DNA of 46,043 nt, from NCBI GenBank assembly GCA_028284945.1, contig JANQQJ010000022.1, positions 1-46,043 of the forward strand. Direction: 5' to 3'. How positions within the stretch are numbered: the first letter of the stretch is position 1; the number at the start of each line of letters is the position of its first letter. This document shows, in pieces, positions 1-46,043 of this stretch. This DNA comes from Alphaproteobacteria bacterium. GTDB lineage: Bacteria; Pseudomonadota; Alphaproteobacteria; SMXS01. The position numbers and the translations under genes were made by a program. The notes below the pieces were generated by a model, which had not been told where the DNA came from, searched no databases, and saw only the letters and a program-made list of their open reading frames with translations.

Positions 1-125
1 TCCATCTTCTGCAGGGCTTCGGGCGTGGCATCGGGCAGCATGGCCAGCTCGCCGGCGCGCTCACCTTCCAGCACCCGGGTGATCTTGACGTCACCGATCT
101 GCCAGACATTCGAGAACTCGCTCAT
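1..125 (-). CDS. MBL-fold metallo-hydrolase, N-terminal fragment
   Basis: The first 41 codons of a gene running off the left edge of the window. The opening WQIGDVKITRVLEG is the usual first beta-strand of metallo-beta-lactamase-fold hydrolases (W-x-IGDV-x-ITRV-x-E). The metal-binding HxHxDH motif would lie outside the window, so neither activity nor intactness can be judged. The start at 125 has GGAGC a few bases upstream and lies only 12 bases beyond the stop of the preceding gene. It therefore looks like the last visible member of the minus-strand operon that begins near 3132. Substrate unknown. Confidence 0.7.
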   Translation of the reverse strand, partial: MSEFSNVWQIGDVKITRVLEGERAGELAMLPDATPEALQKM

Positions 126-137
126 GGACGTGCTCCG

Positions 138-557
138 CTAGGCCCGGTGAACCTGAAAAACCGGGATTTTCCGTGGTGCGGCCGAGGTCAGATACTCCGC
201 AAACTGCTCCGACCATGAGGCCATCGCCTGCAGCCTCGTCTCGGCAGCGTCGCCCTGCAGTTCCTCAATGCGTGCGGGATAGCTCTCTTCAGCCAGTTCG
301 ACGGTGATGTCCGGGTTGGCGCGAAGGTTCAGCACCCAGCTCGGATCCGTCTTGGAGCCCGCGAAGGTGCCGTAGAGATAGATCTCGTTGTCGTCGCTGG
401 GTGCGAGCCCCAACGGCACCAGATGTGTCGCGCCCGACTTGCGCCCAATCGTATGGAGGATAATCAGCGGATAATCGAAGGCGGAGACCTTGCCGCCATT
501 GGCGCGGAATTCCTCAACGATCTTGGCGTTGAACGCCTTCATATCGCTCATGTCCAT
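138..557 (-). CDS. deazaflavin-dependent nitroreductase-like protein (Ddn/DUF385 family)
   Basis: A protein of 139 residues. The segment LHTIGRKSGATHLVPL followed by a GTFAG-x3-DPSW-x-LNLRANPD stretch is the hallmark of the Ddn/FGD split-barrel family (TxGRKSG, then P-x-W-x-x-N-L-x-A-x-P). Characterised members use reduced coenzyme F420 to reduce quinones or nitro compounds; others bind flavins, and the cofactor cannot be read from this sequence. A start at 557 is supported by AGGGGAG upstream; a second Met at residue 3 is possible. It sits 14 bases downstream of the VOC gene and 12 upstream of the MBL gene, as expected for one transcript. No signal peptide or membrane segment. Confidence 0.8.
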   Translation of the reverse strand: MDMSDMKAFNAKIVEEFRANGGKVSAFDYPLIILHTIGRKSGATHLVPLGLAPSDDNEIYLYGTFAGSKTDPSWVLNLRANPDITVELAEESYPARIEELQGDAAETRLQAMASWSEQFAEYLTSAAPRKIPVFQVHRA

Positions 558-571
558 GATGCTGGCTCCCC

Positions 572-976
572 TTACTGGTCTCGTTGAATGAACTCGACCC
601 AGTTGCCGTCCGGGTCTTCCACCATGGTGATGCGTAGGCCCGGTTCGATCTCAAACGGTGGCATGGGGACCTTGTAGCCGGCGGCTTCGCAGGCCGCGGC
701 CATCTCATCGACATTGTCGACGGATATCGTCCAATACCGGTTGCCGGTCGCCCCCTGTAGCCCGCCGCCCGGTGCTTTGGCCGGGGGTTCTTTGTCAAAC
801 TGAACGATCTTGATCAGGCTGGTCCCACAGGCCAGCCGGACCATCGTCGATCCGGGCCGCTCTGCCTTGCTGTGCAGTTCCAGACCCAGCACGCCCTGAT
901 AGAAGGCGAGCATGGCATCGGCGTTGGTGGTGATGATCCCAAGGTCGATGGAGTCCTTGGTCAAAGACAAAGGCAT
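572..976 (-). CDS. VOC (glyoxalase/bleomycin-resistance) family protein
   Basis: A protein of 134 residues with two beta-alpha-beta-beta-beta modules of the vicinal-oxygen-chelate fold. The first begins at DLGIITTNADAMLAFYQGVLG (D-x-x-x-x-T-x-x-x-x-x-x-FY-x-x-x-LG). The second holds ITMVEDPDGNWVEFIQ, the typical metal-ligand Glu strand (DPDGN-x-x-E). Family members include glyoxalase I, extradiol dioxygenases, isomerases and epimerases, and reaction type cannot be chosen from sequence alone. The start at 976 has GAGAGGA upstream. It lies between the carotenoid oxygenase and the deazaflavin reductase on the same strand, so a catabolic accessory role is likely. Confidence 0.85.
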   Translation of the reverse strand: MPLSLTKDSIDLGIITTNADAMLAFYQGVLGLELHSKAERPGSTMVRLACGTSLIKIVQFDKEPPAKAPGGGLQGATGNRYWTISVDNVDEMAAACEAAGYKVPMPPFEIEPGLRITMVEDPDGNWVEFIQRDQ

Positions 977-1009
977 AGATGTTCCTCTCTTTTTTGTTTG
1001 GTGGCCCGC

Positions 1010-2365
1010 TTATTCGTTGGGCAACCAGCTGCCATGGGCGCCATAGGGAACCCGTTGCGGCAGGATGATTTCGGCCAGCGGATCGGATGAGAAGTTCTGC
1101 GCGTCCAGAATGACGAATTTCGACGTATCAGTACTCTCGTCATGGGCGAAGGACAGCACAAAGCCATCGTCATCCTTGGCATCGCCGCTGCGCGCGGCAA
1201 AGACCGGCTCTGCACCATGATGGTTCTCGCCCAGGTCATGGACGTCGCGGGTGCCGTTATCGAGATCGTATTTGTAGAGATACCGGTCAAAGGTCAGTGT
1301 TTCAGCCGTTGCATCCAACCCCATGGCGTAGCCATAGCGGCTGGGAAGGCCCACCGTACGGTCGTCGACCCGTGGGAAGTCGACCGGCGCATCATCAAGC
1401 TGTTGCTCTGACACGGTGCCTGCTGTCAAATCGATGGTCCAGCGGGTCAGTTTGCCCAGAGTCTCATCGCCGCCATAAATCTGATCCATGCCGCCGACCA
1501 TCGCCTTCTCCTGGCGGCAGACGTGCAGGATGATCTTGTCACCTTCCTCGTGCGCGTTCATCGGGTGGAACACGAAACAGGGATCGACCTCAAACCAGCG
1601 CACATCGGCATTGGTGCCGTTGCGGGGCATCACGCCAAGCCGCGCGCCAACATCGGGCCGGAAGCCAAAGGGCGCATTACCACTCATCGCCGCATTAAGG
1701 TCAAACACCAGCGGTAGATCCATGAAGATCACGTGGTTCCGGCTGACATTCCAGTCATGCATCATGACGGGATTGGGAATATCAATGGCTTCGCTTTGCA
1801 CTAATTCCCCTTCGGCGCTGACCCTGTAGTACGTCAGGTAAGGCGGTTGCATCATCGTATAGGCGAAGAACAGCATCTCACCGGTTTCCGGGCAGATGCG
1901 CGGGTGGGCCGTCATCGGGCCCTTCAGCTTCCCGCCAAAGTCATGCGGGCCGACGGTGCCCAGTTCTTCATCGACAATCCACGGGAAATGGGCTTCCTCC
2001 AGCGCCAGGATCTTGCCCGCATGCCGCACGATATGGGTGTTGGCAGGTGATGCGGTCATGTCGCCCATGGCGCTCATCATGTTCAAGTCTTTGTCGTAAT
2101 AGGGTGTGCGGACATAGCGGTTGCGATACTGCGCCTTTCCATCTTCCAGATTGATGCCGTGCAGCATGCCGTTGCCGAAGAACCAGTGGTCGCTATAGCC
2201 CGATTGCGGGTTCATCCCGTTACGCACATAGAGCCCGTTCAGTGATTTGGGGATTTCGCCGCGCACGGTCAGCGCGCTGCTGGTCACTTCCTCATAGACC
2301 GGTGCCCAATTGCCCACCAGATGCCAGTGCTCATGCGGGTCCAGTTGTTCAGGTAATGCACTCAT
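1010..2365 (-). CDS. carotenoid oxygenase (RPE65/CCD/lignostilbene dioxygenase) family
   Basis: 451 residues, a normal length for bacterial carotenoid or stilbene cleavage dioxygenases. These non-haem iron enzymes cleave a C=C bond of apocarotenoids, carotenoids or stilbenes with O2. N-terminal SLNGLYVRNGMNP matches the family's L-x-G-x-Y-x-RNGPNP motif. The four iron-binding histidines can be placed at about H154 (TAHPRIC), H203 (MMHDW), H267 (FVFHPMNA) and H444 (PYGAHGSWLP, the conserved C-terminus). GGAGAG precedes the start. Its neighbours are a dienelactone hydrolase upstream and a VOC protein downstream, suggesting breakdown of a terpenoid or aromatic substrate rather than pigment synthesis. 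Both readings remain open because the organism is phototrophic. Confidence 0.9.
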   Translation of the reverse strand: MSALPEQLDPHEHWHLVGNWAPVYEEVTSSALTVRGEIPKSLNGLYVRNGMNPQSGYSDHWFFGNGMLHGINLEDGKAQYRNRYVRTPYYDKDLNMMSAMGDMTASPANTHIVRHAGKILALEEAHFPWIVDEELGTVGPHDFGGKLKGPMTAHPRICPETGEMLFFAYTMMQPPYLTYYRVSAEGELVQSEAIDIPNPVMMHDWNVSRNHVIFMDLPLVFDLNAAMSGNAPFGFRPDVGARLGVMPRNGTNADVRWFEVDPCFVFHPMNAHEEGDKIILHVCRQEKAMVGGMDQIYGGDETLGKLTRWTIDLTAGTVSEQQLDDAPVDFPRVDDRTVGLPSRYGYAMGLDATAETLTFDRYLYKYDLDNGTRDVHDLGENHHGAEPVFAARSGDAKDDDGFVLSFAHDESTDTSKFVILDAQNFSSDPLAEIILPQRVPYGAHGSWLPNE

Positions 2366-2403
2366 GGTGGTCTCTCCAGAATAGAATGATGGGGTAGAGC
2401 CTA

Positions 2404-3132
2404 TCAGGCCTTCAGCCGCCGTTCGAACAGATCAAAAACGGTCGTCCAAACGCTTTCGGCGGCTGCTTCGACATATTGCGGACGCTGCGGAAAGCAGAAA
2501 CCGTGCTCGGTGCCGGGGTGTACCTCAACAGTATAGGGTACGTTGTTGGCATCCAGCACCGCAGTTGTATCCGGGATCACATTGTCTTCGACAAAGTGAT
2601 CGGTTTCGGCAAAGCCCAGATAAAGTTCGCCCTTGGCGTTGGCGGCTTTGAGGTGGGGTGAATCCGGCTTGTCGGTCACGATCAAAGTGCCATAGAGGGA
2701 CGCGATGGCAGCGAAGTCATCCGGGTAATCGCCCGCTGCTGCCACGACAAACTGGCCGCTCATGCAATAGCCGATGCAGCCGACCTTGCCGGTCACGGTG
2801 CTATTGCCCTTGAAGTAGTCCAGCATGCCGCTTGTGTCGCGCATTACCCGGTCGACTGTCAGCTCGCGGCCAATCTTGAACATCTTCTTGAGTTCTTCTT
2901 CGCCTTTCGACAAGTCGAAGCGCACCCGCCCATCACGGTAATAGAGGTCGGGCAACAGGCAGAAGTATCCTTGGCCGGCGATCCGGCGCGCGAAGTCGCG
3001 CAGTTCCTCGCGAATGCCCGGCACGTCCATGTAAAGGATCACGGGTGGGAAGGGGCCATCACCATCCGGGTGGGCAGCAAAGCACTCCATTTCTCCATCT
3101 GGTGTGGTGACGTTGACATGAAATTCGTTCAT
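2404..3132 (-). CDS. dienelactone hydrolase family protein
   Basis: 242 residues from the Met at 3132, chosen over an upstream Met at 3162 because AGGAGC lies just before it. An alpha/beta hydrolase of the dienelactone hydrolase family, which opens 4-carboxymethylenebutenolide-type lactones in aromatic catabolism. The catalytic triad is visible: C123 in IGYCMSGQ (nucleophile elbow), D178 in FAETDHF and H210 in HPGTEHGFCF. Numbering is close to Pseudomonas DLH. C123 is the usual cysteine nucleophile. First gene of the minus-strand operon; the divergent CoA-transferase starts 177 bases away, so the intervening region probably holds both promoters. Cytoplasmic; actual lactone substrate unknown. 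Confidence 0.88.
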   Translation of the reverse strand: MNEFHVNVTTPDGEMECFAAHPDGDGPFPPVILYMDVPGIREELRDFARRIAGQGYFCLLPDLYYRDGRVRFDLSKGEEELKKMFKIGRELTVDRVMRDTSGMLDYFKGNSTVTGKVGCIGYCMSGQFVVAAAGDYPDDFAAIASLYGTLIVTDKPDSPHLKAANAKGELYLGFAETDHFVEDNVIPDTTAVLDANNVPYTVEVHPGTEHGFCFPQRPQYVEAAAESVWTTVFDLFERRLKA

Positions 3133-3254
3133 CTTTGCTCCTGTCCGAAATCCTGGGCTCACATAGCCTGGCTCGGTCGTATCGTTGCTGGTAAGGGCAA
3201 GCTCGCGGACAATGCGACATGCTTTTACGGCGTAAGATAAACACGGCTCCGGGA

Positions 3255-3268
3255 CGGAATCAATTCCG
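3255..3268. promoter_or_regulatory. inverted repeat in divergent promoter region
   Basis: CGGAATCAATTCCG is a perfect 6+6 inverted repeat with a 2-base spacer. It lies in the 177-base region between the divergently transcribed dienelactone hydrolase and CoA-transferase genes. A second small inverted repeat, TTACG-G-CGTAA, lies at 3225-3235. Both have the size of operators for a dimeric repressor, but no regulator gene is adjacent. Binding is inferred only from symmetry and position. Confidence 0.3.
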
Positions 3269-3309
3269 GCTCCAACTATGGGGGTCGAGACGAGGGGGGA
3301 TGTATCAAG

Positions 3310-4476
3310 TTGAACGACGAAACCGTTCGGCGGCCATTAGAGGGTCTCAAGGTTCTTGATCTGGGCCATGTTTATCAGGTGCCCTATGCCGGGTTTCTGC
3401 TCGCGATGGCGGGCGCCGATGTGGTCAAGGTCGAACCGCCTGATGGCGAACCCCTGCGGGCGCGCATTCTGGTCAGCGGCGGCGCCAGCTTTCCGATGAT
3501 TATGCTCAACGCCTCTAAGCGCTCGATGGCGATTGACTTGAAGTCGGACGACGGCAGGGCACTCTTCCTGGAGCTGGTTGCCGAGGCTGACGTGCTGTTG
3601 GAGAACTTTAGTCCCGGTGTGATGGACAAGCTCGGTTTGGGCGCAGACAGCCTGTTAGAGGCCAATCCGCGGCTGATCTACGCATCGGGCACGGGCTATG
3701 GGCTGTCGGGTCCGGACCGGGATGCGCTCGCCATGGATCTGACCATCCAGGCGACGTCGGGCATGATGGGCTCAACGGGGGAGGCGGACCGCATGCCGCT
3801 GAAAGCGGGCCCCGCGATCACCGACTTTTTGTCAGGCACCCATGTCTATGGCGGCATCATGACCGCACTTTATGACCGCGAGCGTACTGGCAAGGGCACC
3901 AGGGTCGAGGTGGCGATGATCGAGGCGGCCTATCCCGCGCTGGCATCCAATCTGGGGGTCTATTATGGCGACCGCACCAAGACCCAGCCGCGCAATGGCA
4001 ATCACCATGGGGGTAATGCCATCGCGCCATACACCGTGTTTGAAACAAGTGACGGCTATGTTGCGATCATCTGCGTCACGGACCGTCACTGGGACCATCT
4101 GACCGTGGCCATGGGCCGCGAAGAACTGATGCGTGATGAGCGGTTCAAGGACAATAAGTCCCGGGTCGCCCATATTGATCAGACCGATGCGATCGTTGCT
4201 GAATGGACCGGCGGCCGGACCCGACATGAGGTGATGGAGGCCGCCCGGGAATTCCGTTTTCCCGCCGCCCCGGTTCGTGGCCTCGACGAGGTGGTTGCCG
4301 ATGCGCATATGCATGAACGGGGCGCGATCTTCGATGTTGAACATCCGCAACTTGGAACCATTGCCCTTACGTCGAGCCCCATTCGTTTGGGGAATATCCC
4401 ACCGTTGCAGGCCAGCGACTTGAGCGAACTGGATGCCGACCGGGACGCGATCATTGCCGACTGGCTGGGGCGATAG
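3310..4476 (+). CDS. class III (CaiB/BaiF family) CoA-transferase
   Basis: 388 residues. N-terminal LEGLKVLDLGHVYQVPYAG and the VVKVEPPDGEP-LR segment are typical of formyl-CoA/carnitine/bile-acid CoA-transferases, which move CoA between carboxylic acids through an Asp-bound anhydride. The catalytic Asp is D172 in AITDFLSGTHVYGG, followed by ALYDRERTGKGTRVEV. The start is TTG at 3310, with a GGGGGGA ribosome-binding site about 9 bases upstream; the ATG at 3300 is out of frame. It is 8 bases before the SDR gene, so the two are probably co-transcribed. Likely role: CoA activation of an acid intermediate. Acyl substrate unknown. Confidence 0.88.
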   Translation: MNDETVRRPLEGLKVLDLGHVYQVPYAGFLLAMAGADVVKVEPPDGEPLRARILVSGGASFPMIMLNASKRSMAIDLKSDDGRALFLELVAEADVLLENFSPGVMDKLGLGADSLLEANPRLIYASGTGYGLSGPDRDALAMDLTIQATSGMMGSTGEADRMPLKAGPAITDFLSGTHVYGGIMTALYDRERTGKGTRVEVAMIEAAYPALASNLGVYYGDRTKTQPRNGNHHGGNAIAPYTVFETSDGYVAIICVTDRHWDHLTVAMGREELMRDERFKDNKSRVAHIDQTDAIVAEWTGGRTRHEVMEAAREFRFPAAPVRGLDEVVADAHMHERGAIFDVEHPQLGTIALTSSPIRLGNIPPLQASDLSELDADRDAIIADWLGR

Positions 4477-4484
4477 GAGCGGCC

Positions 4485-5285
4485 ATGGCATTTGAAAACC
4501 CGAAATCTATCCTGATAACCGGTGCGTCGAGCGGTATCGGTGCGGCGCTGGCTGAGGAATATGCCGAAGCCGGTGTCACCCTGTTTCTGGGCGGGCGCGA
4601 TGCTGACCGGCTCGAGGTCATTGCCGAAAAATGCCGCGCCAAGGGGACGCAGGTTGAAACACAGGTTTGCGACGTGACGGACGCAGCTGCCATGCGCGCC
4701 TGGATCGACGCCAGCGATGACCGGGAACCGCTAAATCTGGTGATCGCCAATGCCGGCATCGCGATGAATGCGACGAGCGTGTCTGGCTTACAGGACGTGG
4801 CCTCGCAGGTGTTTGAAGCCAATGTCACCGGCAAGCTCAACACCATCCACCCGGCGTTGGAGCGGATGGCCAAGCGGCCGTGGCCGGTCAAGGACGCGCA
4901 GATCGCCATCATGTCCTCCATGTGGGGGCATCTGGCGTCTGCCCGCTCGCCGGCCTATGTCTCGTCGAAAGCCAGTGTAAAGGCCTATGGTCAATCGCTA
5001 CGCGGCGCGGTCCGGCACATGGGCATCGGTGTCACTGTGCTGTGCCCCGGCTATGTGCGCAGCGCCATGTTGAACGAGAATATGGCTTCCGTCCCGTTTC
5101 TGATCGATGCGGACAAAGCCGCGAAGATCATGCGGCGGGCGATCGCCCGCAACAAGGCGCGCATCACCTTCCCGTGGCAGGTGCGTTGGCTGGCGATGAT
5201 CGCGATCAACCTGCCGGGCTGGCTGGTCGACCGGCTGAACAAACCCTATGGCGTGCCGCGGCTTGACGACGACAAAGCGCCATAG
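4485..5285 (+). CDS. short-chain dehydrogenase/reductase
   Basis: 266 residues of the classical SDR fold. TGASSGIG at residues 12-19 binds NAD(P). IANAG at 87-91 is the structural NAG motif. S145 (IMSSM) with Y158 and K162 (YVSSK) form the catalytic set. The C-terminal part, with FPWQVRWLAMIAINLPGW, is hydrophobic and resembles membrane-associated SDRs acting on lipids, an impression rather than a proof. Follows the CoA-transferase by 8 bases. The next gene is about 100 bases downstream, so the desaturase unit may have its own promoter. Confidence 0.88.
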   Translation: MAFENPKSILITGASSGIGAALAEEYAEAGVTLFLGGRDADRLEVIAEKCRAKGTQVETQVCDVTDAAAMRAWIDASDDREPLNLVIANAGIAMNATSVSGLQDVASQVFEANVTGKLNTIHPALERMAKRPWPVKDAQIAIMSSMWGHLASARSPAYVSSKASVKAYGQSLRGAVRHMGIGVTVLCPGYVRSAMLNENMASVPFLIDADKAAKIMRRAIARNKARITFPWQVRWLAMIAINLPGWLVDRLNKPYGVPRLDDDKAP

Positions 5286-5385
5286 TCGGAGTCGTCAGAT
5301 CGTGCGGCTCAAAACTGGTCGATGACATCTATACCTATGTTACCGTATGGTACGTTATCGAGTTAATGAGTAGGAGGGTGCGATC
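5286..5385 (+). promoter_or_regulatory. intergenic region with imperfect palindrome and strong Shine-Dalgarno
   Basis: About 100 bases between the SDR gene and the small membrane-protein gene. TACCGTATGGTA at 5341-5352 is an almost perfect palindrome (5 of 6 pairs), of a type often bound by TetR-family regulators. AGGAGG at 5372-5377 is a full Shine-Dalgarno sequence, 8 bases before the AUU codon at 5386. The operator reading is speculative; the Shine-Dalgarno is clear. Confidence 0.35.
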
Positions 5386-5577
5386 ATTGACCTGATTAGG
5401 AAGCTCTATGCCGTTGGGCCCTTGCTCTTCGCCCTGGGCTTCTTGACCCCGCTATTCTGGCAAGTGATTGAGCGGGTGGGATGGACACCGCCTTGGGGGT
5501 TGTCACCGCTGCTATTCGGGTTCGTCGTGGCGGCTTTGTGGGGTGGCCTTGCCCAACTTCGAGGGCGCTGGGTATGA
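5386..5577 (+). CDS. small membrane protein with apparent AUU start, coupled to desaturase
   Basis: 63 codons plus stop, missed by ordinary gene calling because there is no ATG, GTG or TTG at the right place. The frame reads M/I-DLIRKLYAVGPLLFALGFL and ends LAQLRGRWV. Two hydrophobic helices are visible (about residues 11-25 and 44-58) separated by a Trp/Pro-rich turn (VGWTPPWGLSP). A perfect AGGAGG lies 8 bases before the ATT codon at 5386; the frame is open only back to 5374. A TTG at 5422 would remove the first helix start and has no Shine-Dalgarno. Its stop overlaps the desaturase start as ATGA (5574-5577). Function unknown; a partner or assembly factor for the desaturase is plausible. 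Confidence 0.6.
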   Translation: MDLIRKLYAVGPLLFALGFLTPLFWQVIERVGWTPPWGLSPLLFGFVVAALWGGLAQLRGRWV

Positions 5578-6458
5578 GTATCGGGTCGCATCTTGAAGGT
5601 CTGTCGCCCAGCGAGTTGCGCAAGCTGGAGTTCGATATAGCCCGCAAGCATATCGGTCACTTTCCCTGGCTGGCGGTGATTTGGGCGTTCGGCAATCTGG
5701 GCCTCTGGCTTGCGCTTTGGCCGCTGGTGTTCACGGGCGCGCTGCCCTTATGGGCCGGCTTCATCATTGCCACCGTGTGTGTCTCGGCGTGTTATCTGCC
5801 GTCGCACGAGGCACAGCACGACATTATCGCCCGCCGCGGTGACAAGCTGCGCTGGCTCAATCAACTGGTGGGGCACACATCCACTATTCCGCTGGTATTG
5901 CCCTATAGCGTCGCCAAGCTGACCCATATGGAGCACCACCGGCACGCCAATGACCCGGAACTTGACCCGGACTACTCGACCAGTGCGCCTGGTCCCTGGA
6001 GCGCCCTGTGGCGGGGCATCGTGAACCGGCAGCCCGGCGCCAAGGGCGGGTTTAATGCCTATGGCCGGTTGCTGACGAATATGGGTACGCCAGAGGCGAA
6101 GCAAGCGCTGCTGCTGGCGCTGATATACAGGGTGTCCTTCTACGGGATTCTCACGGTTCTCGCCTGGTCCGGCTATGCGATCGAAGCCGCATTGTTGTGG
6201 TGGCTGCCGCGGCACCTGGCGCTCAGCTATATCTATTTCTTCCTGTCATGGGCGCCGCACCATCCCGCCAAGAAAACCGGGCGCTACAAGGACACGCGCA
6301 GCTTCAATTCCTTCTGGGGCAATATCGGGTCGATGGGGATGCAGTATCATATCATCCACCATCTGCATCCGCGTATCCCGCTTTACCGAACGCCCCGTGC
6401 CTATTGGGAGATGCGTCCGGTGCTGGAGGCGCGCGGCTGCGACGTCGGCGACCTCTAG
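5574..6458 (+). CDS. membrane fatty acid desaturase / carotene hydroxylase-type di-iron enzyme
   Basis: 294 residues from the ATG at 5574, which overlaps the upstream small gene's stop (ATGA). A longer reading from 5481 is rejected because it runs through that gene. The three histidine clusters of the membrane di-iron family are present: HEAQHD, HMEHHRHAND and QYHIIHHLHP. About four hydrophobic segments surround them. The family inserts double bonds into acyl chains or hydroxylates carotenoid rings. The IIHHLHPRIPLYR end recalls CrtR-type hydroxylases, but the sequence does not decide between these. Inner-membrane enzyme needing ferredoxin or a similar donor. A Rieske oxygenase follows on the same strand. 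Confidence 0.83.
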   Translation: MSIGSHLEGLSPSELRKLEFDIARKHIGHFPWLAVIWAFGNLGLWLALWPLVFTGALPLWAGFIIATVCVSACYLPSHEAQHDIIARRGDKLRWLNQLVGHTSTIPLVLPYSVAKLTHMEHHRHANDPELDPDYSTSAPGPWSALWRGIVNRQPGAKGGFNAYGRLLTNMGTPEAKQALLLALIYRVSFYGILTVLAWSGYAIEAALLWWLPRHLALSYIYFFLSWAPHHPAKKTGRYKDTRSFNSFWGNIGSMGMQYHIIHHLHPRIPLYRTPRAYWEMRPVLEARGCDVGDL

Positions 6459-6569
6459 CTTTCCTCTTGAACCCGTTGAACATTGATCTCGGTCATTTGC
6501 ATGCACGCGTGAATTTTTTTATGGTGCGGGCTCTGGGACCTCGAGTCGCCGTAACAACGGGGAAAAATC

Positions 6570-7949
6570 ATGGCAAGTGACCTGCACGACAGCAGCGAAT
6601 GGCAGAAAGAACCGGCGCCGCAGTGGCCGGAACCTGAATTCAGGGGCCACCGGATACCGGGCTACCGCTATCACAGTCATGAGTTCTTCCATAAGGAATG
6701 GGAGAATATGTGGACTAAGGTCTGGCTGCTGCTGGGCCGTGCGACGGATATGCCGGAACCCGGCGACTACCAGATGGAAGAGATCGGCCCGGACTCGATC
6801 GTTATGGTTCGCCAGCAAGATGGGTCCATTAAGTCCTACTACAATGTCTGTCAGCACCGCGGCGCGCGGCTCGTCTTCAACGAAGAAGGCACGACTGAAG
6901 CGCTAACCTGCCCCTATCACGGCTGGCGCTGGGAGCTGGATGGCTCGCTGACGCATGTGCTCGATCCGGAAGATTTCCCCGAAGGTGACCCATGCGACAA
7001 TTTGAAGCTTGAAGAAGTGGCCTGTGAGGTCTTCGCCGGCTTCATCTGGGTCAATATGGACCCGGACCCCGAACCCCTGAAAGATTATCTCGGGCCGATC
7101 TGGGACGAATGGTCAGCCTATGAAATCGATGACTGGAAGCGCTATGTGGCGATGACCGCGCATTCGCCGGTGAACTGGAAGGTGATCCTGGATAACTTCA
7201 ACGAGTCCTATCACCTGCCGACAGTGCACCCGCAAACGTCCAGCCGGATCGAAGAAAACTATAAATGGACCCAGTTCGATATGGCGCCGGAAGGCCATGC
7301 CCGCATGTGGATGCGAGGCGGCGCACCCTCACGCGCGCTGATCGGCACCGACGAGCCGCTGATGAACGAAAGCCTTGAGGATCAGCTGAAGCGCTGGGAG
7401 CTTGATCCGGATGACTTTGAGGGCCGTGAATACGAAACCCGTGAAGAAATCCAGCAGCAGATGCGCAAGCTGGGACCGGAACGTGGCTATAATCACTTTG
7501 GTAACCTGCGCGACCACCAACTGACCGACACGTATCACTATTTCATTTTCCCGAACTTTGCCGTGTCGGTCTGGGCCGATGGGTTCCACTTCCTGCGGGC
7601 GCGGCCGCACCCGACGGATCCGACCAAATCGGTGTTCGACAATTGGTGGTATGCGCCGGTGCCGAAGGACAATTGCGAAAAGGTCCGCACGATCAACGGC
7701 CCGATGGACGCTGATGCCGATTGCGAGCACGACGAGTTCAACTATGGCGAAAAGAGCCTCGGCCTGCTGATCGACCAGGATATGGGGGTTACAACCGGGC
7801 AACAGCTTGGTTTCCGCTCCCGTGGCTATAAGGGTGTCTATCTGGCTAAACAGGAACACCGCATTCGCCGCTATCACGAACTGATCGATGACTACATTGA
7901 AGGGCGTCGCCCGCTGAAGGATCAGGCGAACAAGATCGCTGCAGAATAG
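6570..7949 (+). CDS. Rieske aromatic ring-hydroxylating oxygenase, alpha subunit (copy 1)
   Basis: 459 residues. The N-terminal Rieske domain binds a [2Fe-2S] cluster through C94, H96, C114 and H117 (VCQHRGARL, then CPYHGW). The catalytic domain carries the mononuclear iron histidines H215 and H220 in NFNESYHLPTVHP; the third ligand is expected to be an acidic residue near the LLIDQDMG segment. Members hydroxylate aromatic rings or demethylate, using electrons from a separate reductase, not found in this window. A GGGGAAAAA stretch precedes the ATG. It is a clear paralog of the two Rieske genes at 27769 and 31918. The hairpin at 7985-8009 follows it. Substrate unknown. Confidence 0.92.
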   Translation: MASDLHDSSEWQKEPAPQWPEPEFRGHRIPGYRYHSHEFFHKEWENMWTKVWLLLGRATDMPEPGDYQMEEIGPDSIVMVRQQDGSIKSYYNVCQHRGARLVFNEEGTTEALTCPYHGWRWELDGSLTHVLDPEDFPEGDPCDNLKLEEVACEVFAGFIWVNMDPDPEPLKDYLGPIWDEWSAYEIDDWKRYVAMTAHSPVNWKVILDNFNESYHLPTVHPQTSSRIEENYKWTQFDMAPEGHARMWMRGGAPSRALIGTDEPLMNESLEDQLKRWELDPDDFEGREYETREEIQQQMRKLGPERGYNHFGNLRDHQLTDTYHYFIFPNFAVSVWADGFHFLRARPHPTDPTKSVFDNWWYAPVPKDNCEKVRTINGPMDADADCEHDEFNYGEKSLGLLIDQDMGVTTGQQLGFRSRGYKGVYLAKQEHRIRRYHELIDDYIEGRRPLKDQANKIAAE

Positions 7950-7984
7950 CGATTAACTTTTCATTTTAGCTGGACAAAGAAAAA

Positions 7985-8009
7985 CGCCGCGCCCCATGGG
8001 GGCGCGGCG
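7985..8009. terminator. bidirectional intrinsic terminator
   Basis: An 11-base-pair GC-rich stem, CGCCGCGCCCC paired with GGGGCGCGGCG, with a 3-base loop. It sits between convergent genes, the Rieske oxygenase and the TonB receptor. Read on the minus strand it is followed by TTTTTCTTT, an excellent U-tract for the receptor gene. Read on the plus strand it is followed by CTCTTTT, adequate for the Rieske gene. Confidence 0.85.
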
Positions 8010-8036
8010 CTCTTTTAGGCGTCTATTGAAGGTCGA

Positions 8037-10661
8037 TCAGTACCTAACTGAAGCTTCCAAGAAGATCTGACGACCGCGGCTCAGGTTCCATACTTCGTCG
8101 GGCACCGTTGCGAATGGACGCGGTCCACTCGTCGTGATCGATCGCTGATCGGTGATGTTTCGTCCAACGACAGCGAACTCCCAGGTCCCTTCAGCGCTGC
8201 CTATCGACGCTGCAAGATCAATGGTCACGAAGCCACCTTGGATCGTATCCTCGAAGCTGTCTTCGTTGGTGAAGTACTTGCTTGAGAACGCGAAGTTGGT
8301 GTTGAGGCCAAGTTCAAGACCGTTGCCTACCGGCCGACGATAGTCGAAACCGATGTTGCCCGCCCAGGTCGGCGCACGCGCAGCTTTACGGCCTTCGATG
8401 CTCTCTTCGATGTCGTTAAGTGGGTCCGGATCGAACGGCTTGGTGTATTTCGTGCTGTTCAGTGCGACCGTACCGAAGATCGTCAATCCATCAACTGGCG
8501 CAATCCAATTGAACTCAAGCTCGATACCCTTATTCGTCAGCTCCGAAGCATTGGTGGTCAGGAACTGTGTGTTCACCGCATCGAAGTTCTGCACCTGCAG
8601 ATCGTCGAAAACATAGTAGTAGCCGGTGACATTCAGCTGCAGGGTCTGATCAAAGAAGAAACCCTTCATGCCGATTTCGCCACCCTTGGCCGTCTCTGAA
8701 TCAAAGATCAACGAGTCTGCCGCCATTGCCCGTACCACCGGATCGTCGCTGGCAAAGCCTGCCAGAGCTCGAGATGGCAGCGCAGAGTTGTCGATGCCGC
8801 CTGACTTAAAGCCGGTCTTGTAAGCAATGAAGAAGTTGATCTCATCAGTCGCGGACCAGGTCAAAGCAACTTCAGGCGATAGATTATCGTCCTTGAAGAT
8901 GATGTCGCCGGTGTCGAAGCCGCTCGGCACGAAACCTAGGATTTCAGAGCCAAACCAGTGCATGTATGGCACAACGACATTGTTGCGCTTGCGCTCGTCC
9001 GACCAACGAACACCGCCGGACAGTTCCAGATCGTCGGTAATGTCCCAGATGATCTGCCCGAAGATCGAGATGGCCCGCATATCATAGATATGGCGCTTGA
9101 ACCAGTCAGAGCCGAAGCCATCAGCGTCCGGTCCTGTCAGGCCAGAAGGCCCGGCGAAGCTCGCAAAGTTGACCGCATACTGGTTGGTGTTGAACTCCGT
9201 GTTCCGATCTTCGAAGAAGAAACCGAGCATGAAATTCACCGGCGCGTCATAGTTCGACGTCAGGCGAACTTCCTGGCTGAATTGCTCCAACTGGTGATCG
9301 GTAATACCGCCACCGAGTGAGTAGCTGGTGCTGTCAAGTGCAGGCAGACCGGTGAACGGTACACCTCGAACCATAAAGTCTGGACCACGAAACACTTGAC
9401 TCAGTGCCATTACGTCGTCGAGCGCCGCTTCAGTTGGGCCATACCAGGGGCACGCCGCCTGGTCAGTGCAGACGCCGCCATAACTATACCAGTCACTGTC
9501 CTGTGCGGTCTGATCGAAGTAGGCGGTAACCGTGGTTATGTTGAGATCGTCCGTAATGTCGTAATCCAGTTCCAGACGAGCGTACCAGATGTCGGAGTCA
9601 CCGAAAGGTGTCCCGCCCCGGACGTCAGGCCGGTTGGTTCCTTCGATCGTTGGGTTGCGCTGCGCCAGGTCGGGTGCGCCGCCATAGCGCCATTGCCGCT
9701 TGCGCCCATGGTCACAGTCGTAGCCAGGGTCGATGGTGGGATATACACCACCAACAATTCCAACCAGCCCGAGCATCGGGTGCACGATTGGATCAGCGAT
9801 GCCGTCTGCGCCACAGTCGAGAATAGCGTCGTTAATGGCGCCATCATTCTTGTGACCGACATAGTTGAGTTTCAGGTTTGCCGAGAAATTGTCAGCCGGA
9901 TCCCATTGGAACGTGGCACGAAGCAGGACGTTCTCTTGTCCTTTATTCTTGTCCAACGCCGGGTCAACAAAGTGTGCCTGGTTCACGTACTGACGATTGA
10001 TATCGTTCCAGTGAGCGGCCAGTCGGAAACCGAGTTCGTCCGTGATTGGGCCGGAGACATAACCTTCCAGCGTATAGCCGCGCTCCTCGATTTCGTAGGA
10101 TGCGGAACCGCCGACTTCAAATTCGTCAGTCGGATCAGCCGAGCGGATGGAGATCACACCGGCTGACGAACCCTTTCCGAAGAACAGGGATTGTGGGCCT
10201 TTTAGGACTTCGATTTGGGCAACGTCAAAGAAGCCTGACTGCAGTACACGCATGGACGCGACTGAAACACCGTCGAAGTTGAGCGAGACGGCAGAATCAA
10301 ACGCCGCAGATATATTCGTCGAGCCCACGCCACGAAGCGTAACCTGCGCGCCGGAGCCGGAACCACCAAGCTGAACATTCAACGATGGGACGCGGGACGA
10401 AAGGTCGGCCACTTCCTCGATGTTGAACTTCCGAAGAGTTTCTTGCCCGACGGCGGTGATTGTTACCGGCACGTCCTGAATACCTTCGTCGCGTTTTCGG
10501 GCCGTCGTAGTGATCGTTTCACGGGTGACGGCCTGAACCGGGGTGCCGGTGACCTGTTCGCCCTGGGCCCAGGTTGGCGCTGACGTCGCCGTCAACGCAA
10601 ATGCAGCCGCAGGCAGAATAGCCAGCGTGCTCGTGCGAATGCACGGTAGTGATAGTTTCAT
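8037..10661 (-). CDS. TonB-dependent outer-membrane receptor (copy 1)
   Basis: 874 residues from the Met at 10661, chosen because it begins a proper signal peptide (MKLSLPCIRTS, a hydrophobic stretch, then APTWAQ with cleavage after the second Ala) and has GGGAAGGG upstream. After it comes a TonB-box region with ETITTTARKR, then the plug domain (DEGIQDVPVTITAV, LRGVGSTN, VLKGPQSLFFGKG), then a 22-strand barrel ending in an aromatic residue (LEASVRY). The family imports siderophores, vitamins, sugars or hydrophobic carbon sources using the TonB-ExbBD system. Receptors of this type with QDVPVTITAV plugs are common beside catabolic genes. Ligand unknown. Three GTTGCAAA repeats lie upstream. Confidence 0.92.
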   Translation of the reverse strand: MKLSLPCIRTSTLAILPAAAFALTATSAPTWAQGEQVTGTPVQAVTRETITTTARKRDEGIQDVPVTITAVGQETLRKFNIEEVADLSSRVPSLNVQLGGSGSGAQVTLRGVGSTNISAAFDSAVSLNFDGVSVASMRVLQSGFFDVAQIEVLKGPQSLFFGKGSSAGVISIRSADPTDEFEVGGSASYEIEERGYTLEGYVSGPITDELGFRLAAHWNDINRQYVNQAHFVDPALDKNKGQENVLLRATFQWDPADNFSANLKLNYVGHKNDGAINDAILDCGADGIADPIVHPMLGLVGIVGGVYPTIDPGYDCDHGRKRQWRYGGAPDLAQRNPTIEGTNRPDVRGGTPFGDSDIWYARLELDYDITDDLNITTVTAYFDQTAQDSDWYSYGGVCTDQAACPWYGPTEAALDDVMALSQVFRGPDFMVRGVPFTGLPALDSTSYSLGGGITDHQLEQFSQEVRLTSNYDAPVNFMLGFFFEDRNTEFNTNQYAVNFASFAGPSGLTGPDADGFGSDWFKRHIYDMRAISIFGQIIWDITDDLELSGGVRWSDERKRNNVVVPYMHWFGSEILGFVPSGFDTGDIIFKDDNLSPEVALTWSATDEINFFIAYKTGFKSGGIDNSALPSRALAGFASDDPVVRAMAADSLIFDSETAKGGEIGMKGFFFDQTLQLNVTGYYYVFDDLQVQNFDAVNTQFLTTNASELTNKGIELEFNWIAPVDGLTIFGTVALNSTKYTKPFDPDPLNDIEESIEGRKAARAPTWAGNIGFDYRRPVGNGLELGLNTNFAFSSKYFTNEDSFEDTIQGGFVTIDLAASIGSAEGTWEFAVVGRNITDQRSITTSGPRPFATVPDEVWNLSRGRQIFLEASVRY

Positions 10662-10764
10662 GATTTTTCCCTTCCCAACTGGGGTCATTCGGTCGGTTCG
10701 CAATTGGCGCAAACCTTGGAACTTTTCGTTTTTCTGACCCGGACCTGAGGTTCTTTACGCCCTC

Positions 10765-10886
10765 TTTGCAACCTGGATCAGTAACAGTGCGGTTTTCTCT
10801 CAATTTGAAGGTTTTTGTCCACAGATTTCAGGCCTTTTTGCAACACTGGAGGGAATGTCCGCTGCCGGGCGTTGCAAATTTGCAAC
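10765..10886 (-). promoter_or_regulatory. three GTTGCAAA boxes including a 16-base palindrome upstream of TonB receptor
   Basis: In the 347-base gap between the divergent TonB receptor and SDR genes, GTTGCAAA occurs three times in the receptor's orientation: 10765-10772, 10837-10844 and 10879-10886. The last copy is half of a perfect palindrome, GTTGCAAATTTGCAAC, at 10871-10886. Repeated boxes ending in a palindrome look like binding sites of one regulator controlling the receptor, and perhaps the divergent SDR-GST-AKR genes. No regulator gene is adjacent. The rest of the gap holds no gene I can support. Confidence 0.45.
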
Positions 10887-11008
10887 TTATCTGGGTTATG
10901 CGGGCGGTGAACGGTGGAATTGGTCATATTTTGCTGAATTCTCAGATGCCACTGTCAGGGCGGTAATGCCATGATCGAAAGGAAATAATCTGATTTCAGG
11001 AGCCTGAA

Positions 11009-11860
11009 GTGACGAATGGGGATTGGAACAAACCGGGTGGCACGGCTGTGGTCACCGGCGGCGCCAGCGGGATCGGTCTTGCGGCTGCCGAACGCATGGT
11101 CGCGCGCGGCATGAATGTGGTGATCGCCGACCGGGACGAAGAAATGCTGGATGCCAGCCTGGACGAATTAAAACAACAGTCAGCGGAGCCGTCCACCGTC
11201 GACGGGATGTTGGTTGATGTGTCGAACCTCGAGGACATCGAGCGTTTGCGTGACCTGGCCTCTGAAAAATTTGGCACGATCAATTGCCTGATGAACAATG
11301 CGGGAACCGGGTTCCCGACCGGCGCACCGTGGGAAAACCTGGATAGCTGGAAACAGCTCCTGGAGGTCAATTTGTGGGGCATCATCCATGGCTGTCAGGC
11401 ATTTATCCCCTTGATGCTAGACGCAGGCGAGCCCGCCATCGTCGTCAATACAGGGTCCAAACAAGGTATTACCAAGCCGCCGGGTAATTACGCCTACAAC
11501 CTCTCCAAGGCCGGTGTTGTCGCCTATACGGAATGTCTGGCTCACGCGCTGCGGCAAATTCCTGACTGCCAGATCAGCGCCCACCTGCTGGTGCCGGGGT
11601 TCACCTATTCCGGCATGATCGCACGCCATATGCCCGAGAAGCCGGATGCTGCATGGACTTGTGAGCAGACAGTCGATTTCATGTTTGAGAGCCTTGATCG
11701 CGGGGATTTTTACATCCTTTGCCCCGACAACGATGTCACCCGGGAGATGGATGAAAAGCGTATTCAATGGAACGCCGATGATATAATCAAAAACCGGCCG
11801 GCTTTGTCCCGCTGGCACCCCGGCTTCGAAGACGACTTTGCCGCATTCATGAAGGACTAG
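11009..11860 (+). CDS. short-chain dehydrogenase/reductase
   Basis: 283 residues, starting at GTG 11009 with AGGAG upstream. Classical SDR motifs: TGGASGIG at 16-23, NNAG at 96-99, catalytic S150 (VNTGSKQG), Y163 and K167 (YNLSK). D41 in VIADRDEE at the end of the second beta-strand suggests NAD(H) preference. The C-terminal extension (from about residue 215) mentions no known domain. First of three closely spaced plus-strand genes (SDR, GST, aldo-keto reductase). It is transcribed divergently from the TonB receptor, so it may process a compound imported by that receptor; this is inference from position. Confidence 0.88.
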   Translation: MTNGDWNKPGGTAVVTGGASGIGLAAAERMVARGMNVVIADRDEEMLDASLDELKQQSAEPSTVDGMLVDVSNLEDIERLRDLASEKFGTINCLMNNAGTGFPTGAPWENLDSWKQLLEVNLWGIIHGCQAFIPLMLDAGEPAIVVNTGSKQGITKPPGNYAYNLSKAGVVAYTECLAHALRQIPDCQISAHLLVPGFTYSGMIARHMPEKPDAAWTCEQTVDFMFESLDRGDFYILCPDNDVTREMDEKRIQWNADDIIKNRPALSRWHPGFEDDFAAFMKD

Positions 11861-11867
11861 GACACGC

Positions 11868-12497
11868 ATGAAACTCTATCAAATGGGTCTCGCACCCAAT
11901 CCGCGCCGCTTGAATATGTTCCTCTCCGAGAAAGGGATCGAGGTTCCCAAGGTCGAGGTTGATACCCGCAAGCGGGAGCAGTTCGACGATGCCTTCATCA
12001 AGATTAATCCGATGCGGCAGATTCCGGCCCTGGAACTGGACGATGGCACGGTGCTGACGGAGTCGGTTGCGATCTGCCATTATTTTGAAGGCCTGCATCC
12101 CGAGCCAAACCTGCTGGGGCGAACGCCTTTAGAAGTGGCCACGATCATGATGTGGGAACGGCGTATGGAACAGCACGGCATCATGCCCGTTGCCGATGCG
12201 TTCCGGAACGGCAACCCGTTCTATGAGGGCCAGGCGGTATCCGGCGGCCGGCCGCTGCCGCAGATCCCTGAATTGGCTGAACGGGGCCTCGCGCGCATTG
12301 ATCATTTCTACGAGCTATTGGACGGCTTCCTGGAAGGAAAAGAATGGCTGGCCACAGACCGGATCACCCTGGCCGACATCACCGCGTTTGTAGCGGCCGA
12401 CTTCGCCAAGGTCGTCGGCAAGCGCCCGCCTGAAAACTTGCCGAACCTGACCCGTTGGTACAGTGCGATCAAGGAACGGCCAAGCGCCAAGGCTTGA
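11868..12497 (+). CDS. glutathione S-transferase family protein
   Basis: 209 residues. N-terminal thioredoxin fold (about 1-80) with KINPMRQIPALELDDG, holding the cis-Pro, and LTESVAICHYFE, the glutathione gamma-glutamyl binding E-S motif. The C-terminal all-helical domain includes GKEWLATDRITLADITAFV, with the N-capping box and conserved Asp of GSTs. N-terminal residues LAPNPRR include a Pro-Asn in place of the catalytic Ser or Tyr region, so the class (beta, theta or another) is unclear. Only 7 bases after the SDR stop. Likely detoxification or a glutathione-dependent step in catabolism. Confidence 0.87.
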   Translation: MKLYQMGLAPNPRRLNMFLSEKGIEVPKVEVDTRKREQFDDAFIKINPMRQIPALELDDGTVLTESVAICHYFEGLHPEPNLLGRTPLEVATIMMWERRMEQHGIMPVADAFRNGNPFYEGQAVSGGRPLPQIPELAERGLARIDHFYELLDGFLEGKEWLATDRITLADITAFVAADFAKVVGKRPPENLPNLTRWYSAIKERPSAKA

Positions 12498-12565
12498 CTT
12501 CTTTGGGCGTATCTTCATCGTTCCAGGTCTGCACATCTCGCCCGTCTCAATTCCGGAGAATATCC

Positions 12566-13582
12566 ATGGAAAATCGCCGCCTCGGCAGAAGCCCGATCTT
12601 TGTGTCCGATATCTGTATGGGGACCATGACGTTTGGCACCCACGCTGATGAGGAAATGGCCATCAAGGTCCTCGACCAGTCGTTCGAGGCCGGGATCAAC
12701 TTTTTCGACACCGCTGAAAACTATCCGGTGCCGCCCGATCCGAAATATGCCGGCTTGACCGAAGAGATCTTTGGCCGGTGGCTGAAAACCAAGGACCGGG
12801 ACGCCATTATTCTGGCAACCAAAGTCAGCGGCCCCAGCCATGGCTGGATCAAGAGCGCTGCGCGGGCTGGCATGACAGCGCTGGACCGGCACAATGTCAT
12901 CAAAGCGGTCGAGGACAGCCTGCGGCGGCTCGATACGGACTATATCGATCTCTATCAGACCCACTGGCCGGATCATGGCACCGCCTATGACGATCATATG
13001 TTGGCGCTTGATGATCTGATCCAGGCGGGCAAGATCCGCATTATCGGCTGCAGTAATGAGACCACCTATGGCCTGATGAAGAGCCTGGAGGCATCCTCGC
13101 GGCTGGGGATCGCCCGGCACGAGACGATCCAGAACAATTTCAGCATGGCAAACCGCCGGTTCGAGGATGAATTGGCCGCAGCCTGCCGTCATGAGGGCGT
13201 AAGCTTGATCCCCTATTCGCCATTGGGCGGCGGCGTGCTGTCGGGCAAATATAATGGCGGGGCGCGGCCGGAAGGCGCGCGCTTCTCGAACTACCTCGAA
13301 TTGGGTGGCCGTCAGGCCGCAATGGCCAAGCGGTTCGTCAACGACAAGACCACGTCATCGACGGAAAAGTTCATGGCTATTGCCGCCGAGGCCGGTATGG
13401 CGCCGGTGACACTGGCGACGGCCTGGAGCAAACAGCACGACTTCGTCGCCTCCACGATTGTCGGCGTGACCCATGAGGACCAGCTGCCTGACATCTTGGC
13501 TGCTGCTGATATGAAACTCGATCAGGACGTATTGGACGCCATCGACGCGGTTACCAAAGACATCCTCTACCCGATGGGGTAG
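12566..13582 (+). CDS. Tas-like NADP(H)-dependent aldo-keto reductase
   Basis: 338 residues from the ATG at 12566 (CCGGAGA upstream). A reading from 12455 would overlap the GST gene and add unrelated sequence. The aldo-keto reductase tetrad is visible: D48 (FFDTAE), Y53 (ENYPVPP), K86 (LATKVSGP) and H133 (YQTHWPD). The YPVPP insert, the AGLTE segment and KVSGPS closely match E. coli Tas, a TIM-barrel reductase. The Tas physiological substrate is not established. The C-terminal LDAIDAVTKDILYPMG is typical. It closes the SDR-GST-AKR group; a palindromic repeat follows. Confidence 0.88.
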   Translation: MENRRLGRSPIFVSDICMGTMTFGTHADEEMAIKVLDQSFEAGINFFDTAENYPVPPDPKYAGLTEEIFGRWLKTKDRDAIILATKVSGPSHGWIKSAARAGMTALDRHNVIKAVEDSLRRLDTDYIDLYQTHWPDHGTAYDDHMLALDDLIQAGKIRIIGCSNETTYGLMKSLEASSRLGIARHETIQNNFSMANRRFEDELAAACRHEGVSLIPYSPLGGGVLSGKYNGGARPEGARFSNYLELGGRQAAMAKRFVNDKTTSSTEKFMAIAAEAGMAPVTLATAWSKQHDFVASTIVGVTHEDQLPDILAAADMKLDQDVLDAIDAVTKDILYPMG

Positions 13583-13590
13583 CTACAGAA

Positions 13591-13652
13591 GCCGTTCGGC
13601 CTGAGGAGCCCGAAGTGTAACGAGGGCGTCTCGAAGGCTCCTTGCGAACGGC
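13591..13652. repeat. palindromic intergenic repeat, unit A
   Basis: A 62-base unit flanked by the inverted ends GCCGTTCG and CGAACGGC. Internal text includes CCTGAGGAGCC and GTCTCGAAGG, also present in inverted form in unit B (13668-13767). It is in the convergent gap after the Tas-like gene. It resembles the CGTTCG-CCTGAG-type repetitive palindromes found in many copies in alphaproteobacterial genomes; copy number here cannot be tested from one window. Confidence 0.6.
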
Positions 13653-13667
13653 GCTGCCAGAGTAGCT

Positions 13668-13767
13668 GGACCCGTTCGCAGGATCCCCCTTCGACGCCGC
13701 CTTGCGGCGTCGCTCAGGACAGGCTTCGAGACACTCGCTTCGCTCGTTCCTCAGGGCGAACGGGTCC
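13668..13767. repeat. palindromic intergenic repeat, unit B
   Basis: A 100-base unit bounded by perfect 11-base inverted repeats (GGACCCGTTCG and CGAACGGGTCC). Inside lies a 9-base-pair hairpin, CGACGCCGC-CTT-GCGGCGTCG (13692-13712), and a CTCGCTTCGCTCG hairpin. It is related to unit A in opposite orientation (GTTCGCCCTGAGGAAC against GTTCGGCCTGAGGAGC). With no coding capacity and terminal inverted repeats, it fits a REP/BIME-like or miniature element. It may also act as a transcription barrier between convergent genes. Confidence 0.6.
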
Positions 13768-13808
13768 GGCTTTTGCCGGGACCGGGGACATGAACCAGAA
13801 GGCCGGGA

Positions 13809-14576
13809 CTAGAACTTCGTGCGTTTGGTCTGGGCGCCGTCGACCGTGACATTAACACCCGTCACCCAGCTAGCAGCCGGGCTGAGCAGGAAGACGACCA
13901 CATTGGCCACTTCTTCTGGTGTGCCATAACGGCCCATGGCGATGCTGGCCAACACGGCCTCATACATATCGGGCGCGTTCTGCTGGATCTGGTCCCAGGC
14001 CCCACCCTCGAAATAGATCGAGCCGGGCGAGACGATGTTCACATTGATACCCTGCGGGGCCAGGAACTGCGCCAGGTTGGAGCCATAGTTGACGACGGCA
14101 GCTTTGACCGAGCTATAGGCCATGGGCGCGTTGAAATATTCGCCTGCCGCGGTGGTCGCGATGAACACCATCGATCCCTTGGATTGGGCCAGAAACGGTG
14201 TGACCGCCTCGGCGCCCAGGACAGTGCCCATAATGTCGCCGTTAAATCCTTCCTGCCAGCCCATGCTCCAATTCTCGGGATCGAAGCCGCCGCCGCCCGT
14301 CACATTGGGCACAAACATGTCGAGCCCGCCCAGCGCCTCGGCCGTTTCCTTCAGCCAAGCCTGATAGGCGTCGTGGTCCATGACATCGACGACCCCGCCG
14401 ATCACGTTGACGCCGTTGGCGGACAGGTCCTTTACGGCTTGATCCACTTCAGCCTGATTGCGCGCGCAGATGCCCAAATTGACGCCTTCCGACGCCAGCA
14501 GATTGGCGATGCGCCGCCCGATGCCCTTGGTCGAGCCCGTGACAATCGCGTTCTTACCCTTAAGTCCCAGATCCAT
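13809..14576 (-). CDS. short-chain dehydrogenase/reductase with altered active-site motif
   Basis: 255 residues. TGSTKGIG at 13-20 binds the cofactor; Y154 and K158 (YSSVK) are present. The usual NNAG is replaced by PNVTG (90-94), and the catalytic serine position reads T142 in FIATTAAGE. The C-terminal GTPEEVANVVVFLLSP and WVTGVNVTVDGAQ are canonical for SDRs close to 3-oxoacyl-ACP reductases. SDRs with Thr at this position can be active, so loss of function is not implied. AGGGGAT precedes the ATG. Followed in the same direction by nothing but the repeat element; the YajO-like gene lies 84 bases upstream, so the pair may be co-transcribed. Confidence 0.87.
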   Translation of the reverse strand: MDLGLKGKNAIVTGSTKGIGRRIANLLASEGVNLGICARNQAEVDQAVKDLSANGVNVIGGVVDVMDHDAYQAWLKETAEALGGLDMFVPNVTGGGGFDPENWSMGWQEGFNGDIMGTVLGAEAVTPFLAQSKGSMVFIATTAAGEYFNAPMAYSSVKAAVVNYGSNLAQFLAPQGINVNIVSPGSIYFEGGAWDQIQQNAPDMYEAVLASIAMGRYGTPEEVANVVVFLLSPAASWVTGVNVTVDGAQTKRTKF

Positions 14577-14660
14577 AGTCTATCCCCTGATAATCGAATT
14601 GATTCCTGAACCCAGTAGTACAGGGTCAGGACCAAGTCCTCAAATGAAGTCGGTAGTGTG

Positions 14661-15680
14661 TCAGTCTTTCAGCGTGGTCTGGCCCAGAATCGGCAGTTGC
14701 CCGACCAGTCCAAGCACCGGATGCGGGATATAGGGGGCTTCCAACGCTGCGACTTCGTCGTCAGTCAAGTTGACGTCCAGCGCGGCGACGGCGTCGGGTA
14801 GATGGTGTTCCTTCGTGGCCCCAATGATCGGCGATGTCATCCCGGGCCGGCTGAGCAACCACGCCATCGCGACCTGGGCCCGGGGAATGCCCCGCGCTTC
14901 AGCAATCTGCGCCACAGCCTCAACCACTTTTTTGTCCGCATCGGCGGTACCGCCATACAGCTGATCACCGAACTCATCGGCCTGCGACCGTTCGGTCTGC
15001 TCATCCCAGTCGCGGGTCAGCCGGCCGCGCGCCAGCGGACTCCAGGGCATCACGGCGATCCCCTGATCCTGGCAGAGCGGGATCATTTCCCGCTCTTCTT
15101 CACGGTAAAGCAGGTTGTAGTGGTTCTGCATGGAAATGAACTGCGACCACCCGTTCATTTTCGACACGTGGATCGTCTTCATGAACTGCCACGCATGCAT
15201 GGATGATGCGCCGATATAGCGCACCTTGCCCGACTTCACGATGTCGTTGAGCGCTTCCATCGTCTCTTCAATGGGCGTGTTGTAGTCCCAGCGGTGGATT
15301 TGATAGAGGTCGATATAGTCCATACCCAGCCGGGTCAGGCTGTCATCGACCGCCTGAAACAAAGCTTTGCGGGACAGGCCCACCGTATTTGGGGCCTGCC
15401 GCCAGGGGGCAAAGGCTTTGGTGGCGACAACGATTTCATCGCGGTTACAAAAGTCCGCGAGCGCCCGGCCGGTGATTTCCTCCGACGTGCCGCCGGAATA
15501 GGCATTGGCCGTGTCGAAGAAATTGATCCCCGCCTCAACGGCTTGGCGGATCAGTGGCCGGCTGGCCTCTTCATCCAGCGTCCAGTCATGGGTGCCCTGG
15601 CCGGAAACGCCATAGGTCATGCAGCCCAGACACAGTCTTGAGACTTGAAGGCCGCTATTGCCGAATTGAGTGTATTGCAT
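14661..15680 (-). CDS. YajO-like aldo-keto reductase
   Basis: 339 residues. Motifs over the whole length match E. coli YajO: SRLCLGCMTYG, FFDTANAYS, YQIHRWDYNTPIEET, GASSMHAWQF, QNHYNLLYREEERE and WSPLARGRLTR. The catalytic tetrad is D56, Y61, K88 and H129. YajO-type enzymes reduce aldehydes with NADPH; a role linked to 1-deoxyxylulose formation has been reported for the E. coli protein, but that cannot be transferred with certainty. GTAAGGAGT lies just before the ATG. Upstream of the SDR on the same strand. Cytoplasmic TIM barrel. Confidence 0.9.
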   Translation of the reverse strand: MQYTQFGNSGLQVSRLCLGCMTYGVSGQGTHDWTLDEEASRPLIRQAVEAGINFFDTANAYSGGTSEEITGRALADFCNRDEIVVATKAFAPWRQAPNTVGLSRKALFQAVDDSLTRLGMDYIDLYQIHRWDYNTPIEETMEALNDIVKSGKVRYIGASSMHAWQFMKTIHVSKMNGWSQFISMQNHYNLLYREEEREMIPLCQDQGIAVMPWSPLARGRLTRDWDEQTERSQADEFGDQLYGGTADADKKVVEAVAQIAEARGIPRAQVAMAWLLSRPGMTSPIIGATKEHHLPDAVAALDVNLTDDEVAALEAPYIPHPVLGLVGQLPILGQTTLKD

Positions 15681-15757
15681 GGCCTACTCCTTACTTCTGA
15701 CAATCGTGATTTTCAGAAACTAAAACACATTCCAATTTTTGTCGATGGCTGGACTGG

Positions 15758-17659
15758 TTAGGCAGAAGTTTCCTCGGACTTCGCTTCGGCCTCTTCAAGC
15801 GCTTCGCTTGCGTCCAGCCAGTGTTCTTCCGCGGTCTCCAGCGCCTTCTCTATGTCGCTGCGCTTCTGAAGCAGCTCGGTGAGCGTCGCGCCATCGGTCT
15901 GACTTTGCTGGTCTTGGGGTGCAAAGGCGACGCGGTCGATTTCTTTCATTTCATCGGTCAGACGCTTGATTTCGGCATCTGCCTGCCTGACCGCCTTACG
16001 CAGCTCCTGATGCCGTTCGCGGGCCTTGGCGGCCAGGCGGCGTTCCTCCTTGCGATTGCGCTTGGCCGGCTTGGTGGCACTGCCAGGGCCACCGGAACTG
16101 CGGGCCAGCACCAGATCCCGGTAGTCTTCCAGGCTGCCGTCGAATTCCTTGGCGGTGCCATCGGCGATCAGAATGAGTCGGTCGGCGGTCAATTCCAGAA
16201 AATGTCTGTCATGGCTGACAACAATCACGGCGCCACTGTAGTCGTTGAGCGCCTGGACTAGGGCCTCGCGTGCATCCACGTCAAGATGGTTGGTCGGCTC
16301 ATCAAGGATCAAGACATGCGGCGCTTCGCGGGTAATCAGCGCCAGCGCAAGCCGGGCCCGCTCCCCGCCCGAGAGACTTTTCGCCGGCACATGGGCTTTG
16401 TCGCCTGAGAACCCAAAACGGCCCAGTTGCGCGCGGACAAGGCCGGGTTTTGCATCCGGCAACAGCCGCGTCATATGTTCCAGCGGTGTTTCTTCGGGGA
16501 CCAGATCCTCAATCTGGTGTTGGGCGAAATACCCGACCTGCAATTTGTTGCTCGCAGTAAGCTCGCCATCCATTGGCTTCAGGTCGCCGGCCAGCAAGCG
16601 CGCCAGGGTGGTCTTGCCGTTACCGTTCTCACCCAGAAACGCGATACGGTCGTCCGGGTCGATCCGCAAGCCAAGTTCAGACAACACCGGCGTATCAGGC
16701 ACATAGCCGACCGCTGTTTCGTCGAGCGAGATCAGCGGCGGGCGCAGTTCCTTGGGGCTGGGGAAGTCAAACACCAGCGTCGGGTCGTCCATCACCTCGG
16801 CGATCGGTTCCATCCGTGCCAGCGCCTTGATCCGGCTTTGGGCCTGCCGGGCCGTGTGCGCCTTGTACCGCCAGCGGTCGACATAGGCCGTTAACTGTTT
16901 GCGTTTGGCCTCCTGCTGCGCGCGAGCGGCTTCGGCCTGAGCTTGCCGCTCCCGGCGGACCCGCTCAAACGAGTCATAATTGCCGGGATAAAGCGTGATT
17001 TTGCCGCCCTGCAAATGAAGGATATGGTCGACAACATTATTCAAAAGGTCGCGCTCATGGCTGACCACCAGGATGGTTTTGCGGTAGCTTTTGAGGAACG
17101 ATTCCAGCCAGATCTCCGCTTCCAGATCGAGATGGTTCGATGGCTCATCAAGCAGCAACAGATCAGGTTCGGAAAACAGCAGCGCAGCAAGCGCGACACG
17201 CATCCGCCACCCGCCCGAGAATGAGCTCAACGGCTGATGTTGTGCGTCTTCGTCAAAGCCAAGGCCGGCTAGGATACGAGCCGCCCGGGCCGGCGCGCCA
17301 TGCGCGTCAATAACGTTGAGCCGTTCATGAATGTCAGAAAGGCGGTGTGCGTCTTCAGTATTTTCGGCGTCTGCCAGAAGTTTGGTGCGCTCGACATCGG
17401 CTTCCAAAACCGTGTCGAAAGGCGTTGCCGTCCCGCCTGGCGCCTCCTGCGCCACATAGCCGATCCGCGTATCACGGGGCGTTTCCACCGTGCCGTCATC
17501 CGGCTCGTTCTCGCCGGTGACGACCTTCAACAGTGTCGACTTGCCAGCGCCGTTGCGGCCGATCAGCCCGATACGGCTTCTCGGCGGCAGCGAGGCTGTC
17601 GCCTGATCGAGAATGACGTGCCCGCCGAGTCGCACGGTGATAGAATTCAGATTGAGCAT
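15758..17659 (-). CDS. ABC-F family ATPase (YheS-like)
   Basis: 633 residues with two ABC ATPase domains in one chain and no membrane segments. Domain 1: Walker A GRNGAGKS (34-41), signature FSGGWRMR, Walker B LLLLDEPSNHLD. The arginine- and glutamine-rich linker (RRERQAQAEAARAQ) follows. Domain 2: Walker A GENGNGKT, signature LSGGERAR, Walker B LILDEPTNHLD. The C-terminal coiled coil is charged (AKRNRKEERRLAAKARER). Organisation and length match E. coli YheS. ABC-F proteins bind the ribosomal E site and relieve stalled translation; the job of YheS itself is not settled. No good Shine-Dalgarno precedes the ATG at 17659. Confidence 0.92.
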   Translation of the reverse strand: MLNLNSITVRLGGHVILDQATASLPPRSRIGLIGRNGAGKSTLLKVVTGENEPDDGTVETPRDTRIGYVAQEAPGGTATPFDTVLEADVERTKLLADAENTEDAHRLSDIHERLNVIDAHGAPARAARILAGLGFDEDAQHQPLSSFSGGWRMRVALAALLFSEPDLLLLDEPSNHLDLEAEIWLESFLKSYRKTILVVSHERDLLNNVVDHILHLQGGKITLYPGNYDSFERVRRERQAQAEAARAQQEAKRKQLTAYVDRWRYKAHTARQAQSRIKALARMEPIAEVMDDPTLVFDFPSPKELRPPLISLDETAVGYVPDTPVLSELGLRIDPDDRIAFLGENGNGKTTLARLLAGDLKPMDGELTASNKLQVGYFAQHQIEDLVPEETPLEHMTRLLPDAKPGLVRAQLGRFGFSGDKAHVPAKSLSGGERARLALALITREAPHVLILDEPTNHLDVDAREALVQALNDYSGAVIVVSHDRHFLELTADRLILIADGTAKEFDGSLEDYRDLVLARSSGGPGSATKPAKRNRKEERRLAAKARERHQELRKAVRQADAEIKRLTDEMKEIDRVAFAPQDQQSQTDGATLTELLQKRSDIEKALETAEEHWLDASEALEEAEAKSEETSA

Positions 17660-17724
17660 AATGCGCGGTCGATAGCACGCGCTTCAGCAGGAGTCACCGG
17701 CTGTTGGATCGGCCACCTACAGGC

Positions 17725-18081
17725 TTAGTTCGGGACAGAGGCGTGTTCCTCGATCGTGCAGAAACGGATTTTGCTGCGGTCGAACAGCTGTTCTTCGTCC
17801 TCGGCGATTTCGGCGGCGATTTCCGGCTCACCCAGCGCAGCCATGGCGTCTTCGAACGCCTGCTGATTGTCGAACCACATCTCGGTCAGCACATCGAATT
17901 CAAGTTCGGAGGATTCACCGGTCACCGGGTTTGGTACCGGCCGTAAATAGCGGCGGGTATATTGAACGCCTTTCGGCAATACCTTTTCGCCGATTTTTCG
18001 ATGGTGGTTTTCGTAGTAGTCCATGAACTCTTCAAACGACATGCCGTCACGGCGTTTCAGCAGACAGACTGTTTTGAACAT
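17725..18081 (-). CDS. EthD-domain (dimeric alpha-beta barrel) protein
   Basis: 118 residues from the Met at 18081, preceded by GGGGGGAT. A longer frame from 18237 has no family match before this Met and is rejected. MFKTVCLLKRRDGMSFEEF followed by YYENHHRKIGEKV is the EthD signature (KR-x-G-x-S-x-x-E-F and the H-x-P/H motif). These small ferredoxin-like proteins dimerise; some accompany oxygenases or dehydratases of ring-containing compounds. The acidic C-terminal third is variable. It has no co-directional partner upstream, and tamA is divergent. Function unassigned. Confidence 0.8.
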   Translation of the reverse strand: MFKTVCLLKRRDGMSFEEFMDYYENHHRKIGEKVLPKGVQYTRRYLRPVPNPVTGESSELEFDVLTEMWFDNQQAFEDAMAALGEPEIAAEIAEDEEQLFDRSKIRFCTIEEHASVPN

Positions 18082-18260
18082 CGATATCCCCCCTGATTTG
18101 TCGGATAAGCATACGACATTCTGGAGCGGGTTTCTGCCCCGGTGCTGGCGCGCATAGATCTTCTCAAAACTGAAGGAGACGAATTGCTGTCGGAACTCCA
18201 TATTATAGATTAGTGCTGGGTGCGCGTGCCCCTTCAACGAGAGTCAGTGGCTTGTATTCA

Positions 18261-20075
18261 ATGGCGTATTGCGCCCGGATGATTGGTTTTGTCTTTTGGT
18301 TGGTTGCTGCCGTCATTGCCGCTGATGGCGCTGCGGTGCTGGCCCAAGAGCCGAATTCAAACGCCGATAAATTGAGCTATAAGGTCGAATTTACCGGCCT
18401 TAAGGACTCCGGCTTGGAATCGCAGTTGCGCGATCACTCCGATCTTGTGCGGTTTCAGAAGGAACCCCCGGCATCCATCTGGGAACTGCGGGCGCGGATC
18501 AGTCGTGACCTGGACGGTTTTGCAACGGTTCTGCGAAGCCAGGGATATTTCGGCGCCCGGTTGAGCTATGACCTGTTGCGCCGTGAACGGCCGGTCGTGG
18601 TCCGCATTCGAACTGTTCTCGGCCCCCAGTTCACTGTCGGGTCTTATGAAGTCGATCTGGTCGGAGAAGGGGCCCAGTCCGAACCCTTGCTCAAATTGGC
18701 GGCCGAAACCGCCGCAGCCCAAATCGGCAGGCCACATCAGAACAGCGAAATCGTGGCTGCTTACAGCGCAATACTGAGTGCTTTGCCGGAACAGGGTTAT
18801 CCACGCGTATCGCTGGACGACCGGCGCATCGAGGCCGACCACCTAACTAGCCTGGTAAGCGTGTCTGTTCGCATCGATACGGGGCCATTGGTGCGCTTCG
18901 GCGAAACCAGCGTTGAAGGTCTCGACAGGGTGCGGGAAGGTGTGATCCTGAAAGAAGTACCGTGGAAACCGGGCGACACATTTGATCGCCGTAAGGTCGA
19001 GTCCCTGCGGCAAGAGCTGGTCGCCATGAACCTGTTCACATCGGTGAACATTAATTCCGATGACCCGCTTGATGGCGATCAACGCCAGCCGATCAAGATT
19101 TCTCTTGAGGAATCAAAGCGCCGAACCATTGGCGTTGGCGCGACATTTTCGACCAGCAAGGGGTTCGGCGGCGAGGTGTTCTGGGAGAACCGGAACTTTC
19201 GGGGGCGTGGGGAAAACCTGCTGCTGAGTCTGAAGGCGAATGAGCAGAAGCAGTCTGCGCAGGCCGACTTCACAAAGCCGCGCTTCCTGCGTCCGGATCA
19301 AAAACTGCTTCTGGGCGTCGAGGGTCTCCGCGACGACACCGATGCCTTTCTGGAATATACGGGTAAGCTAGAAGGCGCGGTGGAGCGACAGATCAACACC
19401 CGCTGGAAAGTCCGGCTGGGCGGTGAGTTGGCCTATAGCGATATCCGTGATCAGGAATCCAACCGAGAATTCTTTCTGTTCGGGGTTCCTGCCCTTGTTG
19501 AGTTTGATTCCAGCGACGACCTGCTCGACCCCACCCGGGGGCTGCGCTTGTCGGCCGAGGTTACGCCCTATTTGTCTGTGGATGGCGGCAGTGATTTTTT
19601 CACAGTGATTGATCTTTCAGGCCGCGCCTATTGGCCCTTGGACGCAGAAGGCCGTTTTGTGGCCGCTGCCCGGGTGCGGGTGGGGTTTCTATTTGGTCCG
19701 GGGACGGACGATATTCCGGCCAGCAAGCGGTTCTACGCGGGCGGCGGTGCGTCGATCCGGGGGTTTAAGTTCCAACGGGTCGGCCCCCTTGATGAAGAAG
19801 GTGATCCGCTGGGCGGGCGATCCGTGGTCGAGTTGGGTGCAGAACTGCGGATCAAATTAACTGAATCCTGGGGTGTGGTTCCATTCATCGAAGGCGGCAA
19901 TGTCTTCGACTCATCCTATCCAGATTTTTCCGGGACCCTGCGCTGGGCTGGGGGAATTGGCCTGCGCTACTACACGGCGTTCGGCCCAATAAGGCTGGAT
20001 GTGGCGTTCCCCATCAATCAGCGCCCGGTCGATGAAGACTTCCAGATTTATATCAGCATCGGGCAGAGCTTCTGA
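18261..20075 (+). CDS. tamA: TamA, Omp85-family outer-membrane translocation/assembly protein
   Basis: About 604 residues. The start is uncertain: ATG 18261 or ATG 18279. The second begins a cleaner signal peptide (MIGFVFWLVAAVIAADGAAVLAQ). POTRA repeats occupy about 45-270: KVEFTGLKDSGLESQL, FTVGSYEVDLVGEG, and VRFGETSVEGLDRVREGVI. The C-terminal 16-strand barrel carries the Omp85 loop-6 motif region (ASIRGFKFQRVGP, equivalent to the (V/I)RG(F/Y) motif) and ends in Phe (YISIGQSF). Paired with tamB by a TGATG overlap, the diagnostic arrangement of the TAM complex, which helps move phospholipids and some beta-barrel proteins to the outer membrane. Confidence 0.93.
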   Translation: MAYCARMIGFVFWLVAAVIAADGAAVLAQEPNSNADKLSYKVEFTGLKDSGLESQLRDHSDLVRFQKEPPASIWELRARISRDLDGFATVLRSQGYFGARLSYDLLRRERPVVVRIRTVLGPQFTVGSYEVDLVGEGAQSEPLLKLAAETAAAQIGRPHQNSEIVAAYSAILSALPEQGYPRVSLDDRRIEADHLTSLVSVSVRIDTGPLVRFGETSVEGLDRVREGVILKEVPWKPGDTFDRRKVESLRQELVAMNLFTSVNINSDDPLDGDQRQPIKISLEESKRRTIGVGATFSTSKGFGGEVFWENRNFRGRGENLLLSLKANEQKQSAQADFTKPRFLRPDQKLLLGVEGLRDDTDAFLEYTGKLEGAVERQINTRWKVRLGGELAYSDIRDQESNREFFLFGVPALVEFDSSDDLLDPTRGLRLSAEVTPYLSVDGGSDFFTVIDLSGRAYWPLDAEGRFVAAARVRVGFLFGPGTDDIPASKRFYAGGGASIRGFKFQRVGPLDEEGDPLGGRSVVELGAELRIKLTESWGVVPFIEGGNVFDSSYPDFSGTLRWAGGIGLRYYTAFGPIRLDVAFPINQRPVDEDFQIYISIGQSF

Positions 20076-23000
20076 TGGTGAAGGAAGGTGCGATCTCAGG
20101 CCGTAGGGCAGTCCCCGTTAAAATTGCTGGCGCCTTGATCGGCGCGAGTCTGCTGCTTTTGATCTCGGGTGCGATATTCCTGCAAACGGCGCCTGGGCGT
20201 TCGTTTGTGGCTGGGCTGATCGAGTCCGCGCTCAGCGACGAGCGTTCAGGCACGGTCGTTTCTGTTGAGGGGCTTTCGGGAAATCCTCTGTCGGATTTTA
20301 AGGTCCGATCCCTCATCGTCGCGCAGGATGGCACGCAGACCGTGGTAGCCGAAGATGTCTCGATGCAGTGGCGCCCACTTCCGCTGCTCACCGGGACACT
20401 TGATGTTGAAAGTTTGTCAGCAAGATCAGTAAAGCTATCCGATCCGGGCGATGTGCGCGAAAGGATTGACGCGCCGAGCGACCTTATCCCAAGTCTGCCG
20501 GTCGATCTGTCGGTTGATGTCGTAAGTGTACCATCCGTGTGGCTTCCCGGCGGTGGCCCCTCATTTCAGCTCAGCGGCCGTGTTGTTCTGGACCGGGCCA
20601 GTGCCCTGGATTTGAATGCAGAATTGAAGCCGGCCGGCGGACAGAACGAGAATATTGCGCTGTTGGTGCAATACGGACCTGCTCAACAGGAGCTCGTTGT
20701 CGACCTGGAGTTGATGACGCAAGAAGACGGCGCCCTGGCGGAGTTTGTATTGCCCTCCGCCCTGAGGGGTATGAGGGCCGATCTGGAAGGCAAGGGGCCG
20801 ATCGACACGTGGCGAGGAACGCTGGATGCTAGTCTGGGCGACGAGTCAGTGGTCGATCTGGCGTTAGCGATTGTCAGTCAATCCTTGGAGGTCGAAGGAA
20901 CGATCAACCCCGGTCCGCTTCTTGCGGATTCAGGATCAACGCCGTTGGCAGAGCCTATTCGCGTAGATGCTGACTTGGCTTTCGCCGATTCAATTCCGCA
21001 ATCCTACACGGCTGAACTAAGCAACTCGGCGCTCTACGCGACGATCAGCGGCGGCCTGGTGACCGATGAGCAACTTCGCTCTCCGGAATTCCTGGTTCGT
21101 CTGAGCGATCCTCGAGCCCTGGGCCTGACGCCGGACGGGTGGGGCCTTGGCCCGGCTGAACTGCGCGGTGAAGTCGTTCAAAAAGAGACGGGTCCAGGCA
21201 TCCGCCTGGCCTTGAGAGCCGAAGAAATCGTCGGGCCCGATGTCGTGATCGATAGCATTACGGGTGAGGGCGAGCTTGGCGTCGCGGATGATGGTACCCG
21301 ATTGGATGCGGCCGGCAATCTGCTGATCGGCGCCCCTCTCGAACAGGCGCGGTCAGCGCGCTGGCGAATTACCCTGCGATATGACCGGGATCAGCTATTC
21401 ATCGACACTTTGACGTTTGATGCTGAGATTGCTCAGCTCGAGGGTGAGGGGCGCGTTGCTTTCACACCGTTTGACAGCCGTTTCACACTCGACCTGGTCG
21501 TTCAGGAATTAGCGCAGTGGAGCGGCATTCTGGATTTTGACGTCGCGGGTGGGTTGACGGCTTCTGTAAACGGCGACTGGTCGGATGAGGGACGACGGAT
21601 TGATGTTGGGATCAGGGCCCAGTCCCTTCGCCATGACGATCCGCTGGTTTCTGGCATTTTGGGATCCGCACCCTCCCTTGATATCGATCTGAAGGATCGT
21701 GTTGACGCAGAAGGGCTGGGGCTGAACGTGCAACTCGATGGCGCAGCGCTCTCCGCTGCTCTAGAGGGCACGCTGTCCGGGGATTTTTCGGCGGTTGACG
21801 CCGATTTCAGCGGCCGCCTTCAGGCCCTGCCCGAGCTGGCAGGAGAAAGTGGTCTGGTCTTTGAGGCGCCGGTGATTGCCAAGGGTCGACTAGAAGGTCA
21901 GCTGGAATCGCCGTCGCTTGTCGGCAAGGTCACGACGGAGTCCATCGCGCTGGGTTCCGTAGCGATGCGCAACGTCAATCTGCGGGCCGACCTTGGTGAC
22001 ATTGGCAACGCACCGGCGGGTGCGTTGGAGGCGGCGTTCCTGATGGGTGGTGAGGCCCTGGCCGGGGGCGCACAGCTTACCAGCGGCCCGTCAGGCCTTT
22101 GGCGACTGGATGATCTTACGCTGAAAAGCGCGTCGGTCGCCTTGGATGGATCGTTGGCATCCAGCAACGCAGGGCCCGTAACCGGCGAAATGGAACTTGT
22201 GGTCCAACAGTCGGACATCTGGACCGGCTTGATCGGTGTCCCTGTCATCGCACAAGGGGAGGCATCAGTCGCGCTAGAAGACAAGGCCGGGACTCAGCAG
22301 GTCACATTTGAAAGTGTGATCCGCGATTTTGAGGTCTGGTTGCCCAATCAGAGGCGCTACCAGGGCGAGGTGGCTGAATTGTCCGGTACCCTTGCGGTTG
22401 CAGACGGCATCAACATGGATGAGCTGATTTTCGAAAGCCGTGCGGTGACGTCGGGTGATCTGAAGCTGGACACCATATCGGCGAGATTTTCTGAAAATGC
22501 CGGCGGACTGGATGTTTCGGCAGCCCTGTCCGGCGAGTTCGTCGAGCCATTGGCATTATCTCTGTCGGCGAAGGCTGAAAGGGCCGTCTTGACGGCGCCG
22601 AATTCGCTCAACCTAAATGAATTGACGGGGACACTTGTCGGTCAAGAATTGCAGCTGGCGGCCCCCGTCCGAGTTGAATTCGAGCCGGGCCGCGTGACGT
22701 TCGATGATCTTGATCTGAGCTACAGTCAAGGCCGGTTGAAGGCCGCGCTGGACTATGGGGTGGAGCGCAAATGGATAAAGCTGACGGCCAGTGATCTTGA
22801 TATGGGGCTGGTGTCCATGTTCGCCGGCGCTGATGATGTTTTCGGTGTCCTCGACATCGAACTCGAATTGGACGCGACCGCCCAACCCAACGGGAACCTG
22901 TCGATCAGTCTTACGGACCTTCTGCTTGGGGACGAACTTCGGCAGGATCCGATCGACATTTCACTTAACGCCGCGCTTCAAGACGACGTTCTGACAGCCG

Positions 23001-24400
23001 AGGGGGCTATCGTCACGGCGGAGAGGTTGAACCTGGGCGCGACGGCCCGGCTGCCGGTTTCGTTGGATCCAAGCGCCCTTACGGTCGAAGTCGATGTGGA
23101 TGAGCCTGTTGATTTGAAGGTCTCGGGTCAGGCCGAGTTGGACGATCTTTGGCCGTTGGCGGGTGCCTATGAACATGTGTTGGGCGGTACGGCCGGGGTT
23201 GATTTCGATTTGTCTGGAACCATCGACGAGCCCGTCCTGGCGGGTACCTTCGCGGTACAACAGGCGACCTACCGCAATCTGACTACTGGGTTCCGAATGC
23301 TTGCCCAACGCATCGATTTCAGCCTGCAGGACGGACTGCTGAACTTGGCATCCACCAGTGCTACCGATGGAGAGTCGGGCCAGATCAGGCTTGCGGGGTG
23401 GGTCAGGCCTTTTGCACCAGACGGTGTTCGGGCGGACTTGAGCGCAGACCTTGAAAAGGCCAAGCTGCTCCGCCTGCGGGATGTGACCCTGACTGCGAGC
23501 GGGAGTGTACGCTACCAAGGGGAAGCTGACTCTGAGTCGCTTACCGGCACCGTCGCCGTCGATGAAGCCGAAGTGGCACTGATTGATCAGCTTCCGCCCG
23601 ACCTTGTTGAGCTGGACGTTATTGAAATCAATCGGCCAGATGGCTTGGTGACACTCCCTGATCAGCCCGAAGGTGAACGTTCCCAGACGCAGGTCAATGC
23701 GACTATTGGGGCCAAGAACAGGATTTTTCTGCGTGGACGGGGCCTGGAGTCGGAATGGAAGGGCAATGTTCTCGTCGCGGGCACACTCGCGGAACCCCGG
23801 CTAACTGGTGGTCTTGAATTGCTGCGGGGTGATTTCCAGTTCGCGGGAAAACGGTTCGTGCTTGAGGAAGGAACACTGAATTTCAGTGGTGGCAGCGAGA
23901 TCGACCCCCAAATGGCACTCACCGCTGTCTACGATGTTGAGACACTTGAGGCGCAGATCAGATTAACTGGGCCTATTTCCAAACCCACGCTCACACTGTC
24001 GTCACGGCCGGCGCTGCCGGAGGACGAAATTCTGTCGCGTATCATGTTCGGGACAAGCAAAGACCGGCTGACGATCCTACAAGCGGCGCAATTGGGTGCC
24101 GCCGCAGCCTCGCTTTCAGGGTCCGGTGGCGGTTTTGACGTTGTGGGACGCATTCGCGGCGCCTTGGCTCTGGAACGGCTGGAGATTGGGACTCGGGGCG
24201 AATCCGGGACCTCGCCGCTTATCCGGGGTGGCAAGTATCTGACACGCAATATCTATGTCGAGGTCGGCACAGCCAGGGACGAAGACGATGCCACATCAGC
24301 GTCGGTTGACGCGGAGCTAACGAAGAATCTGACGGTTGGTACTGAGGCGACGTCCACGGGAACGCGAAAGCTGCGGTTGCGCTGGAAGTGGGACTATTAG
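20075..24400 (+). CDS. tamB: TamB, inner-membrane-anchored AsmA-like translocation/assembly protein
   Basis: 1441 residues. An uncleaved N-terminal anchor (about 16-38, VKIAGALIGASLLLLISGAIF) is followed by a very long periplasmic region of beta-rich repeats forming a bridge to TamA. The C-terminal TamB/DUF490 domain (about 1110-1441) is clear: VAGTLAEPRLTGGLELLRG, then RLTGPISKPTLTLSSRPAL, then PEDEILSRIMFG, ending LRLRWKWDY. It begins inside the tamA stop (TGATG), showing translational coupling. Length is at the upper side of normal (E. coli 1259). Many short frames on the opposite strand within it are shadows of its biased codon use. Confidence 0.95.
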   Translation: MVKEGAISGRRAVPVKIAGALIGASLLLLISGAIFLQTAPGRSFVAGLIESALSDERSGTVVSVEGLSGNPLSDFKVRSLIVAQDGTQTVVAEDVSMQWRPLPLLTGTLDVESLSARSVKLSDPGDVRERIDAPSDLIPSLPVDLSVDVVSVPSVWLPGGGPSFQLSGRVVLDRASALDLNAELKPAGGQNENIALLVQYGPAQQELVVDLELMTQEDGALAEFVLPSALRGMRADLEGKGPIDTWRGTLDASLGDESVVDLALAIVSQSLEVEGTINPGPLLADSGSTPLAEPIRVDADLAFADSIPQSYTAELSNSALYATISGGLVTDEQLRSPEFLVRLSDPRALGLTPDGWGLGPAELRGEVVQKETGPGIRLALRAEEIVGPDVVIDSITGEGELGVADDGTRLDAAGNLLIGAPLEQARSARWRITLRYDRDQLFIDTLTFDAEIAQLEGEGRVAFTPFDSRFTLDLVVQELAQWSGILDFDVAGGLTASVNGDWSDEGRRIDVGIRAQSLRHDDPLVSGILGSAPSLDIDLKDRVDAEGLGLNVQLDGAALSAALEGTLSGDFSAVDADFSGRLQALPELAGESGLVFEAPVIAKGRLEGQLESPSLVGKVTTESIALGSVAMRNVNLRADLGDIGNAPAGALEAAFLMGGEALAGGAQLTSGPSGLWRLDDLTLKSASVALDGSLASSNAGPVTGEMELVVQQSDIWTGLIGVPVIAQGEASVALEDKAGTQQVTFESVIRDFEVWLPNQRRYQGEVAELSGTLAVADGINMDELIFESRAVTSGDLKLDTISARFSENAGGLDVSAALSGEFVEPLALSLSAKAERAVLTAPNSLNLNELTGTLVGQELQLAAPVRVEFEPGRVTFDDLDLSYSQGRLKAALDYGVERKWIKLTASDLDMGLVSMFAGADDVFGVLDIELELDATAQPNGNLSISLTDLLLGDELRQDPIDISLNAALQDDVLTAEGAIVTAERLNLGATARLPVSLDPSALTVEVDVDEPVDLKVSGQAELDDLWPLAGAYEHVLGGTAGVDFDLSGTIDEPVLAGTFAVQQATYRNLTTGFRMLAQRIDFSLQDGLLNLASTSATDGESGQIRLAGWVRPFAPDGVRADLSADLEKAKLLRLRDVTLTASGSVRYQGEADSESLTGTVAVDEAEVALIDQLPPDLVELDVIEINRPDGLVTLPDQPEGERSQTQVNATIGAKNRIFLRGRGLESEWKGNVLVAGTLAEPRLTGGLELLRGDFQFAGKRFVLEEGTLNFSGGSEIDPQMALTAVYDVETLEAQIRLTGPISKPTLTLSSRPALPEDEILSRIMFGTSKDRLTILQAAQLGAAAASLSGSGGGFDVVGRIRGALALERLEIGTRGESGTSPLIRGGKYLTRNIYVEVGTARDEDDATSASVDAELTKNLTVGTEATSTGTRKLRLRWKWDY

Positions 24401-24427
24401 GTTAGAGCTCGTTCAAGAAAATCGTGG

Positions 24428-24976
24428 TCACTCTGCTGCCACCGGATGATTTTCGGATTCAGCCTCAACCATTTTGGCCTTCGCCCGGGCCCTGGCCCGA
24501 ATGCGCAGACGTTTGAAGATCGATACCCGGTCTACCAATAGTTTACCCGCCAGGTGGTCCATTTCGTGCTGCAGGCAGACGGCGTGCATCCCGCTCAAAT
24601 TCCGCTCGAACGCGGTGCCATGCTGATCTTGTGCGCGAACGCGCACTCTGGTTGCGCGAAACACATTGCCGACCAAGCCCGGAACAGAGACACATCGTTC
24701 TTCAACGATACCCCAGGCCCCTTTCGACATGATCTGCGGATTGACATAAATCTGCGGGTCCGACTGGTCCTCTGACAGGTCCAGCACCAGCACCTCTTGC
24801 TGGTGGTCGATCTGTGGCGCAGAGAAGCCGATTGATTTGGTGGCATAAAGCGTTTCGAGCAACCGGTCGGTCAAGCCGGTCAGCGCACTATCGAACTCTG
24901 TAACAGGCGCTGAGCGCAGCCGAAGCCGTGGGTCGGGAAACTCCAAAATGCCCAAGCTGTCAGCCGGCTCGGTCAT
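24428..24976 (-). CDS. def: divergent peptide deformylase, overlapping pucC
   Basis: 182 residues. Peptide deformylases remove the formyl group from N-terminal fMet. All three motifs are present but altered: motif I is GFSAPQID (canonical G-x-G-x-AAPQ-x-G), motif II is ERCVS (canonical EGCLS), motif III is QHEMDHLAGKL. The metal ligands C95, H137 and H141 and the catalytic E138 remain, so activity is likely. The C-terminus is unusually basic (about 155-167, RLRIRARARAKAK). The ATG overlaps the pucC stop as ATGA (24973-24976), so it is probably translated from the puc message. Likely an accessory paralog rather than the housekeeping enzyme, which is normally paired with fmt. Convergent with tamB. 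Confidence 0.85.
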   Translation of the reverse strand: MTEPADSLGILEFPDPRLRLRSAPVTEFDSALTGLTDRLLETLYATKSIGFSAPQIDHQQEVLVLDLSEDQSDPQIYVNPQIMSKGAWGIVEERCVSVPGLVGNVFRATRVRVRAQDQHGTAFERNLSGMHAVCLQHEMDHLAGKLLVDRVSIFKRLRIRARARAKAKMVEAESENHPVAAE

Positions 24977-26415
24977 TGTGCCAATCCGGTCGATTGCGTT
25001 TTTGTGCTCTGTGCACGCTCGGCCGATGAGCGGCGGACCAGCGGGACAAGGGCTACGATCGTTGCCAGCAATAGCGCGATTTCAAGGGCGTAGACGGTGA
25101 TGTAGCCGCTGGCGGCGCGGTCGAAGCCGAAGAGCGTGTCGGTCGCGCCGAGAGCCGCATTGACCAAGTCCCGGATCGTGCCGCTCAGGGCCATGGCAAT
25201 CCCGGCGGCTGTAGCCTGGACCGCGCCCCAGGCGCCCAAGGCCAGACCGATCTGATCCTTCGGCGCCAGCCGCATGGTTGCGGTCAACGTGCCGTGCCAG
25301 AAGACTGCAGCGCCAAAGCCAATCAGAAAGTTGCCGACCAGAAACGCCGCTGAGAGCTGAAGCGGCGCGGCCAGAATAACCAGTGCGAAGGCCGGTACGC
25401 CAATGATGGCGCCGTTCTGCGTCATCCGGTACGGGTCGCCGCCGCGGGCCCCCAGTGTGTGCGAGGCATAGGCAAACCCCATCAAGCCGCCCAATGCGAA
25501 TAGCGCGGTTAGTTTCGTGGTGGCGGAGACCGTCCAGTTCAGCACCTGCCCACCGAAAGGCTCGAGCAAGACATCGGCCATCCCGAACGCCATGGTCCCC
25601 AGCCCGACGATAACAAGACGGCGGACGGCCTGTCCGCCCTGACAGAACTGCGCCCAGGACTCAGCAAATGTCGGGTCGACGGCCGGCAGGGGTGCACCGC
25701 GCCGTGGATGCCGGGTTTCCTGCTTCCACATGGCGATCGCATTGAGAGCTAGGCAGGTGACCGCACAGCCCTGGATCACCTGAACCAGCTTGCCTTGGCT
25801 GAAGTCCGCCAGCAGCGCGCCGAAAATGAGAGCGCTGGCCATCATGCCAATCAGCATCATGACATACATCAGTCCAACGACCCGGGGATGTGATTCCTGT
25901 GGTGTCAGGTCTGTTGCCAGCGCCAGACCCGCGGTCTGAACAATATGGGCGCCGGCGCCAACCAGCAGGAACGCTAGTCCCGCGGAAGACAAGCCCACCC
26001 AGGCTGGAACATCTGCTGATTGTCCGGTACCCGCCAGAACCAGCAAGGCAAAGGGCATGACGGCAAAGCCCCCGAACTGCATCATTGTGCCCTTCCAGAT
26101 GAAGGGAACGCGGCGCCAGCCTAACTCGCAGCGATGCGTGTCAGACTTGTAGCCGATCAGGGCCCGAAACGGCGCAAAAACAAGCGGCAACGCGATCATC
26201 ACCGCAACGACTGCCGCCGGTACGTCCAGTTCGACGATCATTACGCGGTTCAGCGTACCGACCAGCAGAACCAGGGTCATGCCGACGGAAATTTGAAAAA
26301 GAGAAAGCCTTAAAAGACGCCCGAGCGAAAGATCAGGCGTCGCAACATCCGCAAACGGAAGATAGCGCGGCCCGAGAGCCGTCCAGGTTGCGACGAGTCG
26401 TTGCCCGATCCTCAT
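24973..26415 (-). CDS. pucC: PucC/LhaA-family light-harvesting complex assembly protein
   Basis: 480 residues, about 12 transmembrane helices, of the bacteriochlorophyll-delivery branch of the major facilitator superfamily. Recognised from LGRLLRLSLFQISVGM, LNRVMIVELDVPA, the PFRALIGYKSDTH segment and VPFIWKGTMMQFGGF, all typical of PucC/LhaA/BchG-associated proteins. PucC is needed to assemble the peripheral antenna, probably by organising bacteriochlorophyll or the alpha/beta polypeptides at the membrane. Its place downstream of pucB and pucA identifies it as PucC rather than LhaA, which lies beside puf. A weak GGAACC lies before the ATG. The 3' end overlaps the peptide deformylase start. 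Confidence 0.93.
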   Translation of the reverse strand: MRIGQRLVATWTALGPRYLPFADVATPDLSLGRLLRLSLFQISVGMTLVLLVGTLNRVMIVELDVPAAVVAVMIALPLVFAPFRALIGYKSDTHRCELGWRRVPFIWKGTMMQFGGFAVMPFALLVLAGTGQSADVPAWVGLSSAGLAFLLVGAGAHIVQTAGLALATDLTPQESHPRVVGLMYVMMLIGMMASALIFGALLADFSQGKLVQVIQGCAVTCLALNAIAMWKQETRHPRRGAPLPAVDPTFAESWAQFCQGGQAVRRLVIVGLGTMAFGMADVLLEPFGGQVLNWTVSATTKLTALFALGGLMGFAYASHTLGARGGDPYRMTQNGAIIGVPAFALVILAAPLQLSAAFLVGNFLIGFGAAVFWHGTLTATMRLAPKDQIGLALGAWGAVQATAAGIAMALSGTIRDLVNAALGATDTLFGFDRAASGYITVYALEIALLLATIVALVPLVRRSSAERAQSTKTQSTGLAQ

Positions 26416-26499
26416 GGTGGTTCCTGTCAGGAACGGTGCCGCAATGGGGCAGGGGGCGTTATGATTGTGTGCATGCCGAACCTGCCCGATGTCATGGCG

Positions 26500-27162
26500 C
26501 TACTTGCGGTTGGTCAGAGTCGACATACCGAAAAGCGACGAAAACGGTGCCGGGTTGCTTGATAGCTTGGTCTTCGACTTGCCGGCGCTAAGCGTGTTGA
26601 AGCCGAATGACTTTGACGGCCCGCTCTGATCCTTGCTGAGCAATGACATGCCGAAACTGGATTTATCGACATGAGGCACCAGGGTCTTCATCCCAAACGA
26701 CCGGTCTGAACCCTTCTGGTTCTTACTCAGCAACCCAAGCCCGAACATGGAAGAAAACGTCCAGTCATGCCGCGCTAGGCTTGTGCTGGGTTTGACGTTT
26801 GACAGTGTCGGAAATCCGATAAGGTCCGAAAACGGCGACGGATCATCGGTGGTGTAGGCAGGCAAACTCTCCGATTCAACGGCCCCGTTCGTTTCCATGA
26901 TATGCACGGCGCGCTTAGCTTTGCCGAACGGCGCCTCGACCGCGACCAGCGATCGGCCCTGTTTCAGGCCACTTATCGAGGAGTTGATATGGGCCCCAGG
27001 TAACACACCATCGGCAGCAGCAGCTCTAACGGCAGCCTCTTCCTGGCCGGCCAATTGGCTGGCGACAAGAACCTGGCAGTTGCCAAAGCCAGCTTTAGCC
27101 AGTTTATCCGCAGCGTTGCGTGCCGCGTCTTCTGTTTCAAAAAGTCGTACGGTCCCGGACAT
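26500..27162 (-). CDS. puc-cluster protein with YflT-like N-terminus and FG-type repeats
   Basis: 220 residues from the Met at 27162 (AAGGGGAG upstream); a reading from 27216 is rejected. The N-terminal 80 residues (TVRLFETEDAARNAADKLAK, then GFGNCQVLVAS) have the pattern of general-stress YflT/17M-like domains. From about residue 120 there are six loose copies of an [S/F]-x-FG-[M/L/F]-x-x-L-[S/T] unit: IGFPTLS, FGLGLLS, FGMKTLV, FGMSLLS, FGFNTLS and FGMSTLT. These are separated by Ser/Lys-rich, probably disordered spacers such as SKNQKGSDR. No signal peptide or transmembrane segment. Its place between pucA and pucC suggests a role in antenna assembly or regulation. I do not recognise the protein as a named family. 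Confidence 0.75.
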   Translation of the reverse strand: MSGTVRLFETEDAARNAADKLAKAGFGNCQVLVASQLAGQEEAAVRAAAADGVLPGAHINSSISGLKQGRSLVAVEAPFGKAKRAVHIMETNGAVESESLPAYTTDDPSPFSDLIGFPTLSNVKPSTSLARHDWTFSSMFGLGLLSKNQKGSDRSFGMKTLVPHVDKSSFGMSLLSKDQSGPSKSFGFNTLSAGKSKTKLSSNPAPFSSLFGMSTLTNRK

Positions 27163-27209
27163 AACTCCCCTTTCCCGACGCCAGACACAGGCATCGACTT
27201 GAACACTCA

Positions 27210-27235
27210 CCCGCAAGAGGCGGGACCGTTGTCCC
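27210..27235 (-). terminator. stem-loops downstream of pucA
   Basis: Two overlapping, mutually exclusive hairpins on the minus strand: GGGAC-AACG-GTCCC (27222-27235) and CCCGC-loop-GCGGG (27210-27224). There is no U-tract. They lie between pucA and the FG-repeat gene. In known puc operons, hairpins at this place stabilise or attenuate the abundant pucBA message relative to pucC. The same role is inferred here. Confidence 0.35.
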
Positions 27236-27278
27236 GGCCCCTGCAGGGTCAGTAATTAAGCGGTTCGATCAGACGACT

Positions 27279-27425
27279 TTAGCCGCCATTCAGGAACGCG
27301 GGCAACCACGACGAGTTGTTCAATACTGCATAATGAATCAGCAGCGAGATCAACAAGACCGTACCCAAAAACAGCGGCAGGCCTACGGTCGGGTTAACGA
27401 CACACCAAATTCTACCTTGATTCAT
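27279..27425 (-). CDS. pucA: peripheral light-harvesting alpha polypeptide, B800-820 (LH3) type
   Basis: 48 residues, too short for most gene callers. MNQGRIWCVVNPTVGLPL opens as in LH2 alpha chains; one transmembrane helix follows with H31 (LLIHYAVL), the B850-ring bacteriochlorophyll ligand. The C-terminal end reads SSWLPAFLNGG, so positions 44-45 are Phe-Leu. In classical B800-850 alpha chains these are Tyr44 and Trp/Tyr45, which hydrogen-bond the bacteriochlorophyll acetyl groups; Phe44-Leu45 is the known B800-820 signature. M1 is expected to ligate B800. C8, where Thr is usual, is odd. A strong AAGGAGGGAA lies before the ATG. It starts 14 bases after the pucB stop. Confidence 0.93.
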   Translation of the reverse strand: MNQGRIWCVVNPTVGLPLFLGTVLLISLLIHYAVLNNSSWLPAFLNGG

Positions 27426-27439
27426 GTCTTATTCCCTCC

Positions 27440-27616
27440 TTAACCGAGCCACGGTGTGCGAAGCCAGACGAGCACATGCGCGAGTGCCGCGATGACGAAG
27501 AATACACGCGCGCCATCAATGATGTGTTTGTGCAGCTCCTCGGACTCCTTGATCGTCAGACCTGTTGGCCAAATCCGGTTTGGATCGTCCAGATCGGCAC
27601 TTTGCATTTCAGCCAT
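27440..27616 (-). CDS. pucB: peripheral light-harvesting beta polypeptide
   Basis: 58 residues. The charged N-terminus MAEMQSADLDDPNRIWP is longer than in many beta chains. SEELHKHIIDGARVF is the conserved beta-chain membrane entry, with a His near the B800 site. The single transmembrane helix holds ALAHVLVW, whose His ligates a ring bacteriochlorophyll, and it ends with TPWL. With PucA it forms the alpha/beta unit of the peripheral antenna in the intracytoplasmic membrane. GGGAGA precedes the ATG. First gene of the puc operon, under the promoter at 27672-27700 and the PpsR-type box at 27721-27738. Confidence 0.95.
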   Translation of the reverse strand: MAEMQSADLDDPNRIWPTGLTIKESEELHKHIIDGARVFFVIAALAHVLVWLRTPWLG

Positions 27617-27646
27617 GGATTCATCTCCCTTTCCAGGTAGCTGTCC

Positions 27647-27662
27647 CGGAGAAACTTCTCCG
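27647..27662 (-). promoter_or_regulatory. 5'-UTR hairpin of the puc message
   Basis: CGGAGAAGTTTCTCCG (minus-strand reading of 27647-27662) can form a 6- to 7-base-pair hairpin. If transcription starts about 7 bases after the -10 element, this hairpin is almost at the 5' end of the mRNA. 5'-terminal hairpins protect stable messages from decay, which would suit the abundant pucBA transcript. The role is inferred. Confidence 0.4.
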
Positions 27663-27671
27663 AGCTGTTAA

Positions 27672-27700
27672 AGGTTACATCTGGCTAGAAAGAGCGTCAA
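27672..27700 (-). promoter_or_regulatory. predicted sigma-70-type puc promoter
   Basis: On the minus strand TTGACG (27700-27695) and TAACCT (27677-27672) are separated by exactly 17 bases. The expected start is near 27665, giving a leader of about 49 bases before pucB. The PpsR-type operator is 20 bases upstream of the -35 element. Confidence 0.6.
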
Positions 27701-27720
27701 CGTAAATTGTCATGTTTGAG

Positions 27721-27738
27721 TGTCAGAATTAGTAGACA
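27721..27738. promoter_or_regulatory. PpsR/CrtJ-type operator
   Basis: TGTCAGAATTAGTAGACA matches the TGT-N12-ACA consensus exactly. PpsR (CrtJ) represses photosynthesis genes under oxygen and high light in purple bacteria. It lies upstream of the puc promoter and 30 bases from the end of the Rieske gene, so it serves puc. No second copy with exact spacing was found nearby, although these sites are often paired. Confidence 0.7.
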
Positions 27739-27768
27739 GTTGACCAAAATCGGTTGCGCAATGATGGT

Positions 27769-29094
27769 CTAGCGGCGGCCTTCCAGATAATCGTTCAGGA
27801 CTTCATGGAATCGCCGCACCCGGCTCTCCTGACCGGTCAGATGGGCATCGGTATAGCCCTGGGAGGCGAGCCCGCGTTGCTGACCCACAGCGACGCTGAG
27901 ATCTTGAATCAAAAACGATCCCGCCATGTCAGGGATATCGACACCCGACCCGTAATCGATATGCTCGTGCTCGCATTCCTCGAACGGACGTTCACCGACC
28001 AAAGTCATGATTGTGTCCTGGCCATGGACTTTGTTGACCAGCCAAAAGCAATCGAAGGTGCACTTATTTGGGTCCGTGAGGTGAGGTTCTGTCCGGAAGA
28101 CAAACACGCCCTCATGGCCGGCCGTCATTGTCACGTTGGGGAACAAGGTGTGATGGTGCGGGTCGGTCAGTTCGGTATCCGTGAAACCGTCCAGGTGCAG
28201 ATACCCTTTTTCCTTTGCAAGTTTGCGCATTTGTTTCTGCATGGCGATCCGGCCGTCGCGGGCCCGTCCTTCAAAGTCCTTTGGATCCAGATCCCATTTT
28301 TCCAGCATCATGTCCCACGGAGACTCGACGGCGTTGGGAACATCGGCCCGCATGGACGGCTGGCCCATCTCGATCATGCGGTTGTGGCCGTTCGGATACA
28401 TCTCGAAGACCGTATTGGCGTAATCCTCGTCGATATTTGCCCGCAGCTGCGGGTGAACCGACGGCAGGTGATAGGATTCATTGAAATTGTCGGAGGCGAA
28501 TTTCCAGTTGGTATCGACATGAAATGTTCGCCAGAAAACCCGGATCATGTCGCCCATGCCGCGATGGGCGAACAGGGTTGGGATCGGGTCCAGATAATCG
28601 AGCAGCGCTGGCGCATCCGGGTCCATGTTCCACCAGGCAAAACCGCCCCATGTTTCGCAGCGCAGCTCGGACAGTGATAGCTCGCCGACGGGGCACCCTT
28701 TCTCGAAATCATCCGGGTCCTGAGCATATTGCAGCACGCCATCCATGCCCCACTGCCACCCGTGATAGGGACAAGTGAACCCGTTGCCGCTGCCGCTTTC
28801 GTTCCAGACAAGCCGCGTTCCCCGGTGGCGGCAGGTGTTGTAGAAAGCGCGGACCGATCCGTCTTCCTGCCGAATCATGATGACGGATTCATGCCTGAAA
28901 TCATGCATGGTGTAGTCGCCGGGTTCGGGCATTTCAGCCAGCCGCCCACCCAAGTGCCAGATGCGAGTCCACATATGGTCCCACTCGCGCTGCATGAAGT
29001 CGGTCGACGTATAACGGTCGCCGGTAATGGGGTCGCCACGAAGTTGGGCGGCTGTGCCACCATCCATGTAATTCAGGTTCGCTGCAGTGGACAT
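27769..29094 (-). CDS. Rieske aromatic ring-hydroxylating oxygenase, alpha subunit (copy 2)
   Basis: 441 residues. Rieske cluster ligands C88, H90, C108 and H111 (NTCRHRGTRL, then CPYHGWQW); catalytic-iron histidines H209 and H214 in NFNESYHLPSVHP. The N-terminus GDRYTSTDFMQREWDHMW and the C-terminal QESRVRRFHEVLNDYLEGR are shared with copies 1 and 3, showing one local family expansion. It follows the histidine kinase stop by 14 bases, so the two are probably on one transcript. No dedicated ferredoxin or reductase is in the window. Substrate unknown; a terpenoid, steroid or aromatic ring is typical of the family. Confidence 0.92.
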   Translation of the reverse strand: MSTAANLNYMDGGTAAQLRGDPITGDRYTSTDFMQREWDHMWTRIWHLGGRLAEMPEPGDYTMHDFRHESVIMIRQEDGSVRAFYNTCRHRGTRLVWNESGSGNGFTCPYHGWQWGMDGVLQYAQDPDDFEKGCPVGELSLSELRCETWGGFAWWNMDPDAPALLDYLDPIPTLFAHRGMGDMIRVFWRTFHVDTNWKFASDNFNESYHLPSVHPQLRANIDEDYANTVFEMYPNGHNRMIEMGQPSMRADVPNAVESPWDMMLEKWDLDPKDFEGRARDGRIAMQKQMRKLAKEKGYLHLDGFTDTELTDPHHHTLFPNVTMTAGHEGVFVFRTEPHLTDPNKCTFDCFWLVNKVHGQDTIMTLVGERPFEECEHEHIDYGSGVDIPDMAGSFLIQDLSVAVGQQRGLASQGYTDAHLTGQESRVRRFHEVLNDYLEGRR

Positions 29095-29108
29095 GTTCCC
29101 GTTCCTGG

Positions 29109-31802
29109 TTATCCGGTGGTCAGATTTTCGTCTCCATGATGCGGCCAGGTGAAAACGAAGGCAACGCCCCTGACACTGTCACTGCCCTGGATACGAATGG
29201 TTCCGCCGCTGCGTTCAATGGTCTTTCGTACGATTGCCAGACCCATACCGCTGGCCTCCAGCTCGTCGCGCGGCTTTAGCGTCCTGAACATTTCGAAGAC
29301 GCGTTCGCGAAACCGCTCAGGAACGCCGGGTCCGTCATCTGCGACCGTAAACTCGATCATGCCACTTTTCCGTGCCGCGGAAATGGAGATCACGCCAGCC
29401 GCCTGATCATGGTGTTTCACCGCGTTACCGATCAAATTACTGAAGATCTGACGGAGCGCGACAGGATCAGCATAGACTTGCGGGATAGGCGGCTCGATCG
29501 AGACGGAGAAGGTTTCGGGCAGCCCCAAAAGGTCGATCGTGTCCCGCAGAATTTTTTCCGTGTCGACCATCTCGGCCGAACCCTGCCTGCGGCCTGCCCT
29601 GGAATATTGGAGCAGTGATTCCAGCAAATCCTCAAGGCGGCGAATCCGGGTGCGCAAAAGAGCGAGGTTGGTTGCTGGTTCACCCTGCAGCGCATCGCCC
29701 AGGTCTTCCTCAATCCAACTCGCCAGGGAGTCGATGCCCCGCAAGGGTGCTTTCAGATCATGCGAGGAAACATAGGCGAACTGCTCCAGATCGGCGTTTG
29801 AGCGCTTCAACTCTTCGGCATATTCAGTGAGTTCCTGCTGCTTTTGTTCCAATTGGCGCTGCACCGTCACTTCGGCAGTCACGTCGCGGACGGTTCCCAC
29901 AATTCGCAATGCGCCTTCATCGCGTATGGCGCGCCCGAAGGGGGCAAGCCAGATCGGCGTACCGTCCACGCGTTGGGCCCTGACGGTCATGTCAAGCGTG
30001 TCCAATCTGCCGGCCACGACGTCCTCAAGCTGCTGATCGATGGCCTGCTGGCCGGCAAGGTCGACGCGTCCCAGCCAGTCATCGAATTCGTCGGATTCCG
30101 CTGCCGCACCGAACAGACGAGGAAGGTTTTCGTCGCTGAGAATACGGCGTTCTTCCGGCCAAAGCTCCCAGGTCGCCGTCTTTGAAACCTCACTGGCCAG
30201 TCGGTATCGCTCGGTCAGCGCCTGAAGTTCAATTTCCTGTTCTTTGAGGTCCGTGACGTCGTGCATCGCGCCCGCGAGTCTGAAGGGCTTGCCTCGCGCA
30301 TCTTTGATGAAGCCACCGCGAAACTGAACATATCGTACCGCCTCATCGGTGCGGACGATGCGGCAATCAATCTCGAAGTCGTCGCCGGTTTGGCTGGCAT
30401 CTTCGATTGTGCTGACCACCTCATCGCGATCTTCCGGATGTATAAAATCGCCAGGCTGGGCACGCGCCATCGTCTCGGGGTCGGCCGTTGTTCCAAGCAA
30501 TGCGGCCATCCCGTCACTCCAGACCGCGTGACCTGTATTCAGGTCCCGTTCCCACGTGCCGGACAGACCGATCAGCTCTGCGCGGCTGAGTTGTTCGGCC
30601 TTCATCGCTAGGGATCTTCCGATCTGATTGTATTCCGTTACGTCAAGAAGGGTGCCGATGATTTTGATACCCTTGCCTGACGCATCCCGCTCGACCTCGC
30701 CGCGTGATCTGACGTCGTGCACGGTTCCATCAGGACGCATGCCGCGATATTCGTGGACATAAGAGTCCTTGTTGTCGAGCGCGTCCAACAGAAAGTCCTG
30801 CACTTCCTGGCGGTCGTCGGGGTGGACCAGATTCAGCGTCTCAAAAAAGTCGATGCCCTCTTCGGCTGGCAGGCCGAGGATGCGTCTGGCGCCGTCTGAC
30901 CAGTGCACCATGCCGGTTCTGGCATCCCATTCCCAGCTGCCGGTACCGCCCACGCGTTCAGCATTGCGAAGGCGGGTCGCTTCACGCCGAAGTATCGCTT
31001 CGCGTTCCCGCAGGTCTGACACGTTGTGCATCACGGCGACAGCGCCCAGATTCTCGCCCGCCGCGCCGACCAGCGGCCGGGCATCGGATTGGGTGAAGAC
31101 AGGATCGCGCCCGGCTGTCGCGATGATCATTTCGGTATCCTTGACGACCTCACCGCGAAGCGCCCGCGCCAAAGGAATGTCCTTGCCGGCCATCGGTGTT
31201 GTCCCATCGGCATGGAACAGGGGGAATTTCTGCCTCCAGGTTTCCGGCCATTCATCCGCAGTTCCAAGGCCAAGTAGGTCCCGGGTCGCCCTGTTGACCA
31301 GCGTCACATTGGCGTCGGCGTCACAGGCAATGATGCCATCATCAATGTTTTCCAGGACGGCATCGATCAGGCCACGCTGGTTTTCAAGCGCCTGTCGCGC
31401 TTCGACCTGTTCCGTAATGATTTGCGTAAACGACATGATGCCACCGATCTGATCATCGGCTTGGCGCCAGGGTATAAGGTCCCAACGAAGCCAGATGACC
31501 GTCCCGTTCGCCAAAACGTAGCGTTGCTCATCGTTTCTTAAGACTTCGCCGTTCAAACAGCGGCCGTGAATGTCTTGCCAATATCCGGACGGATCGGGAA
31601 AAACATCGAAGTGAGACCGGCCAATGACCGATTTTTCCGGCAGTCCGTAGTCCACATACCATCGGGGGTTAGCGACAAGATAGCGCATGTCGGTATCGAG
31701 CATCGCGACCCCGATAGGCAGATGCTCGATCAAAAGCGGTAGGAGATTACCGCTTTCCGCAGACATCAGTTGAATAATGCCCTGCGCCGAATTGTCGTTC
31801 AT
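29109..31802 (-). CDS. multi-PAS sensor histidine kinase
   Basis: 897 residues, no transmembrane segment, so a cytoplasmic sensor. Five PAS/PAC modules in tandem at about 22-135, 140-265, 280-395, 405-520 and 530-650. A coiled coil follows (QRQLEQKQQELTEYAEELKR), then HisKA with the phosphoacceptor H681 (YVSSHDLKAPLRG). The HATPase domain has N793 (FSNLIGNAVKH), the DGPGVPERF G1 box and GMGLAIVRKTIERSGG. The kinase core resembles that of phytochrome-type kinases, but no GAF/PHY domain is present. No response regulator is adjacent. The intact H, N and G boxes indicate an active kinase. Position between two Rieske genes suggests control of that catabolism, or light/redox sensing; neither is proven. 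Confidence 0.92.
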   Translation of the reverse strand: MNDNSAQGIIQLMSAESGNLLPLLIEHLPIGVAMLDTDMRYLVANPRWYVDYGLPEKSVIGRSHFDVFPDPSGYWQDIHGRCLNGEVLRNDEQRYVLANGTVIWLRWDLIPWRQADDQIGGIMSFTQIITEQVEARQALENQRGLIDAVLENIDDGIIACDADANVTLVNRATRDLLGLGTADEWPETWRQKFPLFHADGTTPMAGKDIPLARALRGEVVKDTEMIIATAGRDPVFTQSDARPLVGAAGENLGAVAVMHNVSDLREREAILRREATRLRNAERVGGTGSWEWDARTGMVHWSDGARRILGLPAEEGIDFFETLNLVHPDDRQEVQDFLLDALDNKDSYVHEYRGMRPDGTVHDVRSRGEVERDASGKGIKIIGTLLDVTEYNQIGRSLAMKAEQLSRAELIGLSGTWERDLNTGHAVWSDGMAALLGTTADPETMARAQPGDFIHPEDRDEVVSTIEDASQTGDDFEIDCRIVRTDEAVRYVQFRGGFIKDARGKPFRLAGAMHDVTDLKEQEIELQALTERYRLASEVSKTATWELWPEERRILSDENLPRLFGAAAESDEFDDWLGRVDLAGQQAIDQQLEDVVAGRLDTLDMTVRAQRVDGTPIWLAPFGRAIRDEGALRIVGTVRDVTAEVTVQRQLEQKQQELTEYAEELKRSNADLEQFAYVSSHDLKAPLRGIDSLASWIEEDLGDALQGEPATNLALLRTRIRRLEDLLESLLQYSRAGRRQGSAEMVDTEKILRDTIDLLGLPETFSVSIEPPIPQVYADPVALRQIFSNLIGNAVKHHDQAAGVISISAARKSGMIEFTVADDGPGVPERFRERVFEMFRTLKPRDELEASGMGLAIVRKTIERSGGTIRIQGSDSVRGVAFVFTWPHHGDENLTTG

Positions 31803-31917
31803 AAGGGTGCCCCGCCCATCCTTCGCCTAGAGGGCGAGAATAAGTGCGGGTGATTCAATCGTCGATACTATTTTCGAACCAGTCGTAAGACATAGTATCC
31901 AGTTCAGACTGCGGCGA

Positions 31918-33231
31918 TCAGGCCGAATTTGCACATCCGTGTCGGATGTACGCGTCAAGGCAGTCATGAAACTGCTGTACCCGGCTTTCCTGCCCTGTGA
32001 GATAGGCACCCGCAAACCCTCGCGATTGGAATCCCAGTTGTTGGCCTGTGGCAACCCGCAGGTCCTGATCGGGGATGTAGCCCAGTGATCCTTCACCGAA
32101 GGTAACGACCGTCTTTTCGACCTCTTCGATAGCGACATCCTCACCCAATTCGTTCGGCACGCGGGCTTTTCCGTCGCCGGGTGCCACCAGCCGCCAATTC
32201 TCATAGATGCACTTGTTAGGGTCGGTCGGGTGCGGTTCGGCGCGTTGCAAGCCGACGACCGTTGCCTGCGCTGTAATCGTCGTTCCGGGAAAAAGGTTAA
32301 AGTGGAATGGGTCTGTCAGCTGCTCATCGAGGAGCTTGGGAAAGTAGGTGTACTTTCTGCCGGGGCCAAGGTTGCGTTTCTGCTGTTGCAGCGCTTCGCG
32401 CGCATCACCGGCATGGCCGTCGAAGTCACGCGGGTTCATGTCCCATTCTTCCAGTTCCGCGGCCAAGGCCGGGTTCACCTGATCGGGTTCATCGTCCCGC
32501 TGCGAGGGCAGGGCGCCTTTCATGCGCATCAAGTTATGGCCGGTGTCGAACAACTCGAACACCGTATTTTTGTAATCGTCGTCGAAGAACTCGCTGAGCT
32601 CCGGATGCGTCGTTGGTAGGTGGTAGGATTCACAGAAATTGTCGTGAATTGATTTCCAGTTACATGGCACCTCGGAGACCAGGTAGGAAATCCGGACCAT
32701 ATGCTCCATCTCGTACCCGTCGAGCAGGGTTTTGACCTCGCCCAGAAAGCCGTCGAGGCTCTCGCAGTCCAGGTCCATATTGTACCAGATGAAACCGCCC
32801 CAAATGTCGCATCGGACCTCAGGCAGGTTCAGCACGCCGCACGGGTTGCCTTGGGGGAAGTCATCTGCATCCTGCACATAGGTTAGTACGCCATCCAAAC
32901 TGAATTGCCAGCCGTGGTACGAGCAGGTGAAAAGGTCGGTCGCTCCTTCTTCGCCATAGACCAGCCGGTTGCCCCGATGGGTGCAGACATTATGAAATGC
33001 GCGGACTGATCCATCTTCCTGCCGCACCATCAGGATGGAATCCCGGCCGAGCTGATGGGTGATGTAGTCGCCGGCTTCCGGAATTTCCGAGAGGCGTCCG
33101 CCAATGTTCCAGACCTTGGCCCAGACATAATCGGCTTCCTGTTGCATAAAATCGGTGGAGATATACCGGTCGCGTGTGATCGCCGCATGCGGTGCCGATG
33201 AAGGGTAGTCTTCGATTCTCTGTGTCGACAT
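31918..33231 (-). CDS. Rieske aromatic ring-hydroxylating oxygenase, alpha subunit (copy 3)
   Basis: 437 residues. Cluster ligands C83, H85, C103 and H106 (NVCTHRGNRL, then CSYHGWQF); catalytic-iron histidines H204 and H209 in NFCESYHLPTTHP. It shares ITRDRYISTDFMQ and the QESRVQQFHDCLDAYI end with copy 2. It lies 19 bases downstream of the NTF2-like gene, which could supply a beta-type subunit, the only one of the three copies with such a neighbour. The final stop UGA is not followed by a family-conserved extension, so it is read as a true stop. Confidence 0.92.
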   Translation of the reverse strand: MSTQRIEDYPSSAPHAAITRDRYISTDFMQQEADYVWAKVWNIGGRLSEIPEAGDYITHQLGRDSILMVRQEDGSVRAFHNVCTHRGNRLVYGEEGATDLFTCSYHGWQFSLDGVLTYVQDADDFPQGNPCGVLNLPEVRCDIWGGFIWYNMDLDCESLDGFLGEVKTLLDGYEMEHMVRISYLVSEVPCNWKSIHDNFCESYHLPTTHPELSEFFDDDYKNTVFELFDTGHNLMRMKGALPSQRDDEPDQVNPALAAELEEWDMNPRDFDGHAGDAREALQQQKRNLGPGRKYTYFPKLLDEQLTDPFHFNLFPGTTITAQATVVGLQRAEPHPTDPNKCIYENWRLVAPGDGKARVPNELGEDVAIEEVEKTVVTFGEGSLGYIPDQDLRVATGQQLGFQSRGFAGAYLTGQESRVQQFHDCLDAYIRHGCANSA

Positions 33232-33250
33232 GGTTCAGGTCCCTGGCGGC

Positions 33251-33664
33251 TTAAAAACTGTGCAGGGGATAGTATACCCGCTCAGCAAACAGCCACAGGC
33301 CCTCCTGCTTGACGTATTTGTCTTCATACCGGCCAGTGGCTTGGGTGACGTTGCCGTCCAGTTTGTGCGCCACCTCGTGATTATAGGCACGGCCGGTTCC
33401 GTGATCGCCCTGAATGTCCACGGCGCCCAAAGTCTGGGTCATGAAGTTGAGGGTGAAATTCTCCATTGCGGCGGACCACGCTGCGATGATGGCCTCGCGT
33501 CCTTTCAGGTTCTGCAGGCCCGGAAATTCGGGCACGTGCCAAGTGCTGTCTTCGGCCCAGGTTTTACCCCAGTCCTCAGCACTGCGGCGCGAGACGGCAT
33601 CGGCATAAGCCGCGACCAGTTCGTGAATCGCCAGCCTGTCGTCGGTTGGTCCGGTGAAGGCCAA
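33251..33664 (-). CDS. NTF2/SnoaL-like protein, possible Rieske beta-type subunit
   Basis: 137 residues from a TTG at 33664, chosen because AAGGGAGAG lies about 8 bases upstream and because the ATG at 33715 would run through the terminator hairpin at 33689-33711. A cone-shaped alpha+beta fold is indicated by DDRLAIHELVAAYADAVSRR, WAEDSTWHVPEF and LKGREAIIAAW, the usual SnoaL-like order. Members are dehydratases, isomerases or the beta subunits of ring-hydroxylating dioxygenases. Immediately upstream of Rieske copy 3, so the two probably act together. Confidence 0.8.
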   Translation of the reverse strand: MAFTGPTDDRLAIHELVAAYADAVSRRSAEDWGKTWAEDSTWHVPEFPGLQNLKGREAIIAAWSAAMENFTLNFMTQTLGAVDIQGDHGTGRAYNHEVAHKLDGNVTQATGRYEDKYVKQEGLWLFAERVYYPLHSF

Positions 33665-33688
33665 ATCAATCTCTCCCTTAAATGAAAA

Positions 33689-33711
33689 CGGGCGGGCCAA
33701 AGGCCCGCCCG
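33689..33711 (-). terminator. intrinsic terminator after TonB receptor 2
   Basis: A 10-base-pair stem, CGGGCGGGCC paired with GGCCCGCCCG, with a 3-base loop. On the minus strand it is followed by TTTTCATTT. It lies 32 bases after the receptor's stop and separates it from the NTF2-Rieske genes. Confidence 0.85.
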
Positions 33712-33742
33712 TCAACGTCTTCAGTTGCGAACAAATTCCGTC

Positions 33743-36250
33743 CTAGAAACGGAAGCTCAGCTCGAACTCAATCGTGCGTGGATTGAGTGGTGTGCCGGAA
33801 CGGTCAGCATTGAACGCGTTTGGCAGGCCCTGGTTGCCACCCGTGCTGGGCACATCGACCAGCCGGTTCAGCACGTATTTGTCGGTCAGGTTCCGGCCGA
33901 TGATCGAGAACTGCCAGGTGCCATCGGCATCGCCAACCCGGATCACCGCATCAAGCCAGACATAGCCCTTCTGGAACCGGTCCTGGATGAACGAGTTCGG
34001 TAGGTACTTCGACTTGAAGCGCATGTTGGCGCCAATGCCGAATTCCAACCCATTGCCAAACGGACGAACATAGTCAAAGCCGATGTTCCCGCTCCATTTC
34101 GGCGCCAGGTCTCTGCGGCCACCGCTTAGGTCCTGGTTCTGAAGCGCTAGCGTCGGATCAAAAACACAGCCTTGAGACGGCATTTGGCCAGCAAAACAAG
34201 GTGCCGTGAACTGCGTGTACTTGGCATCGTTATAGGCCAGTGACCCATTAAGGACGAGGCCTTGGACACCTTCCGGTTCCCAGGTGGCCTGCAGCTCGAC
34301 ACCCTTGGTCTTCGCGCCACCGGCGTTGAACGTCCGGAAGGCAAAGGTCGTGGCGTTGAAGAAGTTCAGCTGCAAGTCATTGTATTTGTAATAGAAGAAG
34401 TCCAGCTCGATATTGAGCGCACCACCTGCCAGGTCGGCTTTCACACCGCCTTCAAAGCCTTCCACACTTTCCGGATTATAGGTGATGTCGCCAATCGGAT
34501 CGGCATTGAGCGTACTGTCAATGGACCCGTTGTCGAAACCGCCGGACTTGAAGCCCTGCTTGTAGGCGATATAGAGTGTCGTGTTGTCGTTCGGCTGCCA
34601 GCGCAGGGTGACTTCGGGAACGAAGTCATCGAACGAACTGTCATCAGCCAGGATGCGTCCCTCAACAAACAGCGGTGCAGGACCGTCATTCGGGCCGAAG
34701 GTAAAGTCAGGACCCGTACGGCCACGGAAGAACGGGTTCACATAAGGCTGCGTGAAGAAAGAGTCCTTCTTTTCATGGATATAGCGGGCACCCGCAGTTA
34801 GCTGAAGCTGATCGACGATATCCCAGATAATTTCGCCGTAGACTGACAGTGTTTCGCCATCGGTCTGGGAAACCTTGTCATAAGCGATGAACTCATCAGC
34901 CGGGTCCGTCACTGCCGTGTTCTGCGCGCCGGCAAATATCACTTCCTGGCGCCAGTCGCGTTTGGTGTCCTGATAGTAGAAGCCTAGAACGCCATTGATG
35001 GGACCGTCGAAGTTGGAGGCAGCGCGCACTTCAGCAGAAAACGCGTCAAAGGTGCTGAACTCGGTTGCCATAACCGACGTCAGGCCACCGCCATCAGCAT
35101 CGATGATCCAGCCAACCCGTTGTTCATGGTAGTTCAGAATGGCCTGTACATTGACGTCGCCGATGTCCCAATCGATGTCACCCGTGATGCTATAGGACTT
35201 ATAGGACTCACCCAGTTCGCCGCCAAACCGGCCGCCATCAGGCGTGGTCGCGGCCAGGTCCGGCGGAAGCGGGTTCTGACCGGCTGCCCGGTCGGTCATG
35301 CACTCATTGGCTGGCGATGACACGTCAATCGGAAACTGATTGGGCGGTGCCGACGGTGCCGGGCTGGTCATGTGAGGCAGGCCGTTCAACGCCGTACAGT
35401 CTTGCCGTTCGGCGATGTTGTTGTTGTTGACCGTGGAATCCGCATAAGACGCCTTCAGCCGAAAGGTCAGGTTGTCACTCGGCGTGCCCTTAATCGTGAA
35501 GCGGCCAAACAGAAATTCTTCTCCTGGGCCAAACCCGGATCTGGGCGCTGGATTATCAAGCTGCGAGACAATGCCCGTTGCCTGATCGATCACCGTATAT
35601 GTGGTTGCCCCGGCAGTGTTGCGGATATAGCCCTGGTTCATGTCACTGGCGGCCAGAGCAAGCCTGACGCCCCATTTCTCGTTGATGGGTGTCGAGAAGA
35701 CCAATTCTCCGGCAATTTCCTGGGCTTCGATTTCGTAGCCCAGCTTGCCGATGATTTCCAGCTCGTCACCGGGATCGTTCGACCGCAGGGAAATAACGCC
35801 TGCTGTTGCGTTCTTGCCGAAGTAGAGCGCTTGGGGGCCACGCAGAATGGCAACTTGGTTGGTGTCAATCAGCCCTTCAAAGATCGCACGCGACTGGGTG
35901 AAGTACACACCGTCCAAAATAAGTGCGACCGACGACTCGATGCCGATGGTCTGCGCGCTGGACGAAATACCGCGCAAGCTGATCTGAACGCCGGCCCCGC
36001 TCGAGTTTCGGGCGATTTCCATGCCCGGCGTAAAGGACGCCACGTCGCGCATATCCTTAAAGCCATACCGGTCCAGCACATCTTCATTCATGGCTGTAAT
36101 CGCAACAGGAATGTCACGTACTTCCTGCTCAACGCCACGAGCCTGCACTCTGATCTCGTCGTCGACAGCAAGTCCCGGTGCGGTCCAGGCGAATGTCGCT
36201 GCTGCGAAAGCGGCACTGGCTACCGCTCCCTTCTTTAAGTCTCTCAGCAT
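33743..36250 (-). CDS. TonB-dependent outer-membrane receptor (copy 2)
   Basis: 835 residues. Signal peptide MLRDLKKGAVASAAFAAATF followed by cleavage near APGLAVDD. The plug domain shows EQEVRDIPVAITAMNEDVL, RDVASFTPGMEIAR, SLRGISS and ILRGPQALYFGKNATAGVIS. The barrel is long and ends in Phe (IEFELSFRF). The plug order and wording parallel copy 1 (8037-10661), but the barrel sequences differ, suggesting a different ligand. GAGGGG precedes the ATG. It has its own terminator and an upstream palindrome at 36343-36360. It lies upstream of the NTF2/Rieske genes, consistent with import of their substrate. Confidence 0.92.
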   Translation of the reverse strand: MLRDLKKGAVASAAFAAATFAWTAPGLAVDDEIRVQARGVEQEVRDIPVAITAMNEDVLDRYGFKDMRDVASFTPGMEIARNSSGAGVQISLRGISSSAQTIGIESSVALILDGVYFTQSRAIFEGLIDTNQVAILRGPQALYFGKNATAGVISLRSNDPGDELEIIGKLGYEIEAQEIAGELVFSTPINEKWGVRLALAASDMNQGYIRNTAGATTYTVIDQATGIVSQLDNPAPRSGFGPGEEFLFGRFTIKGTPSDNLTFRLKASYADSTVNNNNIAERQDCTALNGLPHMTSPAPSAPPNQFPIDVSSPANECMTDRAAGQNPLPPDLAATTPDGGRFGGELGESYKSYSITGDIDWDIGDVNVQAILNYHEQRVGWIIDADGGGLTSVMATEFSTFDAFSAEVRAASNFDGPINGVLGFYYQDTKRDWRQEVIFAGAQNTAVTDPADEFIAYDKVSQTDGETLSVYGEIIWDIVDQLQLTAGARYIHEKKDSFFTQPYVNPFFRGRTGPDFTFGPNDGPAPLFVEGRILADDSSFDDFVPEVTLRWQPNDNTTLYIAYKQGFKSGGFDNGSIDSTLNADPIGDITYNPESVEGFEGGVKADLAGGALNIELDFFYYKYNDLQLNFFNATTFAFRTFNAGGAKTKGVELQATWEPEGVQGLVLNGSLAYNDAKYTQFTAPCFAGQMPSQGCVFDPTLALQNQDLSGGRRDLAPKWSGNIGFDYVRPFGNGLEFGIGANMRFKSKYLPNSFIQDRFQKGYVWLDAVIRVGDADGTWQFSIIGRNLTDKYVLNRLVDVPSTGGNQGLPNAFNADRSGTPLNPRTIEFELSFRF

Positions 36251-36732
36251 CTTGTTTTTCCCCTCAGATTAACAATTAGCGGTACTCAGGTTGCCGGCTT
36301 TGCCCCTGCAATCAGCCGATCTGAACTTTTTTCCTCTTTATCGATGTGCAATTGCACATCAAATTTTCGCGTTTTTTTGGAAGGGGTTGGTCATGAATAC
36401 AATGTCCGGCCACCCACGCACCCGCGGACGATTGGCACACAGCATCATTGGCTTTGGTCCCTCCCGGTTTGGGTCTTTCTATGCAGCTGTTACCAGATCT
36501 TGTCGTCCCCAAAGGAATCGCCTGATTTTCAACTGCAGCAGGGTTCGCACCTGTAGAAACCTGCAAGCATGAAGGTATGCCAATCGATAGAGTCGGTCAA
36601 TTGGGTCGATCACCGGATGGGCCGAGGCCGTGTTGATTTGAGGAAAGTGTTGCTTTTTGGGTGCACTGCGCGTTAAGCGGCAAAGAAAGCGCCAGCAATT
36701 AACGCGATACAGGACCTGGCCGAATGAAATGT
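36251..36732. other. 482-base intergenic region
   Basis: Between the TonB receptor 2 start and the end of the selenoprotein operon. It holds the 18-base palindrome described separately. A reading frame of 59 codons at 36393-36572 on the plus strand has GGAAGGGG before its ATG, but its Arg/Ser-rich product has no recognisable fold or family. I do not support it as a gene. Nothing else was recognised. No convincing terminator for the selenoprotein operon was found here. Confidence 0.4.
36343..36360. promoter_or_regulatory. 18-base perfect palindrome upstream of TonB receptor 2
   Basis: GATGTGCAATTGCACATC is a perfect 9+9 palindrome, about 92 bases upstream of the receptor's ATG, flanked by A/T-rich sequence. 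Symmetry and place suggest an operator for a dimeric regulator. It shares TGCA half-elements with the boxes upstream of TonB receptor 1, but the two palindromes are not the same. Confidence 0.45.
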
Positions 36733-37953
36733 CTATCTCGGTTGCCGGTGGCTTTCCGTATAGGGAACGATCAACATCTTGCCGGTGATGGAGACCATCT
36801 GGTTTTCGTTCTCTGACAAGGTCGCACGCAACCGGAGCAGCATGTCGCCACCCAGGGTTTGCGACCAGAACCAGTCGGCTATTTCATTGCTTGAAGGATC
36901 GGACCCGTTCCGCCCGGGTTGGGCCGTCGCCGCTTCTGAGTAATAGGCTTTGAAATCATCGCAGGCCAGACGCAGTTGCGTTGGCAGATCGTTCTCTTCC
37001 GGACCGGCGTCCGGCGTCTCGCCGCGGGCCCACGCGGACAGGTAACGGACCAGGTCTTCGATCTCCAATTGGCTTGTGCCGACCGCCGTACGCCCTCGGC
37101 GATCTACTGCGAGGTCGTACCAGGAGCGCAGCGCCTCGATTTCATCCAGCAGCGCAGAATCCTGATCGCGTTCGGCTTCCGGCGCGGGCAGGTTGATCGG
37201 GCAGACCCAGCCTTCATCGTCTTCGCTTGACGATGCCGGTGCATCGTCAGGGAAATCTTCAAGGATCGGGCCATCCGTCCGCTCAAGCAGATCAAGAGCG
37301 CTGCGCAACACGCCGGTTTGGAAGGCTGTATCCTCAGGCGCGCCAAGCGGGCGGCCCAGCTCGAAGGGCACCCATAGAGCCCTTGGTGGCTTGACCTTCT
37401 CGGTATGCAATCGCACCAGGCTGATCCCGACGGTCGGGATACCAGCCGCTTCAAAATAATGACTGAGCCCGCCAACGGCGCGCGTGCAGAATGGTCAGAC
37501 GGGGGTTAGCAGCACCGCGTCGACGGCATCCTGTTTGAGCAATCCGGCGATCTGATCGGCGGCATCCTTCATAGTCAGCGGATCGGATGCGCCCATGAAC
37601 GAGTAATGGAATTCCGCCACGGAGCCGATCACACCCTCCGCAGCGAGCTCGTTCAACCGGTCCAGAGGGAACACCACATTGGTGTCCTGCTGAAACCCGG
37701 TGCGGTCGAAATTGGTCGATAGATGGCTGATCTGCACTGATCCTGCTGCGTCGCTGGGGATCACCCGGTAATCGGCGGCGCCAAAGCCGAATGGGCGGTC
37801 GCCGGGCCGTTGAAGCCCCGCTGTAGTGACTATGGCGACACGGCGCTCGGACAGCGGCGGGCCCTTTGCCAGCGGCGTATCGGGAAATTCTGGTATCTCC
37901 AGATGCTCCAGATGTTCCCGCAGAGTCTCGTCCATGTCCTCCATGCGTGCCAT
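36733..37953 (-). CDS. PrdB/GrdB-like selenoprotein (glycine/proline reductase selenoprotein B family)
   Basis: 406 residues when the in-frame UGA at 37497-37495 is read as selenocysteine (Sec153). Upstream and downstream halves are in one frame, and both match the family. Before the UGA: VAIVTTAGLQ, NVVFPLDRLNELAAEGVIG and DAVLLTPV. After it: PFCTRAVGGLSHYFEAAGIP, then PTVGISLVRLHTEKVKPPRA and LWVPFELGRPLGAP. In D-proline reductase PrdB the same place reads LLTPG-U-x-x-C, so U-P-F-C is the redox centre. The C-terminal half is a lineage-specific, acidic extension. It lies 14 bases after the UGSC gene and is the last gene of the operon. Substrate unknown; no pyruvoyl proprotein (PrdA/GrdE) is present. 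Confidence 0.88.
37470..37480 (-). promoter_or_regulatory. candidate bacterial SECIS of the PrdB-like gene
   Basis: CGCC-GTT-GGCG forms a 4-base-pair stem with a GUU triloop, extendable by two pairs past a G-G mismatch. The loop begins 19 bases after the UGA, in the usual distance range for bacterial SECIS elements, and has G as its first loop base. The same GUU triloop is found after the UGSC and selD UGA codons. Confidence 0.6.
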
Positions 37954-37967
37954 GCGTTCGCCCGTTC

Positions 37968-38486
37968 CTACTTTGTTAGCGCGTCGAGAATGGACTGTAC
38001 CGCGTCATCGGCCTTTTGACGCATTTCGTCGTCCGTTGCGTCCTGAATCGGATGATCGACGAAGACGGCCTTGGCCGTTTTCATGCCAAGCGCTGTTGCT
38101 TGCACATCGGCGGCGTCGACAAACTCTTCAGAGGCGACGGAAACGGAGGGGATGCCCTGGATTTCGAACCATACAGTGTCGTGCAAACTGCACGTCGTGC
38201 ATGAGCCTCAATCAGCCAGCGCCTCCACGACGAAATCGCATTCGTCCTTGATTTGGAGGCGCAGATCGTCCGGGCAGGGCTTGGTGAAGGTCGGTTTGGT
38301 ATAGCGTCTGATCTCAACGCCAGGCAGCTTGGTCTGCAGCTGCTCATCAAGCCTGTCGAGGAAGACGTCGCCGCGCGGCTTACGGATGTCTAGCAGGCCG
38401 ACGATGCCGGAGACCTCGCCGCTGCGCGGCGTCAATTGCCGCTCCACGGGTACCCGCTCATCCGTCGGGTCCAGAATTGTTGTCAT
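37968..38486 (-). CDS. UGSC-family selenoprotein
   Basis: 172 residues when the UGA at 38210-38208 is read as selenocysteine (Sec93). The N-terminal half ends FVVEALAD, then U-G-S-C-T-T-C, then SLHDTVWFEIQGIPSVSV and ASEEFVDAADVQATALGM. U-G-S-C is the naming motif of this family; homologs with CGSC exist. C96 should form a selenenylsulfide with Sec93, and C99 is an additional thiol. GGAGAG before the ATG is strong. It sits between the thioredoxin-fusion gene (28 bases upstream) and the PrdB-like gene (14 bases downstream). Function of the family is not established; a thiol/selenol redox role is inferred. Confidence 0.9.
38180..38194 (-). promoter_or_regulatory. candidate bacterial SECIS of the UGSC gene
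   Basis: CGTGCA-GTT-TGCACG is a perfect 6-base-pair stem with a GUU triloop, the loop starting 20 bases after the UGA. An alternative TGCAC-GAC-GTGCA hairpin overlaps it. Position and loop agree with the candidates in the other two selenoprotein genes. Confidence 0.65.
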
Positions 38487-38514
38487 AGGACTCTCCTATT
38501 CATTCGGCGCAAGC

Positions 38515-40107
38515 TTAACCGTCTTCGATCTTTCTGGAAACAGGCATCGAGCCGATCTCGCCGCTGGCCCAGCCGTGAAACGCGCCGGAGAATTTGCCGG
38601 CGTCCGATCCGGCCACGACAATATGGACGAAATCCTCACTGGCAAATTTCGGCGCCATGCGGTCCAGCTTCTCTGCAGCCATGGTGTCCGCGACCTCCTG
38701 CTTGAGCCCGACTCCGGAATTTTCATCGGCGATCAGCTCCCGCAAAGGCCGGGCGGTGACCGCTTGGATCTGGCGCCGCAGATCCGCCTTGGAATAGTTG
38801 CCCCGGCTCAGCGTATCGACGTGCTCTGGACACACTACCAGCAACGTGTCGATGCCCACCCGGTGGGCCTTTGGGTGAAACACGCTTTCCAGAGACATCG
38901 CCATGGAGCCTGCGATCTGGCTGGCCTCGCGCGAATCCTGGTCCACGATCAATGTCGGGCCGCTGGTCATGGCAAAGACGGTGAGTACTGAATCCTCGGG
39001 CTCGAACCCCCGCTCCACGTGTAACGGGTCCCAATTGCTGCGCTCCTCCCATTCGGGAAAGCACATGGTGAACTTCATCGGATTGCCGAGGGTCGATCGC
39101 TCGGTGCCGCCGGGTTCAGCACCACCGACATTGCGGACGATCAGCCGCAGGGCCCTGCCCATGGTTGCATTGGCGCGGTTGCCCTGACCCAGCGCGCCCA
39201 GCTTCATATTCATATCCAGCTTGTGGCGGATCGGCCCGTTGATCACCATCACCGGGGCGGCCCCCATCGTGGTGGCCATCACCCCATGGATATTGAATTC
39301 GTCTGTGCAGATCGCCTCGATTCCGGCGATCAGCACCGGCATATATTCAGGTTTACAGCCGGCCATAACCGCATTGATGGCGATCTTTTCTACCGTTACG
39401 TCGCCCATATTGGGCGGCATCTGGGCGACGATGTCCTGCGCGTCGCGTTTGGTGCCACTGAGCATCCGGATCACCCGCTCCGGCGTGGGCGGGACGACCG
39501 GCAGGCCATCGGTAAAACCCTGGTCGAACATGAACTCGAACTCGTCGTCCGCAGGGGCAATGTCGATGGAGCGGGCCCGCAGGGGGCTGTTCGAGGCCTC
39601 GGCCCGCAGCCGGTCGGCGATCACCGGGTCGACGGAGAGGGAGCCACAGCCCGGCCGCCATTCGGGTAGCGACGGCCAGTCGACAACGGCAGGGGCGCTG
39701 CCGGTCACTTTGCTAATTTCCGCATCCAGTGCCTGCCACTCATCGCGGACAAAGCCGATCACCTCGCCGATCATCTCGCCTTTGGAATTGGCCCAGTAGA
39801 GCGTGGGCACCGTATCGATGTCGTATTCAAAGGCGACCTTGAGCGCCGAGTCGTCGAGGATCGGCCCGGCAAGGTTGTGCACCTCAGCCAGTTTTTCATT
39901 GCCCTCGATGGTTTGACCCGCGACGAAGAAATCCACCGTGTCTCCATAAGCTTTGAAGAGCGCATCGATCACCGGCATCGCCACATTACAGGTCGGGCAA
40001 TCTTCCTTGACGAAAGCGATCAGCGCATGGCGGCCACTGGGAAAGCGATGTTCGTTGCCGGTTGGATCGGCGAGCGTGAAAGCGGGTAGGGTTCGGTTGT
40101 CGGTCAT
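38515..40107 (-). CDS. thioredoxin-like domain fused to a large uncharacterised domain
   Basis: 530 residues. Residues 1-130 are a thioredoxin/peroxiredoxin-like domain: ALIAFVKEDCPTCNVAMPV with C37-x-x-C40 at the helix start, and the cis-Pro region DTVPTLYW. Residues 150-530 form a domain I recognise as conserved but cannot name: RPGCGSLSVD, GFTDGLPVVPPTPERV, VTVEKIAINAVMAGCKPEYM, FNIHGVMATTMGAAPVMVIN and GRALRLIVRNVGG. First gene of the operon with the two selenoproteins, so the CPTC pair could re-reduce them. No signal peptide. A weak Shine-Dalgarno (GGAAC) precedes the ATG. Confidence 0.82.
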   Translation of the reverse strand: MTDNRTLPAFTLADPTGNEHRFPSGRHALIAFVKEDCPTCNVAMPVIDALFKAYGDTVDFFVAGQTIEGNEKLAEVHNLAGPILDDSALKVAFEYDIDTVPTLYWANSKGEMIGEVIGFVRDEWQALDAEISKVTGSAPAVVDWPSLPEWRPGCGSLSVDPVIADRLRAEASNSPLRARSIDIAPADDEFEFMFDQGFTDGLPVVPPTPERVIRMLSGTKRDAQDIVAQMPPNMGDVTVEKIAINAVMAGCKPEYMPVLIAGIEAICTDEFNIHGVMATTMGAAPVMVINGPIRHKLDMNMKLGALGQGNRANATMGRALRLIVRNVGGAEPGGTERSTLGNPMKFTMCFPEWEERSNWDPLHVERGFEPEDSVLTVFAMTSGPTLIVDQDSREASQIAGSMAMSLESVFHPKAHRVGIDTLLVVCPEHVDTLSRGNYSKADLRRQIQAVTARPLRELIADENSGVGLKQEVADTMAAEKLDRMAPKFASEDFVHIVVAGSDAGKFSGAFHGWASGEIGSMPVSRKIEDG

Positions 40108-40197
40108 AGTTCCAGTTTCCCCGTCTTTTTGGCCCGCCTACGTTTCACTTCGGCGCGGCATCCTCTTCGCACGCTCCGGCTCGTCACGCCGAAGCTA

Positions 40198-40218
40198 GAT
40201 TTTGGCTTTGCCAAAATC
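40198..40218 (-). terminator. hairpin downstream of tRNA-Sec
   Basis: GATTTTGGC-TTT-GCCAAAATC is a perfect 9-base-pair stem with a 3-base loop, 41 bases after the tRNA 3' end. It has no external U-tract, although the stem itself is A/U-rich. It may end the tRNA transcript or only mark a processing site. Confidence 0.4.
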
Positions 40219-40258
40219 AGCGACCCGCTGCGCCAGCGCCTGCGCGGCGAGAGGCGGA

Positions 40259-40352
40259 TGGCGGAGACGGATGGGAATCGAACCCACCACACATATCGCT
40301 ATGTGTCACCGGCTTTGAAGGCCGTGGAAGCCACCAGACTCCATTCGTCTCC
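40259..40352 (-). tRNA. selC: tRNA-Sec (anticodon UCA)
   Basis: 94 bases including an encoded CCA. The acceptor GGAGACG pairs with CGTCTCC. The anticodon arm CGGC-CTTCAAA-GCCG places TCA in the loop, so it reads UGA. A long extra arm of seven pairs (ACACATA with TATGTGT) is diagnostic for selenocysteine tRNA, as are the lengthened D arm and the T arm GTGGG-TTCGATT-CCCAT. The eighth acceptor pair appears as A-C. It sits between the selenoprotein operon and selD, and is transcribed in the same direction as the operon. Confidence 0.95.
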
Positions 40353-40396
40353 CTCAGGTGGCGCCTTGTTTGAAGAGATCGTTCGCAAGCAAAGCC

Positions 40397-40407
40397 GGTC
40401 AAGTCAA
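40397..40407 (-). promoter_or_regulatory. possible -35 region for tRNA-Sec
   Basis: Minus-strand TTGACTTGACC, about 45-55 bases upstream of the tRNA 5' end, is the best -35-like element in the 125-base gap between tRNA-Sec and the divergent selD. No good -10 element stands out at the correct spacing, so this is tentative. Confidence 0.3.
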
Positions 40408-40477
40408 GGTGTCTGGACCGGAATCTGGCGATGCACTACAAAAATCAGGTCGTTAGACCACAAAGGAGTCATCGCGC

Positions 40478-41542
40478 ATGACGGATCGGGTGGATGTCCG
40501 CCTGACCCAGTTTGCCAAATCGGCTGGTTGAGCCGGCAAGCTAGGGCCAGAGGACCTGTCGCAAGTTTTGCGGCCGCTGAAATCGATGTTTCCGCAAGCG
40601 GACTTCCCGGATGTGCTGCGAGGCTTGAGCGCACCCGACGATGCCGCTGTGGTCAAACTCGATGACAAACAGGCGCTGGTCCTGACCGCTGATTTCTTCG
40701 CGCCCATCGTCGATGACCCGGTTGAATTCGGCGCGATTGCGGCCACCAACGCGCTGTCTGACATCTATGCCATGGGCGCGCGGCCTATTCTGGCAATCAA
40801 TCTGGCCGGGTTCCCGAAGGATATGGACCCGCAAATCCTGTCTGACATTCTGCGCGGTGGGGCCGACAAGGTGCTGGAGGCCGGGGCGGTCGTCGCGGGC
40901 GGCCACACGACCATTGATGAAGAACCGAAATATGGGCTTGCGGTCATCGGGCTCGTCGATCTGGACAAAATCTATCGTAATGAGGGCGCGCAGGCGGGCG
41001 ACCAGTTGCTGTTAACCAAACCGCTGGGGACCGGTGTGATCGCGACGGCGTTGAAGCGGGGCAAGGCGTCAGAGCCCTCCATCCGCGACGCCATCGCCAG
41101 CATGACGCGGTTGAGCAAGGTCGCTGTTGAGGTCTTGAAGGAGGCAGGTGGTGATGCAGTTCACGCTGTGACCGACATCACCGGCTTCTCGCTCGCCGGA
41201 CATGGCCATGAGATGGCGGCGCTGTCCGGCACGGCGCTCAACCTTCGCCTGGCTGACCTGCCGGTGCTGGAAGGCACTGAGGACTTGCTGGAACAGGGCA
41301 TCGGCTCAGGCGGCATGGACCGGAACCGCGACTATTACACCCAGTGGGTCAGCACCAAGGCCAATGCTGAATCGCCACGCCACCGGCTGATCTATGATCC
41401 GCAAACCTCCGGCGGGTTGCTGATCGCGGTCGGGCCGGAAGCGTTGGATGAGATATTGGCTGCCTTTGATGCGGCTGGCGAACCGGTCTGGCACATCGGC
41501 GAGGTTACTGAGGGTCCCGGCGGCTCGATAACGGTCGACTAG
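40478..41542 (+). CDS. selD: selenophosphate synthase, itself a selenoprotein (Sec18)
   Basis: 354 residues, starting at the ATG at 40478 (AGGAG upstream) and reading through an in-frame UGA at 40529-40531. The start is MTDRVDVRLTQFAKSAG-U-AGKLGP. Sec18 falls at the catalytic Cys17 of E. coli SelD, and K21 at Lys20. Downstream motifs are those of the PurM-like fold: DDAAVVKL, NALSDIYAMGARPI, GGHTTIDEEP, VTDITGFSLAGHGHEM and QTSGGLLIAV. It makes selenophosphate from selenide and ATP for SelA. A gene call beginning at TTG 40568 would remove the active site. Divergent from tRNA-Sec. Confidence 0.94.
40560..40572 (+). promoter_or_regulatory. candidate bacterial SECIS of selD
   Basis: CGCAA-GTT-TTGCG is a perfect 5-base-pair stem with a GUU triloop, the loop beginning 34 bases after the UGA, near the upper limit of the usual spacing. 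A nearer, weaker hairpin (AGGGCC-AGA-GGACCT, 40543-40557, one mismatch) is an alternative. Confidence 0.5.
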
Positions 41543-41579
41543 AAACGATTAGGAATCAGGCTGTGGATCATGGGCGGCG

Positions 41580-41912
41580 TTAGCGGCTGTCGTTGTCCCC
41601 TGCTGAACCGCCGTCACCATCGTCGTCGTTGCCAGCGCCACCCGCACCGCCACTCCCATAAATCAGGCCACCCTTGCCACCATGACCACTGTCACTGCCG
41701 TCGCCTCCAGCCCCGCCGCTGCCGTAGATCAGACCACCCTGGCCGCCGGCACCACTGTCGCCACCTTTGCCACCGTGACCGCCGGTGCCTTCCGATTCAT
41801 CGGTACTATCGGCGGACTTCGCCGTACTGGTGGCAGCATCGTCAGCTATTGCCGGTACGGCGACGACTGCGCCAATTATAAGTGTCGCCAAACCGAGAAA
41901 TTTCCGTTTCAT
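41580..41912 (-). CDS. secreted glycine-rich repeat protein
   Basis: 110 residues. A clear signal peptide (MKRKFLGLATLIIGAVVAVP, then AIA cleaved before DDAATS) is followed by a Ser/Asp/Thr stretch and a Gly-rich region. Two copies of a GHGGKGG-containing unit each lead to LIYGSGGAGG. The end is acidic (NDDDGDGGSAGDNDSR). It is probably exported and flexible; no enzyme motif is present. It lies opposite in direction between selD and selA. The Shine-Dalgarno AGGAG can pair with CTCCT just before the ATG (AGGAG-CGA-CTCCT), which may restrict translation. I do not recognise a named family. Confidence 0.7.
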   Translation of the reverse strand: MKRKFLGLATLIIGAVVAVPAIADDAATSTAKSADSTDESEGTGGHGGKGGDSGAGGQGGLIYGSGGAGGDGSDSGHGGKGGLIYGSGGAGGAGNDDDGDGGSAGDNDSR

Positions 41913-41992
41913 AGGAGTCGCTCCTCTTCCATGGGACTACCGTTAGGACTTGGATATAAGTTTCGACACTGGCTTACGCTATAGTCGCACGG

Positions 41993-43384
41993 ATGGATAA
42001 GAAACTCTTCAGGCAAATCCCTCAGGTTGGCGAGCTTGCGGCATCGCCGGCTTTGTCGCCGCTGCGTGATGGGTGGTCGCAGACTGAGATCGTTGGCGCG
42101 CTTCGAGCGCTGCTGGATAGTGTGCGTGCTGACCTGGGCAGTGGTGGGGCGCTGCCTGACTTTGCCTCCGACGGCTTTGTTGCTGACGTCGAAGCAGAGT
42201 TGCAGGCGAAAAAGCGGCTCAACCTACGGCGGGTCATTAACGGCACCGGGATCATCATCCATACCAATCTGGGCCGTGCGCCGTTGGCGCCGCAGGCCAT
42301 CGAAGCCATGCAGGACGTCGCGCAAGGCTATGCCAATATCGAATATGACCTTGAGGCCGGGAGGCGCGGCTCCCGTTACGACCATATTCGCGACCTTCTC
42401 TGCGAGCTGACCGGTGCGGAAGATGCGGTCGTGGTTAACAATTGCGCGGCAGCCGTGACGATTGCCATGGCGACTTTTGCCCGCGACCGGGAGGTTGTTG
42501 TCTCGCGTGGCGAACTGGTCGAAATCGGCGGGTCATTCCGGGTGCCCGATGTGATTTCCCAGAACGGCGCGCGGCTGCGTGAAGTCGGCACCACCAACAA
42601 GACGCATCTTGCCGATTACGAGCGAGCGATTGGCGGGGAAACGGCGGTGCTGCTGCGCACCCATACCAGCAATTACCGGCTGGTCGGGTTTACGGCCAAA
42701 CCGTCTTTGAACGAACTCGCCAATCTGGCCCACGCCAACGATCTCATTCTGGTCGAAGACTTGGGCAGCGGCACGCTTGTTGATCTGGCAGCTCATGGCA
42801 TCGGTGATGAACCGACCGTGTCGCACAGCATCCGGTCCGGCGTCGATTTGGTGACCTTCTCCGGTGACAAGTTGTTGGGCGGGCCCCAATGCGGCGTCCT
42901 GGTCGGCAAGGCCGACTTGATCGCCCAGGTCAGAAAGAACCCGTTGCTGCGGGCGATGCGGAGCGACAAGCTCTCACTGGCCGCGCTAGAGGCCACATTG
43001 CGGCTCTATCGCCCACCGCATGATCCACTTAACGACGTACCCGTGCTCCGCATGCTGACGGCATCCGCGGAGGATTTGGCCGAAAACGCAGGTGCGCTGG
43101 TTGCCGATCTTGGACAGGTTCCGGGCGTGTCTGCCCAAACCCTTCCGATTCCGTCAGAGGCAGGCGGTGGATCGCTGCCCGGCGTTCAACTGGACTCCAC
43201 GGGGATCGCGCTCAGCGTCGGCGACCTGACTGGCAAAGCGCTCATTGCGCGCCTGCGGGCCAACGAGCCTGCCATTATTGGCCGTATTGTTGACGATCAG
43301 GCGATCCTCGATGTGCGGACGCTGACGCCGGGCGATGTGGATGACATTGCCGCCGCGCTGATGGCGATCTCTGAAAGCGCATAG
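41993..43384 (+). CDS. selA: L-seryl-tRNA(Sec) selenium transferase
   Basis: 463 residues, a standard length. The PLP-dependent enzyme converts seryl-tRNA(Sec) to selenocysteyl-tRNA(Sec) using selenophosphate. Motifs: RRVINGTGIIIHTNLGRAPL, the AVVVNNCAAAVTIAM loop, VEDLGSGTLVDL, and the PLP lysine K293 in TFSGDKLLGGPQCG. The C-terminus IIGRIVDDQAILDVRTLTPG is typical. No good Shine-Dalgarno precedes the ATG; a TATAGT sequence at 41980-41985 is very close to it. Followed after 5 bases by selB. Confidence 0.96.
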   Translation: MDKKLFRQIPQVGELAASPALSPLRDGWSQTEIVGALRALLDSVRADLGSGGALPDFASDGFVADVEAELQAKKRLNLRRVINGTGIIIHTNLGRAPLAPQAIEAMQDVAQGYANIEYDLEAGRRGSRYDHIRDLLCELTGAEDAVVVNNCAAAVTIAMATFARDREVVVSRGELVEIGGSFRVPDVISQNGARLREVGTTNKTHLADYERAIGGETAVLLRTHTSNYRLVGFTAKPSLNELANLAHANDLILVEDLGSGTLVDLAAHGIGDEPTVSHSIRSGVDLVTFSGDKLLGGPQCGVLVGKADLIAQVRKNPLLRAMRSDKLSLAALEATLRLYRPPHDPLNDVPVLRMLTASAEDLAENAGALVADLGQVPGVSAQTLPIPSEAGGGSLPGVQLDSTGIALSVGDLTGKALIARLRANEPAIIGRIVDDQAILDVRTLTPGDVDDIAAALMAISESA

Positions 43385-43389
43385 ACCCG

Positions 43390-45120
43390 GTGCAGGACCA
43401 TCTTTCAGTTGGCGTGGTGGGCCATGTCGATCATGGCAAGACCACCTTGGTCAAGTCTTTGACCGGGACAGAGACGGACCGGCTTGCCGAAGAGCGCGAG
43501 CGGGGCCTGAGCATCGTGTTGGGCTTTGCTTTTCGTGAAACCGACAAGGGTGTGATCGATTTCATCGACGCGCCGGGGCATGCGGATTTTGTCCGCACCA
43601 TGATTTCCGGCGCGACGGGCATTGACGCCGCGCTGGTGGTGGTTGACGTCAATGAAGGGATCATGCCGCAAACCTGTGAGCATCTGCGGATTGTTTCGCT
43701 TTTGGGGATTTCACGGTTGGTCGTGGCGTTGACGAAGATCGATCTGGCGACGGATGGAGTCGTGGCGTCGGCAGAGGCGGCGCTAAGGACCTATTTGTCG
43801 AGCGTTGGCTTCAGTGATGTTGTCTTTGTGCCGGTCTGTGCGCTTTCGGGTCAGGGGGTCGACCGGCTGGTCGCTGCACTCGAACAGCTATTCCAGAAAG
43901 AAGCCGAACAGGCCCATGGCGATAAATTCTATTTGCCTTTTGACCGGGTCTTCACGGTGCGCGGCTTTGGCACCGTTGTAACGGGCACGTTGCGCGCGGG
44001 AACCATGAAGATTGGAGACGAGGGCCAGATTATCGGCACGAACGCGGCTGCCCGGGTGCGCCGGTTGGAGGTCCACGGTACCGAGGTGGATGTGGCAAAG
44101 CCCGGCCAACGGGTCGCGGCCAATCTGCGGGTCGATGGAGGCGTGACGCTGGAACGCGGTCAGGCGGTTGCGGCGCCCGGCTGGATCGAGCCGTCTGAAT
44201 GGTGGTCCGCGAGCCTCAATATGGCCGGCGACGTTGAGGTCAGCTTGAAGAATGGTAAGCCGGTTCGTCTGTTACATGGTACGCGCGAGGTGATCGCGAC
44301 GCTGCGGCTGCTGGACCGGGACATCGTCGCGCCGGGCGAACAGGCTAACGTCCAGTTTCATCTAAAACAGCCAGAGGGTGCCTGGGACCAGGAGCACTTC
44401 ATTGTCCGAACCATCTCACCTGTGGAAACCGTTGGCGGGGGCCGGTTTCTCGATACGGCCGCAACACGCATCAAACGTTACGACGAAAATGCAATCCGCA
44501 GGCTGGCATCAGGCGAGGCCGAGGATGACGGCGTCGACCCATCAGAAAGCATGATTGAGGCCGTGCAAGCCTATCACGCATCGCACCCCATGCGCGTCGG
44601 GATGCCGAGGCTTGAACTGGCGGACAAACTTGGTTTGGAGCGTCAGACCATGACCGATTTACTGGCGCGGTTGCAAGCTGCTGGACGGCTAATTGATCAT
44701 GGTGCGCAGATCAGTCTTGCAGACTTTGATCCGCTTGAATCGTTGGACGACCGGGAACGGGCTCGGGTCGAGGCGCTCGAAAGCCTCATTCGCGAAACCC
44801 CGTTGATGCCGCCGACGCTCGATGAGGTCGTCGCGCTGGACCGCCAAAACAAGGCAAGTGCCGAACTACTGATTGAAACGGGCAAGGTCGTCCCGCTGCA
44901 CGACTTTAAGCGCAAGAACCTGTTTCTGTTCCATGCCACGGACATTGAAGACGCCGTTGCGTCTTTGCGTCAGGCGTGGCCGCCGCCTGCCCGGTTTCGT
45001 CTGGGCGAGGCGCGCGAGCATCTCGGCGTGACCCGAAAGTTTCTCCAGCCGCTGCTTGAATATCTCGACAAGCAGAAGATCACGCAGCGGCGGGAGGATT
45101 TTCGGGAAATGCTATCCTAG
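43390..45120 (+). CDS. selB: selenocysteine-specific translation elongation factor
   Basis: 576 residues from GTG at 43390. GTPase motifs: G1 GHVDHGKT (11-18), G2 RGLSIVLGF, G3 DAPGH, G4 TKID. Translation-factor beta-barrels follow (FTVRGFGTVVTGTLRAG). The C-terminal third carries the winged-helix modules that bind the SECIS, including RFRLGEAREHLGVTRKFLQP and LLEYLDKQKITQRR. It delivers Sec-tRNA to UGA codons with an adjacent SECIS. The 5-base gap from selA implies one transcript. Confidence 0.95.
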   Translation: MQDHLSVGVVGHVDHGKTTLVKSLTGTETDRLAEERERGLSIVLGFAFRETDKGVIDFIDAPGHADFVRTMISGATGIDAALVVVDVNEGIMPQTCEHLRIVSLLGISRLVVALTKIDLATDGVVASAEAALRTYLSSVGFSDVVFVPVCALSGQGVDRLVAALEQLFQKEAEQAHGDKFYLPFDRVFTVRGFGTVVTGTLRAGTMKIGDEGQIIGTNAAARVRRLEVHGTEVDVAKPGQRVAANLRVDGGVTLERGQAVAAPGWIEPSEWWSASLNMAGDVEVSLKNGKPVRLLHGTREVIATLRLLDRDIVAPGEQANVQFHLKQPEGAWDQEHFIVRTISPVETVGGGRFLDTAATRIKRYDENAIRRLASGEAEDDGVDPSESMIEAVQAYHASHPMRVGMPRLELADKLGLERQTMTDLLARLQAAGRLIDHGAQISLADFDPLESLDDRERARVEALESLIRETPLMPPTLDEVVALDRQNKASAELLIETGKVVPLHDFKRKNLFLFHATDIEDAVASLRQAWPPPARFRLGEAREHLGVTRKFLQPLLEYLDKQKITQRREDFREMLS

Positions 45121-45143
45121 CGGTATGAAACCGGCTTTGGCGG

Positions 45144-46043
45144 CTAAACCCGTTCGATGACGATGGCCGGGGCCATGCCGCCAGCAGCACACATGGTCAC
45201 AAGGCCACGCTGCAGGTCGCGGCGTTCCAGTTCGTCGACCAGCGTGCCGATCAGGACAGAGCCGGTTGCACCGATGGGGTGACCCAGCGCGATAGACCCG
45301 CCATTGACGTTGACCTTGCTGCGATCGAGGTCGAGGTCGCGGATGAACTTCTCCGCAACCACGGCGAAGGCTTCATTGATTTCCCAAAGGTCTATGTCGT
45401 CTTTGGTCAGTCCGGCGCGCTCCAGCACCTTCTTGGCGGCTGGAACCGGTGCGTTCAGCATCAGGGTCGGGCAATCACCGACATTGGCATAGGCAGTGAT
45501 CTTGGCCCGTGCCTTCATGCCGTTCTTCGCGGCATAGTCCGGCGACGCCAGCAGGATTGCAGCGGACCCGTCCACAACGCCAGAGCTGTTGCCTGCGTGA
45601 TGCACATGGTTGAAGTCCAGATCGGTATATTTTTGCTGGATCAGCTTTCGGAACGTGGTGCCTTGCTCGTCCAGCTCATAGTCGGCCATGGCGTGGAACG
45701 AGGGCTTTAGGCCAGCCAGCGCTTCTGCTGTCGTTTGCGGGCGGGGGAACTCTTCCTTGTCGAGCGCCAATGATCCATCTTCGTTGTAGACCGGGACCAG
45801 GCTCTTGTCGAAACGCCCTTCATCGATAGCAGCCGCTGCTTTTTGCTGGCTTTCCAGCGCCAGCGAATCGACGGCGTCGCGGTCGATGCCTTCCAGCGTC
45901 GCAATCGCATCGGCGCACACACCCTGGTGCGACTGTGGGTGATGCGCGCGCAGGCGCATATTGCCCCGGTCCATCAGTGCCGGGCCGTCACTGCGCAGCG
46001 ATCCGGTATAGGACATCATTTCGGTGCCGCCGGCGATCACCAG
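45144..46043 (-). CDS. thiolase (acetyl-CoA acetyltransferase family), C-terminal part
   Basis: About 299 codons of a gene that enters from the right edge; the N-terminus with the nucleophilic Cys is outside the window. MIAGGTEMMSYTG is the family's central loop. INEAFAV, GGSIALGHPIGATG (catalytic His) and VTMCAAGGMAPA (catalytic Cys near the C-terminus) are all present. Thiolases cleave 3-ketoacyl-CoA or condense two acetyl-CoA; sequence alone does not decide between the degradative and biosynthetic types. Convergent with selB, with 23 bases between the stops. It is presumably not related to the selenium genes. Confidence 0.92.
   Translation of the reverse strand: MVIAGGTEMMSYTGSLRSDGPALMDRGNMRLRAHHPQSHQGVCADAIATLEGIDRDAVDSLALESQQKAAAAIDEGRFDKSLVPVYNEDGSLALDKEEFPRPQTTAEALAGLKPSFHAMADYELDEQGTTFRKLIQQKYTDLDFNHVHHAGNSSGVVDGSAAILLASPDYAAKNGMKARAKITAYANVGDCPTLMLNAPVPAAKKVLERAGLTKDDIDLWEINEAFAVVAEKFIRDLDLDRSKVNVNGGSIALGHPIGATGSVLIGTLVDELERRDLQRGLVTMCAAGGMAPAIVIERV

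Follow-up and report, generated by a model that had tools for sequence, protein, structure and literature searches.

The UGSC selenoprotein and a thioredoxin-UNK fusion as a conserved two-gene system, joined by a PrdB-like gene at a selenocysteine island

Do three tightly spaced genes, two of them encoding selenoproteins, form a single selenium-dependent reductase? The question is raised by an operon at 36733-40107(-) of the 46,043-nucleotide stretch analysed here (the window; contig JANQQJ010000022.1 of an Alphaproteobacteria bacterium). A preliminary description had read from the sequence a thioredoxin-like/unknown-domain fusion, a UGSC protein and a PrdB/GrdB-like protein, and had proposed that the three act as one system. 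The minus-strand gene order, both UGA codons and the motifs were re-found at exactly the coordinates first given, with intergenic gaps of 28 bases (Trx-UNK to UGSC) and 14 bases (UGSC to PrdB-like):

38515..40107, minus strand, Trx-UNK gene, 530 aa, first gene of the operon
39988..39999, minus strand, CPTC redox motif in the thioredoxin domain (residues 37-40 of Trx-UNK)
37968..38486, minus strand, UGSC (Sec93) gene, 172 aa, TGA at residue 93 in the motif ADUGSCTTCSLHD
38208..38210, minus strand, UGA codon for Sec93 (UGSC motif)
36733..37953, minus strand, PrdB/GrdB-like (Sec153) gene, 406 aa, TGA at residue 153 in the motif VUPFCTRAVGG
37495..37497, minus strand, UGA codon for Sec153 (UPFC motif)

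Promoter and terminator scans of the region gave scores near those of shuffles, and G+C, at 0.57-0.62 from position 36000 onwards, showed no clear signal of horizontal transfer.

Selenocysteine coding of the operon can be judged from its surroundings and from conserved RNA structure. A hairpin directly after the UGA, as expected of a bacterial SECIS element, was found in both the UGSC and the PrdB sets, and the window holds the complete incorporation machinery, including a tRNA-Sec gene and a SelD that is itself a selenoprotein, two features beyond the preliminary description:

38181..38193, minus strand, UGSC SECIS hairpin GUGCA-GUU-UGCAC (pairing and synonymous-site constraint, 100 sequences)
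37467..37483, minus strand, SECIS-like hairpin in the PrdB-like gene (33 Sec sequences compared, with six nested pairs conserved in 88-100%)
40263..40352, minus strand, tRNA-Sec, just upstream of the operon (Rfam RF01852, 78.7 bits; also ARAGORN)
40478..41542, plus strand, selD (TIGR00476, 369.7 bits) with its own in-frame TGA, Sec18 (U18)
41993..43384, plus strand, selA (TIGR00474, 574.8 bits)
43390..45120, plus strand, selB (TIGR00475, 302.2 bits, cut-off 242.25)

A single in-frame TGA is present in 70 of the 71 UGSC copies of the class (the remaining copy has no stop) and in most of its PrdB-like copies, and an in-frame TGA also occurs in each of the 72 named UGSC genes that were aligned, with the Sec93 UGA kept in 72/72. 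Across the 100 UGSC sequences the hairpin keeps a fixed spacing after the UGA and constrains third codon positions, with A18 pairing to T30 in 9/9 and an invariant T in the middle of the loop. Two subclades that differ in their amino acids build the PrdB-like hairpin from different sequences; one of its pairs is G-G in the window copy, and by eye it appears absent from the two Cys PrdB copies shown. Single-sequence folding of the two SECIS regions reaches no significance on its own (z only -0.91 for the UGSC hairpin). Because tRNA-Sec, the Sec-containing SelD, SelA and SelB are all present, and the TGA codons and hairpins are conserved, UGA readthrough in the operon is not chance, and Sec coding is supported by computation. 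Formate dehydrogenase-like genes in the window's genome gave matches with no in-frame stop.

The first two genes are found together far beyond this bacterium. At least 584 UNK-related loci were found. UNK adjoins UGSC in 59/61 loci of one class; across many phyla it does so in 72 of 80 named loci, 75 of these 80 carrying a Sec-UGSC, and thioredoxin is fused to UNK in 79 of the 80. A cultured carrier is Sulfitobacter sp. M05. In 13 loci UGSC and UNK are themselves fused, through linkers with no stop, and in Variovorax boronicumulans a CGSC protein and UNK are annotated as a single CDS. Cysteine takes the place of the UGA in Arthrobacter, Roseovarius, Variovorax and haloarchaea, as it does in two PrdB copies. 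Because adjacency is so wide and gene fusions occur, the fusion protein and UGSC form one system, as first proposed: a real, conserved and widespread pair, for which no description as assembled here was found in the literature searched. Its neighbours are diverse, with no consistent metabolic gene or dominant family, and up to eight UGSC paralogues occur in one genome.

The Trx-UNK protein (AF2 model, mean pLDDT 94.1) comprises an N-terminal TlpA/ResA-like thioredoxin domain (~1-138) followed by the UNK domain (~190-530). The former has both the CxxC motif and the thioredoxin fold of this type, superposing on a DsbE-like protein with a VIA Z of 17.7 (rmsd 1.9 over 133 residues), and in 78 homologues C37 and T39 are invariant and C40 is conserved in at least 90%. 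UNK had no match in Pfam, NCBIfam or by PDB sequence profile, and the Foldseek/VIA lists for the full model were filled by matches to the thioredoxin domain. In the fusions of Sporomusa and Vibrio the redox residues are gone (DMGTS), so Sec/Cys chemistry is dispensable for part of the UNK family.

Where UNK copies have no thioredoxin domain of their own, the adjacent genes bear on the source of electrons. Of 43 loci with unfused thioredoxin, 10 have a TrxR-like gene at a distance of 79-190 bases and 33 have none nearby; the figure for fused loci is 0/94, the fused loci being related to each other so that the comparison is not statistically independent. The Cys form of Arthrobacter (sp. ERGS1:01) is arranged trxB-trxA-UNK-UGSC and that of Roseovarius UNK-UGSC-trxB, trxB lies near UNK-UGSC in Variovorax, and in Haloterrigena a TrxR-like gene adjoins UNK. 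Since TrxR or TrxA genes adjoin copies with no fused domain, the electrons of the UGSC selenoprotein most likely come from the built-in thioredoxin. The earlier suggestion that it feeds both selenoproteins is supported for UGSC and not for the PrdB-like protein.

The UGSC protein exceeds the curated cut-offs of NF041046 (170.5 bits, cut-off 125) and PF24696 (168.3 bits, cut-off 25) and has the UGSC motif, in which Sec or Cys stands first. Its AF2 model (mean pLDDT 93.3) alternates beta and alpha elements with Sec at a helix N-terminus, which speaks against a Trx-like fold. The nearest structures (flavodoxins, lumazine synthases, a designed protein and 8s7v_H, Z 11.1) are all generic. Aligned with hhalign, UGSC matches PrdB over one domain only, at 77-80% probability (below 90%; E ~2e-5, score 39.5-39.8), with Sec aligned over Sec; in 80 column shuffles the probability stayed at or below 1.9%, E was no better than 0.026 and scores reached 20.1, and two reversals were also far weaker. 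On this profile evidence UGSC and the PrdB Sec domain are distantly related.

The third gene is itself a member of the wider PrdB/GrdB group. Its product scores 104.8 bits against PrdB TIGR04483 (E 4.6e-30), short of the 300-bit cut-off, 58.2 bits against TIGR01918 (glycine/betaine/sarcosine/D-proline selenoprotein B), short of 65.45, and 41.9 bits against GRDB PF07355, above the gathering cut-off of 22. The PrdB-like set aligns with true PrdB at an hhalign probability of 100% over 211 columns, and the Sec lies in a UxxC motif (UPFC, Sec153) at the PrdB family position. The window copy is a long form with a C-terminal extension of ~180 residues; sequence search found no solved PrdB/GrdB structure. 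A PrdA/GrdE-type pyruvoyl subunit, a further mark of PrdB membership, was not detected: PF09338 had no match in 26 genomes, including that of the window, and matched two PrdA-bearing plasmid records as positive control. Profile comparison likewise showed no similarity between UNK and PrdA, which speaks against UNK as a PrdA relative, and the absence of a pyruvoyl subunit is supported.

Could all three genes nevertheless be a single new reductase, with both UGSC and the PrdB-like protein drawing electrons from the thioredoxin domain? The tight operon, repeated in the same order in a relative from a second genus (G290), and the PrdB-like genes in 22 of 28 UGSC genomes would favour it. Yet the full block recurs nowhere else, and UGSC and PrdB-like genes were never neighbours in some 200 other loci (60 UGSC, 60 PrdB and 80 named UNK loci), the PrdB-like neighbours being diverse and lacking a dominant family. 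In genus g225 the two lie on different contigs (G293 and G294; in G293 they are clearly not adjacent), G264 has PrdB but no UGSC, six UGSC genomes lack PrdB, and five SelB-positive genomes have PrdB but no UGSC. When only genomes with the Sec machinery are counted, the two families co-occur weakly (odds ratio 6.3, p 0.015). Adjacency is instead explained by a shared Sec island, because both families lie independently near selB in other genomes. The three-gene reductase is therefore improbable: the PrdB-like gene lies outside the conserved system, and its entry into the operon is confined to this bacterial family.

We lean, by a modest degree, towards Trx-UNK/UGSC as a thioredoxin-driven Sec reductase, apparently lacking a pyruvoyl subunit, with the PrdB-like protein as a separate enzyme encoded in the same Sec island. 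We infer the roles of the proteins, the path of the electrons and the type of reaction as follows. UGSC, as a cut-down relative of the PrdB/GrdB Sec domain, would supply the selenolate, and UNK, a domain with no known relative, would be its dedicated partner and probably form the substrate site. After each turnover Sec93 would form a selenenyl-sulfide with Cys96 (or Cys99), to be re-reduced by the fused thioredoxin domain, itself supplied by NADPH through thioredoxin reductase. Judging from the reductases for glycine, proline and fluoroacetate, the enzyme would most likely cleave an activated C-X bond reductively, here with no PrdA/GrdE-type pyruvoyl subunit. The PrdB-like protein would be a separate enzyme working by the same kind of chemistry, its gene brought together with the other two in this family beside tRNA-Sec, selD, selA and selB in a compact Sec island.

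The pair might instead be an antioxidant or a peroxide/disulfide reductase acting in repair, its Sec attacking O-O or S-S/S-O rather than C-X bonds. In its thioredoxin domain the fusion protein is similar to ResA/StoA/TlpA and AhpC-like folds, fused-type loci have diverse neighbours, marine-microbe selenoprotein families are mostly thiol oxidoreductase-like (PMC2398784), and a title cited by PMC3091704 attributes peroxidase activity to GrdB. The absence of a consistent metabolic neighbour also fits a general redox or repair role, and counts against the C-X view. The kinship of the UGSC Sec domain to PrdB argues the other way, and both the number of paralogues and the Cys forms beside transporters, CoA-transferases and TrxR better suit substrate-specific reductases; we consider the antioxidant role unlikely, at perhaps one chance in a few. 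That an external thioredoxin is the donor, the fused domain serving another role such as folding or metal handling, seems very unlikely: unfused paralogues exist and Arthrobacter has a separate trxA, but CPTC is conserved in the homologues, and fusion and TrxR adjacency never coincide in the sample. Returning to the thioredoxin-driven reductase, a broader reading is possible but on balance doubtful, namely that UNK-UGSC makes up a new and widespread class of selenoreductases in aerobic bacteria and archaea which use Sec or Cys, are driven by thioredoxin, dispense with a pyruvoyl subunit and cleave C-X bonds of specific organic acids, with up to eight versions per genome for different substrates. 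If C-X cleavage is true, aerobes would commonly carry out a type of reaction familiar from anaerobes that ferment amino acids.

UGSC was reported in 2008, alongside PrdB, among the selenoproteins of marine metagenomes, together with a UGSC/Unknown_1 fusion (Zhang and Gladyshev 2008, PMC2398784). It ranked then among the most abundant selenoprotein families in aquatic metagenomes; the passages of that report considered here make no mention of a thioredoxin fusion, TrxR linkage or PrdB relatedness. The family is the same as ours, and Unknown_1 is probably UNK; the Trx-like fold proposed there for UGSC differs from the alternating beta/alpha, Rossmann/flavodoxin-like architecture of the confident model. 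A family so far lacking a function is thereby tied to UNK, thioredoxin, TrxR and the PrdB/GrdB superfamily, giving a testable enzyme of two or three proteins whose Cys forms bypass the need for Sec incorporation. The SAO and Tso operons of Haft and colleagues, as described in a review (PMC13188914), are also multi-selenoprotein and likewise have no assigned function; the proteins here matched no other selenoprotein model among those that NCBIfam 20.0 contains. As for the clostridial D-proline reductase PrdA/PrdB, in which PrdB follows a selenoether scheme (PMC3091704), the third gene is homologous along PrdB, with Sec153 against Sec152 of C. sticklandii, and the UGSC Sec motif aligns with that of PrdB. 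In contrast, no PrdA was found here, the third gene falls far below the PrdB cut-off and has UPFC and a C-terminal extension, UGSC is a short single domain partnered by UNK, and other window genes point to an aerobe. GrdE (PF09338) of the glycine, sarcosine and betaine reductases was likewise not found, and UNK is unrelated by profile to PrdA, the subunit compared. The Sec nucleophile is shared with GrdB/GrdE and with FarB/FarE, a GrdB-like fluoroacetate reductase, and glycine reductase also draws its electrons from thioredoxin (NADPH-TrxR-Trx-GrdA-GrdB, PMC3091704). FarE, reportedly unprocessed to the pyruvoyl form (PMC10838667), suggests that such a scheme may run with no processed pyruvoyl subunit.

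The three genes described on the minus strand at 36733-40107 are present as reported, with intergenic gaps of 28 and 14 bases, and together with the adjoining selenocysteine (Sec) machinery form the following island.

38515-40107, minus strand: first gene, Trx-UNK, 530 aa; an N-terminal TlpA/ResA-like thioredoxin domain with CPTC and an unnamed C-terminal domain (UNK)
37968-38486, minus strand: second gene, UGSC family protein; UGA at residue 93 (Sec93); score well over both curated cut-offs
36733-37953, minus strand: third gene, PrdB/GrdB-like protein; UGA at residue 153; score under the PrdB cut-off
Immediately upstream of the three-gene block: tRNA-Sec
Beyond tRNA-Sec, divergent from the block: selD, selA and selB

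UNK has no Pfam, NCBIfam or PDB sequence match. As selD (40478-41542) carries its own in-frame UGA (U18), SelD is also a selenoprotein, bringing the Sec codons of the island to three. The 450-base gap between selD and selA holds a 103-aa ORF (41570-41881); the equivalent gap in G290, the genome of a relative from another genus, is ~70 bases. Two Rieske ring-hydroxylating oxygenase alpha subunits lie near the island (27769-29094 and 31918-33231), and these and PucC (24973-26415) suggest that the host is aerobic and perhaps phototrophic.

Conserved TGA codons and comparative hairpins bear out the proposal that the UGA codons of the UGSC and PrdB-like genes, judged from sequence, are selenocysteine codons. 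A single in-frame TGA is found in 70 of the 71 UGSC copies of the organism's class (the remaining copy has none), and it lies in the motif DUGSC in 72 of 72 named UGSC genes of the alignment. Single-sequence folding of the hairpin regions was not significant, so the case for Sec hairpins depends on comparison: across 100 UGSC sequences a hairpin with a GTN loop is kept 3' of the UGA, with constrained third codon positions, an invariant loop T, G at position 27 in all sequences but one, and an A at position 18 always opposite T at position 30. The 33 Sec-PrdB copies carry a hairpin at a similar kind of spacing after the UGA, its arms being CAGAC/GTCTG in one subclade and GCGCGC/GCGCGC-like in another despite differing amino acids, while in the two Cys PrdB copies shown the hairpin is, by eye, not kept.

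The suggestion that all three genes form one system stands for Trx-UNK with UGSC, but not for the PrdB-like gene, which lies beside UGSC only here and in one relative. UNK adjoins UGSC in 59/61 loci from the class, and in 13 loci the two are one polypeptide with a linker free of stops; gene order and fusion show the two to be a single system. A collection scan with UNK gave at least 584 relatives, the best 80 of which (proteobacteria, Chloroflexi, Acidobacteria, Actinomycetota, Myxococcota and others) were analysed: among these, thioredoxin is fused to UNK in 79, UGSC is on the same strand no more than 600 bases away in 72, Sec-UGSC occurs anywhere in the locus in 75, and a sel gene is also present in 16. 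Forms with Cys at the place of the UGA occur both for UGSC systems and in PrdB-like copies; the former are on named plasmids of Arthrobacter, Roseovarius, Variovorax, Natrinema, Haloterrigena and Halorientalis, whose annotation calls UNK a hypothetical protein.

At three loci from Henriciella and a Rhodobacteraceae MAG (L196, L199, L205) the gene after UGSC is apparently a long oxidoreductase-SelD fusion, in the arrangement selA-selB-tRNASec-TrxUNK-UGSC-(Ndh)SelD. In the UGSC-UNK fusions of Sporomusa and Vibrio europaeus (L186 7329-9053, L281 5362-7047) the UGSC motif is replaced by DMGTS, which has no redox residue; genes for aconitase X and DUF126 are close by.

The co-occurrence search found the Trx-UNK and UGSC neighbourhood conserved in the class and in named loci. 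A conserved three-gene neighbourhood did not emerge: the entire block (selB-selA-selD / tRNA-Sec / Trx-UNK / UGSC / PrdB) recurs only in G290, of the same small order, and UGSC and PrdB share a locus in none of 60 UGSC loci, 60 PrdB loci and 80 named loci. In G293 and G294, two relatives of one genus, PrdB is on a different contig from UGSC, and G293 has a different gene in the stretch after UGSC; another relative, G264, has PrdB without UGSC. PrdB-like genes occur in 36/289 class genomes, 22 of them also with UGSC, and among 41 SelB-positive genomes (both in 21, UGSC alone in 6, PrdB alone in 5, neither in 9) the association is weak (p 0.015). By coordinates, several long-form PrdB genes of other genomes lie no more than a few kilobases from selB, as do several UGSC genes; the simplest account of the UGSC-PrdB adjacency is that Sec-encoding genes cluster near the Sec machinery. 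In G293 and G294 (L271 1062-3160, L273 2722-5418) the PrdB-like gene is upstream of a Rieske oxygenase-like gene. The PrdB-like gene of G264 (L147, contig C98) bears a TGA in a genome rated 100% complete with no SelB over the cut-off, possibly through a missing contig or contamination.

By profile comparison UGSC is distantly related to PrdB, in one domain. The UGSC profile can be aligned, Sec over Sec, to the Sec portion of the PrdB-like set (77%, E 2e-5) and to four genuine PrdB sequences (80%, E 1.5e-5); the best of 80 column shuffles reached 1.9% and E 0.026, and reversed profiles gave no match. In the predicted UGSC model (mean pLDDT 93.3) beta and alpha elements alternate and Sec sits where a helix begins; this fold differs from the Trx-like one proposed for UGSC in 2008 (PMC2398784). 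The solved structures closest to the model are generic, and a sequence search found no solved PrdB or GrdB structure.

The idea that thioredoxin supplies the electrons is in line with the neighbours of unfused copies. A thioredoxin reductase (TrxR)-like gene lies 79-190 bases away on the same strand in 10/43 thioredoxin-unfused loci and in such a position in 0/94 fused loci (Fisher p 4e-6, uncorrected for kinship among loci). Gene orders are trxB-trxA-UNK-UGSC in Arthrobacter and UNK-UGSC-trxB in Roseovarius, and pyridine nucleotide-disulphide oxidoreductase domains are also top same-strand neighbours of unfused UNK copies. This agrees with the fused thioredoxin domain being the putative electron donor. 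Any substrate class would be a guess: the Cys forms are frequently flanked by genes for TTT, TRAP or ABC transport components, for CoA-transferases and for LysR regulators, but nothing recurs steadily beside the Trx-fused type.

Global Ocean Sampling data had already yielded UGSC and PrdB selenoproteins and a fusion of UGSC with Unknown_1 (PMC2398784), and a 2026 listing still gives UGSC no function (PMC13188914). A non-exhaustive literature search found no prior account of the Trx-UNK-UGSC system, the TrxR link or the UGSC-PrdB relation. The reported lack of a pyruvoyl proprotein holds: PF09338 (PrdA/GrdE) has no match in the window's genome and 25 others, with both positive control records detected, and UNK has no similarity to PrdA. 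On these grounds and reductase precedents we propose a scheme in which UNK would bind the substrate, Sec93 of UGSC would attack it there, Cys96 or Cys99 would resolve the bond to selenium, and reduction of what this resolution yields would fall to the CPTC domain. In D-proline reductase the pyruvoyl group is on PrdA, attack on the alpha carbon is ascribed to the Sec of PrdB, and a PrdB Cys subsequently frees the product; in glycine reductase electrons pass from NADPH through TrxR to thioredoxin (PMC3091704); FarB/FarE, relatives of GrdB/GrdE with a proposed role in fluoroacetate defluorination, reportedly undergo no processing to pyruvoyl (PMC10838667).

Follow-up and report, generated by a model that had tools for sequence, protein, structure and literature searches.

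A UGSC-family selenoprotein of an alphaproteobacterium as a probable distant relative of the GrdB/PrdB selenocysteine domain, and the probable double constraint on its third cysteine

The UGSC family was among the commonest selenoprotein families in an ocean survey, in which it comprised 255 sequences and its function was not given (PMC2398784). The family is still without an assigned function (PMC13188914), and the same holds for reviews up to 2026. Among the selenocysteine (Sec)-containing reductases, glycine reductase uses thioredoxin and breaks a carbon-selenium bond in a step coupled to a selenenylsulfide (PMC10298544). The Sec subunits with which the present locus is compared are GrdB/GrdF/GrdH (PF07355), i.e., protein B of glycine, sarcosine, and betaine reductase, and PrdB (TIGR04483), the Sec subunit of D-proline reductase.

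The window analysed is a stretch of 46,043 nucleotides of contig JANQQJ010000022.1 (GCA_028284945.1), assigned to an alphaproteobacterium; the features of interest are listed in Table 1. The 172-aa product of the UGSC gene was matched over its full length by both family models, NF041046 (170.5 bits, E 2.2e-50, curated cut-off 125) and PF24696 (168.3 bits, E 2.2e-49, curated cut-off 25). The motif U93-G-S-C96-T-T-C99-S-L-H-D (UGSCTTCSLHD) contains the family signature [U/C]-G-S-C as U93, G94, S95, and C96, and the invariant columns in a diverse set of 20 UGSC proteins were U/C93, G94, S95, C96, and F122. Judged by these profile matches, the protein is a genuine member of the known UGSC selenoprotein family. 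It shares with the family (PF24696/NF041046) the full-length match, the UGSC motif, and the frequent Sec form (PMC2398784), and differs from it in nothing essential; it belongs to a clade carrying C99, whose partner protein has a fused thioredoxin domain. No sequence relatives were found in the PDB with the UGSC sequence, and a search among viral contigs gave no matches. Elsewhere in the window, a catabolic region is suggested by three Rieske ring-hydroxylating oxygenase alpha subunits (6570-7949, 27769-29094, and 31918-33231) together with TonB-dependent receptors. The stretch 24973-26415 encodes a PucC-type protein, and a short plus-strand ORF between selD and selA (41570-41881) had no family match.

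Table 1. Features of the UGSC locus and the adjoining selenocysteine machinery in the window.
Feature	Position	Strand	Remarks
GrdB/PrdB-like second selenoprotein	36733..37953	minus	UPFC motif, UGA 37495-37497; directly downstream of the UGSC gene
UGSC-family selenoprotein gene	37968..38486	minus	172 aa, Sec93/C96/C99; NF041046 and PF24696 matches
Bacterial SECIS hairpin	38167..38206	minus	Apical stem-loop 38180-38194; loop GU 38187-38188 (nt 23-24); nt 21-27 pairing
Codon 99 (TGC, third Cys)	38190..38192	minus	Also SECIS stem, nt 19-21 from UGA
In-frame UGA, Sec codon 93	38208..38210	minus	Kept in 80/80 close homologues and most paralogues
Partner protein, 530 aa	38515..40107	minus	N-terminal thioredoxin-like domain (CPTC, C37/C40) and C-terminal domain (~aa 189-530) with conserved C251 and C349
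tRNA-Sec	40259..40352	minus	Shortly upstream of, and on the same strand as, the partner-UGSC operon; likewise in most relatives
selD	40478..41542	plus	TIGR00476, 1.1e-110; own in-frame UGA at 40529-40531
selA	41993..43384	plus	TIGR00474, 1.3e-172
selB	43390..45120	plus	TIGR00475, 8e-90

The original prediction had placed an in-frame UGA exactly at the U of the UGSC motif, followed by conserved-looking sequence. Both statements were borne out: the TGA at 38208-38210 is codon 93 of a minus-strand gene, and the same UGSC..C motif occurs in 80/80 close homologues. The ORF (38486..37968) is open on both sides of this codon, provided it is read through. TGA occupies the same codon in all 80 close homologues, which come from other genomes and show 65-87% identity. 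SECIS nucleotides are numbered here from the U of UGA. In 81/81 sequences, the UGA was followed by a hairpin that had GU at nt 23-24. The stem pair between nt 21 and 27 was standard in 107/107 unique Sec sequences (those with C, W, or G at residue 99), with 17 double changes, against at most 85/107 in shuffled controls. Among the 12 Cys-form homologues this pairing was retained in five, and GU at nt 23-24, present in 107/107 Sec forms, occurred in 0/12. Genes of the A99 type have their own, shifted hairpin. The folding z-score of the window hairpin alone (-1.0 to -1.6) is not unusual, so that support for the SECIS comes from comparison across homologues. The genome thus has an in-frame UGA followed by a SECIS, together with SelA, SelB, SelD, and tRNA-Sec. 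In the relatives, tRNA-Sec was found in 48 of 60 loci scanned, lying directly upstream of the partner gene and on the same strand in 45 of those 48, and at over 40 of the 80 loci selA and selB lay within ~6 kb. From the adjoining Sec machinery, the 80/80 conservation, and the hairpin after the UGA, this codon is almost certainly read as selenocysteine. That the UGA is a true stop or disabling mutation, as the standard code would have it, is very improbable given its complete conservation, the covarying SECIS, and the full machinery alongside; a plain stop or pseudogene was ruled out on the first two grounds. The same-strand arrangement of tRNA-Sec just upstream of the thioredoxin-partner and UGSC genes (the window and L002-L078) looks as if the tRNA were co-transcribed with its client. 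In ~14 loci (e.g., L073:6651-8813), SelD fused to an NADH-dehydrogenase-like domain was encoded near UGSC.

The original prediction also regarded C99 as an extra cysteine that could resolve a selenenylsulfide internally, and conservation of this residue in close relatives, on which that idea depended, was found in 80/80. A survey of 385 alphaproteobacterial genomes gave 37 with UGSC genes, up to 8 per genome and nearly all with one TGA. Among ~90 alphaproteobacterial paralogues, residue 99 was Cys in 56, Trp in 17, Ala in 16, and Gly in one, while U/C93 and C96 were fixed; the Sec/Cys pair would therefore work without C99. The tree indicated about five changes at residue 99, with Cys99 essentially confined to one clade, in which 72 of 73 rows had Cys. 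For one long-branch row (L091; motif CGSCSMW), the automatic label looks wrong. On this sequence distribution, C99 is not required for the chemistry of the UGSC family, and the notion of a general redox mechanism involving this residue is not supported. Nor is the third cysteine an addition peculiar to the window gene, since it marks a whole clade and the UxxCxxC spacing also occurs in GrdB/GrdF/GrdH. Some alphaproteobacterial genomes (G767, G774, G931, G854, and G925; L136-L225) carry 6-8 UGSC selenoprotein paralogues with a partner copy for each. Two consecutive partner copies are found at most W99 loci, and the A99 clade has a UGSC-partner fusion. Four loci (L046, L048, L055, and L057) are on contigs labelled Acidobacteria and resemble those of Hyphomonas; this label is probably wrong, because phylum sampling around the genome of L048 gave genomes of the window's own phylum.

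Part of the conservation of C99 may be traced to the RNA. Codon 99 lies inside the SECIS stem, and nt 21 (codon 99) pairs with nt 27 (codon 101), which accounts for the coupling seen between the two codons: Cys99 (TGC) was always combined with a G-ending codon 101 (Leu, Met, or Thr), and Trp99 (TGG) with a C-ending one (Phe, Ile, or Val). By this covariation, residues 99 and 101 are tied together through the SECIS RNA, and the stem position explains, at the sequence level, part of the conservation of C99, which by itself is thus no proof of a redox role. The coupling serves as a warning that residues directly following Sec can seem functionally conserved because they encode the SECIS. Taken to its limit, this explanation would have C99 conserved solely through the TGC codon, the residue having no protein role. 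The invariable nt 21-27 pairing with its double changes and the matching of Cys99 and Trp99 to the ending of codon 101 agree with it. However, C99 is retained in three Cys-converted members without a SECIS (L085, L094, and L096), all of which the tree places within the C99 clade; this argues for a protein role too, three cases being few. Codons for Gly (GGC) or Trp also fit the stem elsewhere, yet the clade is almost uniformly Cys. An exclusively RNA-based conservation is accordingly rather unlikely, and protein-level selection on C99 besides the RNA constraint appears likely from these sequences.

What such a protein role might be is a separate matter. In a redox relay, the oxidation would move from the Sec93-C96 pair to C96-C99, and the selenolate would be released with no need of an external thiol. 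The near-invariance of C99 in the clade and among the close homologues fits a relay, as does its retention in the three Cys-converted members, which need no SECIS. The third Cys is likewise found in GrdB/F/H, and the UxxCxxC motif of GrdB is named in PMC13188914. Against this, Trp, Ala, or Gly stands at position 99 in many Sec paralogues, Trp is found there in most of the 12 Cys forms, and the fused thioredoxin is already at hand. The predicted structure (mean pLDDT 91.5; alternating strands and helices) places residue 93 just ahead of helix 94-109 and residues 96 and 99 inside it, about one turn apart; two positions within one helix would make a poor disulfide site. As far as the secondary structure of the model indicates, this placement favours a bond between 93 and 96 over one between 96 and 99. 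A relay through C99 is considered improbable as the explanation of the residue. Internal resolution by C99 is possible in one clade, and in the sequence comparison is neither required nor demonstrated.

The relationship of UGSC to the described reductases was assessed by profile-profile comparison. An alignment of 148 UGSC sequences was compared using hhalign with one of 22 GrdB/PrdB-type sequences, some of them taken from annotated records (GrdF, GrdH, and PrdB) or from a Photobacterium plasmid (a GrdB). The two were matched at 95.1% (E 3.3e-8, score 55.5), with Sec on Sec, over a homologous stretch of ~60 residues. The score was 40.3 after ten motif columns had been masked, 43.1 against GrdB types alone, and 42.5 against PrdB alone; the maximum was 18.0 in 60 shuffled or reversed alignments and 23.6 against 15 unrelated families. 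An earlier, shallow comparison (20 UGSC and 7 GrdB-like sequences) was weak (11%), yet it aligned Sec on the Sec of the GrdB/PrdB-like neighbour. None of 20 UGSC proteins gave a direct match to PF07355, even with E allowed up to 10, and the link is thus one of superfamily rather than of membership. According to these profiles, UGSC and the GrdB/PrdB selenocysteine domain are distantly homologous, a relationship that is new here.

Beyond the profile homology, GrdB/GrdF/GrdH and UGSC have the identical spacing U-G-[ST]-C-T-x-C (U-G-T-C-T-R-C, i.e., UxxCxxC, in GrdB/F/H), a downstream HPL/HPI motif, and a link to thioredoxin. UGSC differs from them in being a single short domain that falls below the Pfam model and in having another partner without detectable similarity to GrdE. 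PrdB has a UGTC motif at the same place, but Ser/Thr replaces the third Cys at the last position; no PrdA-type partner was seen for UGSC, and D-proline reductase is NADH-linked rather than thioredoxin-linked (PMC10298544), unlike the reading proposed below for UGSC. The second selenoprotein of the window, the GrdB/PrdB-like neighbour (36733-37953), has a C-terminal extension of ~180 aa, and several homologues (L002, L098, L100, and L227) retain its UGA. It was rejected as a part of the core system, its adjacency to UGSC being limited to the nearest relative, L002.

In the Foldseek search, the top matches of the UGSC model were flavodoxin-like proteins, FMN reductases, azoreductases, and flavodoxins, and not thioredoxins; the scores were moderate, such folds are common, and the match lists leave other folds possible. 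These results bear on the suspicion of the 2008 paper that the family is a general thiol oxidoreductase or peroxidase of the thioredoxin-like kind rather than a substrate-specific reductase. With the thioredoxin-like UxxC selenoproteins UGSC has in common the UxxC at a helix start, and its linkage to thioredoxin would be in keeping with such an activity. The confident model, however, resembles flavodoxin-like alpha/beta proteins, and both the GrdB/PrdB profile homology and the many paralogues, each with its own partner, speak against a general oxidoreductase, which we hold to be unlikely.

Of the 80 close homologues, 78 have the partner gene immediately upstream of UGSC, and the contigs of the remaining two are cut. 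The partner adjoins or is fused to UGSC in nearly all of ~92 paralogue loci; it also accompanies UGSC at haloarchaeal, actinobacterial, and betaproteobacterial plasmid loci. Its conserved residues are C251 (95%), C349 (93%), R318, and E352. The C-terminal domain gave no convincing Pfam/NCBIfam match at E up to 5, and the PDB matches of the partner were through the thioredoxin domain only, which likewise took up the matches of the fold search. This domain (K-x-[DE]-C-P-T-C type) is fused to the partner in the window's clade, and free trxA/trxB adjoin other UGSC genes. Comparison of single sequences revealed no detectable similarity of the partner to the GrdE region or to other ORFs of the grd/prd loci examined, which leaves a pyruvoyl step like that in the mechanism of glycine/proline reductase unsupported here.

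Based on the homology to GrdB/PrdB and the linkage to the partner and thioredoxin, the best reading of UGSC is a two-component reductase. UGSC would be the Sec subunit, with its UGA decoded as Sec, of a thioredoxin-dependent enzyme, and we regard this as somewhat probable, the chemistry being deduced from that linkage and homology. Sec93 would stand where a helix of a flavodoxin-like alpha/beta domain begins and, from there, attack a small organic molecule that the partner presents as substrate; the Se adduct would be resolved by C96 to give a Sec93-C96 selenenylsulfide, which the thioredoxin domain (CPTC) would re-reduce. C99 would not be needed in this cycle. Within its own clade, the likely role of C99 is to tune the Sec93-C96 pair, to back it up, or to help docking, its codon also serving the SECIS stem. 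The occurrence of up to 8 paralogues per genome and the catabolic neighbours of UGSC genes would fit a set of substrate-specific enzymes.

In a wider and more tentative interpretation, slightly less probable than not, UGSC and its partner would belong to the glycine/proline-reductase superfamily as a branch that is widespread and mostly aerobic: modular, thioredoxin-fed Sec/Cys reductases, up to 8 per genome, each acting on its own small organic compound by cleaving a C-N, C-O, C-S, or comparable bond. In the window's clade, the system would be wired directly to the Sec machinery through the arrangement of tRNA-Sec, thioredoxin-partner, and UGSC. Of interest are the relationship at the superfamily level, a partner that is nearly always present, and the tie that the SECIS imposes between residues 99 and 101. 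With GrdB/PrdB, a fixed partner, and thioredoxin connected to UGSC, the family becomes open to a concrete biochemical test.

Follow-up and report, generated by a model that had tools for sequence, protein, structure and literature searches.

A Thioredoxin-Linked Domain That Pairs Almost Obligately with the Selenoprotein UGSC

Introduction

In the window, by which we mean the whole 46,043-nucleotide stretch of alphaproteobacterial DNA that was analyzed, a thioredoxin fold is joined in one 530-residue protein to a large domain that the initial annotation could not name, and the next gene in the row encodes a selenoprotein of the UGSC family. What does this domain do, and does it work together with its selenoprotein neighbor? 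UGSC is among the most abundant selenoproteins of aquatic metagenomes; it was recognized as a major aquatic selenoprotein in 2008, in the available text of the Global Ocean Sampling study (PMC2398784), and a 2026 review places it among the proteins predicted with high confidence, the functions of which are largely uncharacterized (PMC13188914). Our literature search found no function assigned to UGSC since 2008 and no description of the partner domain or of the thioredoxin system considered below.

Results

The gene under study lies among the following features, all positions being those of the window:

38515..40107, minus strand: fusion of thioredoxin and UGSC-partner domain, 530 residues (open reading frame; ATG at 40107, stop at 38515)
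39697..40107, minus strand: TlpA/ResA-type thioredoxin domain, residues 1-137, with CPTC (C37/C40) (fold match)
38518..39660, minus strand: UGSC-partner domain, residues about 150-530 (alignments; AlphaFold model)
37968..38486, minus strand: UGSC family selenoprotein, UGA (Sec93) at 38208-38210 (PF24696, E 3.5e-38; NF041046, E 9.1e-37)
36733..37953, minus strand: PrdB/GrdB-like selenoprotein, in-frame UGA at 37495-37497 (TIGR04483, E 4.6e-30; PF07355, E 1e-10)
40263..40352, minus strand: tRNA-Sec, selC (RF01852, 78.7 bits; ARAGORN)
40568..41542, plus strand: selD (TIGR00476, E 1.7e-101)
41993..43384, plus strand: selA (TIGR00474, E 1.3e-172)
43390..45120, plus strand: selB (TIGR00475, E 8e-90)

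The tRNA-Sec is located 155 nt upstream of the 530-residue gene on the same minus strand, and it is followed there by the thioredoxin-domain gene, the UGSC selenoprotein and the PrdB-like selenoprotein. The selenoprotein operon that had been proposed from the bare sequence was borne out by the tRNA-Sec, UGSC, the PrdB-like gene with its in-frame TGA, and selD, selA and selB alongside. Together, the tRNA-Sec, selD, selA, selB and the two selenoprotein genes make up a single island (36733-45120). Between selD and selA, a 110-residue reading frame on the minus strand (41580-41912) is low in complexity, rich in Gly, Asp and Ser, and has a signal-like start. Within the family of the window genome, selB was found in exactly 4 of 10 genomes, and these are the same four that hold the domain and UGSC. 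Phage records gave no match.

The UGSC protein of the window has the U-G-S-C motif and exceeded both curated cut-offs (PF24696, 131.9 bits against 25; NF041046, 126.3 against 125), and nearly every relative carries a UGA at the corresponding position. A hairpin was predicted after this UGA, but it was no better than those of shuffled sequences (z -0.97). When UGSC was compared with the PrdB-like profile, the probability was 83%, rising to 92% when the PrdB-like side was restricted to a divergent subset, and Sec aligned with Sec, while nine shuffled or reversed controls reached at most 1.1%. By profile comparison, UGSC is probably a remote relative of PrdB-like proteins, in the sense of remote homology and not of family membership. 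The PrdB-like gene adjoins the domain-UGSC module only in the window genome and one relative (G007), which rules it out as a core partner. In a further genome, a PrdB-like gene with an in-frame TGA (G005:C98:1665-2252) was found where selB gave no match at 1e-60.

Residues 1-137 have the TlpA/ResA-type thioredoxin fold (VIA Z 18.0 to 3gl3_A, 134 aligned residues, 2.0 A), and 92 of the 94 thioredoxin-fused proteins retain both cysteines of the CPTC active site (C37/C40). When the full-length protein was submitted to Foldseek and VIA, only this part was matched. Fold and CxxC are thus common to residues 1-137 and the TlpA/ResA thiol-disulfide oxidoreductases, whereas the thioredoxin of the window protein is fused to a domain of 380 residues. 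In a quick maximum-likelihood tree the thioredoxin-fused proteins form one supported group, and the fusion therefore probably arose once.

No match was obtained for residues 150-530 in Pfam, NCBIfam or the PDB sequences, and 29 diverse members of the domain family likewise matched nothing in Pfam or NCBIfam. The initial annotation was thus right that the domain could not be named; a match to a well-known enzyme family unrelated to redox or selenium, which would have spoken against it, was looked for and did not occur. Its impression of conservation also stood, homologues showing 27-87% identity over more than 100 loci with conservation far above chance, and the motifs that it had singled out (GFTDGLPVVPPTPERV, AINAVMAGCKPEYM and RPGCGS with C154) are all present in the protein. 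AlphaFold modeled the whole 530-residue protein with a pLDDT of 93.6 and the domain alone with a pLDDT of 91.1 and a pTM of 0.90. With this domain model, Foldseek found no PDB fold at E<=0.001. The best of the weak matches were to fumarases and to cyclic amide hydrolases, with E values of 0.007-0.05, probabilities of at most 0.35 and TM scores, taken over the query, of at most 0.23, and VIA ranked a chorismate mutase highest (Z 5.2); all three were too weak to be taken as homology. The domain may possibly represent a new fold, judging from the model. Comparison of its profile with the PrdB-like and UGSC profiles revealed no relation.

The conservation alignment comprised 146 domain sequences, 94 of them thioredoxin-fused and 52 thioredoxin-less. 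Five residues (D200, G201, G291, R318 and E352) were identical in all 146, and C251 of the MAGC motif was present in 144, including every one of the 52 thioredoxin-less proteins. On the basis of the alignment, C251, D200, R318 and E352 are the candidate functional residues of the whole family. Gly or Ala stands in place of C251 in two thioredoxin-fused loci from metagenome-assembled genomes (L040, 4629-6221; L045, 5545-7140), both of which keep the UGA of UGSC; the loss may be either a real change or an assembly error. C154, to which the initial annotation had drawn attention, occurs in 94 of 94 thioredoxin-fused proteins, whereas it is not conserved in the 52 others. It is therefore a mark of the thioredoxin-fused clade, and a catalytic role throughout the family was ruled out.

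Considering that stand-alone copies of the domain next to UGSC had been named as the check to make, the gene contexts of both families were compared. The result was strongly positive. Among 143 related genomes, the domain was present in 17; these 17 also had UGSC (PF24696), which occurred in 0 of the remaining 126, a coincidence with a chance of 2e-22 if the genomes are taken as independent. At 29 of 31 UGSC genes the domain was adjacent and on the same strand; UGSC followed a domain gene in one layout and preceded a pair of them in the other, and haloarchaea additionally showed the order domain-UGSC-domain. Of 15 plasmid loci checked with profiles, haloarchaeal and actinobacterial ones among them, UGSC adjoins or is fused to the domain in 13; in the other two (Sporomusa and Vibrio) a degenerate UGSC is fused to it. 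Variovorax boronicumulans (L163) carries UGSC and the domain in one chain, and Neorhizobium records match this protein over 95-98% of its length, so that Neorhizobium probably has the same fusion. Unpaired cases, with no partner in reach, numbered two for UGSC and three for the domain, and Haladaptatus has a lone domain without UGSC. Since stand-alone copies lie beside UGSC, the domain is its core partner, and the pairing is shown to be near-obligate genetically.

Selenium is not a constant element of the pair. Among the 13 plasmid loci with UGSC adjacent or fused, Paracoccus and Acidovorax have the Sec form of UGSC and the rest have the Cys form, and Cys replaces Sec in haloarchaea, Arthrobacter, Roseovarius and Variovorax. 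In the single chains of Sporomusa (L160, 8329-10053) and Vibrio (L164, 6362-8047), the N-terminal UGSC half has lost Sec/Cys, and nevertheless the conserved residues of the domain are kept. Both genes adjoin genes for aconitase X and DUF126. In the annotation of Paracoccus plasmid pFER4, the UGSC selenoprotein (L165, 6405-6974) is broken at its UGA into two hypothetical proteins.

The module is also shown to be genetically linked to the thioredoxin system. The gene order is trxB-trxA-domain-UGSC in Arthrobacter and domain-UGSC-trxB in Roseovarius, and a TrxB-like flavoprotein lies on one side of 6 of the 7 proteobacterial tandem loci (UGSC with two domains). With 25 TrxB-like genes in 42 Mb of ten genomes, the background probability is 0.007 per 12-kb stretch; the presence of TrxB beside these six is not due to chance, even if common descent links the loci. 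Five neighboring flavoproteins were scanned, and all scored best to TIGR01292 (thioredoxin reductase), one of them above the cut-off. A TrxB-like gene was nearby in only 4 of 80 thioredoxin-fused loci, and many thioredoxin-less single-copy loci had none nearby.

The genome collection contained 115 confirmed domain loci; the best 80 of these 115 carry thioredoxin and belong mostly to marine Pseudomonadales and Alphaproteobacteria. The domain was also found on 24 plasmids, including those of haloarchaea, Arthrobacter, Variovorax, Paracoccus, Roseovarius, Acidovorax, Sporomusa and Vibrio, and the plasmid copies examined were without fused thioredoxin. The distribution is patchy, with several divergent copies per genome and carriage on plasmids. 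Neighboring genes encode CoA-transferase, acyl-CoA dehydrogenase, CoA ester lyase, RraA-like proteins and TRAP or tricarboxylate (TTT) uptake systems. The module would thus serve carboxylate or acyl-CoA catabolism, with substrates differing between loci; because the neighbors vary, they do not point to one particular substrate. Acidovorax sp. T1 carries the module on its conjugative plasmid p2-T1 (L159), close to IS1071, where degradation genes are typically found. In a Henriciella-like genome (L064, 7802-9970), an oxidoreductase-SelD fusion lies directly downstream of the module and selB directly upstream.

Discussion

The near-constant adjacency or fusion with UGSC indicates that the domain and UGSC are probably the halves of one thioredoxin-powered enzyme for the breakdown of organic compounds. 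We give a probability of roughly 0.6 to the reading that they form a two-component, thioredoxin-driven selenol/thiol enzyme of two subunits, in which the domain binds the substrate, UGSC supplies the selenol or thiol, and thioredoxin reduces, after the manner of glycine and D-proline reductase; complex formation, reductive chemistry, the roles of single residues and the class of substrate are what we infer beyond the genetic pairing. The substrate bound by the domain would most likely be a small carboxylate or an acyl-CoA intermediate; the domain would also contribute the conserved D200, R318, E352 and C251. The selenol (or thiol) of UGSC would attack this substrate, and the oxidized Se-S or S-S bond would then be reduced by thioredoxin. 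In the clade of the window protein, thioredoxin is part of the same chain and the linker cysteine C154 would likely serve for relay or docking, while other lineages would rely on a separate TrxB-like reductase and sometimes on TrxA. As first in its operon, the domain had been proposed as the catalytic or substrate-binding part of the system. It is indeed a good candidate for this as the core partner of UGSC, but neither C154 as catalytic residue nor the PrdB-like gene as part of the core was upheld.

Some of the data count against a two-component reductase. The loss of Sec/Cys in Vibrio and Sporomusa means that the core function may be something other than redox chemistry, and C251 is absent in 2 of 146 sequences, single-copy loci free of TrxB exist, and a few genes are unpaired. 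The system could instead be a lyase, hydrolase or isomerase, without redox catalysis: the domain would carry out the reaction, the Sec/Cys of UGSC would act as nucleophile or acid-base group and have to stay reduced, and thioredoxin would only repair it. We retain this reading, unlikely as we consider it, mainly because of the single chains that lost both U and C of UGSC, keep the domain residues and lack a neighboring TrxB; both also adjoin aconitase X genes, and fumarase and cyclic amide hydrolases were the weak best fold matches. On the other hand, repair does not usually come with TrxB paralogues of its own and a thioredoxin joined to the enzyme covalently, Sec is kept in nearly all Sec-decoding relatives, and a reductase subunit is a probable remote homologue of UGSC.

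A role in stress or repair (peroxide, sulfoxide or thiol repair), like that of other thioredoxin-linked selenoproteins, would agree with the thioredoxin-fold domain and with the available text of the Global Ocean Sampling study, in which most marine selenoproteins are thiol oxidoreductases (PMC2398784). It is nevertheless improbable, given the patchy distribution, the divergent copies per genome, the plasmid carriage and the catabolic neighbors, and a 380-residue partner domain would be unusual for such an enzyme. Least credible of all is a helper function in selenium metabolism or Sec incorporation. The gene does sit among selA, selB, selC and selD in the window, and similarly in Henriciella-like loci, and the four selB genomes in the family of the window genome are exactly those holding the module; yet the Cys-type pairs of haloarchaea, Arthrobacter, Roseovarius and Variovorax largely refute it, and six selB genomes are without the module.

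Returning to the two-component, thioredoxin-driven enzyme, a wider proposal may be put forward more tentatively. The domain could have a new fold and could constitute, together with UGSC, a class of selenol/thiol reductase of its own, driven by thioredoxin and taking a substituent off carboxylate or acyl-CoA intermediates. It would be the counterpart of glycine and D-proline reductase in organisms other than the Stickland fermenters, plasmids would have carried it among bacteria and haloarchaea, and selenium would be optional; we regard this as possible but rather doubtful. The near-obligate partner and the tie to thioredoxin turn UGSC from an orphan into part of a defined candidate two-component enzyme that is open to expression and assay, and the Cys-type versions of the pair need no selenocysteine machinery.

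The downstream neighbor in the window is a clear member of the UGSC-containing selenoproteins (PF24696, NF041046). The available text of the Global Ocean Sampling study describes UGSC fused to a conserved domain called Unknown_1 (PMC2398784), a fusion of the same kind as the Variovorax protein, and Unknown_1 is probably the UGSC-partner domain. In contrast to our results, that text gives no thioredoxin link, family-wide pairing or mechanism; no earlier description of the domain-UGSC pairing or of its thioredoxin link was found in the literature consulted.

Glycine/sarcosine/betaine and D-proline reductases (GrdB, PrdB) are thioredoxin-dependent selenoenzymes, and they are the known systems closest to the module in plan. 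The Sec subunit of glycine/D-proline reductase is probably a remote homologue of UGSC, with Sec aligned, and a supply of electrons by thioredoxin would fit the gene neighborhood and fusion seen here. The partner appears to differ: it is GrdE/PrdA (pyruvoyl-type, PF09338) in those reductases, whereas the UGSC-partner domain has no PF09338 match by HMMER. PF09338 was matched in none of the 143 genomes, that of the window included, in a search that had no working positive control. Unlike glycine/D-proline reductase, the domain-UGSC module is found among catabolic genes of proteobacteria, actinobacteria and haloarchaea, and Cys often takes the place of Sec in it.
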